In this document: one piece after another, positions 1-64,000 of the stretch
Layout: the number at the start of each line of letters is the position of its first letter
How positions within the stretch are numbered: the stretch's first letter is position 1
Origin: Candidatus Saccharimonadota bacterium
Lineage (GTDB): Bacteria > Patescibacteriota > Saccharimonadia > Saccharimonadales > Saccharimonadaceae
DNA length: 64,000 bases
NCBI GenBank assembly: GCA_017531585.1
Contig: JAFXKT010000002.1
Location: forward strand, 258,203 to 322,202
Reading direction: 5' to 3'
The notes under the pieces: model-generated
The model's database searches: none
Seen by the model: only the letters and a program-made list of their open reading frames with translations
Told to the model about the DNA's origin: nothing
Program-made: the position numbers and the translations under genes

Positions 1-519
1 CGAATTAGTAGCAAGATAGACCAAATGATCTCTCCTCATAGTCTCAGTAGACATCCAGGCACCACCATCGCCCTTATTGTCAAGATACAAAAGAGGCTGA
101 GCATTCCCGAAGGTCAAGCTATAGTTAGCACCATCCGGATCCTTAAACTGATCACCGGAACAATTATATTTATAAGTAATTGACTGCGACGTGTTTCCAG
201 CAAGACTATTATCGTGAGTTCCTTCATCGCAAGTCGAGTCAATAAATCTCTTTACGAACCCAGGATCAACATTATCTTCCGAAATCTTATTTGCTGAATG
301 CCAACCAGCATAAGTAGAAGGTGACTTACCATTATTATTAGTCTGATATTCTGTTACGGCACTCAAGATTCTAGCCATATCCTGCCTGCGGCGAGTATTT
401 CTCTGGCCACGTTGCAATGCTGGAAGCGCGATGAATACCATCAAGAAAATCAAGCCAGCGATTGCGAGCACCAAAACAACCTCGATAATCGTGAAGGCCT
501 TTTTATTATTTTTAGTCAT
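1..519 (-). CDS. Type IV pilin-like protein (3' part cut by window edge)
   Basis: The reverse strand reads open from an ATG at 519 to the window edge (173 codons), preceded by an AGGAG Shine-Dalgarno. The N-terminus has a short Lys-rich leader, then a class III signal: Ala at -1, FTIIE with Glu at +5, and about 20 hydrophobic residues. This is the hallmark of type IV prepilins processed by PilD, although Ala rather than Gly precedes the cut. After the helix comes QRNTRRRQDM and a segment rich in Asn and Gly, then a C-terminal part with at least two Cys. Pilins of this kind build surface fibres for attachment or twitching. The gene is divergent from the arylsulfotransferase-like gene. The same RNT-RRQDM signature recurs in the protein at 49878. 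Confidence 0.85.
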   Translation of the reverse strand, partial: MTKNNKKAFTIIEVVLVLAIAGLIFLMVFIALPALQRGQRNTRRRQDMARILSAVTEYQTNNNGKSPSTYAGWHSANKISEDNVDPGFVKRFIDSTCDEGTHDNSLAGNTSQSITYKYNCSGDQFKDPDGANYSLTFGNAQPLLYLDNKGDGGAWMSTETMRRDHLVYLATNS

Positions 520-631
520 AGCTTTTATATAACTCCTATTCAATAAAGCTTATGTTTATTACTTAATATAATAACATAAGCATTATCACATGTTTAGCTT
601 ATGCTAAAATAGATACAAGCATAGGAGGTTT

Positions 632-2629
632 ATGAGCACTACTCAACGGATCAAAAATATATTCAAGGTCCTATCTAATATCTTTTTCATTCTCATTTTT
701 ATCGCATTCTTCGCGATTATCATATATATGGCGGCAACTGGCCTCTTTCGTGGCCATGAAGCTCTAGAAGAAGAACAAAGCCTAATTACGACCCAAGCTA
801 GCTACGAGAAAGAATTCACGACAGACGGCACTAGCTTCGATAGTCCAAAAGTCATCCTAAACCCTTACAAAAACTCGCCTCTTACCGCCCTAGTAATCTT
901 TCATAGCGATAAAGAAATCGCACCAACTGTCAAAGTTGAGGGTAAAGACAATAAAACCAGCATTACTCACAGCTTTAAATCAGGCACAGACCACCTCCTG
1001 CCAATTTATGGCCTCTATGCAGATTACGATAATAAAATCACGATCAGCTACGAAGATTCCGGCGAGACAAAGAGCAAAGAAATCAGCATCAAAACCGACC
1101 CACTCCCAGAAAACATCGCAAAAGCAGAAATTACTGCCGCAAACAAAGAACAGCTAGACAATAGCCTATATTTCTTCTCGCCAAGTAGCAATTCACTAGC
1201 CGCAGCTTACGACATCAATGGTGAGGTTCGCTGGTATCTTACTCAAAAGACCTCTTGGGATAACAAGAGACTCAAAAACGGCCACATCCTAATCAGTACC
1301 GAACGCATAATTAACACCCCATACTACATGTCTGGCATGTATGAGATAGATCTACTCGGCAAAATCTACAAGGAATATAGCATTCCCGGTGGCTACCATC
1401 ACGATTATTTCGAGATGCCAAGCGGCAACCTTCTTGTCGCAAGCGACGATTTCGGCTCCACCAACAACACCGTCGAGGATTACATCGTAGAGATTGACCG
1501 CGAATCCGGCGAAGTAGTCAAAGAATTCGACCTAAAGAAGCTAATCCCAACAGAAAGTACTGGTAACGAAAACTACTCCGCCGCGGACTGGTTCCACAAC
1601 AACTCTATCTGGTACGACGAAGCCACTAACAGCGTCTTATTATCTGGCAGACATGCCGATGCGGTCCTTAGCCTAGATTACGAGAGTGCCACACTTAACT
1701 GGATTATTGGCGACCCAACGGGTTGGCCAGAATCCATGCAAAAATACTTCTTTACGCCAGTCGGCGAAGGCTTCGAATGGCAATGGAGTCAGCACGCCGC
1801 CATGGTCACGCCAGAAGGCTATATCTTCCTCTTCGATAACGGCAATAACAAAAGCAAAAATAAAGAGAACTACATCTCGGCAGAAAACAGCTATTCTCGT
1901 GGCGTCATGTACAAAATTAATACAGAGAACAAAACCATCGAGCAAGTCTATCAATACGGCAAGGAGCGAGGCAGCGATTTCTATTCACCATACATCTCCG
2001 ACGTAGATTATTTAGAGGCAAATCATTACCTAATATCTAGCGGTGGCATCGTCAAAAAAGATGGCGTACCACAAAATCAACCATCGTCAGTCGCTGGCGC
2101 AAATGAACTCTTATCAGATACCGTAGAAATTAAAGACGGGGAAGTCATCTTCGAAATAAAACTAAACAGCAATACCTATCGCGCCGAAAAGCTCAGTGCA
2201 TACTACGAAGGCGAAAACTTCGAACTAACAGAGAGCAAAAAGCTTGGCCACCTCGCAAAGAGCGAGCCAATCAGCGTCGAAACTGGGCTCTTGTCTGGAA
2301 CAAAAAGCATAGATAACGAATATAAAAAGCACAATATCGAGCTAAGCAAGGAAGAAGATAGGCTCGTAATTAGCGGAAATTTTGTTAAAAACAGCAACCT
2401 ACGCGCCATCCTTACCAAAGGCTTCGAAAAGAGATATTATCGCTTCAAAGTAACCAACGAAATGCACGCCGCAATGTGCATATCCGTCTTCGATGAGGGG
2501 GCAGACGAGAATGCTGAGAGTATAGACATTACAAGATATATCAATGCCGAAGGTCTGGGCGGAACATATAACGTCTATCTAGAAATCGGCGACACAGTAT
2601 ACGACACAGGAAAAAGCGTAAAATTCTAA
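632..2629 (+). CDS. Membrane-anchored arylsulfotransferase-like protein
   Basis: 665 aa. One N-terminal membrane segment (about residues 15-35) anchors an extracellular domain. An immunoglobulin-like region (about 60-155) is followed by repeated propeller-like units. The conserved His motifs of arylsulfotransferases (ASST) are visible: YHHDYFEMPSGN, DWFHNNS and SQHAAMVTPEGYIFLFDNGN. Family members move a sulfate group between phenolic compounds, but some Arylsulfotran_2 proteins have unproven activity. The start is supported by AGGAGGT seven bases upstream and a TAAAAT -10 box. A hairpin terminator follows. The gene is a single unit. The substrate is unknown, and a role in surface modification or host contact is inference. 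Confidence 0.8.
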   Translation: MSTTQRIKNIFKVLSNIFFILIFIAFFAIIIYMAATGLFRGHEALEEEQSLITTQASYEKEFTTDGTSFDSPKVILNPYKNSPLTALVIFHSDKEIAPTVKVEGKDNKTSITHSFKSGTDHLLPIYGLYADYDNKITISYEDSGETKSKEISIKTDPLPENIAKAEITAANKEQLDNSLYFFSPSSNSLAAAYDINGEVRWYLTQKTSWDNKRLKNGHILISTERIINTPYYMSGMYEIDLLGKIYKEYSIPGGYHHDYFEMPSGNLLVASDDFGSTNNTVEDYIVEIDRESGEVVKEFDLKKLIPTESTGNENYSAADWFHNNSIWYDEATNSVLLSGRHADAVLSLDYESATLNWIIGDPTGWPESMQKYFFTPVGEGFEWQWSQHAAMVTPEGYIFLFDNGNNKSKNKENYISAENSYSRGVMYKINTENKTIEQVYQYGKERGSDFYSPYISDVDYLEANHYLISSGGIVKKDGVPQNQPSSVAGANELLSDTVEIKDGEVIFEIKLNSNTYRAEKLSAYYEGENFELTESKKLGHLAKSEPISVETGLLSGTKSIDNEYKKHNIELSKEEDRLVISGNFVKNSNLRAILTKGFEKRYYRFKVTNEMHAAMCISVFDEGADENAESIDITRYINAEGLGGTYNVYLEIGDTVYDTGKSVKF

Positions 2630-2630
2630 T

Positions 2631-2668
2631 AAAAATCCACCGGCTAGCGTCGGTGGTATTTTTTATTT
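2631..2668. terminator. Bidirectional hairpin terminator
   Basis: CCACCG / CGGTGG stem with an 8-nt loop, A-run on the left and T-run on the right; it lies between two convergent genes and can serve both. Confidence 0.85.
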
Positions 2669-3064
2669 AATACGGATTTTATCTCCAGCAAATATTAAAT
2701 CTGGATCCATAATATTATTCCAGACACAAAGCTGAGTCATATCTACACGAAACTTTGCACTAATCTCGCTCAAGGTATCACCAGGTTGGATTTCATAGAA
2801 TTCGTCACCAGGCAAAGATAAGACCGTAGGCTGTTCATCATCCTTAACTTCCGCTTCAGACTCAACCATATCAGAAGGAACAGCATTGACATTGGTGCGC
2901 CCAAAAATATTTGGCAAAGGATAAATCTCAGCCATCTGAATATCCATCAAAACATCATTCTTTTGCAAGCTCGGCAAAACATTATCCTCGGTACTAATCG
3001 AGATTTTACGCCCAGAATCTAAGTTCTTCTGTTTTCTCTTAACGTCTATTTTCTGTAAAGACAT
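2663..3064 (-). CDS. LysM domain protein, no visible secretion signal
   Basis: 133 aa. Residues about 88-133 form one LysM domain (YEIQPGDTLSEISAKF ... LIFAGDKIRIK), which binds GlcNAc-containing glycans such as peptidoglycan. The first 85 residues are polar and contain no clear signal peptide or membrane segment, which is odd for a cell-wall binder; either export is by another route or the protein is cytoplasmic. A TATAAT box ends six bases before the ATG, so the mRNA is probably leaderless. It is convergent with the arylsulfotransferase-like gene. Confidence 0.8.
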   Translation of the reverse strand: MSLQKIDVKRKQKNLDSGRKISISTEDNVLPSLQKNDVLMDIQMAEIYPLPNIFGRTNVNAVPSDMVESEAEVKDDEQPTVLSLPGDEFYEIQPGDTLSEISAKFRVDMTQLCVWNNIMDPDLIFAGDKIRIK

Positions 3065-3112
3065 AAGCCTATTATACCAACATTCCAGCCAAATCTATCA
3101 CGAAGTATTTAA

Positions 3113-3191
3113 TTGACATCCCGAATAAATATGTTGTACAATAGACCCATCGTTCATCGAACGAAATACGCACATTACAGGAGGCAAGGCC
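3113..3191 (+). promoter_or_regulatory. Promoter and leader of the 3192 gene
   Basis: TTGACA at 3113 and TACAAT at 3137 (18-bp spacer), then a leader with a perfect CGTTC-ATC-GAACG hairpin (3151-3163) and an AGGAGG Shine-Dalgarno before the ATG. Confidence 0.8.
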
Positions 3192-3644
3192 ATGGAAAAT
3201 CTGATCAAAATTCAGAAACAGACCACTCAGAAGATTAACGATGCTGCAAAGCACGTAATCGAGACCAAGGAGGAGCTCCAGACGATGCTCAACTTCGCCA
3301 CTCGCCACAAGCACATCTATGACGAGTCTAAAGACCAGAGCGATCGCAGAAAGGCGCTCCGCTACTACGCCAAGGCTTGGAGATGTTATAGCAGAATCAT
3401 CGCCAGCCAGGAAGAGATGCGCTGGAACTGCAGAAGTGCTGCAGAGATCACCAAGGGCAAGATCAACCACATCATTCCGACGCTCGAAGACGAAGTAGCC
3501 CTCAAGTCCGATTACGAATACTACACCCGCATGTTCGAACGCGTCACTACAGAGCAGCAGGAGTCCATGAAACAGAAAAGAGAAATTCTCGCTCTCGTAC
3601 GCGAACTTCGCGTAAGCGTAAGACCGGTCGCCGTAGCTATTTAA
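3192..3644 (+). CDS. Orphan helical protein, unknown function
   Basis: 150 aa, not recognised. It is charged and almost entirely helical in composition, with likely coiled-coil stretches (about 1-55 and 95-140). It has no signal peptide and no membrane segment. It is a single transcription unit with a strong promoter, a leader hairpin, AGGAGG and its own terminator. Codon use (CTC, AGA, CCG, GAG) differs from that of the neighbouring housekeeping genes. It belongs to the scattered orphan class described in the findings and is followed by a similar helical orphan. High expression is likely from the promoter and the Shine-Dalgarno. Confidence 0.75.
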   Translation: MENLIKIQKQTTQKINDAAKHVIETKEELQTMLNFATRHKHIYDESKDQSDRRKALRYYAKAWRCYSRIIASQEEMRWNCRSAAEITKGKINHIIPTLEDEVALKSDYEYYTRMFERVTTEQQESMKQKREILALVRELRVSVRPVAVAI

Positions 3645-3668
3645 GTACGCTAACCTCCATTTAGTTAC

Positions 3669-3699
3669 AAACCCCGTAAGAAATTACGGGGTTTCTTTT
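3669..3699 (+). terminator. Hairpin terminator
   Basis: AAACCCCGTAA / TTACGGGGTTT with a GAAA tetraloop and a T-rich tail, ending the 3192 unit. Confidence 0.9.
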
Positions 3700-3720
3700 G
3701 TTTGGTTATCTTAAGCTGTC

Positions 3721-3788
3721 TTGACATTTTGGCTCGACGTTATATAATATAGTTACTAGACGTCACGAATCAAAAGGGAGGTGATTAT
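3721..3788 (+). promoter_or_regulatory. Promoter and strong Shine-Dalgarno of the 3789 gene
   Basis: TTGACA at 3721 and TATAAT at 3743 (16-bp spacer). The leader ends in GGGAGGTGATTAT directly before the ATG, an unusually long match to the end of 16S rRNA. Confidence 0.85.
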
Positions 3789-4136
3789 ATGACGGTACTA
3801 GAGTATATTCAGCAAATCTCTAGCCTTATCTTCGACGCAAAAGCCAAGCTTTCGAAAGACGAAAAAGAGTTAGATCAGATCACACTGGCATACCTCACAA
3901 GCAAAGACCCCAGACTCCTCGAACAAATCGAGACACAGAAAAACATCGTAATCAGGGGTTATCAGTTGATCTCCGCCTGCTACGAAGACCAATCTATCAA
4001 ATATCTTGAGCTGGCCTCACTAGAAAACGATTCTTTCGACAAACAAAACATCATCAAGCTGGCAGGTGAACGCATGAGATTAGCAGAAGAGGCTACAGCA
4101 AAAGCTAAAAAAGTTGCTGATAGCCACAAATCCTAG
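3789..4136 (+). CDS. Orphan small helical protein, unknown function
   Basis: 115 aa, not recognised. It is polar and helical throughout, with Lys/Glu-rich ends and no signal peptide or membrane segment. It is a stand-alone unit with a TTGACA/TATAAT promoter, the extended Shine-Dalgarno GGGAGGTGAT and a terminator just past the stop. Size, helicity and context match the preceding orphan at 3192, and the two could be distant relatives or partners, but I see no clear residue-level similarity. Confidence 0.75.
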   Translation: MTVLEYIQQISSLIFDAKAKLSKDEKELDQITLAYLTSKDPRLLEQIETQKNIVIRGYQLISACYEDQSIKYLELASLENDSFDKQNIIKLAGERMRLAEEATAKAKKVADSHKS

Positions 4137-4162
4137 GACCCCTCACTCGAGGGGTCTTTTTT
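4137..4162 (+). terminator. Hairpin terminator
   Basis: Perfect 8-bp stem GACCCCTC / GAGGGGTC with an ACTC loop and a run of six T, directly after the 3789 gene. Confidence 0.9.
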
Positions 4163-4197
4163 AGTCCAATCTACATCCCAATTATATCCAGTACAAA

Positions 4198-4222
4198 ATA
4201 AAAAGGCCTCCAAAGAGGGCCT
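4198..4222 (-). terminator. Terminator of tRNA-Ala (reverse strand)
   Basis: On the reverse strand an AGGCCCTC / GAGGCCT stem is followed by a T-run; it ends the tRNA-Ala(GGC) transcript. Confidence 0.8.
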
Positions 4223-4232
4223 ACGCGTTAAA

Positions 4233-4308
4233 TGGTGGAGCACAGGAGATTCGAACTCCTCACCTCTTCCATGCCATGGAAGCGCTCTACCAAATGAGCT
4301 AGTGCCCC
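4233..4308 (-). tRNA. tRNA-Ala (anticodon GGC)
   Basis: 76 nt including an encoded CCA. Acceptor GGGGCAC pairs with GTGCTCC. The anticodon stem CTTCC/GGAAG holds loop ATGGCAT, giving anticodon GGC. The T-loop contains GTTCGAATC. A second Ala tRNA (TGC) lies at 62032. Confidence 0.95.
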
Positions 4309-4374
4309 GAAATATGTAATTATCTTAGCACAAATGCGCCACCAGCTCAAGCATCAGGGATAAAGCCAGCTTCC

Positions 4375-4452
4375 TTGAGTTTTAAGCCGTTTTATGGTAT
4401 AATATATATGTTCTTTTTGCACTTTTTACTACTTAAGGAGGTTGAGCAAACA
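4375..4452 (+). promoter_or_regulatory. Promoter and leader of the Thr-rich protein gene
   Basis: TTGAGT at 4375 and TATAAT at 4398 (17-bp spacer), then AAGGAGGTTGAG as Shine-Dalgarno ahead of the ATG at 4453. This places the start there and not at any earlier in-frame codon. Confidence 0.8.
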
Positions 4453-5211
4453 ATGAAAAAGAACGAGAAAAACACTGACTTCCTGGATACCATGGAACTC
4501 CCGGTTATTCGACCCAGGCCTACTAGCAAGAGCAAAATCGAGTACGATGGCAGTTACGACAGGCACAACGACCCCTACGAAGCAATCAGCAGGAGAGTCG
4601 AAGCAGAGGCCAAGCGTCTCAAGATTGCCAAAACTACCCAGAAAGCCAAGCAGGCCACAATCAAAAGAGCGAAAGCTAGCAGTAGCAGTCGCTACGGCGA
4701 AACCAAAGTCTATAGTGATGAAGCCCCGCTCGACGCAAGGGCAATCGTGTCTATCATTATGGCCCTTATTCTCATCGCGATCTTCGCCATCGTCTTCATG
4801 GTTATTATGACCCAGACAAGAAAAGGCAGAGAATCTGATCCCAGTGGCCCAAGCCTGCCCGCATTCGTAGTTAGTGAAACAACGGAAGCCACGACTTCGG
4901 CTACAACCGAAGCTCAGACAACCGAGACAACTACGGAAACCACAACTTCAGCTGCAACCGAAGCTACAACCGAGACCACGATTCCTACCACAGAAGCAAC
5001 CACACAGACAACGGAAGCACAGATGACCGAAGCTATTGTAACAGAAGTCCAGGTTACCGAAGCTACCGAGCTCGAAATTATCGTTACAGATCCGCCTATG
5101 CCAACTGAAGCAACAACGGAACCTGCAATCGAAACCACGCTCGAGCCGCCTCCGCCTGCAGATGTCGAAGATCTTGATCCGGACACACCCGGAATCCAAG
5201 GCGCGTGGTAA
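4453..5211 (+). CDS. Single-pass membrane protein with Thr/Glu-rich outer region
   Basis: 252 aa, family not recognised. The cytoplasmic N-terminal part (about 1-93) is basic. One membrane segment lies at about 94-118. The remaining 130 residues are dominated by Thr, Glu and Ala in a repeating TTE/TEAT pattern and end in a Pro- and Asp-rich tail. Such low-complexity Thr regions are typical of stalks or glycosylated linkers on cell surfaces, but no binding domain follows, so the stalk may itself be the functional part. It is a single orphan-class unit with CCC/CTC codon use. The next gene also carries a Thr/Glu-rich linker, which suggests a shared surface role. Confidence 0.75.
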   Translation: MKKNEKNTDFLDTMELPVIRPRPTSKSKIEYDGSYDRHNDPYEAISRRVEAEAKRLKIAKTTQKAKQATIKRAKASSSSRYGETKVYSDEAPLDARAIVSIIMALILIAIFAIVFMVIMTQTRKGRESDPSGPSLPAFVVSETTEATTSATTEAQTTETTTETTTSAATEATTETTIPTTEATTQTTEAQMTEAIVTEVQVTEATELEIIVTDPPMPTEATTEPAIETTLEPPPPADVEDLDPDTPGIQGAW

Positions 5212-5223
5212 GGTATCCCTCCA

Positions 5224-5253
5224 AAATCCCGCACATTACGTACGGGATTTTTC
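5224..5253 (+). terminator. Hairpin terminator
   Basis: AAATCCCG / CGGGATTT stem around an 11-nt loop, then T residues, ending the Thr-rich gene. Confidence 0.75.
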
Positions 5254-5280
5254 CTGCCTCAAAAATTAACAAAAAAACGC

Positions 5281-5402
5281 TTGCATTCTCTGAAAATAAT
5301 GCTATACTATCATCTATCAGGCGCGCGAGCGCCTTTGAACATTATCTATTCTGGACCGAGCTGTTCGGCCCGTTTCTATACATTTGAAAGGAGGTAAGGA
5401 CT
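5281..5402 (+). promoter_or_regulatory. Promoter and structured leader of the GH25 gene
   Basis: TTGCAT at 5281 and TATACT at 5303 (16-bp spacer). The leader (about 90 nt) holds two hairpins: AGGCGC-GCGA-GCGCCT (5319-5334) and GGACCGA...TTCGGCC (5353-5370). AAAGGAGGTAAGG precedes the ATG. Confidence 0.8.
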
Positions 5403-6485
5403 ATGACAATCCTTACTGCTATGATTAACGTACTGAAGAGCATCTTCGATCTCTTCAAAACCATCATCATCGAGTCCGCAAAGGCCATCACCGGCTTTTA
5501 CAAGAAGCATCCCGTAATCGCTGCCTACCTTACTGGCGCAATTGCAGTTGCTATCACAGCGGTCGTAGCCTACAACTACGGTGCAAATGGCGGCGAAAAC
5601 CCCTTTGTAACTCTCCACTCATTCACAGAAACCACCACGACAGCTCAGAGCGAGGACGACAAGTCTTCCGCTCAGGACACTCACACAGAAGCAGAAGCAA
5701 ACAACGAGTCTGAAGCCCCCGTGGCTGAGCCTCTTGTCGCTACTGATGAATGTGAGTCCGACGAAATCAGCGAAACGCCAATTCAGCAGCCGGTAAGTCC
5801 CGCCAAAAACGAGACTCACAGCCTGAAGGGAATCGACGTATCACAGCACAACCCACCTAGCGTTTGGGAAGACAAGGCCGACCAGTTCGACTTTGTTATC
5901 GTTAAGTTAACCGAGGGTTATACTTATACGGATCCCAAAGCCACCGAGAATATCACAGCAGCAAAAGATTGCAACAAGCTTATCGGGGCTTATCACCTCG
6001 TACGACCCGACTCTGGTGTCGATGCAGTCACTGAAGCCAACTTCTTTGTGGAGCAGCTCAAAGCTAGCGGTTGGGACCATAACTGGCTCCTGGCTTGCGA
6101 CTTTGAACCGCAGTTTTCCATCAAAAAAGAGGGTAAAATTGACTACAAAGCTAACGCAGACTTCTGCAAAGCATTTCTCGACGAGGTTACACGTCTCACA
6201 GACGGCGTGAAACCTTTGATGTACGCTTGTGCTAGAGATATCAATAACGGCGGCGACAACTGGAAAGCTGTTGCTACAAGTTACGGCCTTTGGATGGCCG
6301 GATATCCCAACACTGAAACCACCGACTCAGGTACTTTTCTTGATTCGCAGGAAAACATGCCTTATCAGATTGGCCCCTGGAACTACTTGACCATCTGGCA
6401 GTATTCCAGCGCTGGACATCTCGACAAAGATGTCGCTTACATGTCCACAGAGGCATGGAGCAAATTCGCTAACCCAACCAGCTAA
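5403..6485 (+). CDS. Membrane-anchored GH25 lysozyme-like protein
   Basis: 360 aa. An N-terminal hydrophobic segment at about 38-62 acts as anchor. A Thr/Glu/Ser-rich linker (about 70-140) leads to a GH25 muramidase domain from about 143: GIDVSQHNPPSVW with the catalytic-site Asp, FVIVKLTEGYTYTDP, IGAYHLVRP, WLLACDFEP and the C-terminal TIWQYSSAG. GH25 enzymes cut the MurNAc-GlcNAc bond of peptidoglycan. In an organism that lives on other bacteria it could act on the host wall, but self-remodelling is equally possible. It is a single unit with its own promoter and terminator and orphan-class codon use (CCC, CTC). Length and motifs look intact. Confidence 0.88.
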   Translation: MTILTAMINVLKSIFDLFKTIIIESAKAITGFYKKHPVIAAYLTGAIAVAITAVVAYNYGANGGENPFVTLHSFTETTTTAQSEDDKSSAQDTHTEAEANNESEAPVAEPLVATDECESDEISETPIQQPVSPAKNETHSLKGIDVSQHNPPSVWEDKADQFDFVIVKLTEGYTYTDPKATENITAAKDCNKLIGAYHLVRPDSGVDAVTEANFFVEQLKASGWDHNWLLACDFEPQFSIKKEGKIDYKANADFCKAFLDEVTRLTDGVKPLMYACARDINNGGDNWKAVATSYGLWMAGYPNTETTDSGTFLDSQENMPYQIGPWNYLTIWQYSSAGHLDKDVAYMSTEAWSKFANPTS

Positions 6486-6535
6486 ACGTTCAGCTCGGTT
6501 CAGATTAATATATATATATATAGATAATGTAGGTA

Positions 6536-6558
6536 GCCGCTAGAAGAGCGGATTTTTT
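6536..6558 (+). terminator. Hairpin terminator of the GH25 gene
   Basis: CCGCT / AGCGG stem with a 5-nt loop and a six-T tail. Confidence 0.75.
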
Positions 6559-6591
6559 GTGTTTTAAGGTGTTCATGGTATAATTAAAGAC

Positions 6592-6633
6592 ATGAACTAT
6601 CAATCCGCATTTATTCCTTATTGGCAAGACTAA
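6592..6633 (+). CDS. Candidate Trp-containing leader peptide of trpS
   Basis: A 13-residue ORF, MNYQSAFIPYWQD, starts 7 nt after a TATAAT box (6579-6584), exactly the leaderless spacing used by real genes in this window. It carries a Trp codon three codons before the stop. It ends 56 nt before trpS, and the space between contains a CTGAC-TTA-GTCAG hairpin. This arrangement suggests ribosome-mediated control of tryptophanyl-tRNA synthetase by Trp availability. I cannot see a clear terminator/antiterminator pair, so the mechanism (attenuation or masking of the trpS start) is unresolved. Confidence 0.5.
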   Translation: MNYQSAFIPYWQD

Positions 6634-6689
6634 CTCCTCGCTGACTTAGTCAGTATTCCGATGCTAATAACAATAAACAAGGATAACTT

Positions 6690-7715
6690 ATGAAAACTAT
6701 ACTAACTGGCGTACGCGCAAACGAAGAGCCGACTATCGGCAACTTTCTTGGTGCTTATATGCCAATGATAAACCTCGCACACAAGCATGCCGCAGACAGC
6801 AACATTAACATGTTTGTGCCAGATCTACACTCATTTACAACCCCAATCGACCACAGCAAACTCTATGCTCAGGTCATCAAGGGCATCAAATATTACATGG
6901 CCGCTGGACTAGATACAGACAATCCAAACGTCCACATCTACAGACAATCGCACGTGCCAGCCCACAGCGAGCTTGCATGGATATTAGATTGCTTCACGCC
7001 ATTCGGTGAAGCTAGCCGCATGACTCAGTTCAAGGAAAAGTCTGAAGAACATCACGATGCCATTACCGTAGGCTTATTCAACTACCCAATCCTTATGGCC
7101 GCAGACATTTTGCTATATGATGCAGAATATATTCCGCTTGGCGAAGATCAGTTCCAACACCTAGAGCTTACTCGCAATATCGCAATGCGTATGAATAACA
7201 AGTTCGAGACCGAACTATTCACGATCCCAGCCCCAGAAAAAGAGCAGGTCGCTTTCATGGGACTAAACAAAGGCCTACGCATTCGCTCACTCACTGAACC
7301 TACCAAGAAGATGAGCAAGAGTAGCAACAACGAAAAGTCTAAGATTTCTCTAAACGACGACCCAGCAGAAGCCAAGAAAAAGATCATGTCCGCCACAACC
7401 GATAGCGAAGGCATAATTCACTTTGATATGCAAAAGCAGCCAGGCGTTAGCAACCTTCTCATGATTGAAGCCCTTATCAATAACAAGCCTCTCGAAGAAG
7501 TTATCACACAATTTAATGGTCAGACTCGCTACGGCGATTTGAAGAAACAGGTAGCCGAAAGCGTTTCTAACTTCCTTACGAGTTTCCAAGCCAAAGTCGC
7601 AAGCATTTCCGACGAAGATGTCGAGAAAGTCCTAGAAAAGGGCGAAGCTTACGCCAACGAAGTCGCAAACAAGAAGCTTTACGAAATCCAAAAGCAAGTC
7701 GGAGTACGTAAATAA
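6690..7715 (+). CDS. trpS: Tryptophanyl-tRNA synthetase
   Basis: 341 aa, normal length for bacterial TrpRS. This class I enzyme charges tRNA-Trp. The HIGH-type motif is PTIGNFLGA (about residues 14-22) and the KMSKS loop is KMSKSSNN (about 207). GEDQFQHLELTRNIA matches the conserved core. The upstream leader (about 100 nt from the TATAAT at 6579) holds a small Trp-containing ORF. An AAGGAT Shine-Dalgarno is weak. The stop overlaps the next start in a TAATG junction, so translation of the 7715 gene is probably coupled. Confidence 0.95.
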   Translation: MKTILTGVRANEEPTIGNFLGAYMPMINLAHKHAADSNINMFVPDLHSFTTPIDHSKLYAQVIKGIKYYMAAGLDTDNPNVHIYRQSHVPAHSELAWILDCFTPFGEASRMTQFKEKSEEHHDAITVGLFNYPILMAADILLYDAEYIPLGEDQFQHLELTRNIAMRMNNKFETELFTIPAPEKEQVAFMGLNKGLRIRSLTEPTKKMSKSSNNEKSKISLNDDPAEAKKKIMSATTDSEGIIHFDMQKQPGVSNLLMIEALINNKPLEEVITQFNGQTRYGDLKKQVAESVSNFLTSFQAKVASISDEDVEKVLEKGEAYANEVANKKLYEIQKQVGVRK

Positions 7716-8512
7716 TGAATCCGTACCCTGGGTGGGAGCTTGCTGGCGGCAACATTGGGCTATTTATCTGTATTTTAGCCATCCTTTTCTTTGCATATAG
7801 CCTTTTTGGTTGGATTTGGGAATCCGCCATTCTTCCAATGGCGCGAGGCGAAAAATTTGTAAATAGAGGCTTCCTAACCGGCCCTTATTGCCCAATATAT
7901 GGCGTAGGCGCACTCATTTTCCTACTTGTAGGTTGCTTTACAGATAACAAAATCGAGTTGTTTTTCCTTGGCGGCATTTTCGCCTGTATTCTCGAATATA
8001 TCGTGTCCTGGGTGCTCGAAAAACTATTCCACGCCCGTTGGTGGGATTATTCGGATTTTCCAGCAAATCTCAACGGACGCATATGCCTTTATGGCTTCCT
8101 GGTTTTTGGGCTCTTTTCGGTTTTAATCCAATACGTAAATAATCTACCGATGCAGCTTTTGCAAAACCTACCACTAAGTACAATTTACCTAAGCGGCATC
8201 ACAATAATCGTAGCTATCATAATTGATACCATCGTCACAACCGAGAGCATCAAGAAGATTAACTTCAGGCTAAAGAAATACCAGATCATGCTCGAACAAA
8301 AGCACCCGGAACTTTACGATTTCTTTACAAAGAACCGCAAGTTAACGTTCAAGCAGACGATCCTAGACAAGCAGTTCCATCGTATTCTGAAGGCCTTCCC
8401 GAAGTTTAAATCTACTAGGTACAATGAGGCTCTAAAAGAATTCATTAACTTCCAAAAAAATCTACGCGCCAAAATCAAAGAATCCAAGTTCAAACCAATC
8501 AAGAAGAAATAA
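7715..8512 (+). CDS. CmpB-like (putative ABC-transporter type IV) membrane protein
   Basis: 265 aa with about five membrane segments in the first 175 residues and a basic, soluble C-terminal tail. Motifs FGWIWESA, NRGFLTGPYCPIYGVG, LEKLFHARWWDYSDFP and NGRICLYGFLVFG match the ABC_trans_CmpB family (PF06541) of unproven function. It starts inside the trpS stop codon (TAATG), with no Shine-Dalgarno of its own, so it depends on trpS translation. Any link to tryptophan is not supported beyond the operon structure. Confidence 0.75.
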   Translation: MNPYPGWELAGGNIGLFICILAILFFAYSLFGWIWESAILPMARGEKFVNRGFLTGPYCPIYGVGALIFLLVGCFTDNKIELFFLGGIFACILEYIVSWVLEKLFHARWWDYSDFPANLNGRICLYGFLVFGLFSVLIQYVNNLPMQLLQNLPLSTIYLSGITIIVAIIIDTIVTTESIKKINFRLKKYQIMLEQKHPELYDFFTKNRKLTFKQTILDKQFHRILKAFPKFKSTRYNEALKEFINFQKNLRAKIKESKFKPIKKK

Positions 8513-8579
8513 AATAATTCTTGCATTTTGCCAAGCGTTAGCGTTTTTAATTCTACCTGTTTTTTGCTAAAATACTCTT

Positions 8580-9467
8580 ATGGCAAAGAAATTCAGCAAG
8601 CCAGAATTATCAAGGAAAATCAATGGGGATATTCCTTTTGATACTCCAAAAGACAACAAAGAAGAAGACAATCGCAAGCGCCTAGATGTCGCATTGCTGA
8701 ATTTTTATCCTCGTTATAGCCGTGGCGATTTGCAAAAGTTCATCCGCCTTGGCCACGTTACTGTAAATGGCGAAGTCGAGACCATTTCTAGCACACTCGT
8801 CGACGATGACGCTGAGCTAGTACTGAGTCTCCCCACTAACGATTCCAACCGCCCAGAAGTCATTTACGAAGACGACAACGTAACCGTCTTCAACAAGCCA
8901 AAAGGCATGCTTTCTATCAAAAAAGGCGCATACGTTCCAGAAGCTTCCATTGACGATTTTGGCGAGATTGTCCATCGCCTAGACCGCGATACGTCTGGCG
9001 TTATTATTACTGCCAAGAATCTTGAAACTAAAGGCTTTTTGCAGAAGCAGTTCCAAGAGCGCCATGCACACAAAGTTTATTACGCTATCACAACCAACAT
9101 TCCTCAGGTACCGCACGCAATTATTAGCGTTCCTCTAACTAGAAATCTCAAGCGTCCAACCACCTTCATTCCTGATCCGGATGGCCGTGAAGCAATTACC
9201 GAATACGAAGTCATTAAGACTGGCGAAAAATACGCCCTTATCAAATTAAAGCCAAAGACTGGCCGCACTCATCAGTTGCGCATTCATCTTGCACACATCG
9301 GCTGCCCAATTCTTGGCGACCCAATCTATAATCCAAAAGGTCCAAAAGCCGACAGAATGTATCTCCATGCCGCATCGCTAGAGATTACTATTCCAGGCAA
9401 GCCTAACAATATCCGAAAAACCTTCGAAGCCAGCCTTCCGGAGCATTTTCTAGATGCACTTAAGTAG
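8580..9467 (+). CDS. RluA/RluD-family rRNA pseudouridine synthase
   Basis: 295 aa. An N-terminal S4 RNA-binding domain (about 32-85, SRGDLQKFIRLGHVTVNGE) is followed by the catalytic domain with the conserved HRLDRDTSGVII, which holds the catalytic Asp, then KTGRTHQLRIHLAHIGCPILGDP. The enzyme converts uridine to pseudouridine in 23S rRNA; which site cannot be told. TAAAAT (8568-8573) lies six bases before the ATG, indicating a leaderless mRNA. The 3' end overlaps the delta' gene by 14 nt. Confidence 0.9.
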   Translation: MAKKFSKPELSRKINGDIPFDTPKDNKEEDNRKRLDVALLNFYPRYSRGDLQKFIRLGHVTVNGEVETISSTLVDDDAELVLSLPTNDSNRPEVIYEDDNVTVFNKPKGMLSIKKGAYVPEASIDDFGEIVHRLDRDTSGVIITAKNLETKGFLQKQFQERHAHKVYYAITTNIPQVPHAIISVPLTRNLKRPTTFIPDPDGREAITEYEVIKTGEKYALIKLKPKTGRTHQLRIHLAHIGCPILGDPIYNPKGPKADRMYLHAASLEITIPGKPNNIRKTFEASLPEHFLDALK

Positions 9468-10122
9468 CATTGAAGCTATAGATAATATCGTAGAGAAGTG
9501 CGGTTTTTGTATTTTTGATATTGCCGCAAATATCGACCAAAGCAACATCCTGCCAAAAGCCATACATATTAAGCCAGCCGACGACGAAAACTCGATCAAA
9601 ATCGAGCAGATTCGCGATATCTCCGAATTAACTAATACTAAGCAGCTACAAAGCATCTCAATAGTAATCGAAAATGCCGAGCTAATGACCTTATCCGCCA
9701 ATAACTGCTTCCTAAAGAAGCTCGAAGAGCCAGGCGAGAATATTCACTACGTTTTCCTAACCAGTCAAAGCGGCAAGATCATCCCAACAATCCGCTCGCG
9801 CGCCTTTTTGTTCTATATTAACCGCGAGAAATTTAGCCCAGACCACTACGACAAAGATATTTTCGAAGAAGCAAAGCTCTATCTAGCTGCCAAGCCAGAA
9901 AAAATCGACGAAATAGCAAACAAAATCGCTAAAGACAAGAAAAATCCACCACGCATTCATGCTTTGCAAATGCTAGAAACCGCCATAGATCTCGCATTAG
10001 CAAGCTACAGCAAAACTTCACAGAAAGCTTTCGCACAAAAAATAGAAAAACTGATTAACGCTCATCAAGCTATCGCTAATGGCGGAAACGTCCGTTTGCA
10101 GCTGGTAGCAAACATGCTCTAG
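9454..10122 (+). CDS. holB: DNA polymerase III delta'-like subunit, shortened
   Basis: 222 aa, against about 310-335 in typical HolB. The conserved core IKIEQIRDISELTNTK, VIENAELMTLSANNCFLKKLEEPG and VFLTSQSGKIIPTIRSRA identifies a clamp-loader delta' family protein. It lacks the P-loop, as many delta' proteins do, and also has no zinc-binding Cys cluster. It would work with DnaX (28453) in loading the beta clamp. It overlaps the end of the pseudouridine synthase gene, which implies coupled translation. Confidence 0.8.
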   Translation: MHLSSIEAIDNIVEKCGFCIFDIAANIDQSNILPKAIHIKPADDENSIKIEQIRDISELTNTKQLQSISIVIENAELMTLSANNCFLKKLEEPGENIHYVFLTSQSGKIIPTIRSRAFLFYINREKFSPDHYDKDIFEEAKLYLAAKPEKIDEIANKIAKDKKNPPRIHALQMLETAIDLALASYSKTSQKAFAQKIEKLINAHQAIANGGNVRLQLVANML

Positions 10123-10161
10123 GCATTTGGGCGATAAAAGAGCTTGTGATATAATGAACCT

Positions 10162-11031
10162 ATGTTAGCAGCAGTGCTTCTACTTGTATTATGTCTTTTT
10201 ATTGTATTTTTCATACCCAATTATCATGGCGGCGAAAAGCAAAAAGTAGCCGAAAAAGACCCTCGTTTCAAGAAACTATGGAACGTTGCTCAGACTGCAA
10301 TCCGCGAAAAGAAACCAGTCCGCGCCGAAAAAGCCTTGCTTACAATCCTTCAATTTGACGAAAAGAATGCCGCAGCATACAACCGCCTAGGTATTATTTA
10401 TGCTAAGGAAAGAAAATACGACGAAGCAATCGAATGCTTCGAGATTGCTCAGAGCCTAGATAATAACGCATCTAGCCTTCATAACGTTGGCCTAATTTAT
10501 TACGAAACAGGCAATTATGATAAAGCCGCTCAGGCTTTCGAGCATGCATTAGAACTTGATGGAGGCGAGCCAGCAAGGTATATCGCCTATGCAAAAGCTC
10601 TAGAAAAACTCGGCAAGCGTAGCAAAGCCATCGAATCCCTCGAAGGCGCATACGAACTTAAGCCAGATACAGCCATCTTGAAGCATCTTTTGCAGTTCTA
10701 CGAAAACAATAATGACGAAAAGAATATCGAGCTAACCAAGCAGCGCATCCAAAGAACCGCCCAAAGAGAAAAGAAGCTTTTTGGTTTCACAATCGATAGT
10801 ACGAGCGAAAAAATGGCAAAGAGCAGCGATCGCAAATCAATCAGCAAAGAAGAACGCGCTCAGCTCGCAAAGCAGGTTAAAGAAGAACACAAGAAAGCTA
10901 AAGAATTAAAGGCCCAAAAGAAAGCAGAAGCAAAGAAAGCCGCTGCTGTTGCTAAGGCGGCAAAGAAAACTAGCGCGCAAAACGCCCGCGTAGCCAACAA
11001 AAAGCTTCCCAAAAATAAGAAAATAGTATAG
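10162..11031 (+). CDS. Membrane-anchored TPR protein with Lys/Ala-rich tail
   Basis: 289 aa. One N-terminal membrane segment (about 1-20) is followed by tetratricopeptide repeats (about 45-200; AAAYNRLGIIYAKERKYDEA, SSLHNVGLIYYETGNYDKA, ARYIAYAKALEKLGKRSKA). The last 75 residues are strongly basic and helical (Lys/Ala). TPR proteins act as scaffolds for complexes, and the basic tail could touch nucleic acid or acidic lipid. TATAAT at 10150 is six bases before the ATG (leaderless). The tRNA-Thr gene follows 14 bp downstream. Confidence 0.8.
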   Translation: MLAAVLLLVLCLFIVFFIPNYHGGEKQKVAEKDPRFKKLWNVAQTAIREKKPVRAEKALLTILQFDEKNAAAYNRLGIIYAKERKYDEAIECFEIAQSLDNNASSLHNVGLIYYETGNYDKAAQAFEHALELDGGEPARYIAYAKALEKLGKRSKAIESLEGAYELKPDTAILKHLLQFYENNNDEKNIELTKQRIQRTAQREKKLFGFTIDSTSEKMAKSSDRKSISKEERAQLAKQVKEEHKKAKELKAQKKAEAKKAAAVAKAAKKTSAQNARVANKKLPKNKKIV

Positions 11032-11045
11032 AATATAAACATTAC

Positions 11046-11121
11046 GCCGCAATAGCTCAGTTGGTAGAGCAGCCGCCTTGTAAGCGGCAGGTCATCAGTT
11101 CAAGTCTGATTTGCGGCTCCA
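11046..11121 (+). tRNA. tRNA-Thr (anticodon TGT)
   Basis: 76 nt with encoded CCA. Acceptor GCCGCAA pairs with TTGCGGC. The anticodon loop CTTGTAA gives TGT. The T-arm TCAGTTCAAGTCTGA is intact. It is probably transcribed together with or just after the TPR gene. Confidence 0.95.
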
Positions 11122-11134
11122 TGCGAGAGTCAAA

Positions 11135-11160
11135 GCAAGCAGAAAATGCTTGCATTTTTT
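11135..11160 (+). terminator. Terminator of tRNA-Thr
   Basis: GCAAGCA / TGCTTGC stem followed by six T. It is preceded by TGCGAGAGTCAAA, a string that recurs (TGCGAAAGTCAAA) before the second terminator at 11225. Confidence 0.85.
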
Positions 11161-11407
11161 GTTGATTTGACCGAGTATGGTGAGCAAATATCAAAGATAT
11201 TTGCTTACTCCTGCGAAAGTCAAAACGGGTGAAATACCCGTATTTTTATATCTTAAAATTTTAAGTGTACACTATAACTTTCCATTTCGGAAAGTTAATA
11301 CACCTTAGTATTATTGGCTTATCTGTTAAAACTTTCCATTTTGGCAAGTTAATCCGTATATAGCCAAGCAAAAAGCCTATAGTAAAAACTAGAACAAGGC
11401 TACAAAA
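11161..11407. other. Non-coding stretch with two repeated motifs
   Basis: No convincing gene. It holds a GCAAATATC / GATATTTGC inverted repeat (about 11182-11203), a second terminator, and two near-copies of an inverted repeat: AACTTTCC...GGAAAGTT (11276-11296) and AACTTTCC...GGCAAGTT (11330-11350), both followed by AAT. These could be operator sites for the 11478 promoter or remnants of a duplicated unit. Confidence 0.5.
11225..11249 (+). terminator. Second hairpin terminator after tRNA-Thr
   Basis: ACGGGT / ACCCGT stem, loop GAAAT, then TATTTTT. Confidence 0.7.
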
Positions 11408-11477
11408 TTGACTAAACACTCCAAAAATGATATAATATATCGATACGTTTTTATTCAACAGTTTAGGAGGGATATTT
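11408..11477 (+). promoter_or_regulatory. Promoter of the 11478 gene
   Basis: TTGACT at 11408 and TATAAT at 11431 (17-bp spacer). TTAGGAGGGATATTT before the ATG is the Shine-Dalgarno. Confidence 0.85.
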
Positions 11478-11924
11478 ATGAATAAAACGATAGCTCTTAC
11501 CATCGGGAATGGTAGCTGCACAGGAAAAGCAATTATCAATGTCGCATACGAAACCAAAGACTTCGGCGAGATGCTCGCTTCGTCCGATCCGGCCACCAAG
11601 TATCTCGTACTTTTCGACCCCAAGACCAAGACAATCTATGTCGACAATCGAGCGGACGCGAAGTACAAGACATTTGCGACACTACACGAAGAAATCTGCT
11701 GTGGCGGCCTGCATAGCGACCTTATTAGCCTCAAAGACGTCGATGCAACACAGAGATGCCGCGAAGTCGAGAAGTTCGTCGCAAGCGCCTGCGGAGATTA
11801 CAGACAGGAATACCTCAAGAAGCGGAAAGCAATGTTCGAGTATATCATCAACGAGAAGCTCAACAACGACCCCGCACTTACGGTAACCTTGAACTGGATC
11901 AACGAAGCCCTGACATCTACCTAA
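11478..11924 (+). CDS. Orphan protein with LHEEICCG motif, unknown function
   Basis: 148 aa, not recognised. It is soluble with no signal peptide. A Cys-rich spot FATLHEEICCGGLHSDL (about 60-76) combines His, Glu and two adjacent Cys. It is reminiscent of a metal site but does not fit HExxH. It is a single orphan-class unit with a consensus promoter, AGGAGG, CTC/CCC/CGA codon use and a terminator immediately after. It lies between tRNA-Thr and tRNA-Tyr, but no attachment-site structure supports an insertion at either tRNA. Confidence 0.75.
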   Translation: MNKTIALTIGNGSCTGKAIINVAYETKDFGEMLASSDPATKYLVLFDPKTKTIYVDNRADAKYKTFATLHEEICCGGLHSDLISLKDVDATQRCREVEKFVASACGDYRQEYLKKRKAMFEYIINEKLNNDPALTVTLNWINEALTST

Positions 11925-11929
11925 TCCCA

Positions 11930-11958
11930 GCCCGCCGCTCACGGCGGGCAATTCTTTT
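11930..11958 (+). terminator. Hairpin terminator
   Basis: Perfect 8-bp GC stem GCCCGCCG / CGGCGGGC with a CTCA loop and a T-rich tail. Confidence 0.85.
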
Positions 11959-12016
11959 CTTTCGAACCTATAGAACTCTTTATTTTTCTTAAATCTTTTG
12001 CTAAAATAAACATATC

Positions 12017-12102
12017 GCTGGGATAGCGAAGTGGTCAAACGCATCAGACTGTAAATCTGCCGGCTCACGCCTTCGTAGGTTCGACTCCTACTCCCAGCAC
12101 CA
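12017..12102 (+). tRNA. tRNA-Tyr (anticodon GTA)
   Basis: 86 nt, class II with a long variable arm and encoded CCA. Acceptor GCTGGGA pairs with TCCCAGC. The anticodon stem CAGA/TCTG carries GTA. The T-arm GTAGGTTCGACTCCTAC is complementary (15 of 16 nt) to a stretch 66 nt downstream of the tRNA end. Confidence 0.95.
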
Positions 12103-12118
12103 TTTAGATAATAAAAAC

Positions 12119-12142
12119 GACTCCGCAAGGAGTCATTTTTTG
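12119..12142 (+). terminator. Terminator of tRNA-Tyr
   Basis: GACTCC-GCAA-GGAGTC hairpin followed by ATTTTTTG. Confidence 0.85.
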
Positions 12143-12158
12143 CTAGCTAAATAATTCT

Positions 12159-12288
12159 GAGTAGGAGACGAACCGGAGGTTCGGACGAGGTAGGAGCTGA
12201 GAGAAAACAAAGAAATACATAGTATTTCGGCTTTTCCGAAGCGACGCCCCGAGTCAAGCAATTCCAAAGGAATTGCGCTCTCCTACTC
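12159..12288 (+). other. Structured, non-coding element downstream of tRNA-Tyr
   Basis: A perfect 10-bp closing stem joins GAGTAGGAGA (12159-12168) to TCTCCTACTC (12279-12288). Inside are hairpins CGAAC/GTTCG, AAATAC/GTATTT and GCAATTCC/GGAATTGC. The first strand can instead pair with the T-arm of tRNA-Tyr (12078-12093, 15 of 16 nt). It could be a small RNA, a read-through control element, or the scar of an inverted tRNA duplication. No gene is visible in it. Confidence 0.55.
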
Positions 12289-12303
12289 CCCCCCTAAAGA
12301 ATC

Positions 12304-12654
12304 CTATTTCTTAATCTTCTCCATCTTCTTCAAGCTACATTTCTTGCACCTATACTGCGGATGTTTATCCTCAGTGCGGTCATAATTCCCCCAAGAAACA
12401 ATCCTATACCCACGCTTTTTCTTGCCACAATCATAGCATTTTACATGATCTTTAATCTCCCAAAGCGGCACATCACTCTTCTTCTTAAAGATAATCTTGT
12501 CCACCCAAAAGAAAATCAAGCCACCGATAAAGTTCGCGATAATCGTAGCCCACAAAGTCGACATATTAGATAGCAACTTCAAGACAATTGCCAAGATTGG
12601 AGTACTAAGCTGCCAACGAATAAGATATAAGGAATACTTCTTTGCTAACTCCAT
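12304..12654 (-). CDS. Small membrane protein with C-terminal zinc-ribbon-like Cys pairs
   Basis: 116 aa. Two membrane segments (about 12-30 and 36-55) are followed by a soluble tail with two CxxC pairs (CYDC at about 73 and CKKC at about 105), arranged like a zinc ribbon. The start at 12654 is fixed by GGAGG seven bases upstream; longer in-frame openings lack a ribosome site. Family not firmly recognised. It is divergent from the 12728 gene. Cys pairs on a membrane tail suggest metal binding or structure rather than catalysis. Confidence 0.7.
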   Translation of the reverse strand: MELAKKYSLYLIRWQLSTPILAIVLKLLSNMSTLWATIIANFIGGLIFFWVDKIIFKKKSDVPLWEIKDHVKCYDCGKKKRGYRIVSWGNYDRTEDKHPQYRCKKCSLKKMEKIKK

Positions 12655-12727
12655 AATAACCTCCAAGTAATTAACTAATATAATAGCACAAGCCTTACCC
12701 GTATTTCTTGTTATAATCATAAATACA

Positions 12728-13438
12728 ATGCACGCAATAATCCGTCTAGGTCAAGGAAAGTTTTATACCTCAGCAGTCTTCGGTAAATATCATGACGAAA
12801 ATGGCGATTATTATATTGTTTACGATCAAACAAAAACAAAACTAGTCAAAATCCATAGCGTCGATACTAACCTCCTAGACAGAAGCCTCGCATCCCGTAT
12901 TATCATCTTCGACGATAGCGATATTGGCTGGAAGTTCGAAATGGGCTCAAATCGCAAATACGGAGGCCTCAGCTTCTTACCTAAAAACGAAGCGCTAAAC
13001 CTAGTAAAGTCGGGCAAAATGCCAGGACTACCAAGCACACTCGCTACAGAATGCCAGCTGGCAGACAACGCAACAGCACTTCCAAAATGGTTCACAGTCG
13101 CATCAGAAAGGGAAGCAGAGCGCCTCAAAATCATTTCTGATGGCTTCAAGGACGCCTTTGTTTCTGAGTGTCAAAAGCATACCAAAACCGGAGATATTCG
13201 CGTTCTATTCGAAGGTCTACCGGGCTATCAGCTAGAATTGATCTTCACTGGCGATGCCTACTGCCACCTTCACGATCCAGAACAAGACCAGCCATGGTGG
13301 TATGATTCCTTAATCGAGTATAAAAACGGCTATATATATTTGATAGATTCCGCCGAGGCTAGCATCTCTCAATTCTTCAACTGGAGCACAGACTGCTTCC
13401 GTGCGCAAAAACTATTTTATAGAATTCATATTCTATAG
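12728..13438 (+). CDS. Hypothetical soluble protein
   Basis: 236 aa, not recognised. It has a mixed alpha/beta composition and no signal peptide or membrane segment. The C-terminal part is aromatic-rich (DQPWWYDSLIEYKNGYIYLIDS). Codon use matches the housekeeping genes (CCA, CTA). TATAAT (12712) ends ten bases before the ATG, so the leader is at most a few bases. It is a single gene followed at once by the promoter of the next unit, with no terminator seen. Confidence 0.65.
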   Translation: MHAIIRLGQGKFYTSAVFGKYHDENGDYYIVYDQTKTKLVKIHSVDTNLLDRSLASRIIIFDDSDIGWKFEMGSNRKYGGLSFLPKNEALNLVKSGKMPGLPSTLATECQLADNATALPKWFTVASEREAERLKIISDGFKDAFVSECQKHTKTGDIRVLFEGLPGYQLELIFTGDAYCHLHDPEQDQPWWYDSLIEYKNGYIYLIDSAEASISQFFNWSTDCFRAQKLFYRIHIL

Positions 13439-13439
13439 A

Positions 13440-13515
13440 TTGACATATATACATTTTTGATGCATAATATCATCTATCGTTTTATGCGATAGTTCTTCGA
13501 AAAGGAGGTGTAAAT
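13440..13515 (+). promoter_or_regulatory. Promoter and hairpin leader of the 13516 gene
   Basis: TTGACA at 13440 and CATAAT at 13463 (17-bp spacer). The leader has a CTATCG / CGATAG hairpin (13474-13492) and AAGGAGGTG before the ATG. Confidence 0.85.
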
Positions 13516-13734
13516 ATGGGAAAAGTCATTTTCGGCATTAGTCTCGTAATTGCTGCAGCCGCTGGCGTTATGCTTTATTGCGTATGCAAAGGCGGAGACA
13601 AGGAAGACGACATTGATTTCGACTTTGCTCCGAGTAACCCCGAAGAGGGCAAAAACGATTTCGATATCGATGTTGACGTACCTGAGGAAAGCGGCGAGGA
13701 AAACACTGCAGAAACAGAAGAAGAGGAGTCTTGA
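13516..13734 (+). CDS. Small membrane protein with acidic tail
   Basis: 72 aa, not recognised. One membrane segment (about 3-23) followed by 48 very acidic residues (Asp/Glu-rich with Asn, Ser and Pro). It could be a membrane anchor with a charged surface tail, or an inhibitor-like peptide. It is an orphan-class single unit: consensus promoter, leader hairpin, extended Shine-Dalgarno, TGA stop, terminator 55 nt later. Confidence 0.7.
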   Translation: MGKVIFGISLVIAAAAGVMLYCVCKGGDKEDDIDFDFAPSNPEEGKNDFDIDVDVPEESGEENTAETEEEES

Positions 13735-13789
13735 GCTCTATAAGCTCCCCACATAATTCATTTTCGAAAACACCATCCTATTATTGTTA

Positions 13790-13817
13790 CCCCACGCTTC
13801 TCCGTGGGGATTTTTTT
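13790..13817 (+). terminator. Hairpin terminator
   Basis: CCCCACG / CGTGGGG stem with a 6-nt loop and a run of seven T. Confidence 0.9.
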
Positions 13818-13907
13818 GTAAAATTTCTCAAATCTCTAGAGTTTTGGTTAGTTATCATATAAAATCTGTCTAAAGGGTGAGTACATTACACAGAAGGGGT
13901 GATATGA

Positions 13908-14669
13908 ATGAGCAAAAACAAGAAAGCTAGCGGCGAAGCTTTAACTCTCGACCAGAGAGCAAAGGTATTCTGCCAGATTTTCAATACTTTGCTTGAGTCA
14001 AATACCGTAAACCGCATGGGATTTCTTGCACTTGGATACGTTTCTAACTCAGACAACATCCAGGAATTTTCCGCTTCGGAACGCTGCGAGTCCGATAGTG
14101 AGCACATGATCAGCTTTGTATGGGCTGCATGGCTCATGGGAGCGCTCTTCAAAGACGAACTCCCTGGATTCAAGCCCGGAAAGGTTAAATATATCGGAGC
14201 ATTACACGATGGCGCCGAATACCTGATTGGCGGCGACATTCCCGACGACGGCAACCGCAACAACGAGCTGAAGGATGAGCGCGAGCTCAAAGCCATGAAG
14301 CTCCTCGTTAAAGACTTGCCCAAGAAAGCTCGCAAGAAGGCCATTAAAGCCTTCGCAGACTTCCAGAAGAAAGACAGCTACGCTTACGTTATTGACAAAA
14401 TGCTGTTTCCTCTCGTTCAGCTCTGGCGCATCAAGCAGGGTTGGCCTGAAGGCAGCATGAAGACAAAGGAAAAATTAGGTATCCTCACGGGTACCGACGC
14501 TGATTTTATGGAGATTACCGGATCAGACGAACCGGTTATCGTCACAACCGCTCACACACTGTCCATCACTAAAGGAAAACCCGGATACGATGTTGCATGC
14601 GCAATTATCAAGGCTCAGTTCGCTGAGGCCGAAAAGGAAATTCCCGATTCGTTGATGGACTTGTTCTAA
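13908..14669 (+). CDS. HD-domain phosphohydrolase (YfbR/HD_3-like)
   Basis: 253 aa. The HD-type metal site is recognisable: ESDSEHMISFVWAAWLM supplies the first His, ALHDGAEYLIGGDIP supplies the HD pair and the downstream Glu/Asp seen in HD_3 and YfbR 5'-nucleotidases. Such enzymes remove phosphate from (deoxy)nucleotides. The start follows AAGGGGTGAT, a long anti-16S match. This is one of the few orphan-class genes with a recognisable fold. Its codon use (CTC, CCC, AGC) and private promoter/terminator set it apart from the flanking genes. Substrate unknown. Confidence 0.7.
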   Translation: MSKNKKASGEALTLDQRAKVFCQIFNTLLESNTVNRMGFLALGYVSNSDNIQEFSASERCESDSEHMISFVWAAWLMGALFKDELPGFKPGKVKYIGALHDGAEYLIGGDIPDDGNRNNELKDERELKAMKLLVKDLPKKARKKAIKAFADFQKKDSYAYVIDKMLFPLVQLWRIKQGWPEGSMKTKEKLGILTGTDADFMEITGSDEPVIVTTAHTLSITKGKPGYDVACAIIKAQFAEAEKEIPDSLMDLF

Positions 14670-14687
14670 ACCTCACCCTATACTTTA

Positions 14688-14718
14688 AAGCCCTCTCTTA
14701 GGAGAGGGCTATTTTTAT
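14688..14718. terminator. Bidirectional hairpin terminator
   Basis: AGCCCTCTC / GAGAGGGCT stem with A-run left and T-run right between two convergent genes. Confidence 0.9.
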
Positions 14719-15725
14719 ACTACGGTTGGATTTATATCAGTTTTTGGCGCTTCGGTGTTTTGCGGCTCGGCAGTTAACGGCGCAGCATTAATTGGAGTAA
14801 TGGTAGCAGGCGCGGCACTTGCCGTATTTGCAGAAGTCGTTTCTATCGGAGTTGCACTAAGCACTGGTGGCAAATCTGCAGGCTTTGCTACTACCGGAAC
14901 AGGACCGACAACAGGCGCATTTACGGCCGGAACCGCACCGTAAGTAACCACCGTACTCTGCACAAAATTAACTTCTTCTAGAATATTTTTACCGTAAAAA
15001 TCTGTTTTAATCTGCGAAGTTCTATTGATCAGAACTAGAGCAATTGAAATCGCAAAGATAAAGCTGAGAATAAACAATGCGATATATAACACCGAGTTAG
15101 TATTATTGCCAAGATAACCAGAAGCCGTAGACATCATCAAAGCCCAGTCATAAATCGTATGCACGAGCATCGGCATCACAAGCGCAAGAGCTACATTGCC
15201 AGCATACCCTGCAGACTTCTTAATTTTTGCCTCTTTTGCTTTACCAATGAAGTAACCCATAATCACGCCGAACATGGCATGGCCAGGAATAGAGAATATT
15301 GCACGTCCAATCACGGTAATAACAACGCCGCCATTTGCGGCACTAGTCATGACGTAAAGGAAGTTTTCAACAAAAGCAAAGCCAAGCGAACTATATACGC
15401 AGTAGACTATGGCATCGTAACGACAGTCAAACTCAGCATTCTTCATCGCAAGCAACATCACACCAGAAAGCTTCATGCCTTCTTCGATCAATGCAATACC
15501 AAGGAATACGTTCGTGAACATCTGGCCAGGATTAGTAATGCCATCAACTGGAACAAAATAGTCCATAAACATTTCAAGAAAAAGTACAGATACAGAGCTC
15601 AAACATCCATAAATAAAAATCTTCCTAAGAAGCGAGCGTGGCTCTTTTACTAGATCCTTTTTGTTTACATAATACAAGACGCCAAGCACAGGAAGAGCTG
15701 CAAGTAGTACGACAACATATAACAT
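14715..15725 (-). CDS. PrsW-family intramembrane protease
   Basis: 336 aa with about eight membrane segments, then a Pro/Ala/Thr-rich tail of about 85 residues. The glutamic-type metal/catalytic motifs of the PrsW family are present: IEEGMKLS (EExxK), FAFVENFLYV, PGHAMFGVIMGY and MLVHTIYDW. PrsW cuts anti-sigma factors or other membrane proteins, and no anti-sigma gene is adjacent. I place the start at 15725, not at the ATG 21 nt upstream, because TATAAT ends exactly six bases before it (leaderless pattern) and the box would otherwise lie inside the gene. Confidence 0.85.
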   Translation of the reverse strand: MLYVVVLLAALPVLGVLYYVNKKDLVKEPRSLLRKIFIYGCLSSVSVLFLEMFMDYFVPVDGITNPGQMFTNVFLGIALIEEGMKLSGVMLLAMKNAEFDCRYDAIVYCVYSSLGFAFVENFLYVMTSAANGGVVITVIGRAIFSIPGHAMFGVIMGYFIGKAKEAKIKKSAGYAGNVALALVMPMLVHTIYDWALMMSTASGYLGNNTNSVLYIALFILSFIFAISIALVLINRTSQIKTDFYGKNILEEVNFVQSTVVTYGAVPAVNAPVVGPVPVVAKPADLPPVLSATPIETTSANTASAAPATITPINAAPLTAEPQNTEAPKTDINPTVV

Positions 15726-15772
15726 ACTAATATTATACATTAGCATAATGCCCGAAATGATATAATTAACTC

Positions 15773-16483
15773 ATGTTTAAGGCCCTAAAAACGGATTTCT
15801 TAAATCTACCAAAAGCGGACCGTAATTGGCTCACGATCTGGAGTCTTATTTATATTACCTTCCTGACTATCGATGCAGTTTACGTGAATTTTTGGGGCAG
15901 CTCAGTTCTAAAATATATCGGCATTTTTCTTTGCATCATCTACGCCTACCAAAAATCCAGCAACGACGTCCCGCTAATCCTAGCTTTACTCTTTACCTTC
16001 CTAGCCGACACTATTCTGGTCTGGACAAAATGGGAAGTCTTTGGCGTCTTTTGTTTCTGCTTCGCACAATTCATGCATCTAATCCGTCATGGTTTGATTC
16101 AGCCAAAGAACATCGGCATCTTTACTTTACTCGTTACCGTGTTCTTTATTTACGCCACAACTCAAAGCATTCCAGCCATCTACGCAATTACCGCAGTTTA
16201 TGCCGTCATGCTCGTAACGAACGTAGTTCTATCCATAAATCGGTATAACAAAAACAAAAAAGATATTCATGCAAGATACGGCATGTATGGCTTCTTAGCA
16301 TTCATAGCTTGTGACATCTGCGTCGGCACCAGGCACCTAATTCTAGATGGCGCTCTGCCAGCTACAGCACTCCCTCTCGTAGCGTATTTGGTCTGGGTCT
16401 TCTACTATCCATCACAAGTTTTAATCGCCAACAGTTCGAGCAAAACTCAAACAGATACGAAATTGCAAAAAGCCAAAGATTAA
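15773..16483 (+). CDS. YhhN/lysoplasmalogenase-like membrane protein
   Basis: 236 aa with about seven membrane segments. FTFLADTILVW, CFCFAQFMHLIRHG and FIACDICVGTRHL resemble the conserved core of the YhhN (TMEM86) family, whose members hydrolyse the vinyl-ether bond of lysoplasmalogens; activity here is unproven. The ATG follows TATAAT by six bases (leaderless). It is divergent from prsW. Confidence 0.65.
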   Translation: MFKALKTDFLNLPKADRNWLTIWSLIYITFLTIDAVYVNFWGSSVLKYIGIFLCIIYAYQKSSNDVPLILALLFTFLADTILVWTKWEVFGVFCFCFAQFMHLIRHGLIQPKNIGIFTLLVTVFFIYATTQSIPAIYAITAVYAVMLVTNVVLSINRYNKNKKDIHARYGMYGFLAFIACDICVGTRHLILDGALPATALPLVAYLVWVFYYPSQVLIANSSSKTQTDTKLQKAKD

Positions 16484-16500
16484 GGTAAACTCAAATATAT

Positions 16501-17001
16501 ATGAATGGGAAGTCTAAGCCATACGCAATCCTAGTTTTCGGTGCTCCGATGAGCGGCAAGACAACTTTCGCAGAAAAATTTAGCGAACGTTTTAATGCGC
16601 CATACCTAAATCTATCCGAGCTTCACGAACAATACCGCGTTAGTAGAAAAGTCGCACTTATTTTGATTACTCAAATTACAAAATGTAAACAAACTCTAAT
16701 TATCGAGGGTGCTATCGATAGTGAACGCCAGCGCAACGAAGTTCGCGATCTTCTTACCAAAGCTGGATATATCCCAGTACTCGTATGGGTTCAGACCGAC
16801 CTTAATGCTATCAAGCAACGCATGCGCCACAAATACAGCCGCGCATCCGAAGCTAAGGCTGTCCTTGAAGAATCTTATCGCAAGATCGAAGCCCCAGCAG
16901 ACTACGAAGATCCTATCGTTATCTCAGGCAAACATATGTTCCAGACACAATGCCGCAACATCTTGACCGGCATCTCTGATCGCAGAAAAGCGAAACGCTA
17001 A
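16501..17001 (+). CDS. P-loop kinase-like NTPase
   Basis: 166 aa. Walker A GAPMSGKTTFAEKF at about 12-25 and a small-kinase layout (AAA_33/adenylate-kinase-like; IIEGAIDSERQRNEV, LVWVQTDLNAIKQRM). It probably phosphorylates a small molecule or nucleotide; the substrate is unknown. It is followed two bases later by the YgjP-like gene, with which it forms an operon. Confidence 0.7.
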   Translation: MNGKSKPYAILVFGAPMSGKTTFAEKFSERFNAPYLNLSELHEQYRVSRKVALILITQITKCKQTLIIEGAIDSERQRNEVRDLLTKAGYIPVLVWVQTDLNAIKQRMRHKYSRASEAKAVLEESYRKIEAPADYEDPIVISGKHMFQTQCRNILTGISDRRKAKR

Positions 17002-17003
17002 TC

Positions 17004-17549
17004 ATGATTCTTATTGATAAAGAATTTGGCGAAGTCATCGTGCGCAAAAACGCATTCTCGACAGGCGCCAGATTTAGCGTGTCTACATCAGGCAGGCTAT
17101 CTATTTCTATCCCAAGCTGCAGAAGCGAGCGCTATGCCAAGAAAGCGCTAGAATCTTGCCGTGAACAAATCCGAGAAAAATTACACGTCAAAGATCCAGC
17201 TACACAACGCGCTCGTGACGCACAAAAGAAAATCCTGCAAAAAAAGGCAAAGGAGTACCTGCCATACCGCCTAAATTTTTGGGCAAAAAAATTTGGTTAT
17301 AGCTATTCCGGCGTTCGATTATCTCATGCCAACACTCGATGGGGAAGTCGTTCAAGTACAGGTACGATATCTTTAAATATTGGCCTCATGAAACTTCCAG
17401 AACCGCTCCGAGATTATGTCATTATTCACGAGCTAGCTCACATTAACCACATGGATCATTCTAGTGCATTCTGGCACGAAGTTGGCGAGCATGACCCCAA
17501 CTATAAACGCCACGAAAAAGCCCTCAAGATGTTTAGCCCTGGTGTTTAG
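17004..17549 (+). CDS. YgjP/WLM-like zinc metallopeptidase
   Basis: 181 aa, usual family length 170-240. The zinc site is clear: VIIHELAHINHMDHSSAFWHEVGEH, containing HExxH and the third ligand. The N-terminal part contains TRWGSRSSTGTISLN, the WGS motif of the YgjP (DUF45) family. Such proteins often occur with restriction or DNA-repair genes, but here the partner is a P-loop kinase. No Shine-Dalgarno is visible, so translation is likely coupled. Confidence 0.85.
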   Translation: MILIDKEFGEVIVRKNAFSTGARFSVSTSGRLSISIPSCRSERYAKKALESCREQIREKLHVKDPATQRARDAQKKILQKKAKEYLPYRLNFWAKKFGYSYSGVRLSHANTRWGSRSSTGTISLNIGLMKLPEPLRDYVIIHELAHINHMDHSSAFWHEVGEHDPNYKRHEKALKMFSPGV

Positions 17550-17578
17550 CAAAAATTCAAATATGTTACAATAAAATT

Positions 17579-17935
17579 ATGAATACAATCTCGGAATTGG
17601 TGGGTCCGATTTATCAGAATCTACTCGCGCTTTTTGCGAAGTACGATATTTCTCTTAATCTAGACATTCAAGATCCATCACTTAGCTTTGACGATTTATC
17701 TCAAGTCCGAGACTTTTTGCGCGAACAACTTTCCCGCGCCATCCGCAACTGTGAACCAGGCGACTCAATTACGATTTCCGAACAACACAACGACAAGCAA
17801 GTTCGCTTTAGCGTCAGAGATAGTGGACGCAGTCTAACTAGAGACGAACAAGAAGAACTACGCGCCAAAGATTACGAAGTCCGCGCCAGGTATGGCTACG
17901 ACAATATCGTAACGATTAAATTTGATATCGTTTAG
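17579..17935 (+). CDS. Stand-alone GHKL/HATPase-like domain protein
   Basis: 118 aa. Residues about 40-95 resemble the ATP-binding domain of histidine kinases: an N-box-like helix LREQLSRAIRNC, then GDSITISEQHNDKQVRFSVRDSGRSL, which resembles the DxG (G1) box. There is no phosphoacceptor helix, sensor or membrane segment, and the later glycine boxes are poor. It may be an anti-sigma-like or degenerate ATPase. TACAAT lies six bases before the ATG (leaderless). Its end overlaps the convergent small gene by 20 nt. Confidence 0.5.
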   Translation: MNTISELVGPIYQNLLALFAKYDISLNLDIQDPSLSFDDLSQVRDFLREQLSRAIRNCEPGDSITISEQHNDKQVRFSVRDSGRSLTRDEQEELRAKDYEVRARYGYDNIVTIKFDIV

Positions 17936-18095
17936 GCAGTCTCCTGCGAGACAGAACAATAATCCCCAAACCCGCAGCGATGATTAGTAGCGGAAAGAAT
18001 AATCCGCTCGAAATAAGGTCAATATCCACGAAACCAAAGCCTACGCAATAAAATCTGCGATACTTTTTCATTTTCCTTACATCGAGTCTAACCAT
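17916..18095 (-). CDS. Small membrane protein (59 aa)
   Basis: The reverse strand encodes 59 residues: a basic N-terminus, one hydrophobic segment (about 29-48) and a basic tail (RRRLPKRYQI). AAAGGA lies 7-8 bases before the ATG. It overlaps the convergent 17579 gene by 20 nt. The positive-hydrophobic-positive pattern favours a real membrane peptide, but the coding evidence is thin. Confidence 0.5.
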   Translation of the reverse strand: MVRLDVRKMKKYRRFYCVGFGFVDIDLISSGLFFPLLIIAAGLGIIVLSRRRLPKRYQI

Positions 18096-18318
18096 TGTTT
18101 TATTTCCTTTCTTTTTTTGCTGGATTTAAGTTTTGCATGCCAATATATAAAAAATATTTTTCAAACGCAAACACAAGCAGAATGAGTTTAATAAAACAAA
18201 AATCACCCTTGCAACGATACAAGTTCGGTGCTTTAATTAGAAAATCTCAAGAAATTAACTCCATGTCTCTGGAACCACATAGAAGAAAAGCTAGAGAAAT
18301 CGGACTTTAATAATCTTT
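18096..18318. other. AT-rich gap
   Basis: No gene I can support. A 42-codon plus-strand ORF (18182-18310) has no ribosome site or promoter spacing like that of real genes here. Confidence 0.4.
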
Positions 18319-20286
18319 TTAGTATTTATGAATTTCTAATGCAAAACCACCACCGGGTGCCATATAGACTTCGAGCTTATCGCCACGGCGAAGAACCTTT
18401 TCTTCAACCACATGACCAAGCTGATTATCGCGATAATGCGCATCATCAGAATCACGATATAGCTTTGCCTTATAGCTCGAGCCTTCTTCAAGGAAGTCAA
18501 AATTAAGCATTACTCTGCGGCCATCTTCGTTTGTTACACCACCAACATACCAATCCTGCGAATTCCAAGCCTGTCTTGCCACAACATAACTCTTTCCAAT
18601 CTCGCCAACTAGCGGAAGAGTCCTTTCCCAGCTCGTAGGCAAGTTACGAATGAATTCGAAGAGATCCGGGAAGTTTTCTTCATAGAAACGCGGCCTATCT
18701 GCAGCCATCTGCATGCCAGAGTAAATCGTGACATAATAAGCAATCTGCCTCGTAACGGTAGTCGCAATACGTTTCGTAGGGTTACCGACATCAAAAATAC
18801 CAGAAGTGTAGTCCATGCCACCAGCAAGCAATCGGGTATATGGCAAGAAGCAAGTGTGGGACGGAGTTAAACCGCCACCTTCATATTCCTGACCACGAGC
18901 ACCTTCGCGCGTCATAAGGTTTGGCCACGTTCTCTCGATGCCTGTACTCTTGATAGGTTCGTGAACATCAAGCATGATGCCGTACTTTGCGGCAAGCTCA
19001 AGTGCATACTGATAATGCATAACGCCAAGCTGTGAATGATGGTATTCGCGCTGGCCATTGATAACCATACGAGAACCAGCATATCCAGACTTGATATACT
19101 TCACGCCATGATCGCGCATATACTTATAAGCATTGTCGATTTGCTCTTCGTAATTATCGACAAAGCCAACCGTCTCGTGGTGGCCAACAATCTCGACACC
19201 TTTTTCTTTGGCATAATTACAAACTTCATCCAGATCAAAATCCGGTGTTGGATCTAGGAATTTGTTATTGACGCCATTCTGGAGCCAATCACCTTCCCAA
19301 CCGTCATTCCAGCCTTCAATGAGCAATCCAGAAATACCAAGCCTTACACAAGCATCGATATATTCTTTGGCATGTTCAGTCGTCGCACCATGTCTATCCC
19401 CAAGCGCCCAAGTCCATTCACCAACAAACATCGCCCACCAAATACCTAAGAATTTAATAGGTTTAACCCAAGAGAAATCCTCGCGCGGAGCAGGGTTAAG
19501 ATTTAGCATCAAGCGACTCGTCGTAAGATCCAGCGGATTCTCAGCAACAATCATCATGCGCCAAGGCGTACTAAACGGCAAGCTAACATGAGCCTTCGTA
19601 CCATCCGAAAGCGGAGTAATATCCGCCTGCAAAGCACGCTTATTCATCTTCAAAGTCATACCGCCATAGTTATAAAGCGCAGCTTCGTGTACAGCAACAT
19701 AAAAGCCATCGGTCGTAAGAACCGTCATTGGTGTATGAACAGAATCACGCAAATCAAAAACTGGCTTTTCGGTATAGCAATATTCGTAGCGATCAGGCTG
19801 GTAGGCAGGAATACTCCAAGAACGATCATTAGAGTTAAAGGCGAATTCTGTTAACTCTTCCGTAATCACCAAACGAGACATCTGAGGCTGAACCGGAATT
19901 TCATAGCGAAAAGCTACACCATCATCATAGGCACGGAAGCGCAAAGTCAAAAGTCTGGCAGGCTTAATAACTTCTTCGAGATAAATCACGGTTTCGGAAT
20001 AGTTATTGCGAATATAGTGTTCTTCGCCCCAATAGGCTTCCCAAGTTTCGTCAAACTGCCTATTAAAAGCACGGACTACGCTCATACCGTGCTCAAAGGA
20101 GCGTTCGCCGCGTAGCTCTAGACCAAGCGTAGATCGTTTAACGATAATCTTGTCATCCTTGCGAACATAGTAGGACATTTCGCCATGCTCGATAACAAAA
20201 ACAATCTTCAAACGACCGTTTGGAGAAGTAGTCTCAAAAACAGCATCGGTCTTTGGTTTTTTGAAAAGCTTACTAAGAATTCCCAC
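18319..20286 (-). CDS. Glycoside hydrolase family 97 (alpha-glucosidase/galactosidase-like)
   Basis: 655 aa, close to the usual 640-700. The N-terminal beta-sandwich (TTSPNGRLKIVF..., GFYVAVHEAALYNYGGM) leads to the central barrel (WWAMFVGEWTWALGDRHGATTEHAKEY as spaced motifs, GLLIEGWNDGWEGD, GHHETVGFVDNYE, VKYIKSGYAG, MLDVHEPIKSTG) and a C-terminal beta domain. GH97 enzymes of Bacteroidetes (SusB type) cut alpha-linked sugars. No signal peptide is present, so this copy would act in the cytoplasm on imported sugars, unlike SusB. I place the start at the GTG at 20286 with GAGGGA before it. Confidence 0.85.
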   Translation of the reverse strand: MGILSKLFKKPKTDAVFETTSPNGRLKIVFVIEHGEMSYYVRKDDKIIVKRSTLGLELRGERSFEHGMSVVRAFNRQFDETWEAYWGEEHYIRNNYSETVIYLEEVIKPARLLTLRFRAYDDGVAFRYEIPVQPQMSRLVITEELTEFAFNSNDRSWSIPAYQPDRYEYCYTEKPVFDLRDSVHTPMTVLTTDGFYVAVHEAALYNYGGMTLKMNKRALQADITPLSDGTKAHVSLPFSTPWRMMIVAENPLDLTTSRLMLNLNPAPREDFSWVKPIKFLGIWWAMFVGEWTWALGDRHGATTEHAKEYIDACVRLGISGLLIEGWNDGWEGDWLQNGVNNKFLDPTPDFDLDEVCNYAKEKGVEIVGHHETVGFVDNYEEQIDNAYKYMRDHGVKYIKSGYAGSRMVINGQREYHHSQLGVMHYQYALELAAKYGIMLDVHEPIKSTGIERTWPNLMTREGARGQEYEGGGLTPSHTCFLPYTRLLAGGMDYTSGIFDVGNPTKRIATTVTRQIAYYVTIYSGMQMAADRPRFYEENFPDLFEFIRNLPTSWERTLPLVGEIGKSYVVARQAWNSQDWYVGGVTNEDGRRVMLNFDFLEEGSSYKAKLYRDSDDAHYRDNQLGHVVEEKVLRRGDKLEVYMAPGGGFALEIHKY

Positions 20287-20343
20287 TAAAATTCCCTCGT
20301 TTGCATAAGTCAATTATAACATGCTTATGCTATATTTAGATTA

Positions 20344-21261
20344 ATGCATTGGATTATTCTATGCCTAATAGCTGCGTTTGGTTACTCGATTGCCGCTTTT
20401 ATCGATAACTACAATACCGATATTATTTTCAAGAGCAGAAAACCTCAAGCCATCAAAGCAATAAATGGTTTTCTTTATCTCATAATCGCTGCAATTATCT
20501 TTATCTTCATCGGCATAAAAGAGAGCTCATTAGAAATAATCCTACTATCAGCTTTATCAGGCGTAATCGCTTCGATCGCATCAATCCCATACTATCTCGG
20601 CCTAAGAGAAGAAGAATCAACCACTGCCGCCATCTATTATCAGCTAATCCCAGTATTTTGTATCTTCGCCGACGTCTTCTTACTCGGCAAAACTCTAACA
20701 ACTCTCCAGATATTTGGCTTTTGCATAATCCTGACCGCGCCATTCATTATAATCTTGTCGCGCAGGCGTAAATCTGCCCGCAAGTTCGAAATTCGAGCCT
20801 CGCTATTCTTCTTGACATACGCAGCACTACTAAGCGTCAGCAATATTATCTTTGCTAAAACCGAGCAACGAAATACCGACCCAATGACCCTGTTCTTTTG
20901 GTTTACTTTAGGTCGCGCCGCCTTCGATATTATTTCAACCGCCATAATGCCATCTTGGCGCAAACGCATCAAACAAGTTCGCAAAGTTTTCCCGATCAAG
21001 CTATTTGCAATGACCGCACTCACACTCGGTATTTGTAGCGTAGCGGATTTCCTTGTCAGGCTCAGCTTTTCTACAACAAACACATCTTTTGCGACCGTCG
21101 TATCGAACACATCAGAATTGATCATGACCTTCATGTTAGGCATCATACTAACCGTAATATGGCCAAACTTCGGCAGAGAAAAGCTCAATAGACATATCAT
21201 ACTTTCGCACCTCGCCGCAACAGTAATTGTTGTCGTAGGCGTAATTCTAACACAAATTTAA
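20344..21261 (+). CDS. EamA/DMT-superfamily transporter
   Basis: 305 aa with about ten membrane segments in two halves, the layout of drug/metabolite transporters. The second half has SNTSELIMTFMLGIILT, matching the EamA repeat end. Substrate unknown. TATATT ends seven bases before the ATG (leaderless). It is divergent from the GH97 gene, so sugar-derivative transport is possible but not supported. Confidence 0.75.
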   Translation: MHWIILCLIAAFGYSIAAFIDNYNTDIIFKSRKPQAIKAINGFLYLIIAAIIFIFIGIKESSLEIILLSALSGVIASIASIPYYLGLREEESTTAAIYYQLIPVFCIFADVFLLGKTLTTLQIFGFCIILTAPFIIILSRRRKSARKFEIRASLFFLTYAALLSVSNIIFAKTEQRNTDPMTLFFWFTLGRAAFDIISTAIMPSWRKRIKQVRKVFPIKLFAMTALTLGICSVADFLVRLSFSTTNTSFATVVSNTSELIMTFMLGIILTVIWPNFGREKLNRHIILSHLAATVIVVVGVILTQI

Positions 21262-21292
21262 GCTACTACTTTTGTTGTGTTACACTAAAATT

Positions 21293-21841
21293 ATGATAAA
21301 CACAGCGATAGTTATACCAGAAGCAGTCGTGACGCTTATCTTAGCGATTCTAGTCTGCCTCTTTGGTTACAAGCTAAAGAAAATAGCGTTCTTTATAATT
21401 TGGTTTATTATTGGCTATCATGTAGGAAAGCTGATACCACCAAGCGTCTTTAATAACGATCAGATTTGGGGATTCGTTATTCCAATCGCTATTGGTATTT
21501 TATTCTCGATGATAGGCCTAAGCGTCGAACGCCTCTGCGTAGCCTTGCTCGCTGGCGCCATCGGCTTCTTCCTAACTATCGACTATCTTGGCGGAGCATA
21601 CACCTTCATGCCGAACGTCTTAATCGCAGTTATCGTAGCGGTCATTCTTGGTTGCATTGCGGTAGCAGCAATCAAGCCAATGATCATCTTCGTAACAGCG
21701 GTCGGCGGCGCGTATTACATAGGCTTAACACTAATCCCGCTCTTTGGATTAGCAACAGTACCATTCTTCTATATCATCACAATCGTATCTGCAGCCTTTG
21801 GTCTAGGATTCCAGTTTACACAAAATAAAGGGCAAATATAG
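21293..21841 (+). CDS. Hypothetical multi-pass membrane protein
   Basis: 182 aa, about seven short hydrophobic segments, with Gly-rich helices (LLAGAIGFFLTIDYLGGAY). It resembles small DUF4203-like membrane proteins, but I cannot name it firmly. The start at 21293 is chosen because TACACT lies six bases upstream. Confidence 0.6.
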   Translation: MINTAIVIPEAVVTLILAILVCLFGYKLKKIAFFIIWFIIGYHVGKLIPPSVFNNDQIWGFVIPIAIGILFSMIGLSVERLCVALLAGAIGFFLTIDYLGGAYTFMPNVLIAVIVAVILGCIAVAAIKPMIIFVTAVGGAYYIGLTLIPLFGLATVPFFYIITIVSAAFGLGFQFTQNKGQI

Positions 21842-21848
21842 ATTAGTC

Positions 21849-21879
21849 AAAAAGACGCACTACATAGGGCGTCTTTTTG
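21849..21879. terminator. Bidirectional hairpin terminator
   Basis: AAAAAGACGC / GCGTCTTTTT perfect 10-bp stem between convergent genes. Confidence 0.9.
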
Positions 21880-21882
21880 TTT

Positions 21883-22953
21883 CTAAACAGATTTCTTTGC
21901 TGCCTGACTAATATTATTGCCAGCATACTTTACCATATCGACAACAAGCTTTTTACTTTCTTCGTCTACGGTCTTGAGATTCTTGGCAAGAGCAACTAGC
22001 TTTTTGGCGTTTGCGATGTCTACCGTTTCTTTGATTCCAGATTTTTCAAACAAATCAAACACGCTATCAATAATCTTCTTTCGATCTTCATCAGAATGAC
22101 CATTAAGCCACTCCGTCAAACTCTTTTCGAGTGCAAGACTCTTAGCAGTCAATTTGCTACGGCGAAGCTTATCACCAATAATCTCCCAGGTTAGCATCGA
22201 GTGAGCAAACACGCCATAAGTATTACTCTTAATCGGGTAATGTTTATCGTGGCGAAGAAGCATACCAACAATACTGCAATGCGGGACAATATGGTTTAGT
22301 TTTGGACGAACCGTTTTATAAGCCTTCGACTCCATTTCGCGCTTTCTAAGACCCGGGCCGTCATTACTATAAACCTTAGAAATTTTTCGCTGCTTCAAGC
22401 CAGTAACCAACATAGCCGACACAAGGGCAGTATTTCCACCCTTAGAGTGGCCACCAACAATCACATTCGGGCCAGTAAGCGAAATATGTTTCTTCAGATA
22501 TTCAGCACCCAAAGTATGACTCTCGACAGGGAAGCGACAAGCAAGCAAACAGTCTTCCTTCCAGCCACTCATCGTCTGATCAGTGCCCTCAAAAGCAACA
22601 AATGATAGCTTCGGCGTAATTGTAAAAGTCATAGCGCCAAACTGCGTCTCTTCGTCAAGCAAATAAACATAGTCATACATACCAACATTAGCAAAACGTG
22701 GCGCATTTATAACTTCAACAAGAGTTTTGTAGGCATCTTTTATAGAAAGGCCAAGCTTCGACACGTCCTTAAAACGATGCGTCCTTAAATAATCCTGACC
22801 AATCTCTTTAATACTATGAAGACCAGAATCAACGCAGGTCCCAGAATAATCGAGATAAGCAAGGGAACAAAAAACCAAATTATCCAAATCATTAAAAGGC
22901 ATCTTCTTAAAGCTAATCTGCCCGTATTTTTGAATATAGTTAATTAGATTCAT
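21883..22953 (-). CDS. Mbeg1-like (DUF2974) alpha/beta hydrolase
   Basis: 356 aa. The nucleophile elbow GGHSKGGNTALVSAM, the preceding AFEGTDQTMSGWKEDCLLACRF (shown as key region) and YSNDGPGL identify the DUF2974/Mbeg1 lipase-like family. The active-site Ser is in GHSKG. No signal peptide, so a cytoplasmic esterase or lipase is likely. An AGGAG sequence precedes the ATG and TATAAT lies about 20 bp further up. Substrate unknown. Confidence 0.8.
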   Translation of the reverse strand: MNLINYIQKYGQISFKKMPFNDLDNLVFCSLAYLDYSGTCVDSGLHSIKEIGQDYLRTHRFKDVSKLGLSIKDAYKTLVEVINAPRFANVGMYDYVYLLDEETQFGAMTFTITPKLSFVAFEGTDQTMSGWKEDCLLACRFPVESHTLGAEYLKKHISLTGPNVIVGGHSKGGNTALVSAMLVTGLKQRKISKVYSNDGPGLRKREMESKAYKTVRPKLNHIVPHCSIVGMLLRHDKHYPIKSNTYGVFAHSMLTWEIIGDKLRRSKLTAKSLALEKSLTEWLNGHSDEDRKKIIDSVFDLFEKSGIKETVDIANAKKLVALAKNLKTVDEESKKLVVDMVKYAGNNISQAAKKSV

Positions 22954-22983
22954 ATGACTCCTAAATGGATGTATTATATCATT

Positions 22984-23412
22984 CTACGCGTGGTGATAAG
23001 GATGCCCTAGATATATCTCCTGCGCACGGTAAATCTGCTCAGCCAAAATCAAGCGGCAAATCTGATGCGGGAACACCATCTTGGAAAAACTTAGAATCAG
23101 ATCCGCGCGAGCCTGCATTTCTGGCGAAAAATGTCCAAATGCACCGCCAACCACAAAAACAATATTTTTTGCAGAACCAAAAGCATCCGCCATCTTCTCG
23201 GAAAGTTCAGGCGAGCTCAAAATCTTACCGCGCTCATCAAGCAAGATTACAAAGTTATCTCTATCAAGAGATAAAACCTTAGAATCAAGTTCGGATTCTT
23301 CAACAAACTGCCAAGTAAGATCAAAAGGCTTACGGAGGCGCTTCTCGTATTCGCCACAAGCCTCAGCCAACCAATCTTTGTTCTTTTTGCCGCCTGCAAG
23401 AATCTTTATCAT
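22984..23412 (-). CDS. rlmH: 23S rRNA pseudouridine methyltransferase RlmH
   Basis: 142 aa, slightly shorter than the usual 155-159. It methylates pseudouridine 1915 of 23S rRNA (SPOUT fold). MIKILAGGKK, FVILLDERGKILSSPELSEKM, IVFVVGGAFGHF and the C-terminal LILAEQIYRAQEIYLGHPYH (conserved ending HPYHH) are all present. The start at 23412 follows TATATT by six bases; longer in-frame openings are not needed. Confidence 0.92.
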   Translation of the reverse strand: MIKILAGGKKNKDWLAEACGEYEKRLRKPFDLTWQFVEESELDSKVLSLDRDNFVILLDERGKILSSPELSEKMADAFGSAKNIVFVVGGAFGHFSPEMQARADLILSFSKMVFPHQICRLILAEQIYRAQEIYLGHPYHHA

Positions 23413-23436
23413 AAGATAAATATAACATATTTTGCT

Positions 23437-23527
23437 TTGACGAACCAGCAAAAACATTATATAATTATGCAATCCGCGCGCCAGATTGTTTCTTGACGCA
23501 CCGCACATTGAGAGAAAGGATCTAACT
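23437..23527 (+). promoter_or_regulatory. Promoter of the 23528 gene
   Basis: TTGACG at 23437 and TATAAT at 23460 (17-bp spacer), with a leader of about 55 nt and AAAGGAT before the ATG. It lies back to back with the rlmH promoter. Confidence 0.8.
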
Positions 23528-24265
23528 ATGGACGAGAGAATCAACTACTATGCCCTCGCAAGCGTGTTGCTTGCCGCGCCAGGAAGAAACGGCATCCTCT
23601 TGACCCCGATGCAGCTCGAGTATCTCGATACATGCATCAACAAACTCCTGACGGAAGAAGAGAAGGATACCCTCAGAAACAACGATGAGGACCCAGTTCT
23701 CAAAATTAAAGGCCAGCGTGCCATTAATAAGCTCAGAAAAGACCCCGAGCTGATGGTGGTCCTCACCCTGGGAGAAGCCTCCGTCAAACAGCTTATTGAT
23801 GCTATAGTTTGCATGATCTCCGGAGAATACAAAGCAATAATCGGAGAGGACAAGGAAAATGGTGGCTACAGCCTTGAATTCGAGCTCAAAGAACCCGAGG
23901 AATACGAGAGTGAAGACGACAGAATCATCAACGACTTCATGAACGCCAGAGTATACCGTGGCCCCTTCAGACCTTATCAGGGCGGCAGCTACATGGACGC
24001 CGACGGCGAAGTGATCGACCCTATCTACGGCGAAATCATCCATAAGAAGTGCGATTATATCTACTCCGCGCAGCATCTCAACCTCAGCAAAGAGCAGAGC
24101 AAAGCGATCGCACCCAGCGGCAATCTCATAAACTCCCAGCTCCTGGATTACTACGTCTGCAATGAAGCCAAACCTATCGCCCCCTTTACGGCAAAACATT
24201 TCGAGCAGATCAAAGCATATCTCGAGTACTGGATTGGCGCAGATTTCCACGAGTACACGCCTTGA
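23528..24265 (+). CDS. Orphan acidic protein, unknown function
   Basis: 245 aa, not recognised. It is soluble, rich in Glu and Asp, with no signal peptide. The middle (about 120-175) is rich in Tyr, Gly and Pro (RVYRGPFRPYQGGSYMDADG). It is an orphan-class single unit: private promoter, TGA stop, own terminator, and CTC/AGA/CCC codon use unlike rplJ just downstream. Confidence 0.75.
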   Translation: MDERINYYALASVLLAAPGRNGILLTPMQLEYLDTCINKLLTEEEKDTLRNNDEDPVLKIKGQRAINKLRKDPELMVVLTLGEASVKQLIDAIVCMISGEYKAIIGEDKENGGYSLEFELKEPEEYESEDDRIINDFMNARVYRGPFRPYQGGSYMDADGEVIDPIYGEIIHKKCDYIYSAQHLNLSKEQSKAIAPSGNLINSQLLDYYVCNEAKPIAPFTAKHFEQIKAYLEYWIGADFHEYTP

Positions 24266-24280
24266 GCATTCCTTTCTATT

Positions 24281-24307
24281 AGAGCCCTCAAAAGAGGACT
24301 CTTTTTC
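24281..24307 (+). terminator. Hairpin terminator
   Basis: AGAG-CCCTC / GAGG-ACTCT stem with AAAA loop and T-run. Confidence 0.85.
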
Positions 24308-24308
24308 T

Positions 24309-24505
24309 TGCATTTTGAAGTCCTATCTGTTATAATACTCCCAGTTACCAAAGACAGCGGCGGCTGAGCAATCAGCTTAATCATGCCGCCGAGGATAAAT
24401 ATTCTTATATATTCTTGGTGACGCGCTATATCTAGCGCTTTTTAAGTGCTAAATAGCAATTAACAATCTGGCTAAAACGAATAAACCAAAAGGAGATTTC
24501 TATCT
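24309..24505 (+). promoter_or_regulatory. rplJ promoter and L10 leader
   Basis: A TTGCAT...TATAAT promoter (about 24309 and 24332) is followed by a leader with ACCAAAGACAGC, GGCGGC...GCCGCC and TTGGTG, the layout of the ribosomal protein L10 leader. The L10-L7/L12 complex binds this RNA to limit its own synthesis. AAAGGAG precedes rplJ. Confidence 0.8.
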
Positions 24506-25030
24506 ATGGCAATTAGCAAAGATAAGAAACAACAATTGGTTGCCGACTTAAACGAGCTTCTCAGCGATGCAAAGATGACAGTTTTTGCTAAATACCAGGG
24601 CCTTACGGTCGCTGAAATGCAGGAACTTCGCAAAGCTGCTCGCGAGAACGACGTAAAAATCAAGATTGTCAAGAACCGCCTCGTCCGTGTCGCCATGGGC
24701 GAAATCGCAGTTTACAAAGATACCGATACAAGCGCTCTAGAAGGTCAGCTACTTTATGCCGTTTCTAACAACGACGAAGTCGCTCCAGCACAGGTTCTAG
24801 CAAAATTTGCTAAGGATCATGCTGCCCTAGAACTTAAGGGTGCTTTCTCTGGTGATGGTAAAGCTCTCAACGAAGAAGATGTCGTTGCGCTATCCAAGCT
24901 TCCAAGCAGGGAACAGCTCATCGGCCAGGTCGTCGATATGCTTCTCAGCCCAGTCAACGATGTCACGAATGCACTTTCTGGCAATCTACACGCCTTGCTC
25001 GACGGTATCGCCGACAAAGCAACCAATTAA
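24506..25030 (+). CDS. rplJ: Ribosomal protein L10
   Basis: 174 aa, normal length. It forms the base of the ribosomal stalk and anchors L7/L12 dimers. The N-terminal KKQQLVADLNELLSDAKMTV and AKYQGLTVAEMQELRKAARE, and KIVKNRLVRVA, match L10. The C-terminal helix (REQLIGQVVDMLLSPVNDV) carries the L12-binding region. It is co-transcribed with rplL 42 bp downstream. Confidence 0.97.
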   Translation: MAISKDKKQQLVADLNELLSDAKMTVFAKYQGLTVAEMQELRKAARENDVKIKIVKNRLVRVAMGEIAVYKDTDTSALEGQLLYAVSNNDEVAPAQVLAKFAKDHAALELKGAFSGDGKALNEEDVVALSKLPSREQLIGQVVDMLLSPVNDVTNALSGNLHALLDGIADKATN

Positions 25031-25072
25031 TTATTATTTATCAACCGTTAAATCATAAAGGAGTCCAATAAA

Positions 25073-25450
25073 ATGGCTGCTGATGTAAAGAAAATCGCAG
25101 AGGAATTGGTTAAGCTCACCGTCCTCGAAGTTAACGAGCTAAAGAATGTCCTAAAGGACGAATACGGCATCGAGCCAGCTGCTGCTGCTGTTGCTGTTGC
25201 TGCTGCACCTGCTGAAGGTGGCGCTGCTGCTGAAGAAAAATCTGAATTCGACGTCGTTTTGAAAGACGCCGGTGCTTCCAAGATCCCAGTCATCAAGGCT
25301 GTTAAGGAAGCTACTGGTCTTGGTCTCGGTGAGGCTAAGGCTCTCGTTGATGGTGCTCCAGCTACCATCAAGGAAAAGGTTGCAAAGGAAGAAGCTGAAG
25401 CTCTTAAGAAGACTTTGGAAGAAGCTGGCGCAACAATCGAACTCGCTTAA
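25073..25450 (+). CDS. rplL: Ribosomal protein L7/L12
   Basis: 125 aa. The N-terminal dimerisation helix is followed by an Ala-rich hinge (about 36-55) and the C-terminal factor-binding domain ([36 protein letters not shown]). It recruits translation GTPases. AAAGGAG lies upstream and a terminator downstream. Confidence 0.98.
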
Positions 25451-25485
25451 GTTATTAAAAATTATTAGCCAGATTGTAAACAAAA

Positions 25486-25511
25486 TTGAGCCTCGTAAGG
25501 GGCTCTTTTTT
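25486..25511 (+). terminator. Terminator of rplJ-rplL
   Basis: GAGCC / GGCTC stem followed by six T. Confidence 0.85.
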
Positions 25512-25522
25512 GTGCTTTCAAT

Positions 25523-25600
25523 TTGACAGTTTTAGGATAAAAGCGTGTAATTATAGTATTGAACGTCAAATCGTAGCACCTTAGAAAAGGAGATGACATT
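25523..25600 (+). promoter_or_regulatory. Promoter of the 25601 gene
   Basis: TTGACA at 25523 with TGTAAT at 25546 (17-bp spacer), leader of about 45 nt, AAAGGAGATGAC before the ATG. Confidence 0.7.
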
Positions 25601-26137
25601 ATGAACAATCGCGGAATCTTCATCGAGATGACGAAGTCGCTTTTCGCATCTGGCGCAAGAAAAGTCACGACCGATCCCTTCAAAGCAGGGGAAGGCAACG
25701 AGTTTGCAATCCCTATCAATGACCTCGTGATCATTGATGGCCATTGCAACTCAAAGACAATCCTCGAGCACAATGGCACCACAAAGTACGTTATCGTGTC
25801 CGACAACAAATTTATCTTTAATGGTCTCGAATATGCTACTGTCTACACCATCGAAGAAAGCCCCGGAAAAAGCGCCAAGCTCTATACCGCGCTATCCAAT
25901 GCCGAGACACTTGCGCTTCACTGCGAACCGAACCCAACACCCGTATTACCGATAGGAGGCGACGCGAACTTCATTAGCTCACCAAGCGATTTTCATATGA
26001 CCAGATACGCGAAGACTAGGCAGGAAGGCGTTTACCTGCGCCAGGACCTTAATCTTGATATAACAAGCAAACTTAGCGTTTCTATCAAAGATTCGAAAAT
26101 CATCGTCACTCCTAAAACTACTCAGCCCTCGCGGTAA
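25601..26137 (+). CDS. Orphan beta-rich protein, unknown function
   Basis: 178 aa, not recognised. It is probably beta-rich, soluble, without signal peptide. It carries scattered Cys and His but no motif I know. Orphan-class single unit; its terminator hairpin overlaps the stop codon, which makes it very compact. Codon use (CTC, CCC, AGA) differs from rplL and from the 26332 gene. Confidence 0.72.
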   Translation: MNNRGIFIEMTKSLFASGARKVTTDPFKAGEGNEFAIPINDLVIIDGHCNSKTILEHNGTTKYVIVSDNKFIFNGLEYATVYTIEESPGKSAKLYTALSNAETLALHCEPNPTPVLPIGGDANFISSPSDFHMTRYAKTRQEGVYLRQDLNLDITSKLSVSIKDSKIIVTPKTTQPSR

Positions 26138-26152
26138 CCGAGGGCTTTTTCT
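26124..26152 (+). terminator. Terminator overlapping the stop codon
   Basis: AGCCCTCG / CGAGGGCT 8-bp stem spanning the TAA at 26135, then a T-run. Confidence 0.85.
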
Positions 26153-26264
26153 TTTCAGAAAAACAAAAAAGAGATTAAACAAAAGCACAATAGTCAATGG
26201 TAATATTTACAACAAATTTCACTCCACCCCTGTTACGGCTGTGGAAAAAGCAAATTTTACAACG

Positions 26265-26331
26265 TTGACACCATGGGCGAAGTTTTATATTATATACTTA
26301 GTATTATTAATACAGACAGAGGATGCGAGGT
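26265..26331 (+). promoter_or_regulatory. Promoter of the 26332 gene
   Basis: TTGACA at 26265 and TATTAT at 26288 (17-bp spacer). AGAGGA about nine bases before the ATG at 26332 supports that start over the ATG at 26323. Confidence 0.7.
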
Positions 26332-26850
26332 ATGTCTGATCTACCAGAAAAACAAATAAAACGCCTGCGAAGTCTTTTGACTGAAGCAGAAACCAACTTA
26401 GCAGCAGCTAAGGAACTTTTGACTTCAATGTTGGGCGATGGCGGTACAATTACCGCTCCAACCCAGACTATTACTGATAGCCCAGAAGGTAAAATTATCG
26501 AAGGTGTCTTCGATGGACAAATCATGATTGGTCCTGACGGCAAGAACTATCCGGTTCCAGCCAACTATGCCAGCAAGTCCAAGCTAGTCGAAGGCGACAT
26601 CTTGAAGCTAACAATTGGCGAAACCGGCAAGTTCATGTACAAACAGATTGGCCCAGTCGAGCGCCGCACAGTTATCGGCACATTGACTAGCCACGACGAT
26701 CAGTACTTCGTCGAAGTAAACGGCAAAGAGTACAAAATTCTTTACGCATCCGTTACTTATTTCCGCCTAAAGGTTGGCGATCAGGTTAGCGTCGTAATCC
26801 CAGCAGACAACGACGAAGCAACCTGGGCAGCAGTCGAAGCAAGCTTGTAA
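26332..26850 (+). CDS. Conserved hypothetical with N-terminal coiled coil and beta domain
   Basis: 172 aa. A helical N-terminus (about 1-35) is followed by a beta-rich part with two similar halves (IIEGVFDGQIMIGPDGKNYPV and VIGTLTSHDDQYFVEVNGKEYKIL), perhaps OB-like barrels. I believe similar proteins occur widely in Patescibacteria but cannot name a family. Codon use is of the housekeeping type. Confidence 0.65.
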   Translation: MSDLPEKQIKRLRSLLTEAETNLAAAKELLTSMLGDGGTITAPTQTITDSPEGKIIEGVFDGQIMIGPDGKNYPVPANYASKSKLVEGDILKLTIGETGKFMYKQIGPVERRTVIGTLTSHDDQYFVEVNGKEYKILYASVTYFRLKVGDQVSVVIPADNDEATWAAVEASL

Positions 26851-26858
26851 TAAAAAAT

Positions 26859-26892
26859 AAAACCATATCTTCTAACAGATATGGTTTTTTGT
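26859..26892. terminator. Bidirectional hairpin terminator
   Basis: AAACCATATCT / AGATATGGTTT perfect 11-bp stem between convergent genes. Confidence 0.9.
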
Positions 26893-26900
26893 TAGACTAA

Positions 26901-27623
26901 TTAATCTTTCTTACAATACCTAACCGAACCGTCTTCGTAAGTAATCTCTATATTTCTAAAATCCTTTAACTTAACGTTGTAGCTAGTAGCATCAAGATTC
27001 ATCTTAGACCCTTTAGCATAATTCTCAGCAATTAATGAGTGAACCTTAATTTCTACGTCGGATAGCCTATCAATACTAAAACTACCATTTACATAAGTAT
27101 CGCCGTTATAGTAATTCCAGAAACGGAACTCTTTACCAGAAAACTGCATCGTAACAGAATATCTGTTGTTCTCGAGCAATTCCTGATGATCAGCACAGCT
27201 ATAGCGGCCAGAAAGTCTAATATCAGAATCTCTAAGACCATTCGGCATAATGGCTGCCAATACTAAAATCAAAAGTTCAGCACAGAAACACAAACCAGCA
27301 ATCGCCAAAACTACAATCGAAGCCGCGAGCTCAAACTTCCTGGATTTGTACTTAACAATATTTCTAAGTGCCAAAGCAGAAGCAAGCACAGCTAGGGCCG
27401 GCGCAAGCACCATCAAGCTTGGTTCAAGATCATCCTGTCCACCAGTAAAGAAGAGGGTAAAGTTAAAAGCAAGAACAGCAAGCGACAAAAACATCACGCA
27501 GTAGCTTGCCATGCGCCAAGTATGAGCTTTATCTCGCACTTCGGAGGCCGACAATCTTTTCTTTTTAATAACAAAAGATTTCAGCGACTTTTTCGTGCTG
27601 TTTGTTTTTGTTTTACTAGCCAT
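26901..27623 (-). CDS. Hypothetical membrane protein with C-terminal soluble domain
   Basis: 240 aa, not recognised. The basic N-terminus (about 1-35) is followed by four membrane segments (about 40-62, 70-90, 98-118, 120-140) and a beta-rich outer domain of about 100 residues with a Cys near each end, possibly a disulfide. It is divergent from the aquaporin gene. Confidence 0.65.
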   Translation of the reverse strand: MASKTKTNSTKKSLKSFVIKKKRLSASEVRDKAHTWRMASYCVMFLSLAVLAFNFTLFFTGGQDDLEPSLMVLAPALAVLASALALRNIVKYKSRKFELAASIVVLAIAGLCFCAELLILVLAAIMPNGLRDSDIRLSGRYSCADHQELLENNRYSVTMQFSGKEFRFWNYYNGDTYVNGSFSIDRLSDVEIKVHSLIAENYAKGSKMNLDATSYNVKLKDFRNIEITYEDGSVRYCKKD

Positions 27624-27673
27624 AAATTACGATATAATTATATCATAAGCATTATAAATAAGGACATAATCTT

Positions 27674-28345
27674 ATGAAAAATTCTATCAAAAAATATATC
27701 GCCGAGTTTATCGGTACCTTTATTTTGGTACTCTTTGGCTGCGGCGTAGCAGCAATAACATCAGGCAACCTAGTAGCCACATCGCTCGCATTTGGTCTCA
27801 GCATCGTAGCAGCCGCCTATGCAATCGGAGACGTCTCTGGCTGTCACGTAAACCCAGCAGTATCTCTAGCAATGCTCATTACAAAGAGAATGAACGTTAA
27901 AGATTTCTGCGGCTACGTATTAGCACAAATCGCAGGCGCATTTGCAGGCGCAGGCGTACTTTACGCAATCTTTAGCTCTACAACTGTCGGCGTGTCTGGT
28001 TTTGGCCTTGGCGCCAACACGCTAACCGAAGAGCTCGGCATTACAGCCTGCGCAGGCTTCCTGATCGAGCTTATTCTAACATTCGTATTCGTTTATACGA
28101 TCCTAGGCGTAACAGCAGATAGCAAGAAATCCCACATGGCTGGAATCGTAATCGGCCTAACGCTTTGCTTCGTACATCTACTAGGCATTTTATTCACTGG
28201 CACTTCCGTAAACCCAGCAAGAAGTCTTGCTCCAGCAATCCTTACTGGCGGCGCAGCTTTGAGCCAGCTCTGGATCTTCCTTACAGCTCCACTATGCGGT
28301 GCAGCCGTAGCAGCTTGCGCATATTCTCTAATCAATAAGAAATAG
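27674..28345 (+). CDS. Aquaporin/glycerol channel (MIP family)
   Basis: 223 aa, six membrane segments and two half-helices. Both NPA boxes are present: GCHVNPAVSLA and GTSVNPARSLAPA. The His before the first NPA and the Arg after the second fit an aquaporin filter, and water (AqpZ-like) is more likely than glycerol. An AAGGA sequence precedes the ATG. A terminator follows. Confidence 0.92.
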   Translation: MKNSIKKYIAEFIGTFILVLFGCGVAAITSGNLVATSLAFGLSIVAAAYAIGDVSGCHVNPAVSLAMLITKRMNVKDFCGYVLAQIAGAFAGAGVLYAIFSSTTVGVSGFGLGANTLTEELGITACAGFLIELILTFVFVYTILGVTADSKKSHMAGIVIGLTLCFVHLLGILFTGTSVNPARSLAPAILTGGAALSQLWIFLTAPLCGAAVAACAYSLINKK

Positions 28346-28357
28346 CTAAGCGTGTAC

Positions 28358-28389
28358 AAAATACCCGACTTCCATGCCGGGTATTTTTG
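28358..28389 (+). terminator. Terminator of the aquaporin gene
   Basis: AAATACCCG / CGGGTATTT stem with T-run. Confidence 0.85.
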
Positions 28390-28452
28390 TTTCATATATA
28401 TCTTTATTTATCAAGAGCGACAGAGAGAGTTTCAAGTGTTAAAATAATAAGT

Positions 28453-29934
28453 ATGAAAGCGTTATATAGGAGGTACCGCCCAAAAACTCTTGCCGAAGTC
28501 ATCGGGCAAGAAAATGTCACGGAGCCGCTAGCAAGCTCTATCAAAAAAGGCAACTTTGGACACGCTTTTCTTTTGACTGGCCCACGCGGTTGCGGCAAAA
28601 CGTCCGTTGCGCGTATTTTAGCTCATGAAGTCAACGGTTTTAAATACGAGCTCGAAGATAACTATATCGACATCATCGAAATCGATGCCGCCAGTAACAC
28701 TGGCGTAGATAATATTCGCGACCTCCGCGAAAAGGCTATTATCGCTCCAGTAGAAGGCAAATACAAGGTATACATCATCGACGAGGTACATATGCTCTCG
28801 AAATCCGCCTTCAACGCTCTTCTTAAAACCCTCGAGGAACCACCAGAACACGTTATCTTCATTATGGCTACGACCGACCCACAAAAAGTCCCAGTAACCA
28901 TCATGTCGCGCTGCCAAGTCTACAATTTCCAGCTCGCTTCACCAGAAGCCATGCTAAAGTACATCAAGGATATCTGCAAAAAAGAAAAAATCGACATCGA
29001 GGACGAAGCCCTAGAAATCATCGTCAAACGCGGCGGCTATTCTTTCCGCGATACTTTGTCCTTGCTCGACCAAATCTCGACCATTAGCGACAAAAAAATC
29101 ACCGCCAAACAGGTCCAAGATATCTTGGGCTTACCTCAAAACGTCTTTATTTCCAACCTAGTTAGTAGCTACAAAAACCAAGATCTAGCCGCAATCCACC
29201 AAGCTATCGAAAAAATCCAGAACGACAATATTTCGCCAGACGTTATCGCTGAAGAACTTATTCGCCAAGCAGTAGATTCTATAGACTTGCAGCTGCTTTC
29301 GCTCGTACCAAAGCTTAGCGAAGTAAAGCTATCGCCATTCCCACTAGCTAAACTCGTTGTCGCGCTAACTACGCCAAGCATCAATGCGCCAGTAGTTCAG
29401 GTTGTTCAGCAGAACGCGCCTGTTGTCGCCCCTGCGCCAGCTCCAGTCAAAGCCGAGCCAGCCAAAACGCCAGAACCAGTAAAAGCCCCTGAGACACCAA
29501 AAGAAGAGCCAAAAACCGAAGCCTCAAGCGCTCCAGCCCCAGAACCGGCCAAAGCTCCAGTACTAAAGCCGACCGAAGCCCCAAAAGAAGAATCAGAAGA
29601 AGCAGAAGTAACAGCAACCGTCGCTATCTCGACCGATTTTTCATCACCTGCCGAGTTATGGTCACACATTATTGAAAACATCACACAAAAAGCAAAACCA
29701 ATGCTTAAGTTTTTCAAAGACAGTGAATATGAGCTTCTAAACAACACGCTAACAATCTATGCCAATCACAAATTCAACAAAAACCAGATCGAGAAGAAAC
29801 GCGGCATTATTTCAGAAGTCGTGCCAAAAGAGATTGAGATCGTTATTAGTGAGGATTCCCTAAGGAGCGACGACACGATGTCTAATATTGCGGATTTAAT
29901 GGGTGGGGGAGAGGAAATTCAAATCGATGAATGA
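28453..29934 (+). CDS. dnaX: DNA polymerase III gamma/tau subunit, zinc module missing
   Basis: 493 aa. The clamp-loader ATPase opens with ALYRRYRPKTLAEVIGQENV. Walker A is GPRGCGKTS, Walker B IIDEVHMLS, sensor MATTDPQKVP and SRCQ. Between Walker A and EIDAASNTGVDNIRDL the usual four-Cys zinc module is absent, replaced by a short stretch (EVNGFKYELEDNY). A Pro/Ala/Glu-rich linker (about 315-395) precedes a C-terminal domain. The start is at 28453, seven bases after TAAAAT (leaderless). It ends in TGA and overlaps the dnaB start, which shows that UGA is a stop here. Confidence 0.95.
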   Translation: MKALYRRYRPKTLAEVIGQENVTEPLASSIKKGNFGHAFLLTGPRGCGKTSVARILAHEVNGFKYELEDNYIDIIEIDAASNTGVDNIRDLREKAIIAPVEGKYKVYIIDEVHMLSKSAFNALLKTLEEPPEHVIFIMATTDPQKVPVTIMSRCQVYNFQLASPEAMLKYIKDICKKEKIDIEDEALEIIVKRGGYSFRDTLSLLDQISTISDKKITAKQVQDILGLPQNVFISNLVSSYKNQDLAAIHQAIEKIQNDNISPDVIAEELIRQAVDSIDLQLLSLVPKLSEVKLSPFPLAKLVVALTTPSINAPVVQVVQQNAPVVAPAPAPVKAEPAKTPEPVKAPETPKEEPKTEASSAPAPEPAKAPVLKPTEAPKEESEEAEVTATVAISTDFSSPAELWSHIIENITQKAKPMLKFFKDSEYELLNNTLTIYANHKFNKNQIEKKRGIISEVVPKEIEIVISEDSLRSDDTMSNIADLMGGGEEIQIDE

Positions 29935-31306
29935 CGAAGAAGGCTTCGAGGACGTAAAAAAGCGCGCCGAACGTATACCGCCACAGAATATCGACGCCGA
30001 AAAATCACTCCTAAGCTCCATTTTGATTTCCGAAGAATCATTGCCAGATATTACCGAGATCGTAAAGCCACTAGATTTTTATGACGAAAGAAATCAACAC
30101 ATCTACAATGCAATGTGGAATCTTTACGAACGCCACCAGCCAGTAGATTTGCTCACCGTAACCGACGAATTAAAACGCCATAAGCTAATCACAAAAGCTG
30201 GCGGTGCAGCATACATTTCCGAGCTTTCAACCTACGCGCCAACCGCCGCCCACGCAAAAGCCTACGCTGAACTTATTGCAAACTGCGCCGTTCGTCGCCG
30301 TCTTATTGGCGCCGCCGCAGATATTACTGAATCCGCCTATAACGAATCCATCGAAACCGACGAGATCCTTGGCGATGCCGAACAATCACTCTTTAAGGTT
30401 TCCGAGCAGAATACTCATGGCGACATGATCTCCATGGCGGACCTTCTTTCTGATACCTGGAATCACCTTGAGGAACTCCATGAAAAGAAGGGCTCTATTG
30501 CAGGCTACAAAACTGGTTACCCAGATCTTGACCGCATGACAGCAGGCTTCCACAAATCCGACCTTGTTATCTTGGCCGCGCGTCCTGCTATGGGTAAGAC
30601 TGCTTTGGCCCTAAACTTCGCTCAGAACGTCGCAAATATCAATAAAAAAGCTGTTTTAATTTTCTCCCTTGAGATGGGTAAAGAGCAGCTAATCAACCGT
30701 ATGCTCGCCGATGCTTCTGGCGTTGATTCCTTCAAACTTGAAACTGGTAACTTTGACGTCGAAGACTTCGAAAAGATTGCCGAAGCCATGTCCGAGATGA
30801 GCGAATCAGATATTTATATCGACGACACGCCAGGTCTAACCGTCCTTCAGATGCGCACAAAAGCTCGCCGCGTTGCTCACAATAACGAGCTAGGTCTAAT
30901 CATCGTAGACTACCTCCAGCTTATGTCTGGCAGCTCAAGAAAAGCACAGGACAACCGCGTACAGGAAATCTCCGAGATTTCTCGCGGCCTAAAGCTTGTT
31001 GCGCGCGAATTAAATGTACCAGTTATTGCTTTGTCGCAGCTATCTCGTTCCGTAGAAAACCGCGTTCCACAGATTCCAATGCTATCCGACCTTCGTGAAT
31101 CTGGTTCTATCGAGCAGGATGCGGACATTGTCATGTTCTTGTATCGCGAAGATTACTACAACCCAGAAACCGACCGCCAAAACATTACAGATTTGATTCT
31201 TGCCAAGCACCGCCGCGGTGCGACTGGCTCTGTTGGCCTATACTTCGATAAGGCTCGCGTCCGCTTTATGTCACTCGATACGCATCACGACGAAATGGAG
31301 ATGTAA
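29927..31306 (+). CDS. dnaB: Replicative DNA helicase DnaB
   Basis: 459 aa, normal length. N-terminal domain (PPQNIDAEKSLLSSILI) and RecA-like motor: Walker A ARPAMGKTAL, Walker B LIIVDYLQLM, then LSRGLKL-type SRGLKLVARELNVPVIALSQLSR and the C-terminal LAKHRRGATG. It unwinds DNA at the fork. The start overlaps the dnaX stop by 8 nt, so the clamp loader and helicase are translationally coupled. Confidence 0.97.
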   Translation: MNDEEGFEDVKKRAERIPPQNIDAEKSLLSSILISEESLPDITEIVKPLDFYDERNQHIYNAMWNLYERHQPVDLLTVTDELKRHKLITKAGGAAYISELSTYAPTAAHAKAYAELIANCAVRRRLIGAAADITESAYNESIETDEILGDAEQSLFKVSEQNTHGDMISMADLLSDTWNHLEELHEKKGSIAGYKTGYPDLDRMTAGFHKSDLVILAARPAMGKTALALNFAQNVANINKKAVLIFSLEMGKEQLINRMLADASGVDSFKLETGNFDVEDFEKIAEAMSEMSESDIYIDDTPGLTVLQMRTKARRVAHNNELGLIIVDYLQLMSGSSRKAQDNRVQEISEISRGLKLVARELNVPVIALSQLSRSVENRVPQIPMLSDLRESGSIEQDADIVMFLYREDYYNPETDRQNITDLILAKHRRGATGSVGLYFDKARVRFMSLDTHHDEMEM

Positions 31307-31362
31307 CCGCCTGAAGCTTGGCTATATTTGCCAAGCAAAAACATTATGCTAAAATAATAGCA

Positions 31363-32826
31363 GTGAAAGACAAAACAAAGGAATTTTTTCTTTTCCGCCA
31401 CCGTTTCATAATTGGCTACATTCTAATAATGGTGATTTTTGTGGCGCTTCTATTTATTTTGCCATCAATCGCGCCAGAAGGTCTTAGTCATGATGAAATG
31501 AATTCTGCCGTCACTTCAGACAATCTTCACTTAGATTTCATGAAGCAGGGAAACGTCGTAAACCTTCCGTATTATGCTTTGCAAAAAATAAGTATCAAGA
31601 TATTCGGTTTAACGCTTTACGCAATTAAAATCCCTTCCATTATCTTTGGCGCATTCTCCGCGTTATTCCTTACCTTACTCCTAAACCGTTGGTTCAAATC
31701 CGATGTTGCTATTATTGGTTCAGCTCTAGCAACACTTTCTACAGCCTTTTTGTCGCTTGCAAACTTCGGTACGCCAGATATTCTATATATTTTCTGGATC
31801 TCTCTAATCCTCTGGCTCGGCAGTAAAATTGTCGGCAATAAGAATATTCACCCATTCTTTGTAATACTATTCACGAGCTCAATCGCATTATCTCTATACA
31901 CACCACATCTTTGCTATATCGCACTTGCAATTCTTATCGCAGGCATTGCGCACCCACACCTTCGTTACTCGATTAAGGCTCTAAAGCCATGGCAGCTAGT
32001 CCTTGCGATTCTTATCTTCGCTGTAGGAGTAGCTCCACTTGGTATTTCTGTTTTCTATCACCACAACATCATTCAGGAACTTGCTTTCATGGAGAACTTC
32101 TCGCAGAGAGCTTACATCCAGAACCTAAAGAATGCCTTTGCGCCATATTTCTCATTTACACTTGCTTATGACAGCGTACATCTAGCACCACTATTTGGCT
32201 TGGCAACAGTAGCGCTTATCGCAATAGGCTTTATTAGCTCACTAGACAAGTTATTTGCATCCCGCAACTCTGTTACATATATGCTCGTAGCTTTTGCCGT
32301 GATTATTTCTGGCCTTAACGTAACCTGCGCCGCAATCATTATCGTCCCGGTTGCAATCATGTGTTCCGCCGCCATCGATTCTATGATCATGCGCTGGAAG
32401 AGCATCTTCCCAAAGAATCCGTACGCACACCTTATCGGCGCAACTCCGATTGTTATTACCTTGGCTATTATGCTCATTTCTGGCCTTGCTCATTATATTC
32501 AGGGCTATCATTACACGCCACGCGTCACAAAGAACTTTAGCGAAGATCTAGCCTTGTTTACAAAGGAGCTAAAAACAGGCGATACACTAATCCTAAATAC
32601 AGAAGACGAGAACCACGACTTCTATAAACTATTTGCAAAGAAGAACAATATCAATGTTAACTATGAGTTCCCAAAGAATAGCGAAGGTCGCGTAGCGGTT
32701 ATTGAAGCACCAGTCGAAGCCAAAGGATATGAACTATCCCATATCTCAACATCGTCAAAAAGCCGAAACTCTGATAGACTATACATATATACCAAAGTTA
32801 CAGATAAGCAAGAAACAGGAGAATAA
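31363..32826 (+). CDS. ArnT/PMT-like membrane glycosyltransferase
   Basis: 487 aa with about 11 membrane segments. The first outer loop holds LSHDEMNSA (the Asp/Glu of PMT_2/ArnT lipid-sugar transferases). These transfer sugars from polyprenyl phosphate to proteins or lipids outside the cell. I choose the GTG at 31363 because TAAAAT ends seven bases before it, matching leaderless starts in the window; an earlier in-frame ATG at 31318 would be upstream of the promoter. ybaB follows five bases later. Confidence 0.8.
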   Translation: MKDKTKEFFLFRHRFIIGYILIMVIFVALLFILPSIAPEGLSHDEMNSAVTSDNLHLDFMKQGNVVNLPYYALQKISIKIFGLTLYAIKIPSIIFGAFSALFLTLLLNRWFKSDVAIIGSALATLSTAFLSLANFGTPDILYIFWISLILWLGSKIVGNKNIHPFFVILFTSSIALSLYTPHLCYIALAILIAGIAHPHLRYSIKALKPWQLVLAILIFAVGVAPLGISVFYHHNIIQELAFMENFSQRAYIQNLKNAFAPYFSFTLAYDSVHLAPLFGLATVALIAIGFISSLDKLFASRNSVTYMLVAFAVIISGLNVTCAAIIIVPVAIMCSAAIDSMIMRWKSIFPKNPYAHLIGATPIVITLAIMLISGLAHYIQGYHYTPRVTKNFSEDLALFTKELKTGDTLILNTEDENHDFYKLFAKKNNINVNYEFPKNSEGRVAVIEAPVEAKGYELSHISTSSKSRNSDRLYIYTKVTDKQETGE

Positions 32827-32831
32827 ATACT

Positions 32832-33128
32832 ATGGGTCAGACAATGGACCAGATGAAAATGCTTAACGAACTCCGCAAAGCCCAGAAGAGTCTCAAGAAT
32901 GAAATCGTAGAAGTTGAAGCAGGCGACGGCGCAGTCGTTATCCAGATTACCGGCGAACTAAAAATCAAGAAGGTCTCTCTTGATCCAGAAAAAATCGATC
33001 TAGACGATATCCACGAGACTGAACGCTGGATCGAAAATGCATTGCGTGATGGCTACGCAAAGGCACAGGAAATCGCAACAGACAAGATGAAGCCATTGAT
33101 GGGTTCTCTAGGAAATCTAGGTTTGTAA
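32832..33128 (+). CDS. YbaB/EbfC nucleoid-associated protein
   Basis: 98 aa. DNA-binding dimer of the YbaB family (MDQMKMLNELRKAQKSLKNE, VVIQITGELKIKKVSLDPEKI). It usually sits between dnaX and recR; here dnaB and a glycosyltransferase gene have come between. Confidence 0.9.
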   Translation: MGQTMDQMKMLNELRKAQKSLKNEIVEVEAGDGAVVIQITGELKIKKVSLDPEKIDLDDIHETERWIENALRDGYAKAQEIATDKMKPLMGSLGNLGL

Positions 33129-33133
33129 TTCAA

Positions 33134-33187
33134 AAAATAGCTCCATTTTAAGAAAAGAACATCTTAAAATTGGAGTTATTTTTTTAT
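33134..33187 (+). terminator. Terminator after ybaB
   Basis: Long stem CTCCATTTTAAGA / TCTTAAAATTGGAG with an 8-nt loop and T-run. Confidence 0.85.
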
Positions 33188-33227
33188 TCTTCATAAATCC
33201 TAGATTTCTAGAGGACCTTTATTATTT

Positions 33228-33309
33228 GTGCAGGTTGGACTAGTTTGACAAGTTTGACAAGTTAGACAAGTTAGACAAGTTTGACTAGTTAACCTGTCAA
33301 ACCTGCGCG
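33228..33309. repeat. Composite 9-bp tandem repeat with inverted ends (copy 1)
   Basis: Five adjoining 9-bp units AGTTWGAC[A/T] run from about 33240 and end in AGTTAACCT. The block is flanked by GCAGGTTGGAC on the left and GTCAAACCTGC on the right, which are near-perfect inverted copies. A second element of the same design lies at 56699-56760. It is non-coding and there are no spacers. Confidence 0.8.
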
Positions 33310-33420
33310 CCGTCAGAATTCTAATGATTAATTTATGCTTTCCGAGCTCTGTTTGCTTTTTGCTACGGATTAATTAGCTTTTGCATCTTATGCATAATAT
33401 GAACTTAGCTATACGATCTG
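33310..33420. other. AT-rich spacer
   Basis: No gene, promoter or hairpin that I can support between the repeat element and the recR hairpin. Confidence 0.4.
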
Positions 33421-33422
33421 CG

Positions 33423-33475
33423 ATTCTATAGCTTTCGATAGTTTGTTCTTTAACTAGAGAAAGCTATAGAATCCA
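33423..33475. repeat. 20-bp inverted repeat upstream of recR
   Basis: GATTCTATAGCTTTC and GAAAGCTATAGAATC are a perfect 15-bp inverted pair. Inside it a further TAGTT/AACTA pair continues the stem after a GA/GA mismatch. There is no T-run, so it is not a terminator. It sits over the -35 region of recR and may be an operator, a small RNA or a mobile-hairpin remnant. Confidence 0.7.
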
Positions 33476-33492
33476 GATGCTATAATAAGTTC

Positions 33493-34098
33493 ATGTTACC
33501 ATCCGCCCTCAATGACCTAATCGAATGCCTTGGCAGGCTACCCGGAGTTGGCCCACGTACTGCCGAGCGCTACGCATATTTCTTACTCAAGAACGACCGG
33601 GTTATTTCCAAAAACCTCGCAAACGCCCTAGATAAGCTTCACGACAGCGTCAAGACTTGTCCAAAGACCTTCGCGCTTATTAGCGAAGAAAACGAGCTAT
33701 CTCCACTTTATGATAGTCCAGACAGAGACAAATCTACCATCCTAGTAGTAGAAGAACCGCTAGATATTTATGCCATCGAGCATACTAAGTCTTATCATGG
33801 CACCTATCATGTCCTTGGCGGCGCAATCTCCCCAATGGATGGAATTACGGCAGACCAGTTGCACATCAAAGAGTTAATCGACCGCGTCGAGGAAGATTCC
33901 GTAAAAGAAATCATTATCGCCACAAACCCATCAGTCGAGGGCGAATCCACAGCGGTATTGCTCGAGAAATTACTCCACGAAAAATACCCAGAACTCCAAA
34001 TCACACGTCTAGCTCGTGGTCTACCTCTTGGTATTAGTCTAGAATACGCCGACCAAATCACGCTCGCATCGGCACTAAACAACCGTACAAAAATCTAG
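33493..34098 (+). CDS. recR: Recombination mediator RecR, zinc finger missing
   Basis: 201 aa, usual length about 198. Helix-hairpin-helix (LIECLGRLPGVGPRTAERYA) and Toprim domain (TILVVEEPLDIYAIE, GGAISPMDGI, IATNPSVEGESTA) are intact. The four-Cys zinc finger normally at about 55-75 is reduced to one Cys (SVKTCPKTFALISEENELS), with spacing kept. TATAAT ends six bases before the ATG (leaderless). Confidence 0.93.
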   Translation: MLPSALNDLIECLGRLPGVGPRTAERYAYFLLKNDRVISKNLANALDKLHDSVKTCPKTFALISEENELSPLYDSPDRDKSTILVVEEPLDIYAIEHTKSYHGTYHVLGGAISPMDGITADQLHIKELIDRVEEDSVKEIIIATNPSVEGESTAVLLEKLLHEKYPELQITRLARGLPLGISLEYADQITLASALNNRTKI

Positions 34099-34132
34099 CG
34101 CGTAGTTCCGCCCCAAAACAAAGCGCTTATCT

Positions 34133-34252
34133 TTGACCAGGGCGCCACAAAATGGTATAAATACCCAATCAAGGGTGGTGTTCTTTAGTATTTTTGTGAG
34201 TTTTTCTAGAGAGGCCACCTTTGAAATACTTTTCATTTCGGAGGAAATTACC
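34133..34252 (+). promoter_or_regulatory. Promoter and leader of the flotillin-like gene
   Basis: TTGACC at 34133 and TATAAA at 34156 (17-bp spacer). The leader (about 85 nt) can fold through AAGGGTGG / CCACCTT. CGGAGGAAATT precedes the ATG. Confidence 0.7.
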
Positions 34253-35944
34253 ATGGAGCTGTCCACACTTATCCCGATCATTATCGGCGTAGTTATCGCA
34301 ATCGTAGTTATCGTTCTGCTGTTCGCAATGATCAAAACAGCAAACGCTAACGAGGCCCTTGTTGTCTCCGGCGTAGGAGCAACCGACAAAAACGGCAATC
34401 CCACAATCAAGACTGCAGGCGGCAGAGTCGTTATTCCTTTCATTCAGAAAGCGAAATACTTCGACCTCTGTGTTCGTACTGCGAAAGTCACCAGTGACGT
34501 TACCAAGACTCAAACTGGTGTGCCGATTCAGATAGACTGAGCTGTCGCGTACAGCCCGGATACATCCAGCGAAGATAGCCTTCAAAAAGCAGTCAGAAAC
34601 TTTCTCGACAAGGACGAGGAAGCGCTTAAGCGCGTAATTCTCGACGTCGTTTCTGGTGGTGTTCGTGCCGTTATCGCAAAGATGACACCAGAAGAAGTCA
34701 TGAACGGAAAAGACAAGCTCGACGATCAGGTAAAAGATTCTATTGCTGCTCAGATGAAAGATTTGGGCTTTAATGCAATTCTTTCCATTCATGAAGTCGA
34801 GGATGCTCGTGACGGAACGTATTACCGCGACCTCGCAGCAAAAGACCGCGAGACCATTCATATGAATGCGGAAAACATCGCAGCAGAAGCCGCGCAGTCC
34901 ATGCGCGAAAAGCGCGCACAGACCGACCTCGCCGCACAGCAGGCCGAGCTCGACGCGCAGGTCGCAATCGCAGAGCGACAGCGTGATACTGACGTCAAGA
35001 AAGCTCAGTTCCAAGCCGAAACCGCCAGAGAACAAGCTAAGTCCGAAATGGCTGGCGAGCTCGAACAGCAGGCTATCAACCAGGAACTCGAACAGAAGAA
35101 GGGTGCCGTTGCCGTAATGCAAGCCGAACAGGCAAACCTTGCCGCACTAAAACAGCAGGAAGTTGCTGTCACCCAGGCCGAAACCGCAAAGAAAACTTCT
35201 ATTATCGACGCTCAGGCAGAAGCAGCTCGCAAGAAAGAGCAGGCAACTGGTGAAGCCGAAGCACAGAAAGTTTCTGCAGCAGGTCAGGCTGAAGCCAAAA
35301 AGCTCAGCGCCGCCGGCGAAGCCGAAGCTGCCGCAATTCGTAAAACCAAGGAAGCAACCGCTACTGCCGAAGCTCGCAAGACCGAGGCAGAAGGTGCTGC
35401 AACTGCTCGCAAGACCGAAGCCGAAGCCGAAGCTGCCGCTATTAAGGTAAAAGCAGAAGCCGACGCAACCTCTATTCGTGCAACCGGCGAAGCCGAAGCT
35501 GCCGCTATTGCCGCCAAAGGTAAAGCAGAAGCTGAAGCTATCGAAGCAAAGGGTAAGGCCGAAGCTGAAGCTGCAAGAGCTCTCTCTGATGCTCAGGCAG
35601 CCAACGACAAGGTTAACTTCGAACTCAAGAAAATCGAAATCGAACAGTCTACCCGAGTACAGATTGCAACCAACGTTGCGACCGTCATGGCCGAAGTCGG
35701 CAAAAACGCCAAGTTCTACGATTTTGGCGGCGGTAGCAAAACTGAAGGCGGCGGAGATCTCCTTACAAGTGTCATTGGCCGCATCCCTCAGCTCTTTGCT
35801 CAGGCAGATGCACAGAATCAGGCCCTCAACGAAGAAGCCCTTACTGAAACCGTAAAGAAGCTCGTCGGCGCAATTGCTGACCCTATCAAGAGTAGCGGAA
35901 GCGTAGATGACACCAAAGCAATCCAGGACACACCTGAAACATAA
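34253..35944 (+). CDS. Flotillin-like SPFH protein with in-frame TGA at codon 96
   Basis: If the TGA at 34538-34540 is read through, one frame gives 563 codons: a membrane segment (about 5-27), an SPFH domain (about 30-190), and a long Ala/Glu/Lys-rich coiled coil with many EAEA-type repeats, the order of flotillins, which organise membrane domains. The frame and the SPFH homology continue directly across the TGA (GVPIQID-stop-AVAYSPDTSSEDSLQ), with no shift. A 5-bp hairpin GCTGT-CGCGT-ACAGC starts at the next base. No ribosome site precedes the first downstream ATG (34682). TGA is a normal stop elsewhere, so this is a nonsense mutation, a sequence error, or read-through. Orphan-class codon use and private promoter and terminator. 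Confidence 0.75.
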
Positions 35945-35975
35945 ACTCTTAGGCTCAATAAAACTCACAAAAGGC

Positions 35976-36006
35976 AAAAATCCCCCGATCGCTCGGGGGA
36001 TTTTCT
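35976..36006. terminator. Bidirectional hairpin terminator
   Basis: TCCCCCGA / TCGGGGGA stem flanked by A-run and T-run between convergent genes. Confidence 0.9.
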
Positions 36007-36018
36007 GATATTAAAGTC

Positions 36019-37365
36019 TTATTTCTTATCGCTTGGCAATGGATGAGCTAGAGCCATCTTGCGAACTTCTTCGCGAAGCCTGCCATCAGTAACAGCATCC
36101 TGTCTCTTATCCTTGCAGATGTCTACAACCTGCTTCATCCAATCAGCAATCTGAACCATATCCTTCTCGTTCAAGCCGCGAGAAGTAATCGCTGGCGTAC
36201 CAAGGCGAACACCAGAAGGCGTAAAGCGAGGCATCGTATCGTTTGGAATTGCGTTTGCGTTCAAAGTTAAACCAATGCGATCAAGCGCACGCTCATAAGT
36301 CTTACCGTCAACGCCAAAGGAAGACATAATATCGACCAAGATTAGATGGTTTTCCGTGCCATCACCAACAAGCTTGAATCCACGCTCTTTTAGAGCCTCA
36401 GTCAAAGCCTTGGCGTTCTTCACAATATTCTTAGCATATTCCTTAAACTCTGGCTGCTCAGCTTCGTACAAAGCAACTGCTTTAGCCGCAACAACATGCA
36501 TCAATGGGCCACCCTGAGTACCAGGGAAGACAGAGCGATCAATAAGAGTAGGAATATTCTCGATCGTATGTTCAGGCTTCTTGAGCGGGTTAGTAACCTT
36601 ACCCCTGGAAAGAATCATACCGCCGCGTGGACCACGAAGCGTCTTGTGGGTCGTAGTTGTCATAACATTAAAACCAAAATCTAGTGGATTTGGATGCACG
36701 CCACCAGCAATCAAACCAGCAACGTGAGCCATATCTGCCATAAGCAAAGCATCAGGACAGAACTCGTCACGAATCTTTACAACGCGCTCAAAATCAGGAA
36801 TCTTCATAAAGGCAGAATAGCCAATCAAGATAATCTTTGGCTGATATTCCTTAACCTTTGCCTCAATATCGTCGTAGTCCAAATCACCAGTCCCAGGATT
36901 TGTGCCATAGTTTACAAAGTTGTAAATCTGAGCACTTTGAGTAACCTTTGCGCCATGAGTTAAATGACCACCCTGCGCTAAATCCATGCCAAGGACAGTA
37001 TCGCCAGGCTGAAGCCATGCGTTATAAACTGCGTTGTTTGCCTGAGCGCCGCTATGTGGCTGAACGTTTGCATGATCAGCATGAAAAATCCTACGCGCAC
37101 GAGCAATTGCTAGACGCTCAATCTTATCAGTATTGTCCTGACCGCCGTAGTAGCGATAATCTTCCGTAGTAGCAAGAAGAGCCAAATCGTCATCGCCGTC
37201 TAGGCCAGCAAAATTTGGATAACCTTCAGAATATTTGTTCGTAAGTACAGAACCCATTGCTTCAAGAACTTCTGCTGAAACATAGTTCTCGCTAGGGATA
37301 AGTTCAAGCCCTTCGCTCTGGCGTTTTTGCTCAGATTTGATTAAGTTTAATACTTTCTCGTCCAT
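36019..37365 (-). CDS. glyA: Serine hydroxymethyltransferase
   Basis: 448 aa, slightly longer than the usual 415-430. This PLP enzyme interconverts serine and glycine and makes methylene-tetrahydrofolate, which feeds thymidylate synthesis. PSENYVS, VQPHSGAQAN, the PLP lysine in TTTTHKTLRGPRGG, and GTQGGPLMH are present. GGAGGT precedes the ATG. It is a single gene. Confidence 0.96.
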   Translation of the reverse strand: MDEKVLNLIKSEQKRQSEGLELIPSENYVSAEVLEAMGSVLTNKYSEGYPNFAGLDGDDDLALLATTEDYRYYGGQDNTDKIERLAIARARRIFHADHANVQPHSGAQANNAVYNAWLQPGDTVLGMDLAQGGHLTHGAKVTQSAQIYNFVNYGTNPGTGDLDYDDIEAKVKEYQPKIILIGYSAFMKIPDFERVVKIRDEFCPDALLMADMAHVAGLIAGGVHPNPLDFGFNVMTTTTHKTLRGPRGGMILSRGKVTNPLKKPEHTIENIPTLIDRSVFPGTQGGPLMHVVAAKAVALYEAEQPEFKEYAKNIVKNAKALTEALKERGFKLVGDGTENHLILVDIMSSFGVDGKTYERALDRIGLTLNANAIPNDTMPRFTPSGVRLGTPAITSRGLNEKDMVQIADWMKQVVDICKDKRQDAVTDGRLREEVRKMALAHPLPSDKK

Positions 37366-37498
37366 ATAACCTCCGTTGAAACTGCAAAAATATGCATAAT
37401 GTTAGTAATAAACTTTTTGCGAAAAGCTATTCTATTCCATGAGGTCATTATAGCATGCAAGAGAAGAAATATAGCGTTTTATAAAAAACAATAGCATC

Positions 37499-37568
37499 TT
37501 GATTTTTTAGCCCAAATCTGGTATAATATAGATACGACTGTCACATATACACTATAGGAGGTGATCAT
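37499..37568 (+). promoter_or_regulatory. Promoter of the 37569 gene
   Basis: TTGATT at 37499 and TATAAT at 37522 (17-bp spacer). The leader ends in TAGGAGGTGATCAT next to the ATG, a long anti-16S match. Confidence 0.85.
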
Positions 37569-38039
37569 ATGACAATGACAGTAGCAATCCTTTGGCTTGG
37601 CGTAGCAATCGAAGCGCTTACTCTAGCCAAAGTTTTACAGGGGAACTCATATTATTCGCCCGAAGAATTCGCTTATTCTACGCCCAAAATAGACCCCACT
37701 TATGCAGATTCCTGTCAGGCCATGGAGGTTCCGGATAACATTATGCTTATCGGACCCTACGGTGGACCTCCTGGTGGTGGACCTCCTGGTGGTGGACCTC
37801 CTCCTGGCGCACCTGGCGGACCTCCTCCTGGAGGACCTTGGGGCGGCTCAAATGGTTTCGGTAACTACGGAGGCTATTGGGGAGGTTTCGGCGGCTATGG
37901 CTACGGCATGGGCCCATGGGGCCCCAACGGCCTTACTCCTGGCGGAGAACAGAAGGGCGGCAAAGTCGCTCATCCTCCAAAAGTAAAGAGAAGCGCCTGG
38001 ACCCGCTTCATGGAAAATCTCGACAGATTCTTCAAGTAA
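37569..38039 (+). CDS. Gly/Pro-rich low-complexity protein
   Basis: 156 aa, family unknown. A short hydrophobic N-terminus (about 3-22) could be a signal or anchor. The middle (about 63-125) is built of GGPPGGGPP blocks followed by Gly/Tyr/Trp-rich repeats (GYWGGFGGYGYG). A basic C-terminal tail ends the protein. Such sequences form flexible or adhesive surface layers. The cut-off gene at 63864 is also Gly/Tyr/Trp-rich. Orphan-class unit with private promoter and terminator. Confidence 0.72.
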   Translation: MTMTVAILWLGVAIEALTLAKVLQGNSYYSPEEFAYSTPKIDPTYADSCQAMEVPDNIMLIGPYGGPPGGGPPGGGPPPGAPGGPPPGGPWGGSNGFGNYGGYWGGFGGYGYGMGPWGPNGLTPGGEQKGGKVAHPPKVKRSAWTRFMENLDRFFK

Positions 38040-38057
38040 CAACCGAGTTCCTACTAC

Positions 38058-38092
38058 AAAAAATCCTGCAAGTTCGCTTGCGGGATTTTTCA
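38058..38092. terminator. Bidirectional hairpin terminator
   Basis: AAAAAATCCTGCAAG-TTCG-CTTGCGGGATTTTT, stable tetraloop hairpin between convergent genes. Confidence 0.9.
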
Positions 38093-38099
38093 TTCTTTA

Positions 38100-39131
38100 C
38101 TAAAGATTCTTCATTAGCTCTTCAGCATATTCTAACGTCATGCCTTTTGCTGTAGAAAGACGACCCTCCTTCAAATGCACGAAGTTAGCAAACATTATAG
38201 ATATACCACCGCAATAGCTTAGACAATTAGAATTATTAATCCAATCATCAAGTTCTTCATCAGAAATATCATCAACGCTCATTCTGGCTGTATCTGTAAT
38301 ATTAATACTTTGAAGAACCTTGCCTTTTTCGGCTAGAAGTATCGCATTTCCAGTATAGGCATAGACTTCTTCCGAGCCACGCATTTGTTTTAGCAACTCG
38401 CGCGCGGCATCCTTGTCCTTTGGTTTACCATACATTTTTCCATCAAAGACAATATTTTGATCAGCCGCAACAATCAGGCGACGGCCACGAGTCTTTGTTT
38501 TAGATAAGACAACCTGTGCCTTGCGCATGGATATTTCCGCCAATTGATCGCTGAAAGACTTAGAATTATCCGGCGTCTCATCAGCATCACTAACCATAAC
38601 CTCAAAAGGAATATCAGCATCGATCATTTGCTGTTTGCGCACGGCGGACTTTGAAGCCAAAATTACGCGCGGAAAATTCTTCACAATCTCCGTAAATGGT
38701 TCTACTAAGTCACTCGGCTTATCGTAAAAGATAACCTTGGTTGCAATATTTGCCATCGTAGTAGAGATATCACTACCTTTTTTCGCGATAACATATACCG
38801 GTTTTCCAGCAGCATAGCAAAAGCCGCCGTTCATACCAAGACCAACACCTTTTTCACTAAACTCAATAATATTACAGTCACACTGAAGCATTGCAGGGAA
38901 AGCAAAATCTTTCATCAAGGTCTTTCCTTCTGGAATTTCCGCCTGGCCCCATTTCTCAACATCACGAGCCATTACAGTAATAGTAATGCCAGCCTTATTT
39001 AAAGCTTTCTCTATCGCCTCAAGTTTAGTTTTATCCTGGTCGCCATCATGAAATTTTAGAGCAAAGAAAGAATGAAGCGTTCCTGGCTTCCTTTCTTTAG
39101 AAATCTTTACTGGTTTAGCAATATCCGCCAC
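38100..39131 (-). CDS. Fusion: deoxyribosyltransferase-like domain + Maf nucleotide pyrophosphatase
   Basis: 343 aa. The N-terminal half (about 15-145) looks like a nucleoside 2-deoxyribosyltransferase or nucleotide N-glycosidase fold (LEAIEKALNKAGI, LQCDCNIIEFSEKGVGLGMN, GKPVYVIAKKGSD). The C-terminal half (about 150-343) is Maf-like: VILASKSAVRKQQMIDADIPFEVMVSDADE, VAADQNIVFDGKMYGKPKDKDAA, YTGNAIL. Both folds clean up abnormal nucleotides, so the fusion suggests a two-step sanitiser. It starts with GTG and a GGGGT sequence upstream. Confidence 0.75.
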   Translation of the reverse strand: MADIAKPVKISKERKPGTLHSFFALKFHDGDQDKTKLEAIEKALNKAGITITVMARDVEKWGQAEIPEGKTLMKDFAFPAMLQCDCNIIEFSEKGVGLGMNGGFCYAAGKPVYVIAKKGSDISTTMANIATKVIFYDKPSDLVEPFTEIVKNFPRVILASKSAVRKQQMIDADIPFEVMVSDADETPDNSKSFSDQLAEISMRKAQVVLSKTKTRGRRLIVAADQNIVFDGKMYGKPKDKDAARELLKQMRGSEEVYAYTGNAILLAEKGKVLQSINITDTARMSVDDISDEELDDWINNSNCLSYCGGISIMFANFVHLKEGRLSTAKGMTLEYAEELMKNL

Positions 39132-39230
39132 AAATAACCCCTGTTATATTTGATTAAACTATAGCACGAAAAAAGCCAAATTACTTATGCGATATAATAA
39201 AAAGCAGAAACACGATACAAGGAAGAAATA

Positions 39231-39692
39231 ATGGAAAATCAAGCAGGTAATCCTATAACGCCTGAGACAAACGACACGACAAACACTGAAACTCAGCAAT
39301 TAAATAATCCGGCCAACACCCAGACATCAACCCCAATTACAAATATCACAAACACCAGCAAAACTATTGTTAATCCAACTATACCGATAGTAGAACCCAA
39401 AATGGACGGCTACAGCAAATACGCTATCACATCGCTCGTAATCGCTTTAATTCCTGTAGTACTTTTTCTCTATTGCTATGTGACCTCAGGTGGAAGCACA
39501 AATGAAGGCGGCGCAGGTGCAGTCTGGTGGATGGTAATCTTCTATTATTGGACACTAGGCATCCCGCTAGCAATCGCATCTATAGTACTTGCCATCATGG
39601 GGCTAAAGTCGAAATATTATTGGGCATCTATTGTTAGCCTATCAATTAAAGTCTTATTGCTTGTCATAATTATTCTTCCTAGATTCTTCTAA
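39231..39692 (+). CDS. Small membrane protein with polar N-terminus
   Basis: 153 aa. The first 62 residues are rich in Asn, Thr and Pro. Four membrane segments may follow (about 65-86, 95-112, 113-132, 134-152), resembling DUF4190-type proteins. Function unknown. TATAAT and an AAGGAAG sequence lie upstream. Confidence 0.6.
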   Translation: MENQAGNPITPETNDTTNTETQQLNNPANTQTSTPITNITNTSKTIVNPTIPIVEPKMDGYSKYAITSLVIALIPVVLFLYCYVTSGGSTNEGGAGAVWWMVIFYYWTLGIPLAIASIVLAIMGLKSKYYWASIVSLSIKVLLLVIIILPRFF

Positions 39693-39960
39693 ATTGCTCG
39701 GAAGACGATTTTCTTCTTGCGCAGCACGATCATTCATCGAGCAAGCACGAAAAAACGCCCAGATAAACAACAATAACACCAAGTTTTTTTGAGAGTTAAA
39801 ATTCGTCAGATTGATGTATTCTTCTTTCGAAGCGCGATTAATTCCTGAGTTTTTCAGAAAGGAAAAATTGCCTAGATAGGTATTTTCTTCTTGCGCAGCG
39901 CGATTACCCATCGAGCAAGCAAGAAAAAATGCCTAGATAGGCAATTTTAACTTCTGAAAA
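39693..39960 (-). repeat. Degenerate repeat region downstream of tRNA-Phe
   Basis: Three imperfect copies of a unit containing TTCTTCTTGCGCAGC[A/G]CGAT lie at about 39711, 39822 and 39882. Copies 1 and 3 also share CATCGAGCAAGCA followed by GAAAAAA and GCC[C/T]AGATA. TTGCCTAGATAGGCAA (39936-39951) is a palindrome that serves as tRNA-Phe terminator on the reverse strand. In one reverse frame all copies read as [N/D]RA-EE-N, so a decayed repeat gene is possible. Confidence 0.6.
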
Positions 39961-40037
39961 TGGTGGTCACGGCTGGACTTGAACCAGCGACACGCGGCTC
40001 TTCAGGCCGCTGCTCTACCAACTGAGCTACATGACCA
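39961..40037 (-). tRNA. tRNA-Phe (anticodon GAA)
   Basis: 77 nt with encoded CCA. Acceptor TGGTCAT pairs with GTGACCA. The anticodon stem GCGGC/GCCGC holds loop CTGAAGA, anticodon GAA. T-arm GCTGGTTCAAGTCCAGC. Confidence 0.95.
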
Positions 40038-40083
40038 ACTCAATAGTTAAACTTTATCACATATTCCCCCCGAACGCAAACAA

Positions 40084-40188
40084 TTAGTTACCTACTAGTC
40101 CAAGACCAAAAGTAACAACCAAATCGATTAACTCAAAAACAACCTTCCAAAGTTTCTTTCCAAAGCTAATCTTTTCTTTTTCTGCCAT
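40084..40188 (-). CDS. Small protein, 34 aa, hydrophobic C-terminus
   Basis: The reverse strand encodes 34 residues: a basic start (MAEKEKISFGKKLWK) and a hydrophobic end (VVFELIDLVVTFGLGLVGN). A TATAAT box lies eight bases before the ATG, which fits the leaderless pattern of this window. The amphipathic N-terminus plus short hydrophobic helix suggests a membrane peptide. It is divergent from hisS. Confidence 0.5.
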   Translation of the reverse strand: MAEKEKISFGKKLWKVVFELIDLVVTFGLGLVGN

Positions 40189-40269
40189 TCACTAACATTA
40201 TAGAATATTTTGACGTATTTATAAAAATATTGCCTAACAACAGATAAGATAAGATGGTATAATAGAATC

Positions 40270-41568
40270 ATGAAAAAATTCAATACGTCGCCACTATCTG
40301 GCATGCAAGAACTCCTACCAACTGAGCAGGTCGTTTTTGACAAGCTCAAACAACAAATTAGCGACGTATACCATCATTACGGCTTCCAAAGTATCGAAAC
40401 CCCACTTATCGACCGTACAGAAATTCTTTTCGCTAAGGCTGGCGGCGACACAGAGAAGCAAATCTATCGCGTCATGAAGACTGCCGAAACTGCAGATTCC
40501 GCCGATCAGGCTCTTCGCTTCGACCATACCGTGCCTCTAGCTCGCTACGTAGTAGAGCACAATAACGATCTAGCTTTTCCATTCAGCGTCACTCAGATCA
40601 ACCGCAACTTCCGTGGCGAACGCGCCCAGCGTGGTCGTTTCCGCGAATTCTACCAGTGCGATGCAGATATTATTGGTCGCGACAGCCTTCCAATTGCCTA
40701 CGACGCACAGGTTATTTCCTGCATTTACGAAGCACTCAAGGCTTTCAAGCTTCCAAACATGCAAGTTCGCATCAGCAACCGCAAGGTTCTTTCTGGCTTC
40801 CTTAGCGCCCTAGAGCTCGAAACAAAGAATGCCGAGATCGCAGAGATTATCGACCACATCGAAAAAGTTCCACTAGACGTTACTAGAGAAAAGCTAGCCA
40901 AACTAGGTGTCGACTCCGATAAAGTCGAGAAAATCATCAAGTTCACAGACATTAAGGGCGATTACGAAACTGTCGAGAAAGCTCTCACCGAACTTCTTGG
41001 CGACACTTCAGCTATCGCAGAAGGTCTAAGCGAACTCAAAACCGTATTTGACCTCCTAAACGCACAGGAAAGCCTAGACGACGTCATTATCGATCTCATG
41101 ATTATCCGTGGCCTAGATTACTACACTGGCACCGTCTTCGAAACTTTCATTACCGATCACCGCGAACTCGGCTCAATCTCAAGTGGCGGCCGCTACGACA
41201 ACCTTGCCAGCAACTTCTCGAACCAATCCTTCCCAGGTGTTGGCGGAAGCATCGGCCTAACTCGCCTCTTCTTCGTCTTGAAAGAATGCGGCCTTATCAA
41301 CATCAACGAAGAGAAGAACCCAGTAGATTACTGCCTCTTGCCACTTAGTGAGAACGAATACAAATTCACTATGGCAACCGCAGCAAAGCTACGCGAACAG
41401 GGGAGCACCGTAGATATCGACTTCGAAACCAGAAAGCTTGGCTCACGCATGAATCGCGCTGCGAAGATCGCAGAATACGCCATCGTTATCGGCGACAGCG
41501 AAGCTGCATCTGGCAAGCTCGAAGCCAAGAATCTAAAAACCGGCGAAAAGATCGAGATTAATCTCTAA
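40270..41568 (+). CDS. hisS: Histidyl-tRNA synthetase
   Basis: 432 aa, normal length. Class II motifs: motif 2 FRGERAQRGRFREFYQCD, the His-specific RGLDYYTGTVFE, and motif 3 region GGRYDNLASNF and GGSIGLTRLF. The C-terminal anticodon-binding domain is complete. TATAAT ends six bases before the ATG (leaderless). Confidence 0.96.
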   Translation: MKKFNTSPLSGMQELLPTEQVVFDKLKQQISDVYHHYGFQSIETPLIDRTEILFAKAGGDTEKQIYRVMKTAETADSADQALRFDHTVPLARYVVEHNNDLAFPFSVTQINRNFRGERAQRGRFREFYQCDADIIGRDSLPIAYDAQVISCIYEALKAFKLPNMQVRISNRKVLSGFLSALELETKNAEIAEIIDHIEKVPLDVTREKLAKLGVDSDKVEKIIKFTDIKGDYETVEKALTELLGDTSAIAEGLSELKTVFDLLNAQESLDDVIIDLMIIRGLDYYTGTVFETFITDHRELGSISSGGRYDNLASNFSNQSFPGVGGSIGLTRLFFVLKECGLININEEKNPVDYCLLPLSENEYKFTMATAAKLREQGSTVDIDFETRKLGSRMNRAAKIAEYAIVIGDSEAASGKLEAKNLKTGEKIEINL

Positions 41569-41569
41569 A

Positions 41570-41602
41570 AACAAGAGTCGTCCATAAAAGGGCGCTCTTT
41601 TA
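41570..41602 (+). terminator. Terminator of hisS
   Basis: AAGAG-CG-CC / GG-CG-CTCTT imperfect stem around ATAAAA, then TTTTAC. Confidence 0.6.
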
Positions 41603-41608
41603 CATCTC

Positions 41609-41761
41609 TTGAAAAATAAGCATTTTGTTGTATAATAAAAGAACCTGTATCTCAATACTCTCGACTTTGGCGACGTAATCATTATGTCGGACCATACCGT
41701 CGTAATGAGCTTCAATGGCTTCCGCACCAAGAGGAACTTCGCAATCGCAGACACAATCTGA
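41609..41761 (+). pseudogene. Promoter plus short ORF: remnant of an orphan-class gene
   Basis: TTGAAA (41609) and TATAAT (41631, 16-bp spacer) form a promoter, and a perfect terminator follows at 41763. Between them the only ORF is 25 codons (41684-41761, starting MSDHTVVMSFNGF). The same frame is open and coding-like further up to the promoter (LDFGDVII...), but no start codon or Shine-Dalgarno exists. Codon use is orphan-class. It looks like a cassette that lost its 5' coding part, or else a small RNA. Confidence 0.5.
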
Positions 41762-41762
41762 C

Positions 41763-41792
41763 ACCCCCGCATTAAAAGCGGGGGTATTTTTT
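41763..41792 (+). terminator. Hairpin terminator
   Basis: ACCCCCGC / GCGGGGGT perfect 8-bp stem, then ATTTTTTG. Confidence 0.9.
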
Positions 41793-41873
41793 GTCAAAAA
41801 TCATAATAGCTTAACCACACTTTAAAATCTTTGTGCTAAACTAAAACCAAAGGGTTATTAGGAGTTATACAGA

Positions 41874-42485
41874 GTGGCACAATTATATTTCCGCTACGGC
41901 GCTATGGGCTGCGGCAAAACCATGCAGCTATTACAAGTAGCCTTCAATTACGAAGAGCGCGGCCAAAAAGTCTGCGTCATTAAGCCAGCAACAGATACCA
42001 AGAATGGCGATAAACTTTTGACTCGCATTGGGCCAGAGCGCGAAACCAACTTTACTTTCAAGAAACACGATAATATCTTTAATAAAATCAAGCACGAATA
42101 CCGCGATGTCGCCTGCGTCTTATGCGACGAATCCCAGTTTATGACCCCGAAACAAGCTGATCAGCTCATGAAGGTTGTCACCAAACTAGATATTCCAGTC
42201 ATGTGCTATGGTCTTAGGCTTAACTTCCGTCAACAAGATGGCGGCTTCGAAGGCGCAACCAGATTATTGCAAATCGCGCACAAAGTCGAAGAACTAAAAA
42301 CCATCTGCGATTGTGGTCGCAAAGCGACTATGAACACCCGCTGGCTCGACGGCAAACTTGTTGTTGATGGCCCAGATGTTCTCATTGATGGTACTAGCGA
42401 AATCGAATATCGTTCAATCTGTCCAAAATGTTTCTATAAATACCTAAGACGCGACGTCAAAAAATCTAAAAAGGAGAAGAAGTAA
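41874..42485 (+). CDS. tdk: Thymidine kinase (type II)
   Basis: 203 aa. It phosphorylates thymidine to dTMP for salvage. P-loop GAMGCGKTMQ (in FRYGAMGCGKTM), VLCDESQFM, YGLRLNFRQ, lid/zinc Cys CDCG and CPKC retained. It starts with GTG after AGGAG. First gene of a tdk-tmk-ung operon joined by TAATG overlaps, a compact thymine-supply and uracil-repair unit. Confidence 0.95.
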   Translation: MAQLYFRYGAMGCGKTMQLLQVAFNYEERGQKVCVIKPATDTKNGDKLLTRIGPERETNFTFKKHDNIFNKIKHEYRDVACVLCDESQFMTPKQADQLMKVVTKLDIPVMCYGLRLNFRQQDGGFEGATRLLQIAHKVEELKTICDCGRKATMNTRWLDGKLVVDGPDVLIDGTSEIEYRSICPKCFYKYLRRDVKKSKKEKK

Positions 42486-43102
42486 TGTTTATTGTTGTCG
42501 AAGGTCAAGACGCAACCGGCAAAGACACCCAGGCTGCCAAACTAAAGGAATATTTTGAAGCCCAGGGCAAAAAAGTCGTTACTTACTCCGAATCTGGCAC
42601 CACTAGCACCGATCCTTTCATAAAGGGCATCGCCGAATTAAACTACGGCAAAGATTATGGTATCGAACGCCGCACGCGCGCTTTGCTTTACCTTGTCAAT
42701 CGCTACGAACAATGGAAGAAGCTAGCCGAACCAACCCTCAAAGAAAACGGCGTCGTCATTATTACGCGCAACTGGTTCTCAACCCTCATCTATGAAGGCT
42801 ATATGCAGGGCGTCAGCCGTAGCTTTATCACGAAGATTCACAAACAGGTCATGCCTTCGCCATATTTTAACCCAGACAAAATCGTCATTTTGACCCTAGA
42901 CGAGAAAGAGCAGGCCAAACGTCTAGAAAGCCAGGGCAAAGTCCGCCAAGGCGAATTCTTTAAGTCTAAAGGTTATGAATTCCAGCACAAACTCAACCAA
43001 GCCTACCTTAAGGTTGCTAAAGAATTTGATATTCCAACTTTCGATACCAGCGGCACTATCGATGAAGTTTTTGAACGTCTAAAGAAATTCTGGCAAATCT
43101 AA
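42485..43102 (+). CDS. tmk: Thymidylate kinase
   Basis: 205 aa. Converts dTMP to dTDP with ATP. P-loop EGQDATGKDTQAAKL (Asp in place of the usual Gly-Ser pattern), TRNWFSTLIYEG in the DRY-like region, and a lid segment. It starts inside the tdk stop (TAATG), so translation is coupled. Confidence 0.88.
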   Translation: MFIVVEGQDATGKDTQAAKLKEYFEAQGKKVVTYSESGTTSTDPFIKGIAELNYGKDYGIERRTRALLYLVNRYEQWKKLAEPTLKENGVVIITRNWFSTLIYEGYMQGVSRSFITKIHKQVMPSPYFNPDKIVILTLDEKEQAKRLESQGKVRQGEFFKSKGYEFQHKLNQAYLKVAKEFDIPTFDTSGTIDEVFERLKKFWQI

Positions 43103-43749
43103 TGCACGAATCTTGGCAAGACTTTTTACAGCACGAGTTTAATCAGCCATATTTCAAAAAGCTGAGCAAGTTTTTGCATGAAGCTTACGAAACCAAGACG
43201 ATTTACCCGCCAAAGCAACAAGTCTTTTCAGCTTTTTCAACAGACCTGAACGAGGTAAAAGTCGTAATCCTTGGCCAAGATCCATACCACGAACCAGGCC
43301 AAGCCCACGGGCTAGCTTTTTCGGTTCAGGACGGAGTCAAAATTCCACCTTCGCTCGTCAATATTTACAAAGAGATTCACGAAGAACTCGGCTCGCCAAT
43401 TCCAAAATCTGGCAAGCTTACCAACTGGCAAGAGCAGGGCGTTTTGCTGCTTAATAACGTTTTGACCGTCGAAGCCCACAAAGCTGGCAGCCACCGCGGT
43501 TATGGCTGGGAAGATTTTACAAAACACTGCGTAGAATACCTGTCTAAAACTCGCCCACATTTAGTCTTTTTACTTTGGGGCAGAGATGCCAGAAATAAAG
43601 CCACATTAGTAGACAAAAGTAAGCACCTTGTTCTAGAAGCCGCCCATCCGTCGCCACTCTCTGCCTATAATGGATTCTTTGGCTGCAACCACTTCAAAAA
43701 GTGCAATGAGCAGCTAGAAGAATGGGGGTTAACCCCAATAAATTGGTAA
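43102..43749 (+). CDS. ung: Uracil-DNA glycosylase (family 1)
   Basis: 215 aa. Removes uracil from DNA. Motif A VVILGQDPYHEPGQAHGLAFS with the catalytic Asp, and motif B AAHPSPLSAYNGFFGCNHF with the catalytic His. Third gene of the operon; its ATG overlaps the tmk stop. Confidence 0.97.
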   Translation: MHESWQDFLQHEFNQPYFKKLSKFLHEAYETKTIYPPKQQVFSAFSTDLNEVKVVILGQDPYHEPGQAHGLAFSVQDGVKIPPSLVNIYKEIHEELGSPIPKSGKLTNWQEQGVLLLNNVLTVEAHKAGSHRGYGWEDFTKHCVEYLSKTRPHLVFLLWGRDARNKATLVDKSKHLVLEAAHPSPLSAYNGFFGCNHFKKCNEQLEEWGLTPINW

Positions 43750-43803
43750 CCCTTCAAAGCACTTATGCTCGCTTTATCTTGAATAATCTGTTATAAAATC
43801 CTT

Positions 43804-44124
43804 ATGAATGAATTTATCTGTCTCTTTTTGCCAGCTTTCCTAACCCTGACAAAGAAAGATCTCAAAGACACCCCTGTAAACATTATCAAGAAGTATGCTA
43901 CTTCAGTACTTGCGATCAATTTTATCGCAATGCTCGCCGTTTGCATTCTCCATTACGTTACCGGTGAAGCTACAATCGAATATACCTACGTTTTTACGAT
44001 CAAATATCTAGTACTAGCGTTCGTACTAGCCAAAATTCTTCCATCGATTCATAAATTCATCAAGAAAAACTTCAAAATCGAGGTACGCCGTGAAAATCGC
44101 GAGAAAAATTCTAAGCGTAGTTAA
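43804..44124 (+). CDS. Small membrane protein paired with LTA-synthase-like gene
   Basis: 106 aa, two or three membrane segments (about 5-20, 33-52, 62-82) and a basic tail. Family unknown. TATAAA lies six bases before the ATG (leaderless). It overlaps the following synthase gene by 35 nt, so the two proteins are probably made together and may interact in the membrane. Confidence 0.65.
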   Translation: MNEFICLFLPAFLTLTKKDLKDTPVNIIKKYATSVLAINFIAMLAVCILHYVTGEATIEYTYVFTIKYLVLAFVLAKILPSIHKFIKKNFKIEVRRENREKNSKRS

Positions 44125-45619
44125 TCTACTTGTTATCTTTTTTGCCACGCTAGCCGTATATGCCACTCAGTGGCTACGCGCCAACTATGGTGATATTAGC
44201 TTCGACGAAATCCTGTTCACGTTAACCTCGCCAATCCACGGAACAGAAGATGGCCTTATCGAATCTTTTAAAACCGATGCGTTAAAACCTGCCATTATAG
44301 TCTCTCTTGCGCTCTTTATTGCTCTCACGGTCCTTTATTCTTTCTTCATATCGTCGACATTCAAGTTCAAAATCCAATTATTTAAACATAAAGCTCACGA
44401 ATTCAAGATCAGTGGCCTTGTTCCATTCTTTTTGCTCGTCGTATTAAATATCGGTACTATCGCCGCTACCCTAAATAATTGCATTGACGAAGTAGGCATC
44501 AAAGAATACTATTTTAATCAAACTCAAAATTCCACCTTTATCGCAGACAACTATGTCGACCCAAACAGCGTTGCGCTTACTTTTCCAGAGCAAAAGAGAA
44601 ATCTTATTCATATCTATGTCGAATCGTTCGAATCTAGCTTCTTCTCAAAAGAACTAGGCGGTCAAGAAAGTGCCAACCTCCTCGAAGAGCTAACCAAGCT
44701 TACTTCAGAAAATGTCAACTTCTCTAATACAGATAAGTTTGGTGGCGCCTACGTAACCTCCAATACTGGATACACATCCGCAGGCCTTACTGCACAAATG
44801 CTTGGCATTCCAATCAAGATTAATAGCTATGCCATTGGCCTAACTGAGCAACATGATCACTTCCTACAAGGCGCAACCGGAATCGGAAACATCCTCGAAC
44901 AGCAAGGCTACCGTCAATATTTTATGATGGGCTCAGAAAAAGAATTCGGCAACCGCGATACGCTCCTAGAAGAGCACGGCAACTACATAATCTACGACCT
45001 AAATAGCGCAAAAGAAGATGGTAGTCTCCCAGAAGATTACCGTGAATTCTGGGGCTTCGAAGACAGCAAACTATTTGCCTTCGCAAAAAAGCAGCTAACC
45101 GAGATTGCAAAAGACGACGCCCCATTTAATTATTCCTTCCTTACCGAGAATACCCATCACCCAGAAGGCTACATGGAATCCAGCTGCCCACAAAACTACA
45201 GCGAACAATATTCTAACGTTGTTAACTGTACTGCAGGGCAGATTCTAGACTTTATAAACTGGGTCAAGAAACAAGACTTCTACAAAAACACCACTATCGT
45301 TATTACTGGCGATCATCTATCTATGACTAGCGAACACTTCTCGGAAGATCAACTTTCCGAGCGCCGCGTATATAACTTATTCATCAACTCCGCCGTAAAA
45401 CCAAAGCAGACCAAAAACCGCCAGTTCACCACGATGGATATTTTTCCAACCACGCTTGCAGCCATGGGCGTAAAAATCGAAGGCGACCGCCTAGCACTCG
45501 GCACAAACCTATTCTCTGACAAGAAAACTCTCCTTGAGCAATACGGCACAGAAGAATTAAATACAGAACTAGATAAGCGCAGCATCTTCTACAACGACAA
45601 GTTCCTCCTCGGAAGATAG
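44090..45619 (+). CDS. LtaS-like phosphoglycerol transferase (sulfatase fold)
   Basis: 509 aa. N-terminal membrane segments (about four in residues 1-125) followed by a sulfatase-type outer domain. Metal-site and nucleophile motifs: HIYVESFESSFF, GGAYVTSNTGYTSAGLTAQML with the Thr nucleophile, and ITGDHLSMT. Such enzymes polymerise or transfer glycerol phosphate from phosphatidylglycerol onto lipoteichoic acid or glycans. GTG start with GAGGT upstream. The stop overlaps a CCTCGGAAGA/TCTTCCGAGG hairpin (45607-45630) without a clear T-run. Confidence 0.85.
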   Translation: MKIARKILSVVNLLVIFFATLAVYATQWLRANYGDISFDEILFTLTSPIHGTEDGLIESFKTDALKPAIIVSLALFIALTVLYSFFISSTFKFKIQLFKHKAHEFKISGLVPFFLLVVLNIGTIAATLNNCIDEVGIKEYYFNQTQNSTFIADNYVDPNSVALTFPEQKRNLIHIYVESFESSFFSKELGGQESANLLEELTKLTSENVNFSNTDKFGGAYVTSNTGYTSAGLTAQMLGIPIKINSYAIGLTEQHDHFLQGATGIGNILEQQGYRQYFMMGSEKEFGNRDTLLEEHGNYIIYDLNSAKEDGSLPEDYREFWGFEDSKLFAFAKKQLTEIAKDDAPFNYSFLTENTHHPEGYMESSCPQNYSEQYSNVVNCTAGQILDFINWVKKQDFYKNTTIVITGDHLSMTSEHFSEDQLSERRVYNLFINSAVKPKQTKNRQFTTMDIFPTTLAAMGVKIEGDRLALGTNLFSDKKTLLEQYGTEELNTELDKRSIFYNDKFLLGR

Positions 45620-45640
45620 TCTTCCGAGGACCTATCCTCT

Positions 45641-45728
45641 TTGACTTAAAATACAAATCATTGTATAATATAGCCACGCAAGCACCCTAGGTAGCATGTG
45701 TTAGAACATTTCAAAGGAGGATTCCTCA
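45641..45728 (+). promoter_or_regulatory. Promoter of the 45729 gene
   Basis: TTGACT at 45641 and TATAAT at 45664 (17-bp spacer), leader of about 55 nt, AAAGGAGGATT before the ATG. Confidence 0.85.
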
Positions 45729-46136
45729 ATGGACCAGCTGAAAGGAACAAATTTCGAGAAAACACTCACAGAAGGAGGCTTCGTTGTTTACAACATCCCT
45801 CCGAAAGGCAACCTACCCGTACGTTGCACGCCCGTCAGCAATGAGCTGAGCGCATGGCAAACAACGCTCGGCAGCTGCAATCCCTATGTAGTCGCAGATC
45901 AGAATACAAAGACAATCGCCGTGCTCTACGACAAAATCGTCGGAGAGATAACCGAGCGAACTATCTACACTACACTCGTCATCGTCCGCACCTATCTTAG
46001 ACACTGGAACGTTAAGCCCGAGATTATTCGAGCCAGCAGACCCCACTGCGCATACATCATTTGCGACGGCGACAGCCCCATCACAAACAGTGTCATCAAA
46101 GACACTCTTACTGAGCTGAGATCCATAATTATCTAA
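45729..46136 (+). CDS. Orphan protein, unknown function
   Basis: 135 aa, not recognised. It is soluble, mixed alpha/beta, with no signal peptide. Four Cys residues are scattered. Orphan-class single unit with consensus promoter, AGGAGG and terminator; CCC/CTC/AGA codons. Confidence 0.72.
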   Translation: MDQLKGTNFEKTLTEGGFVVYNIPPKGNLPVRCTPVSNELSAWQTTLGSCNPYVVADQNTKTIAVLYDKIVGEITERTIYTTLVIVRTYLRHWNVKPEIIRASRPHCAYIICDGDSPITNSVIKDTLTELRSIII

Positions 46137-46146
46137 TCTCCTTCAA

Positions 46147-46177
46147 AGACCCCGGCGCAAGCTAGGGCCTTTTTTTA
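46147..46177 (+). terminator. Hairpin terminator
   Basis: AG-CCC / GGG-CT outer stem with an inner GC-GCAA-GC, followed by seven T. Confidence 0.65.
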
Positions 46178-46218
46178 GAGGATGCGCCATATTACACCGA
46201 ATGGTATAATAAGCATAG

Positions 46219-47001
46219 ATGACAGAAGATTACTGTAAACTTATTGGACTAAAAATCCACTACGCCAAACAGGGTAGCGGAAGAGTTCTACTAGTCCTCG
46301 CCGGTTGGGGCACAACTATTGCTACCTACCAAAGCATTTTTGATGATTTCTCAGAAAACCACACCGTCTATTGTCTAGAAATGCCGGGCTGCGGTTCTTC
46401 AGATGAGCCAAAACAGGCACTAACTTCTAGTGATTACGCAGAACTCGTCAAAGAATTCATCAAAAAAGAAGGCATTACCAGGCTAGACCTTATCGGTCAC
46501 TCTAACGGTGGACGCACCATTATCAAGATGCTCGGCGAGAATCCGGACGAGCTAGATTTCAAAGTTGACCATATCGTTTTGACCGGCTGTGCTGGCCTCG
46601 TTCAAAAAAAGAGCGCCGCAACCAAAATCAAAACCAGCCTTATGAAAGCTGGCAAGAAAGCCATCAGCACCAAGCTAGCCAAAAAGCTCGCTCCAAACCT
46701 AGAAGAAGGTCTAAAGAGCAGAATGGGCTCCGACGATTATCGCGCCGCAACTCCTGTCATGCGCGAAACTCTAGTCAATCTTGTAAACGAAGACCTCCGC
46801 GACCTGCTACCAAATCTATCCCAACCGACTCTTCTAATCTGGGGAGAAATCGACGACCAGACTCCGCTCCATGATGGCGAAGTTATGGAAAACCTAATCG
46901 AAGATTCTGGACTAATCATGTTCGAGAATTGCGGACATTTTGCATTTCTAGAAGACCGTGCACGTTTTGCTGCAATCGTAAAAAACTTTTTAGCAAGTTA
47001 A
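46219..47001 (+). CDS. Alpha/beta hydrolase in the murF-ddl operon
   Basis: 260 aa. Catalytic triad candidates: Ser in LIGHSNGGRT, Asp in WGEIDDQTP, His in NCGHFAFLE. Oxyanion region LLVLAGWGTT. The substrate is unknown; its place directly before murF (one base apart) and ddl suggests a role in cell-wall or lipid metabolism. TATAAT ends eight bases before the ATG (leaderless). Confidence 0.85.
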   Translation: MTEDYCKLIGLKIHYAKQGSGRVLLVLAGWGTTIATYQSIFDDFSENHTVYCLEMPGCGSSDEPKQALTSSDYAELVKEFIKKEGITRLDLIGHSNGGRTIIKMLGENPDELDFKVDHIVLTGCAGLVQKKSAATKIKTSLMKAGKKAISTKLAKKLAPNLEEGLKSRMGSDDYRAATPVMRETLVNLVNEDLRDLLPNLSQPTLLIWGEIDDQTPLHDGEVMENLIEDSGLIMFENCGHFAFLEDRARFAAIVKNFLAS

Positions 47002-47002
47002 T

Positions 47003-48544
47003 ATGATATACGTTTTAATTGTTTTACTAATTATCAACTTAGCCCTAGCATGCGCAAACTACTTGCACATGTTCCAGCTTAATTTCTATAAAACCAATAT
47101 GCACCTCCATTGGTGCAAGAGTAATATCGGCAAGTTAATCTTCCGCAGCGTCTTGTCGCTTTGTGGTCTTCTAGTTTTAACCGAGCCTCTAATCCTACAA
47201 GTTTTCGCCGCAATAGTGCTCGCTTTTTCAATCTTCTTACTTATCCCAAAGAAGAAATCCAAAGTTCCATTCAAAATCACCGGAAGAGTTCTTCGTCTTT
47301 TCGCGCTCGAAGCCGTTATTACTGCACTAATTGTCTCCATTAAACCAAGTCTAAACTGCACGATTATTCGCCTAGGCATCATTAATGTTCTTGCGCCATT
47401 CCTATGCCTCGTCGCAAATTTCGTGCTTTACCCAATCGAAAAAGTCGGCCAAAAACGCTACATCGATAGCGCAAAAGCCATCCTTGAAAAACATCAAGAT
47501 TTGACCATTATTGGTATCACTGGTAGTTATGGCAAAACCAGCATGAAGACCTTCCTAACCGAACTTTTGAAGCAAAAATACAACGTCCTGACAACTCCAC
47601 AGAACTACAACACGCCTCTTGGCATCGCTAAAACAATCAAGACCGAGCTAAAACCGACCCATCAAATCTTCGTCTGCGAGATGGGTGCAATGTGGAAGGG
47701 CGAAATTGCCGAATGCTGCGAACTCGCCAACCCAGACCTTGGCATTATTACGGCCATCGGCCCTCAACATCTTCAAACCTTCAAAACTATCGATACTATC
47801 ATTAGTACTAAGTTTGAGCTTGCTGATTCGGTCGCAAAGAACGATGGCGTCGTATTCCTAGATTGCGATAACCAATACATCAAGAAGCATCACACAAAAG
47901 CAAACGTTATTAGCTATGGCGTCGAGAACGAAAAGCTAGATTACTATGCCGACAAACTAAAATCTTCAAGTGAAGGCCAGCGTTTTACAATCAATCACGA
48001 AGGCAAAAAACTAGAATGCCAGGTCAAACTACTCGGCTTCCATAATACCGAGAACCTAACTGGCGCTATCGCCGTCGCGAAATACCTTGGCGTTTCGGAC
48101 AAAGATATCCAGTATGCACTCAAACATATCAAAGGCGCACCGCATCGCCTAGAACTAAGCAACAGAGGCAACCTTAGTATCATCGACGATACCTACAACT
48201 CCAACCCAGTCAGCTCCAAACTCGCCGTCGACACTCTATCCGAATTGGAGGGTAAGCAAGTCGTTATCACTCCTGGCCTTATCGAACTCGGCGACGACGA
48301 AGAGCGATACAATCAAGAGCTCGGCGAACACATCGCAAAACAAGAGATCGATCATGTATACCTAGTTGGCCGTGGTAGCCAAACCGCCGCCATCGAAGCA
48401 GGGCTGACCGCAAAGAAATTCGACGAGGGCAAGATTCAGTATGTCAAAAGTCCGCAAGAAGGCGTCAGCTACGCAACACGTCGCTACCCATCAGAAAAGT
48501 TAAACATCCTACTATTAAACGATTTGCCAGATAACTATAATTAA
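47003..48544 (+). CDS. murF: MurF-like ligase with N-terminal membrane domain
   Basis: 513 aa. About four membrane segments (1-150) precede a Mur-ligase domain: ATP loop GITGSYGKTSMKT, NYNTPLGIA, EMGAMWKGEIAECCE, HRLELSNRGNLSIIDDTYNSNP. MurF adds D-Ala-D-Ala to UDP-MurNAc-tripeptide in the cytoplasm. Classic MurF has no membrane part, so this form would work at the membrane next to MraY/MurG. ddl follows 8 bp later and supplies the D-Ala-D-Ala substrate. Confidence 0.88.
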   Translation: MIYVLIVLLIINLALACANYLHMFQLNFYKTNMHLHWCKSNIGKLIFRSVLSLCGLLVLTEPLILQVFAAIVLAFSIFLLIPKKKSKVPFKITGRVLRLFALEAVITALIVSIKPSLNCTIIRLGIINVLAPFLCLVANFVLYPIEKVGQKRYIDSAKAILEKHQDLTIIGITGSYGKTSMKTFLTELLKQKYNVLTTPQNYNTPLGIAKTIKTELKPTHQIFVCEMGAMWKGEIAECCELANPDLGIITAIGPQHLQTFKTIDTIISTKFELADSVAKNDGVVFLDCDNQYIKKHHTKANVISYGVENEKLDYYADKLKSSSEGQRFTINHEGKKLECQVKLLGFHNTENLTGAIAVAKYLGVSDKDIQYALKHIKGAPHRLELSNRGNLSIIDDTYNSNPVSSKLAVDTLSELEGKQVVITPGLIELGDDEERYNQELGEHIAKQEIDHVYLVGRGSQTAAIEAGLTAKKFDEGKIQYVKSPQEGVSYATRRYPSEKLNILLLNDLPDNYN

Positions 48545-48552
48545 GGAGTATT

Positions 48553-49809
48553 ATGAAAATCAAAGTCGCAGTCTTCTTCGGCGGAAACAGCGTCGAACAC
48601 GAAGTATCAATCATTACAGCCTTGCAGGCAATCGAAAACATCAATACCGAAAAGTATGATGTAATCCCTGTATATATCACCAAAGACAACAAGATGTTCG
48701 CCGGCGAATCTATTGCAGATATTAATTCATACAAGAACATCCCAGCCTTACTCAAGAAGAGCACTCAGGTTGTTCCTGTAAACCTTGGCGAAAAAACCGT
48801 TCTCATGCGCTGCGAGAAGAAACTCCTCAAAGAGCAAATCTATACAGATATCGATATTGCATTTCCAATCGTTCACGGCACAAACGTCGAAGACGGCACA
48901 ATCCAGGGCTACCTAAAGATGCTAAATATCCCATTCGTTGGCTGCGATGTCATTTCTTCCGCACTCGGCATGGATAAGTTCGCCTGTAAAGAAGTCTTGC
49001 GCGAAAACAATATCCCAGTTATTGATGGCAAACTTTATAGCATCAAAGAATACAAAGAAGACGAGAAGAAACTTCGCGAAGATATCGAGAAGACTCTCTC
49101 ATTCCCAGTTATCGTAAAGCCAGTCAACCTTGGCTCTAGCGTCGGCATCAGCATCGCAAAGAATCAGAAAGAGCTCGAAACATCTCTAGAGAACGCCTTT
49201 ACTTACGCTTCAAAGATTTTGGTCGAAAAAGCCATCATGAATCTAAAGGAAGTAAACTGCTCAGTCCTCGGAGATTACGAAAATGCTTGGGCTTCAGAAT
49301 GCGAGTCCCCAATCAAGGTCGACGAAATCTTGAGTTACAAAGATAAGTATCTCGGCAATTCCGTCAAAGGTGGAGCAAAGGGCGTAAAGGGAACAAAAGG
49401 CGCCAAGAATAGCGCTTGCAAGACAAGCTCCAAAGGCAACAAATTTGGCGGCACTATGGGTTCAGATAATTCTAATCCATCTCTCGAGCTTCCTGCCAAA
49501 ATCTCGGACAAAACCAAAGAAAAGATCCAAGATTATGCCATTAAGACCTTCAATGCGCTTGGCTGTTCTGGCGTAATCCGCATCGACTTCATTATCGATC
49601 AAGATACGGAGAAGATCTATGTCAACGAAGTAAACACCATTCCTGGTAGCCTTTCTAATCACCTCTGGCGCCAAACTGGCACAGAATATCCAGTTCTTCT
49701 AGACAAGCTAATCCAGCTAGGCCTCAAGCGCGCTAGAGAAGAAGAGAATCTAACCTTCTCATTCGATACTAATATCCTATCCGGTTATTGGGGAGTAAAG
49801 AATAAATAA
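48553..49809 (+). CDS. ddl: D-alanine-D-alanine ligase with Gly/Lys-rich insertion
   Basis: 418 aa, longer than the usual 310-370. ATP-grasp enzyme: FFGGNSVEHEVSIITALQA, VIVKPVNLGSSVGI, GVIRIDFIIDQDTEKIYVNE, VNTIPGSLSNHLW. Between KDKYLG (about 263) and LELPAKIS lies a Gly/Lys-rich insertion (KGGAKGVKGTKGAKNSACK...), in the loop that is short in E. coli DdlB and extended in VanG-like ligases. An AAGGAG sequence precedes the ATG. Confidence 0.93.
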   Translation: MKIKVAVFFGGNSVEHEVSIITALQAIENINTEKYDVIPVYITKDNKMFAGESIADINSYKNIPALLKKSTQVVPVNLGEKTVLMRCEKKLLKEQIYTDIDIAFPIVHGTNVEDGTIQGYLKMLNIPFVGCDVISSALGMDKFACKEVLRENNIPVIDGKLYSIKEYKEDEKKLREDIEKTLSFPVIVKPVNLGSSVGISIAKNQKELETSLENAFTYASKILVEKAIMNLKEVNCSVLGDYENAWASECESPIKVDEILSYKDKYLGNSVKGGAKGVKGTKGAKNSACKTSSKGNKFGGTMGSDNSNPSLELPAKISDKTKEKIQDYAIKTFNALGCSGVIRIDFIIDQDTEKIYVNEVNTIPGSLSNHLWRQTGTEYPVLLDKLIQLGLKRAREEENLTFSFDTNILSGYWGVKNK

Positions 49810-49815
49810 CACCCC

Positions 49816-49851
49816 ACAAAAACGCTCAAAAAACATGGGCGTTTTTTGTTG
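49816..49851 (+). terminator. Terminator of the murF-ddl operon
   Basis: AAAACGCTC / GGGCGTTTT stem with T-run. Confidence 0.75.
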
Positions 49852-49877
49852 TAAAATTATCTTAGAGGAATAAACAC

Positions 49878-50423
49878 ATGCAAGATAATATACCAAAGAA
49901 AACGAACTATGCGGCAATAATAGCCGTTACAATAGCAGTATTAATTAGCATCTCCGCTATAGTGGCAGCGATTATTCTGGCACCAAAAGGCTCGCATAAA
50001 GATAGCGAGCTAGAACAAGCCGAAGAAGCACTCGAAAGGAGCCAAAGAAACACAGACCGCCGCCAAGACATGAATTATGTTCTATCAGCTTTCACAGACT
50101 ACCAATCAAACAATAACGGGAATTTTCCAGAAGAGCAGGGCCTCCATGGCAAATTCCTCGAAAACTACATACTTAAAGGTAACGATGAGTTCTTTACTGA
50201 CCCAGACGGCACTATGTATCATTTTTCCAACATTCATAATTGGGCCGACGGAAAGCCGCAGAACTACATTCCAGCAGAAGGTTCGCACGAGATTTCCGTC
50301 AATTATTCTGCTAAATGCATCGAAGACGATGACGTACTCCTCACAAAAGCGGGCGGTAAACGAGAAATAGCTATCCTTTACGCCCTTGAAGGTGGCGCTA
50401 TCTATTGCGGAGATAATCAATAA
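49878..50423 (+). CDS. Pilin-like protein without a prepilin cleavage site
   Basis: 181 aa. The N-terminus has one membrane helix (about 11-36) after MQDNIPKKTNY, with no FTxxE prepilin motif. After a polar helix comes QRNTDRRQDMNYVLSAFTDY and QSNNNGNFPEEQG, closely matching the region after the pilin helix in the 519-1 gene (QRNTRRRQDM, QTNNNGKSP). It therefore has a pilin-type head on an ordinary transmembrane anchor. Two Cys near the C-terminus may form a disulfide. It could be a membrane assembly partner or a decoy subunit for the pilus. Confidence 0.75.
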   Translation: MQDNIPKKTNYAAIIAVTIAVLISISAIVAAIILAPKGSHKDSELEQAEEALERSQRNTDRRQDMNYVLSAFTDYQSNNNGNFPEEQGLHGKFLENYILKGNDEFFTDPDGTMYHFSNIHNWADGKPQNYIPAEGSHEISVNYSAKCIEDDDVLLTKAGGKREIAILYALEGGAIYCGDNQ

Positions 50424-50437
50424 TTTTAATAATCTTA

Positions 50438-50520
50438 TTGACAAAATAGCAATTTTGTGCTAATATTATAAACATAGAGTTAACTTTTGCGCAGATGCAC
50501 CGCTACCAAGCGGTGCATTT
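50438..50520 (+). ncRNA. Candidate small RNA (promoter + GC hairpin)
   Basis: TTGACA (50438) and TAATAT (50461) with a 17-bp spacer form a strong promoter. From the likely start at about 50473 the transcript soon meets a perfect 10-bp hairpin ATGCACCGCT-ACCA-AGCGGTGCAT (50495-50518) followed by TTTCC. No ORF or Shine-Dalgarno is present. It may be a small RNA, or an orphan cassette that lost its gene. Confidence 0.45.
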
Positions 50521-50541
50521 CCGCTTTCTTGAGGATATTTC

Positions 50542-50639
50542 TTATCAACAACAAATCCACCAGAAGTTCACAGCTTTTTCTACAAAATATCCACTTTTTC
50601 GACGTTTTGCCACAAATTAACAGGGTAAACTTGTCCACA
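50542..50639 (+). other. Cluster of DnaA-box-like sites
   Basis: Five same-strand 9-mers resemble TTATCCACA: TTATCAACA (50542, one mismatch), AAATCCACC (50553, three), ATATCCACT (50587, two), TTTGCCACA (50606, two), TTGTCCACA (50631, one). AT-rich DNA follows. This could be part of a replication origin, but dnaA or dnaN are not in the window. Confidence 0.35.
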
Positions 50640-50696
50640 TAAAAACAACTTCAAAAATCTAAATTTCAAGACTAGCATAAGGATTATAGCTAAATA

Positions 50697-50845
50697 TATA
50701 ATATAAGTACGACATCAAACTTCGGTCACTGACGTCGAGAGATCTCGTCGCAACGTATTTGTCATTTGTACGGGCGGCACCGAGCCGAGTAATTCATGGC
50801 TCACATAAATGACTCCAAAATTCTAATCAAATAAAGGAGTAATTT
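50697..50845 (+). promoter_or_regulatory. Promoter and long structured leader of the 50846 gene
   Basis: TATAAT at 50697 with a weak -35. The leader of about 135 nt has a CGAGA/TCTCG hairpin, and a closing pair GTCATTT / AAATGAC enclosing a GAGCC/GGCTC hairpin. AAAGGAG precedes the ATG. The length and folding suggest a cis-regulatory RNA, of no class I recognise. Confidence 0.5.
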
Positions 50846-51094
50846 ATGAACAATAAAACATTAACAGGCGAGAAAGTAGAGGTCATGGCACTCTTCAACT
50901 ACAGCAAGATTCCGTGCCAGCCGCTATACTTCCGCAAACGAGGGGGCGACGAAGTCGAGATTACTGAGACAACCAGTACTCGCATCAAATTCATCGGCGG
51001 CACCGCCAAGCATATCTTTGATTGCTTGATCGGTAAAAACCGCTGCCGACTAGAGTTTGATTCAAAGTCGCTTGCGTGGACACTATTCGCGTAG
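50846..51094 (+). CDS. Orphan small protein, unknown function
   Basis: 82 aa, not recognised. Beta-rich composition, soluble, without signal peptide. It has the longest leader of the orphan-class genes in the window. It overlaps the convergent cutinase-like gene by 12 nt, and its terminator lies inside that gene. Confidence 0.65.
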   Translation: MNNKTLTGEKVEVMALFNYSKIPCQPLYFRKRGGDEVEITETTSTRIKFIGGTAKHIFDCLIGKNRCRLEFDSKSLAWTLFA

Positions 51095-52648
51095 AGTGCC
51101 ACTACTTCTCGTCGAGCGCTCAGAAACTATCCGCTTCTGGGCGCTTTTTATTGCTTGTATATCCCTAATTAGTTTAATGACCGACATTACTAGCCCAACG
51201 CAAGCAAGAGAGAACAAGAATAGCCAACCACCGATATCCGGCAAGGTTAAAGCCGAGTATTCTTCATTATCCTGAATCTCTACTTCGACCCACTTGCCAA
51301 GATTGCCATCCTTATCCATATAGGCTACAGCCACTTTTAGTCCAAAGTCATAATCCTCAACTATCAATTCTTTATTAGATAAATCCGCATAACCCAAGAA
51401 AACATCACCAATTTTGACCGCCAAAGACTCCGCGCCCTCGGGCACATTATTCCAAGATAGCCTAAACGAGCTACCGTCACGCTTCGAAGCGGAGACTTCC
51501 GGAGCAGGGAGAGGCGATTCAAGGCCATTCTTAACAACAACTTTTATCTTTCTCGAGGCTTCTGTTCCGACACTCGTCGAAGCTGTAACTTCTAATTCGT
51601 ACTCACCAATATCGCTAAATTCATAATCCAAGATCGCATCCTTCCCATCTAGTTCCTGCCCATTTAGCGCCCAAGAATAGCTCAGCGCAGCACCACTTAT
51701 AGAAAAGCTCTGCGAAGCATCAAAACTAATCCTATCTCCACGGATAATCTCATACTCATCCGCGGACAAAATTAATACCACTTCATCTCTTATATTCCTA
51801 GAGCTAGACTTGGCGGTATATATCTCCAGATGTGACCGCAAATACTTAATCCTAATCTCTGCAATACGAGACATAATATATATCGCTTGATTCTGCACAT
51901 ATCGAAGATGACCATTATTAGACAGAGGACTGCGCGAACCGCCACAAATAAAATCATTTGCATCGCAGAACAGACCATAACGTCCACCGTATATTCCTTG
52001 CTCATATGGATTTCGCGCGCCAAGCGAGCCGCTATTTGTCTTACAATTACCCACCATCACTCTATATCTCGAAAAATTCCGCCCATAGCAGGCCGGCGGA
52101 TAATCTCCAGCTCCTTCAGGAAGATAAAGCTTCGGATCACCAAACAGCCCAACATACACCACTCGATCGGTTGGAAAATCTTTCAAAGCTTCCTGAATCA
52201 CCATCGCGCCCTGAGAATATCCACCCAAAACAAAATAGCTATTCGCACAAGCTTCACTTCGGTGCCTTACATAATCTCTCAGCTTTATCACGCCAGTCCA
52301 TACCGACTCCGCAAAATTCGTCGCCGCACCAGCCGAACTATAAATTCCCAAAACATTATTAAGAGTAATTGCAACCGCCGGATAATCCAAATCCGTAGCC
52401 CGATAACTTACATGAGTATACTTAGATATCTCGGCCATACGCACCTCGAACTCTTTCCACTCGGCGCCTTCATTTTGCTCCTGTCCTGAGCCACGCACGA
52501 AAATATATTCAATATCCCGACAGCTACCTATCGAATTATTACCATAGTGCCAATAATCCCGAGCACTCGCACGATTACCGAGGTTTACAAATAAGATCGC
52601 CGCCACGACCCCTAATAATACCCAAATTAGCCTCCTCAAATTTTTCAT
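51083..52648 (-). CDS. Cutinase-like serine esterase with PKD domain and C-terminal anchor
   Basis: 521 aa. A signal peptide (about 1-25) leads to a cutinase fold: DIEYIFVRGSGQ and FVLGGYSQGAMVI with the catalytic Ser, then a Cys-rich region. Residues about 275-370 form a PKD domain (GDRISFDASQSFSISG ... DIGEYELEVTASTS). An Fn3-like part and a C-terminal membrane segment (about 480-505) with a basic tail follow, so the enzyme is held on the outer surface. Cutinases cut ester bonds of cutin, lipids or mycolates and are common in Actinobacteria, the usual hosts of Saccharibacteria. I place the start at 52648, next to a TATATC box. Confidence 0.8.
   Translation of the reverse strand: MKNLRRLIWVLLGVVAAILFVNLGNRASARDYWHYGNNSIGSCRDIEYIFVRGSGQEQNEGAEWKEFEVRMAEISKYTHVSYRATDLDYPAVAITLNNVLGIYSSAGAATNFAESVWTGVIKLRDYVRHRSEACANSYFVLGGYSQGAMVIQEALKDFPTDRVVYVGLFGDPKLYLPEGAGDYPPACYGRNFSRYRVMVGNCKTNSGSLGARNPYEQGIYGGRYGLFCDANDFICGGSRSPLSNNGHLRYVQNQAIYIMSRIAEIRIKYLRSHLEIYTAKSSSRNIRDEVVLILSADEYEIIRGDRISFDASQSFSISGAALSYSWALNGQELDGKDAILDYEFSDIGEYELEVTASTSVGTEASRKIKVVVKNGLESPLPAPEVSASKRDGSSFRLSWNNVPEGAESLAVKIGDVFLGYADLSNKELIVEDYDFGLKVAVAYMDKDGNLGKWVEVEIQDNEEYSALTLPDIGGWLFLFSLACVGLVMSVIKLIRDIQAIKSAQKRIVSERSTRSSGTLRE
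51114..51152 (+). terminator. Terminator of the 50846 gene, inside the convergent CDS
   Basis: AGCGCTCAGAA / TTCTGGGCGCT stem followed by TTTTTATT. Confidence 0.8.
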
Positions 52649-52740
52649 GCAAAGATATAACCAAAATATCCCAAAAATTAAAAGCGAAAGCATGATACTT
52701 GAAGAATGCGTAATAGTTCGCCAGATGGTAAAATATAAGC

Positions 52741-53466
52741 ATGCCAGAAAAGAAAAATATTATTTCTGTTCGAAATTTCCGCATTGGTTTTGGCGGCAAA
52801 ACCGTCATCAAAAACCTCAGTTTTGACGTAAAACAGGGCGAAATCTTTGGCTTGCTCGGCAGCAACGGCTGCGGCAAGACTACTACTATTCGCGCATTGC
52901 TTGGTATCTATCCAGCCGAAAGAGGAGAACTCCTTATCAATGGTAAACCTTTTACGCCAGGCAAAGACATCAAGGTTGGCTATCTTCCAGAAGAGCGCGG
53001 TCTCTACAAAAAAGAGAGTGTCATCGACGTCATGAATTATTTCGGTAAGCTTCGAGGGCTCAAGCAGCCAAAGAAATGGTCTTTGAGCTATCTCAAACGC
53101 GTCGGCCTAGAAGATCACGCCAAGACTCGCGTCGGCAGGCTTTCTCAAGGTCAGCAACAAAAGGTTCAGCTCGGCATTACTATCATGAACAATCCAGACA
53201 TCCTGATTCTTGACGAACCTACCAAGGGCTTCGACCCAGTTAACCGCCGCCTCCTTCTCGAAATTATCGACGAGCTCCACCAAAGAGGCTCTACAATCAT
53301 CATGATTACTCACTACATGGACGAAGTCGAGAAGCTCTGCGATCGAATCCTACTCCTCAAAGACGGCACTGCCTATGCCTATGGCACCGTCAGCGAAGTT
53401 CGCCGCAAGCACCGTTTCAAATCGCTTGATCAAATATTTGTAGATATCTATGGAGCAAAAGAGTGA
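52741..53466 (+). CDS. ABC transporter ATPase (NatA-like)
   Basis: 241 aa. Walker A GSNGCGKTTT, signature LSQGQQQKVQ, Walker B LILDEPTKGFDP, H-loop ITHYMDE. It energises the ABC-2 permease encoded next. TAAAAT ends six bases before the ATG (leaderless). The TGA stop overlaps the GTG start of the permease (GTGA). First gene of a four-gene operon with murT and gatD. Confidence 0.93.
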   Translation: MPEKKNIISVRNFRIGFGGKTVIKNLSFDVKQGEIFGLLGSNGCGKTTTIRALLGIYPAERGELLINGKPFTPGKDIKVGYLPEERGLYKKESVIDVMNYFGKLRGLKQPKKWSLSYLKRVGLEDHAKTRVGRLSQGQQQKVQLGITIMNNPDILILDEPTKGFDPVNRRLLLEIIDELHQRGSTIIMITHYMDEVEKLCDRILLLKDGTAYAYGTVSEVRRKHRFKSLDQIFVDIYGAKE

Positions 53467-54716
53467 GTAAAGTTGGACAAGTTGTAAAATTCGAAGTAAT
53501 TCGCAGTCTCAAAAAGCCTAGCTTTTGGATCGCTGCTATTTTGGTGCCAATTGCTTTTGCTATCTACATCCTAATCTGCGCTACGCTTGGCTATAACACT
53601 GGCACATCACTAGAATCTGGCTCCGCCGTAGATGGCCTAAAGTTGGCCTACGTCGACGAAGCAAACTATCTCAAGAATAACACCTTCACAAACGAAGCCC
53701 AGAACGAACAAACGCTAGCAAAATATGAAAAACTCGATGTTGCTCTAAACGACCTAAAACAAGGCAAACTGAACGTTCTCTATCATATCCCAGAAGATTT
53801 CAAAGACAGCGGCCAAGTTAACATCTATACCAAAAACGAGAAAAACAGCGTGCTAGATGACTATAAAGCTCCGATGACCGCACTTCTTACCGCGAGCGCC
53901 AAGAGCAACGTTGACGAGATTGATTACAAAATCATCTCCGAAGAAATTAACTACAACACAACTGCCTTCGCAAGCGACAATCACGTCATCGACCAAAAAG
54001 AATTAATCTCAAAGATTATTCCTCCTGCCGCCTGTCTCGCCTTGTTCTATATCCTTATGGTTGTGCTTGGTAACCGCCTTGCCATGGCCGTCACAGAAGA
54101 GAAGGAAAACCGCATTAGCGAGCTACTCCTAGTAAGTATTAAGCCTATAAGCCTTATTGTAGGCAAAATTATCTCTTTAATGCTTGTAGGTATTATTCAG
54201 CTTATTATTCTTCTAATTCCAGTCGGCGCTTTGTATATTCTTGCATCAAACCAAGGCATGATTCCACAAGAATTCAGCTTCGATCTAGACCCAACCAGGG
54301 TTATCCTATCTGTATTGGTCCTTATTGCATCCTATCTCATTTTTACAGCAGTCAGTGTTCTCTGTGGTGCACTTGTTTCTACCGCAAAGGAAGCCAGCAA
54401 CTTCACAGGCATCATTGTCTTTATCATGATTATCCCGCTATTACTTCTCAACATCTTCCTAGACAACAGCAATCCAACCCTTAGCACAGTTCTAAGCTAC
54501 TTCCCAATCTCCGCGCCAATAGCTTTGATGCTTAGAGCAATCTTCGATAACATTACCAACATCGAGCTAATTATTGGTATCATAGACCTAACCGTAGTCT
54601 CCGCATTAATTATCAGACTTGCAACCTATATCTTCTGCAAGAATGCAGTAGATTTCTCGGTGAAGAAAAACTTTAAGAATCTTCTAGGAAAGCCACGAAA
54701 ATCATGGAAAGATTAA
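53463..54716 (+). CDS. ABC-2 permease (NatB-like)
   Basis: 417 aa. One membrane segment at about 20-42, a large outer domain (about 45-180), then five or six membrane segments (about 185-400), the layout of ABC2_membrane_3 exporters. EEKENRISELLLVSIKP matches the family core. It overlaps the ATPase gene by 4 nt and murT by 13 nt. The exported substrate is unknown. Confidence 0.88.
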   Translation: MSKVGQVVKFEVIRSLKKPSFWIAAILVPIAFAIYILICATLGYNTGTSLESGSAVDGLKLAYVDEANYLKNNTFTNEAQNEQTLAKYEKLDVALNDLKQGKLNVLYHIPEDFKDSGQVNIYTKNEKNSVLDDYKAPMTALLTASAKSNVDEIDYKIISEEINYNTTAFASDNHVIDQKELISKIIPPAACLALFYILMVVLGNRLAMAVTEEKENRISELLLVSIKPISLIVGKIISLMLVGIIQLIILLIPVGALYILASNQGMIPQEFSFDLDPTRVILSVLVLIASYLIFTAVSVLCGALVSTAKEASNFTGIIVFIMIIPLLLLNIFLDNSNPTLSTVLSYFPISAPIALMLRAIFDNITNIELIIGIIDLTVVSALIIRLATYIFCKNAVDFSVKKNFKNLLGKPRKSWKD

Positions 54717-55948
54717 GTATTGTTCTAGGAAAAGGTGTCCGCGCGCTTGCAAAAATCCGCGGCACCGGCGGCTCCGCCTTGCCAGGCCTAGTCATAGAGA
54801 AAACCAACCCAGATTTTTTGCGCCACATTTTGTCCAAACTACCCTATGGCGTAATTGTCATTTCTGGTACAAATGGCAAGACCACCACAACCAAAATCGT
54901 CAGCGAATTACTCACGAAGCAAGGCCTCAAGGTTTTTACAAACAAGACCGGTAGTAACTTTGTTCGCGGTGTCATCTCGGAAGTTTTGGAAGATATTTCC
55001 ATCACGGGCAAGTTCGATTACGATATTGCAGTCCTCGAACTAGACGAAGCTCACGCAGTAAAATTCTGCGAGAAAGTTCCGATTAACTACGCCCTCATTT
55101 TGAACGTTCAGCGCGACCAGCTTGATCGCTTTGGCGAAATCGACCATACAGCCGACCTTCTTCAAAAAGTCGCCAATAATGTCAGCAAATGCGCCATCCT
55201 TAACAGGGAAGATCCACGCGTCTCCAAGATTCAAGCCAAAAATCGCAAGTTCTTCGGCTTGTCCGAAAAGCTTCTCAAAACTTTCCCATCCGACGATAGC
55301 CTCCTAGATAAAGATAAAGAGGCAATCAGAAAATCCAAACCACAAAAAGCCGAAGTTATCCTCAGCAAACTCAAAGGTCAAGTCGCAGAATACGAAATTG
55401 GTGGCCAAAAGTTTAGCTGCGACCTTACGCTCAAAGGCGTTTACAATGCCTTCAACGCTGCTGGCGCACTTGCTCTCTGTATGGAGGTTTTACCAGACGT
55501 TCCAGCTAGCGAATTCATCAAATATCTCGACTGTATCGAGTCCGCTTTTGGTCGTGGCGAAATCTTCAAAGTCAATGGCGTAGATGTTGAGCTACTGCTC
55601 GTCAAGAACCCAGCCGCCTTCCAGCTCAGCCTCGCAAGCTTCACGGACCCAAATTACGATTACATGATTGCTATTAATGATAAAACCGCCGACGGACACG
55701 ACGTTAGCTGGCTCTGGAACGTAGATTTCTCGAAGCTACCACATGTCAGTTACACGACAGGCATTCGCGCCTCAGACATGGCTTTACGCCTCAAATACGA
55801 CGGAATTAGCGTAGACTTTATCCGCGAAGACATCGCATCTGCAACTTCAGATTTCACAACTAGCAGCAAGAAGCCAAAACGCATCTTTGCAACCTATACC
55901 GCAATGCTCGAGATACGCAAATTAATCTCCGGAAAGAGCCTAATATAA
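54704..55948 (+). CDS. murT: MurT-like lipid II amidotransferase subunit, zinc ribbon missing
   Basis: 414 aa. Mur-ligase ATP loop VISGTNGKTTTTK, NVQRDQLDRFGE, and the C-terminal DUF1727 part (LLVKNPAAFQLSLAS, INDKTADGHDVSWLWNVDF). With GatD it amidates the D-Glu of lipid II to iso-Gln. In S. aureus MurT a four-Cys ribbon sits in the middle domain; here that stretch (about 165-240) has no Cys cluster. The start overlaps the permease gene and the stop overlaps gatD (TAATG). Confidence 0.9.
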   Translation: MERLSIVLGKGVRALAKIRGTGGSALPGLVIEKTNPDFLRHILSKLPYGVIVISGTNGKTTTTKIVSELLTKQGLKVFTNKTGSNFVRGVISEVLEDISITGKFDYDIAVLELDEAHAVKFCEKVPINYALILNVQRDQLDRFGEIDHTADLLQKVANNVSKCAILNREDPRVSKIQAKNRKFFGLSEKLLKTFPSDDSLLDKDKEAIRKSKPQKAEVILSKLKGQVAEYEIGGQKFSCDLTLKGVYNAFNAAGALALCMEVLPDVPASEFIKYLDCIESAFGRGEIFKVNGVDVELLLVKNPAAFQLSLASFTDPNYDYMIAINDKTADGHDVSWLWNVDFSKLPHVSYTTGIRASDMALRLKYDGISVDFIREDIASATSDFTTSSKKPKRIFATYTAMLEIRKLISGKSLI

Positions 55949-56670
55949 TGACTACGATAAATATTCTTCACCTATATCCACACGAGATGAACCTTTATGG
56001 CGACCACGGTAACATCTTGACGCTCGTCAGACGCCTAGAATGGCGCGGTTACAAAGCCAAGGTTATCCCATACGAGCCAGGCGATCCGTTCCCAAGAGAC
56101 GTAGATATCATCTTTGGCGGCGGCGGACACGATTCCGGCCAGAACAAGATCGAGGAAGATTTGCTCGAAATCGGCCCAAAGCTCAAAAAGCTAGTCGAGA
56201 ACGAAACCCCATGTCTAGTCATCTGTGGTCTCTATCAGCTATTTGGCCGTTCATTCAAAACTTCAGATGGACATATGATTCGTGGCGCAGGTATTCTAAA
56301 CCTAGAAACCGAAGCTGGCCCAGAACGTCTAATCGGCAATATCGTAATTAATAGCGAAACTTTCGGCGAAGTTGTAGGCTACGAAAATCACTCCGGCCTA
56401 ACAACCCTAGATAATTCAGAAGAATGCTTCGGTAAAGTCGTCTCTGGCGCAGGCAACAACGGCAAAGACCAGGGCGAAGGCTGCTTCTATAAGAACTGTA
56501 TTGGCACCTATCTTCATGGCCCAATTCTGCCAAAGAATCCAAAAGTCGCAGACTTCCTAATCGAAAAGGCTCTAGCTAGAAAATCTCCAAACACGAAGAT
56601 AAAGCTAAAAGCCCTCGACGACACAATCGAAGAATCTGCGCACAAAAGCGCCGCAAGCAGACCAAGATAA
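55948..56670 (+). CDS. gatD: GatD-like glutamine amidotransferase
   Basis: 240 aa. Class I glutaminase fold: the catalytic Cys is in CLVICGLYQLFG, the His in IGTYLHGPILPKNP, and YENHSG is kept. It releases ammonia from glutamine for MurT. Encoded in a TAATG overlap after murT, so the two are made in equal amounts. The repeat element at 56699 follows. Confidence 0.93.
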   Translation: MTTINILHLYPHEMNLYGDHGNILTLVRRLEWRGYKAKVIPYEPGDPFPRDVDIIFGGGGHDSGQNKIEEDLLEIGPKLKKLVENETPCLVICGLYQLFGRSFKTSDGHMIRGAGILNLETEAGPERLIGNIVINSETFGEVVGYENHSGLTTLDNSEECFGKVVSGAGNNGKDQGEGCFYKNCIGTYLHGPILPKNPKVADFLIEKALARKSPNTKIKLKALDDTIEESAHKSAASRPR

Positions 56671-56698
56671 CAATCATATGTCACGACTAGTAAAAAAA

Positions 56699-56760
56699 CG
56701 CAGGTTTGACTAGTTTGACTAGTTTGACAAGTTTGACAAGTTAACCCGTCAAACCCGCGA
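56699..56760. repeat. Composite 9-bp tandem repeat with inverted ends (copy 2)
   Basis: Four 9-bp units AGTTTGAC[A/T] (the first partial), ending in AGTTAACCC, flanked by CGCAGGTTTGAC and GTCAAACCCGCG, a near-perfect inverted pair. Same design as the element at 33228 but with a different number of units. Confidence 0.8.
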
Positions 56761-56762
56761 AC

Positions 56763-56798
56763 AAAAAAGCACCAAGCCCTAGACGCTCGGTGTTTTTT
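56763..56798. terminator. Bidirectional hairpin terminator
   Basis: GCACC-AAG / CT-CGGTG(T) stem flanked by A-run and T-run, between convergent gatD and the CapA-like gene. Confidence 0.8.
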
Positions 56799-56803
56799 AC
56801 GTG

Positions 56804-58015
56804 CTATTTCTTCAGTTCTGCCGGAATCGAACCCCAGTTCAAACGTTCGCCAATCGCCGCATTTTCCGCCTCGGTAGCAGCGCGAGGAATCAAAGTATTA
56901 GGATCCGTCGTTGTGCCATGGTAATCATATTTCCAAGTTAGCTCAAGCTTTGGAAGATTTGCTGCCGCGATATCATCATAGCATTCGCCATTTTTCTCTT
57001 TGCAAGTCTTAGCTAGCTTATCCCAAGCCTCAAAATCTACACCATCCATCTTTACCGAGATATTCGCTTCGATTGCAGCCGAACGCGCGGTCTCCATACC
57101 GTTCTGGTCGAACATAAAGTTGCCCATCGAATAAACAATTAATCTGCCGTTATAAGCCTCGGCATTCTGAGTCCAATGCGGATGATCAGCAATAACCGCT
57201 TCAACGCCACGATCAATCATATCGCGATACAAATTCATACGAAGCTCGTCTGCGGTAGCCTGGTATTCTGCGCCCATGTGTGGCATAGCAACCGTTGGCA
57301 CAATCTCAGCATATTTGCCCATATTTGCGCGAGCAGCCTCAACAGGAATACCATAGACGCCGTGCGCACTACAAAAACCCATCGGAATCTCATGATTCTC
57401 GGTCTCACCATTATCCAAAGTTACACGAAGCGGCAAACTAATAATTCCGCAGTTATTCGTACCATCAGAATAATCATAGCTACCAAAATACTGAATACCA
57501 TTCTCTTGAAGATGCTCGTGCGTCTCCGCAAAGCCCTCAGCACCTTGATTATCTGTATGGTTATTACCTAGAAGAAAAGCTGTAAAGTATTTCTTTGCCT
57601 CAGTAAGATAATCTGGATCGCAGTTAAACTCAAAAAGGTTTTCTTCCTTATAATCATCATGCCCATTATTTGTAACAGGGCATTCCAAGCCAGCAATCCA
57701 AGCATCATAATCTTCACGATGCAAAGTATCAAGCTGCGAAAATGGATAAGCAACACCGAGCTCGGAAGCACGCGCCTTTGCATTCGTGCGTCGACCCCAG
57801 AAAGTCGTACCTTCAAAAAGAACTTTCATTTCGGCGCTCACTGCGACTGGATCAGGCTCAGGTTCATAGATTGGTGCAATCGTTGGATCGGCCGGCTTTA
57901 GCTCCTGTTTATCTTTATCATCTTTCTTTGACGCCATCAAACAGATGCCAAAAGTCACACCCGCTGCAAGTAGTACACAAGCAGAGATAGCTGTAATCTT
58001 CGCAGTTTTCTTCAT
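56804..58015 (-). CDS. CapA-like metallophosphatase-fold membrane/secreted protein
   Basis: 403 aa. A signal or anchor helix (about 6-27), then a CapA/PgsA-type domain: FLLGNNHTDNQGAEGFAETHEHL, MPHMGAEYQ, VIADHPHWTQNAEAYNGRLI and YSMGNFMFDQ. The first metal motif, usually GDxMxGR, reads EGTTFWGRR here, so the Asp ligand is missing. CapA proteins act in poly-gamma-glutamate capsule export, though many are uncharacterised phosphatase-like proteins. TAAAAT lies nine bases before the ATG. Confidence 0.82.
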   Translation of the reverse strand: MKKTAKITAISACVLLAAGVTFGICLMASKKDDKDKQELKPADPTIAPIYEPEPDPVAVSAEMKVLFEGTTFWGRRTNAKARASELGVAYPFSQLDTLHREDYDAWIAGLECPVTNNGHDDYKEENLFEFNCDPDYLTEAKKYFTAFLLGNNHTDNQGAEGFAETHEHLQENGIQYFGSYDYSDGTNNCGIISLPLRVTLDNGETENHEIPMGFCSAHGVYGIPVEAARANMGKYAEIVPTVAMPHMGAEYQATADELRMNLYRDMIDRGVEAVIADHPHWTQNAEAYNGRLIVYSMGNFMFDQNGMETARSAAIEANISVKMDGVDFEAWDKLAKTCKEKNGECYDDIAAANLPKLELTWKYDYHGTTTDPNTLIPRAATEAENAAIGERLNWGSIPAELKK

Positions 58016-58084
58016 CTTAGTTTTATTTTAGAACATTTCGATAGTTTACGAAAATCTTATATAATAAAGCAAAAGGAGTTATAA

Positions 58085-58846
58085 ATGTTCGATTTAAAAG
58101 ATAACGTAGCCGTCGTAACGGGCGCATCCTCTGGCCTCGGCAGACAAATGGCCGAAGCTTTCGCAAAGCAGGGCGCAAATCTTGCAATCCTTGCTCGCCG
58201 CATGGAACGCCTCGAGGCCCTCAAAGCAGAACTCGAAGAAAAATACAAAGTCAAAGTCTTACCAGTTAGCTGCGACGTCACTAGTACCGAAGCTATCAAT
58301 TCTGCAACCGAAGCTGTCGAGAAAGAATTTGGCAAAGTAGACATCTTGCTAAACTGCGCAGGCGCCAGCAAAGACAAAGGCGTACTAGAAATGGCTGACG
58401 ACGAATGGGATTTTACTATCGCTACTGACCTTAGCTCTGTCTTTAAGATGACTCGCGCTTTCGCAAACATCATGGCCAAAAATAACTATGGCCGCATTAT
58501 CAATATTGCCAGCATGTATGGTCTCGTTGGCAACGCCGAAATTCCAACCATTGCTTATCATTCCAGCAAAGGCGGCGTTGTAAACTTCACCCGTGCAGCC
58601 GCAGCCGAACTTGCAACCAAAGGCATCACTTGCAATGCAATCTGCCCAGGATACTTCGAAACCGAGCTTACAAAAGCCGTTCTAGATACCGAACAATTCC
58701 AAGCTTTTGCAAACAGCCACGTTCCAATGAAACGCTATGGCAAACCAGGCGAGCTCAACGCTGCTGCAATCTTCCTAGCAAGCCGCGAAGCAAGCTACGT
58801 AACCGGCGCAATTCTACCAGTCGATGGCGGATATACTGCCGTTTAA
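58085..58846 (+). CDS. Short-chain dehydrogenase/reductase
   Basis: 253 aa. Cofactor loop TGASSGLGRQMA, active-site Tyr and Lys in YHSSKGG, Ser in NIASMYG, C-terminal LPVDGGYT. It most resembles gluconate 5-dehydrogenase or FabG-type reductases; substrate not clear, since no pathway genes are nearby. AAAGGAG precedes the ATG. Confidence 0.85.
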   Translation: MFDLKDNVAVVTGASSGLGRQMAEAFAKQGANLAILARRMERLEALKAELEEKYKVKVLPVSCDVTSTEAINSATEAVEKEFGKVDILLNCAGASKDKGVLEMADDEWDFTIATDLSSVFKMTRAFANIMAKNNYGRIINIASMYGLVGNAEIPTIAYHSSKGGVVNFTRAAAAELATKGITCNAICPGYFETELTKAVLDTEQFQAFANSHVPMKRYGKPGELNAAAIFLASREASYVTGAILPVDGGYTAV

Positions 58847-58879
58847 TCTTGTTAGTTAATAATAATTAAAGGAGTAAAA

Positions 58880-59485
58880 ATGAAAGCACTCTTTCAAAAA
58901 ACTAAAAAAGGCGTAATCTCGGTCGCCCTAATCGTCATCCTAGCAATCGTCGCCATCGTTGGTATTCTTGCCGCCAGCGTTATCGGTACATATAACGGTC
59001 TCGCAACTTCAAGAGAAGCCGTAACTTCCAAAGCCGCAGACATTGACACCGCGCTTCAGCGCAGAGCAGATTTAATTCCGAACCTCGTTAACACCGTCAA
59101 AGGCTTCACTCAGCACGAAGACGAAGTTATCGAAAAGATCACAACCGCTCGCGAACATCTTGTTAACGCTCAGAGCCTAGAAGAAAAGTCCGCAGCCAAC
59201 GCCGAACTTACCAGCGGCCTTAACGCCCTCATGGTTATCGTAGAGAACTACCCAGACCTAAAAAGCTCCGAAAACTTCATCGCACTTCAGGACGAACTAT
59301 CTGGAACAGAAAACCGCATCGCGACTGCTCGCCACGATTATAACGAAGTCGTAAAGGCCTACAATACAAAGATCCAGACCTTCCCAAGCAACATTATTGC
59401 TGGCATGTTTAACTTCGAAAAAGCTGAATACTTCGAAGCAGACGATTCCGCAAAGGAAGTCCCAGTCGTAGATTTTTCTAAATAA
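58880..59485 (+). CDS. lemA: LemA family protein
   Basis: 201 aa, usual length about 185-200. N-terminal membrane helix (about 15-38), then the LemA helical domain (RRADLIPNLVNTVKGFTQHE). Family members are membrane-attached with the helical domain facing the cytoplasm or outside, function unclear, and often sit beside TPM-domain genes as here. AAAGGAG precedes the ATG. Confidence 0.93.
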   Translation: MKALFQKTKKGVISVALIVILAIVAIVGILAASVIGTYNGLATSREAVTSKAADIDTALQRRADLIPNLVNTVKGFTQHEDEVIEKITTAREHLVNAQSLEEKSAANAELTSGLNALMVIVENYPDLKSSENFIALQDELSGTENRIATARHDYNEVVKAYNTKIQTFPSNIIAGMFNFEKAEYFEADDSAKEVPVVDFSK

Positions 59486-59499
59486 TCTAATTCGGACAA

Positions 59500-60447
59500 A
59501 TGTTTAAAACCTTATCCAAGACATTCGCAATTAGCTTGCTCGTCATCTTTGGCGCAAGCTTTTTGCTTGTCGGCGATTCTTTCGCAAGAGACCGCTATCC
59601 AGAGCAAAGCAAAGAGTTTTACGTTAACGACCTTGCCAATGTTATCAGCGAAGAAACCGAAAACTACATCATTGACTGCAATAAAAAACTAGCTCCACCG
59701 ACTGGCGCTCAGATTGTAGTCATGACAGTCGAAAGCCTCGACGGCGAATCTATCGAAACCTACGCGCATGGCGTATTTGAGCAATACGGCATTGGCGCAT
59801 CAGATAAAAATAACGGTACGTTAATTCTTTTGTCTATCGGCGACAGGCAATCCCGTATCGAAGTAGGTTATGGCGCAGAAGGCTTTATTACTGATGCTGG
59901 CTCTGGCCGTATTCAAGATAACTACATGATTCCAGAATACAAGAATAACAACTGGGAAGCAGGCCTAAAGAAAGGCTTCAATGTCATCTTGGCGCTCTAT
60001 GAAAAAGAGTACGAAGTCGAGATTAGCGAAGGGGCAAATATCTACGATTACGATAATATGCCAGACAACAGCTCGAGCGAAGAAATGGACAATATTATCA
60101 ACGGCTTCGAAACTGGCTTCTTCTTTACTATGATTTTCACCATAATAGGCAAAAACAACAAGAAAAACAGGATTATTCGCCTAATTATTGGCGCTGGAGC
60201 TATCGTTTTTGGTATTTTCTGTAATGGCGCCTTAGCTTTACCGACCCTCGCAGCCATCCTTATCCCGCTCGGTAGCGCATTAATTATTAGCGTTATTTTA
60301 TCCGCAATGGATATCACATTAGGAAGCGGTAGTGGTGGCCGATACTATGGCGGGCATAGCAGCGGAGGACATAGCAGCTTCAGCAGTGGCGGAAGCCATG
60401 GCGGCGGCGGCCACTCCGGAGGAGGAGGAAGTTCGCGCAGCTTCTAA
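59500..60447 (+). CDS. TPM-domain (YgcG-like) membrane protein
   Basis: 315 aa. Signal peptide (about 1-29), TPM domain (about 40-180; FYVNDLANVISEETENYI, ALYEKEYE), two or three membrane segments (about 200-270), and a Gly/Ser/His-rich tail as in YgcG/TPM proteins. It is 15 bp after lemA, forming the common lemA-TPM pair. TPM proteins are linked to membrane or photosystem quality control in other lineages; the role here is unknown. Confidence 0.88.
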   Translation: MFKTLSKTFAISLLVIFGASFLLVGDSFARDRYPEQSKEFYVNDLANVISEETENYIIDCNKKLAPPTGAQIVVMTVESLDGESIETYAHGVFEQYGIGASDKNNGTLILLSIGDRQSRIEVGYGAEGFITDAGSGRIQDNYMIPEYKNNNWEAGLKKGFNVILALYEKEYEVEISEGANIYDYDNMPDNSSSEEMDNIINGFETGFFFTMIFTIIGKNNKKNRIIRLIIGAGAIVFGIFCNGALALPTLAAILIPLGSALIISVILSAMDITLGSGSGGRYYGGHSSGGHSSFSSGGSHGGGGHSGGGGSSRSF

Positions 60448-60482
60448 TCTATTTACCGTTTGCACAGTTTCTAAATAATAAG

Positions 60483-60513
60483 CATCCACTGTTCTTTGTG
60501 GATGTTTTTATTC
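60483..60513 (+). terminator. Terminator of the lemA-TPM operon
   Basis: CATCCAC / GTGGATG stem with an 8-nt loop and T-run. Confidence 0.85.
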
Positions 60514-60543
60514 AGAAACTAGTGCATGGTAAGATAATATTAG

Positions 60544-60586
60544 ATCGCTACACGTTAGCGATAGAATCTTATACCGAGGTGATTAT
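60544..60586 (+). promoter_or_regulatory. Leader hairpin and Shine-Dalgarno of the 60587 gene
   Basis: ATCGCTA-CACGT-TAGCGAT hairpin (60544-60562) directly after a GATAAT-like -10, then GAGGTGATTAT next to the ATG. Confidence 0.75.
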
Positions 60587-61108
60587 ATGCAAAAGCTCGA
60601 AAAAACATGCACGAAGTCGCAGACCGACCTCTACGAGGAGCTCTATTTGATCCGCGACGCCATCGAAGGCCTGCAGTCTCAAATAAAGCAGGCAAAGAGC
60701 GAAGTCCAGGAGCTTCACTCGGAGACTCTCTGGATGAAAGAGCAAAACGATTTGCTCTACAAGAATTTCAAAGCATTTTCCAAGCAACAAAAAGGCAAAA
60801 TCAATGCAGTTAGGAACGAGATTTCGAGCCTGTACTCACAGACCGAGAATCCGAATGCTTCGTCGGTCGCACATCTTGAGAAAAGGATAGAGGAATTGAA
60901 CGAGGAATTCAGGAACGAAAGACTCAGCATACAGCAGAAACTCCACCCCGTAGATTGGGGTCGGTATAACCTGGCAAAAATCCAGCTCGAGAAGCTCGAA
61001 GGACAACTCAGAACACTCAGGAAGCGCGAAGAGAAATTGCTTAGCAAGATTAATTCTAGAAAAAGGAAGCAGCTTAAAAGCAATAACTATCTCTTAGCTA
61101 CTGAATAA
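60587..61108 (+). CDS. Orphan coiled-coil protein
   Basis: 173 aa, not recognised. It is nearly all helical with heptad-like spacing of hydrophobic residues over about 10-165; strongly charged, no membrane segment. Resembles the orphan at 3192 in composition. Single unit with leader hairpin, GAGGTGAT Shine-Dalgarno and terminator; orphan-class codon use. Confidence 0.72.
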   Translation: MQKLEKTCTKSQTDLYEELYLIRDAIEGLQSQIKQAKSEVQELHSETLWMKEQNDLLYKNFKAFSKQQKGKINAVRNEISSLYSQTENPNASSVAHLEKRIEELNEEFRNERLSIQQKLHPVDWGRYNLAKIQLEKLEGQLRTLRKREEKLLSKINSRKRKQLKSNNYLLATE

Positions 61109-61117
61109 TCATCACGA

Positions 61118-61152
61118 CTAAAAAAGAGGCCGCTCATCGACCTCTTTTTTAA
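61118..61152. terminator. Bidirectional hairpin terminator
   Basis: AAAAAAGAGG / CCTCTTTTTT stem with an 11-nt loop between convergent genes. Confidence 0.85.
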
Positions 61153-61164
61153 ATCCTTTACTAA

Positions 61165-61509
61165 TTAGAAGATTAGGAATCTGTGATATTCTGCTTCGCA
61201 CTCACCAGTGATCTTGCAGGTAACTTTGTTCTTTGTCTGAGCATCCTTACACTTGGTAGAAAGAAGACCATTCTCTTCACAGATTTCAATAGTTTCGTCA
61301 AGGCGGCGCTGCGCGCTAGCTTTAGAAACTAAAGTGAATACGACGCTAACAAGGATACAAACACCAATTACAATACATGCAATAATGATTGCTTTCTTGT
61401 TGTCTTTTTTGGAGACTGGTGCGGCTGCGTTTACGCTCGACTGCGTAGGAGTAGAGCTAGTTGGTGTTACTGGGGCTACTGGCGTAGCTGAAGCATTATT
61501 ATTTTCCAT
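61165..61509 (-). CDS. Small membrane protein with four-Cys outer tail
   Basis: 114 aa. Polar Thr/Pro/Ala-rich N-terminus (about 1-38), one membrane segment (about 39-62), then a tail with four Cys (EICEENGLLSTKCKD, TCKITGECE), which could form two disulfides. Function unknown. TAAAAT lies nine bases before the ATG. Confidence 0.6.
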   Translation of the reverse strand: MENNNASATPVAPVTPTSSTPTQSSVNAAAPVSKKDNKKAIIIACIVIGVCILVSVVFTLVSKASAQRRLDETIEICEENGLLSTKCKDAQTKNKVTCKITGECEAEYHRFLIF

Positions 61510-61543
61510 ATAACTTATATTTTAGCATAAAAAGAGAGCCTTT

Positions 61544-61966
61544 CTAGAAAGAGCCGACACTAAACTTCGTCAAATCTCCATTCAGGACCTTAACTCCGAA
61601 AGAATAAATCTCGTCATGAATATATTTCTGATTCGGCAGAGGATTATATACATAAATAGCTTTCTCGTGATAATATGCAAAGCCAGCCTCAAGAAAAGTA
61701 TTTGCGCCAATATAATTCTTAATACGCCTTTTCGTAAAGTTACAAATTAGAACTGCATCGGATTCAAGAATCTTATTAAAATGATCGCGAATCGCATTAT
61801 AGCCATTGCAAGTCTTAGCGGCTACAGGGTCAAAATTCGGATCTTTCATTACATCTAGCAAGATTCCATTCGGAAGTAGTACTTCGTGTCCCATTTCTTC
61901 AAGTTCTTTAGCAATTCTTTTTACCTCATCGCTAAAGCTCAAACTACAACAAATACAGATTTTCAT
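61544..61966 (-). CDS. Nucleoside 2-deoxyribosyltransferase-like protein
   Basis: 140 aa. ICCSLSFSDEV at the N-terminus, SDAVLICN and GANTFLEAGFAYYHEKAIYV match the deoxyribosyltransferase superfamily (the Glu of the active site lies in FLEAGFAY). These enzymes exchange or remove bases from deoxynucleosides. The fold also occurs in the fusion at 38100. TATAAT ends six bases before the ATG (leaderless). Confidence 0.75.
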   Translation of the reverse strand: MKICICCSLSFSDEVKRIAKELEEMGHEVLLPNGILLDVMKDPNFDPVAAKTCNGYNAIRDHFNKILESDAVLICNFTKRRIKNYIGANTFLEAGFAYYHEKAIYVYNPLPNQKYIHDEIYSFGVKVLNGDLTKFSVGSF

Positions 61967-61997
61967 ACACTTATTATAGCTAACAGAGCAATAAAAA

Positions 61998-62022
61998 AGA
62001 GACCTTTCGGTCTTCTTCTAAA
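61998..62022 (-). terminator. Terminator of tRNA-Ala(TGC)
   Basis: On the reverse strand AGACC-GAAA-GGTCT is followed by CTTTTTT. Confidence 0.85.
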
Positions 62023-62031
62023 TCCTAAATA

Positions 62032-62108
62032 TGGTGGAGCGTATGAGATTCAAACTCATGACCTCCTGCTTGCAAAGCAGGCGCTCTAATCAGCTGAGCT
62101 AACGCCCC
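62032..62108 (-). tRNA. tRNA-Ala (anticodon TGC)
   Basis: 77 nt with encoded CCA. Acceptor GGGGCGT pairs with ACGCTCC. The anticodon stem CCTGC/GCAGG holds loop TTTGCAA, anticodon TGC. Confidence 0.95.
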
Positions 62109-62246
62109 ATATTTAAATCATAAAGGGATAGAACCAGGGGGGCGGTTCCATCCCAAAGACATTATAACATAGTTATCTCAAAAAATGCAAATCGGAGTAA
62201 AATAATTAAAGATTTACAAGAATAAACATAAGAGGAGAGCAAAGGC

Positions 62247-63185
62247 ATGCTCAAATATTACAAGACCGATTTAGGTAAAAACCAGACAATCCTAATCCCA
62301 CAAATAGAGGCAGATTGCTGGATAGACCTCTCTTCGCCAACCCAAAGCGAGGTCGAACAAGTTATCGCGGAAACTAGTATTGACCGCGATCTTATCATGA
62401 AGATGCTCGATGAAGACGAGCTTCCGCGTATCGAAAGCGCCGACGACGCCACCTTGGTAGTCATTGACGTCCCGGCACAGATTGAACATGGCAAGAAATA
62501 CGTTACCTATCCTCTAGGCGTCATTATTACTGGCAGCAAGCATATCATTACGATTTCACCAAAAACCACACCAATCCTAAACGATTTCAAGAAAAACCTT
62601 ATTAAAGATTTTCATACTGGCAAGAAAACCCGTTTCCTTATCCAGATTATTGCCGCCGCAGCCGCTGGCTATCTAAAAATCTTGAACGAAATCTACCGTC
62701 AAATCGAGGACAAGGAAGAGACTTTGAAGGTTTCTACTAAAAACGAAGATCTAATCGATCTCCTATCTACCGAAAAATCCCTCGTCTACTTCACGACATC
62801 TCTAAAAGAGAACGATCTCGTGTTGGAGCGCCTCAGTAAAGGCATTATGCTCCCTCTCTATGAAGGCGATCTAGATTTGCTCGAGGATGCCATGATCGAA
62901 AACCGCCAGGCTATCGATATGGCTGGCATCTATCGCGACATCTTGGGCTCCATTACAGAGACTTACGGCACAATTATTTCCAACAACCTCAACAACGTCA
63001 TGAAGTTCTTGGCGGGCGCCACAATTGTTATTTCTGTTCCAACCTTGATTTCGTCCTTCCTTGGCATGAACGTCTGGTTTGGCGATATTGGCGTCAACCA
63101 TATTTCGGCTATCGCGGTTCTAATCTTCTCGATCATAGCCTCACTAATCGTGGCATATATTCTCAAGAAAAAAGGAATGTTATAA
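62247..63185 (+). CDS. corA: CorA family magnesium/divalent cation transporter
   Basis: 312 aa, normal length. Large N-terminal cytoplasmic domain with long helices, then two C-terminal membrane segments. The signature GMN is in SFLGMNVWF between them. Pentameric CorA channels bring in Mg2+ (or Co2+, Ni2+). AGAGGAG precedes the ATG. Confidence 0.93.
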   Translation: MLKYYKTDLGKNQTILIPQIEADCWIDLSSPTQSEVEQVIAETSIDRDLIMKMLDEDELPRIESADDATLVVIDVPAQIEHGKKYVTYPLGVIITGSKHIITISPKTTPILNDFKKNLIKDFHTGKKTRFLIQIIAAAAAGYLKILNEIYRQIEDKEETLKVSTKNEDLIDLLSTEKSLVYFTTSLKENDLVLERLSKGIMLPLYEGDLDLLEDAMIENRQAIDMAGIYRDILGSITETYGTIISNNLNNVMKFLAGATIVISVPTLISSFLGMNVWFGDIGVNHISAIAVLIFSIIASLIVAYILKKKGML

Positions 63186-63195
63186 TTTAATTATC

Positions 63196-63762
63196 ATGGC
63201 TGAAGAAATAATTAAAGCAAAGAAAATAGAAGTAAAATCTAAAAAGTCCACGCCGCTTTACGTCACTCTTATCATTGATGCCGTAATGCTAATCATTGGC
63301 GTTTGCATGTGTATCTGGGCAGACAAGGTCGTCGACACAATCGTCAAGGCAATTGGTGCCGTCTGTGTCGTCTACGCAGTATTTAATCTTGTTCAGTATC
63401 TCCGCACAGAGAACCGCAGCAACAAAGATTTACCGCTCCTTATCACAGCAATCGCTCTAGCAATCGCAGGCGTCTTCCTAATCATCCAGAGCGGTCTCGT
63501 AAACAGCATCGTAACAATCATCATTGGCGCACTTATTACGCTAATCAGTATCTTCCACTTACAAGATGCACTTAACATGAAGGGGAAGAGCAGCAAATAC
63601 ACCTACGCGCTCATTACTTCAGTTATCGGCCTAGTTTGTGGCGTTTGCTGTATGTTTGGCCTAATCCTTGCACAAGGAATCCCAATCATCCTTATCGGCA
63701 TTGCCCTAATCATCTTTGCCGCTTCGGACATCTTTGGCGCAATCTCGCTAAAACTTAAATAA
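63196..63762 (+). CDS. HdeD/DUF308-like membrane protein
   Basis: 188 aa with six membrane segments in three similar hairpins, the DUF308/HdeD pattern. Function unknown. It starts 10 bp after corA with a TATAAT box across the corA stop, so it may have its own leaderless promoter as well as read-through from corA. Confidence 0.75.
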   Translation: MAEEIIKAKKIEVKSKKSTPLYVTLIIDAVMLIIGVCMCIWADKVVDTIVKAIGAVCVVYAVFNLVQYLRTENRSNKDLPLLITAIALAIAGVFLIIQSGLVNSIVTIIIGALITLISIFHLQDALNMKGKSSKYTYALITSVIGLVCGVCCMFGLILAQGIPIILIGIALIIFAASDIFGAISLKLK

Positions 63763-63768
63763 TACAAA

Positions 63769-63796
63769 TACCACCGAGACTTACTCGGTGGTTTTT
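63769..63796 (+). terminator. Terminator of corA-HdeD
   Basis: ACCACCGAG / CTCGGTGGT perfect 9-bp stem with T-run. Confidence 0.9.
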
Positions 63797-63803
63797 GACG
63801 CAA

Positions 63804-63832
63804 AAAAGACCGGCCTCATGATGGGGCCGGCT
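63804..63832 (-). terminator. Terminator of the 63864 gene (reverse strand)
   Basis: On the reverse strand CCGGCC / GGCCGG stem followed by TCTTTTTT. Confidence 0.85.
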
Positions 63833-63863
63833 TTAATTACAAATGAAGTTTTTCAGCTTGATA

Positions 63864-64000
63864 TTAGTCCGGACAATACTCAGGGTTTCCGTTTCCATAG
63901 AAGTGGTTTCTCCAACCGTCTCCATAGAACATGTCGTATCCGCTACTCAGGTATCTTTCGCCGCCAAACAGCCAGTTATAAACCTGGTCGTAGGCCACCT
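63864..64000 (-). CDS. C-terminal part of a Gly/Tyr/Trp-rich protein (cut by window edge)
   Basis: The reverse strand is open from the window edge to a TAA at 63864 (45 codons seen). The visible part is rich in Tyr, Gly, Asn and Trp (YNWLFGGERYLSSGYD, WRNHFYGNGNPEY). Codon use (CTG, CCG, AGA) fits the orphan class, as does the private terminator. It may be related in style to the Gly-rich protein at 37569. The start lies outside the window. Confidence 0.65.
   Translation of the reverse strand, partial: VAYDQVYNWLFGGERYLSSGYDMFYGDGWRNHFYGNGNPEYCPD

Follow-up and report, generated by a model that had tools for sequence, protein, structure and literature searches.

A TGA within a flotillin-like gene of a gut Saccharibacteria genome: probably a recent nonsense substitution, with programmed read-through unsupported

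The 64,000-nucleotide stretch of Saccharibacteria DNA analysed here (the window) carries a flotillin-like (SPFH/Band_7) gene at positions 34253-35944 of the plus strand, which is interrupted by one in-frame TGA at 34538-34540; a short inverted repeat begins at the next base. Is this TGA a stop that has truncated the gene, an error in the assembled sequence, or a site of read-through that makes both a short and a long protein? The explanation that we favour, with a probability of roughly 0.8, is that an accessory flotillin-like gene of gut Saccharibacteria was truncated by one recent nonsense substitution in which the hairpin is not involved, and that the gene is being lost or the stop is segregating.

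The gene starts at ATG 34253, preceded by a good ribosome site (GGAGGAAATTACC), and runs for 95 codons to the TGA, after which 467 open codons lead to a TAA ending at 35944. The 5' fragment (34253-34540, plus strand) encodes the N-terminal membrane segment together with the first third of the Band_7/SPFH domain, and the undecayed downstream part (34541-35944, plus strand) encodes the remainder of the domain and an Ala/Glu-rich coiled-coil tail. A six-frame search of the genome itself reported the Band_7 match with one TGA inside. The stop splits this match mid-domain, with profile positions 2-63 before it and 72-174 after it in an unchanged frame, as the sequence-only reading had claimed in stating that SPFH homology crosses the TGA without a shift. 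Its companion claim, that no early alternative start with a ribosome site follows, also holds: the first in-frame ATG, GTG or TTG is ATG 34682, 141 bases past the TGA, with no ribosome site discernible by eye. Translation restart was rejected on these grounds; initiation at ATG 34682 would in any case leave out the membrane segment and the beginning of the SPFH domain.

The family assignment was made with intact relatives, one of which matches Band_7 (PF01145) over its length and aligns by sequence with the solved chains of flotillin-1 and -2 across some 350 residues (E 2.9e-30). Against the NCBIfam FloT model (NF058507), the relative L010, scored as a 513-residue fragment, matched over 367 residues with 132.2 bits, the equivalog cut-off being 700. 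The encoded protein combines a Band_7/SPFH domain, which in the window is divided by the TGA, with a long Ala/Glu-rich coiled coil and an N-terminal membrane segment. Judged by these matches, the protein is flotillin-like and not FloT proper. The genome also encodes an intact second SPFH protein, which is nearer to HflK/HflC.

Relatives of the gene were used to read the residue at codon 96. Public genomes yielded 23 loci, which belong to Saccharibacteria or to assemblies bearing labels such as Clostridiales or Ruminococcaceae and come mainly from rumen and gut; further homologues were added from the genus and the family, and a scan of viral contigs found none. Tryptophan occupies the stop position in 28 of the 28 distinct relatives aligned, and the codon is TGG in every relative read, including the further family matches. 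Since TGG stands in all relatives, the TGA lies one base from their codon and is, on this alignment, a single-base nonsense substitution found in this genome alone. The relatives are intact and show no decay, so that the disabling lesion is found in this lineage and the gene is whole elsewhere. The earlier proposal that a TGG-to-TGA change is the simplest cause of the interruption is thus supported, both by the relatives and by the decoding of TGA described below.

Within the genus, a flotillin-like match was found in six of 45 genomes. In one of them (G014), the gene occupies the same place as in the window, with recR on one side and glyA on the other, and the identity of its flotillin part (82–87%) is like that of the neighbouring recR (87%) and glyA (85%), which fits vertical descent of the gene in the two genomes. 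In the closest relative found (G035), whose recR protein is 100% identical and whose flanking DNA is 94–96% identical, a block corresponding to 34098-35974 of the plus strand is missing from the recR-glyA slot (L124), and recR leads straight into a shared terminator; this terminator-like hairpin is located at 35976-36005 in the window, between the flotillin-like gene and glyA. The slot is filled by a different ORF of 290 codons in G011, where the flanks are about 90% identical, and in other members of the genus it is empty or holds other ORFs, including small ones. The content of the slot thus differs among close relatives (window 34098-35974; L124, L125, L127, L128) and illustrates on a small scale how genes turn over in Saccharibacteria. 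By this distribution, the flotillin-like gene is accessory and dispensable in the genus. It should be noted that genes 76–83% identical to that of the window (L012-L015, L017, L018, L020-L024, L026-L030) are also present in assemblies from rumen and gut whose labels read Clostridiales, Clostridia, Ruminococcaceae or Mageeibacillus, and that these copies are closer to the window's gene than some copies in its own genus. They represent either gene transfer between phyla or misbinned contigs.

We further examined how TGA is decoded in this genome. Release factor RF2 is encoded, scoring above its curated cut-off. TGA terminates 18 of the 281 ORFs of at least 150 amino acids in 384 kb of sequence, and two of the 56 long ORFs in the window itself, where it is a rare terminator. 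The TGA of the flotillin-like gene is the only candidate for an internal TGA between coding-like stretches in these 384 kb, which comprise the window and 16 stretches of 20 kb, or about 38% of the genome, further internal TGAs being possible beyond them. Among the 43 tRNA genes found, the sole tRNA-Trp has a CCA anticodon, an anticodon stem of 5 bp and a G at position 24. The classical UGA suppressor tRNA-Trp is of the D-arm type, which the G at position 24 does not fit. Another, short-stem type of tRNA has been described for UGA decoding (PMC13092985). Given the 5-bp stem and the G at position 24, neither a suppressor nor a short-stem tRNA-Trp was retained as an explanation. A code in which UGA means Trp was likewise rejected, on the presence of RF2, the lack of a tRNA-Trp(UCA) or a short-stem CCA form, and the lone internal TGA in the 384 kb. 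TGA is therefore a stop in this genome, though a rarely used one, and the earlier statement to this effect is confirmed by RF2, by the normal tRNA-Trp(CCA) and by the ORFs that end in TGA.

Selenocysteine insertion was also rejected: in a search of the genome with the SelB profile, the best match remained below the cut-off, as expected of general elongation-factor relatives, and the relatives of the gene carry Trp at the position. In the same genome, a short elongation-factor-like stretch (L046, C4:382538-382801) aligns to positions 179-264 of the SelB profile; it contains one internal TAA and is possibly a gene fragment.

The inverted repeat GCTGT-CGCGT-ACAGC, reported earlier as beginning immediately after the TGA, is indeed present at 34541-34555 of the plus strand. 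Programmed read-through or recoding directed by this hairpin, with insertion of Trp or selenocysteine and production of a short and a long form, would be suggested by a 5-bp stem that starts at the base following the stop. The five codons of the repeat (GCT GTC GCG TAC AGC), however, encode Ala-Val-Ala-Tyr-Ser, a peptide conserved in the family. The same Watson–Crick stem adjoins TGG in three homologues (L014, L015, L025) and is absent from most relatives. Stems of this size formed entirely of Watson–Crick pairs begin at about 1% of the positions in the window, including 11 places in the flotillin-like gene. Folding of the RNA around the TGA is not clearly better than that of shuffled sequences (z-scores of −0.84 and −1.28), and in a 50-base fold the stem lies outside the minimum-energy structure. 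No known RNA element from Rfam was detected at the stop site; elsewhere in the window, a ribosomal protein L10 leader (RF00557) was recognized at 24330-24453. Because the hairpin is present in TGG homologues and folding is weak, we reject it as a recoding signal and regard it as a by-product of codon choice, incidental to the stop.

Further evidence against a programmed event is that the stop occurs in no relative, so that stop and stimulator are not conserved together, that no SelB was found above the cut-off, and that a protein ending at the TGA would stop partway through the SPFH domain, so that the short form is not domain-sized. With the gene also dispensable in the genus, hairpin-directed read-through, which the sequence-only reading had entertained, does not survive the comparison, and we consider its chances next to negligible. 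The case cautions that a hairpin beside an internal stop can arise from conserved codons; looking for such a hairpin in stop-free homologues settles the question.

Selection after the stop was estimated by pairwise counts and by three-way differences with outgroups. The 467 codons following the TGA contain no extra stops and no frameshifts. With the stop excluded, otherwise invariant residues are altered at four positions in the window copy and at five in its intact sister L034. Nonsynonymous/synonymous counts after the stop against five outgroups are 35/61, 35/53, 37/45, 39/59 and 38/65 for the window, and 42/67, 42/76, 41/79, 42/67 and 42/68 for L034. The corresponding ratios are 0.57–0.82 for the window versus 0.52–0.63 for the sister, giving no sign of the relaxed selection after the stop that would mark a pseudogene; a young lesion would not be expected to show any. 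The lack of relaxation suggests a lesion that is young relative to the split from L034, not fixed, or partly suppressed, the bound on age being rough with synonymous sites near saturation at the window–L034 distance. Since the downstream part is not decayed, the gene, if dead, probably died recently.

The constraint after the stop, which resembles that of intact relatives, also bears on leaky, unprogrammed read-through, whereby tRNA-Trp(CCA) would misread UGA at a low rate, restore the native Trp and yield a little full-length protein, so that downstream selection persists. According to one survey, many bacterial genes with in-frame stops retain dN/dS below 1, indicating residual purifying selection (PMC7918605), and the TGA is followed by G, a base that made termination less efficient in E. 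coli reporters, where UGA was mostly read as Trp (PMC11126739). Any bacterium may plausibly misread UGA as Trp at a basal level, which would bring back the native residue without a special signal; together with the G after the stop, such misreading implies by analogy that a trace of full-length flotillin-like protein may be made. However, a recent origin of the lesion accounts for the same constraint, the genus can do without the gene and the tRNA-Trp has no suppressor features, and we therefore find leaky read-through very unlikely as the explanation of this locus. It is likewise highly improbable that the TGA has become a stable allele whose low but useful rate of decoding as Trp gives this reduced-genome organism a little full-length protein, the stop serving to dim expression.

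A nonsense substitution confined to one genome may also reflect an error in assembly or consensus, or the capture of a minority allele, with TGG as the true majority sequence. This would agree with the undecayed downstream part, with the single-base nature of the change and with another isolated nonsense elsewhere in the genome. The latter is a TAG produced by a single-base change in an alpha/beta hydrolase-like gene (C5:371626-372381, corresponding to L100:11626-12381, minus strand), at a site that codes for Glu in two close relatives (L110, L111), the frame being otherwise intact. The lone TAG in place of Glu indicates that nonsense alleles in this genome are not special to TGA and Trp. On the other hand, none of the 163 ORFs shared with G035 is split by a frameshift, and the TAG of the hydrolase-like gene is the only interruption judged genuine among them; other stops from the tblastn comparisons were dismissed by frame and position, since each either fell in an antisense or shadow frame or preceded a later start codon. 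Together with an assembly of six contigs that is 99.6% complete, this suggests a good consensus, and we regard an error or minority allele as unlikely.

We thus return to the recent nonsense substitution as the preferred explanation. In the proposed scenario, codon 96 of the accessory flotillin-like gene would have changed recently from TGG to TGA, and translation would be expected to end there, giving a 95-residue fragment with the membrane segment and part of the SPFH domain, presumably lacking scaffold function. The absence of the gene from the closest relative, G035, suggests that it is on its way out in the lineage; alternatively, the stop may be carried by only part of the population. 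The data establish the stop itself, the TGG of all relatives, the use of TGA as a true stop, the dispensability of the gene in the genus and the lack of decay; loss of function, the age of the lesion and the fate of the gene are what we infer here. We judge the locus to be an ordinary young pseudogene or a segregating nonsense allele, one instance of accessory gene loss with small mechanistic weight.

Comparison with known systems places the locus as follows. The intact relative resembles bacterial FloT-type flotillin/SPFH proteins in matching Band_7, the flotillin-1 and -2 chains and the FloT profile, but misses the FloT equivalog cut-off, and the reading frame in the window is broken by the TGA. 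A Trp at the UGA position and membership of the same broad phylum are shared with the Patescibacteriota lineage JAKLIH01, in which UGA has been reassigned to Trp (PMC13092985), whereas here TGA terminates, RF2 is encoded and the 384 kb yielded no second internal TGA. A further parallel is with in-frame stops interpreted as population polymorphisms (Belinky et al. 2021, PMC7918605); that set required the same stop in at least two species and the present one occurs in one genome only, but the two have in common a single nonsense in an otherwise conserved frame and an expected short persistence. Because that survey already described in-frame stops as frequent in bacteria, with purifying selection persisting in residual form, the present finding is an ordinary one, of a kind already known.
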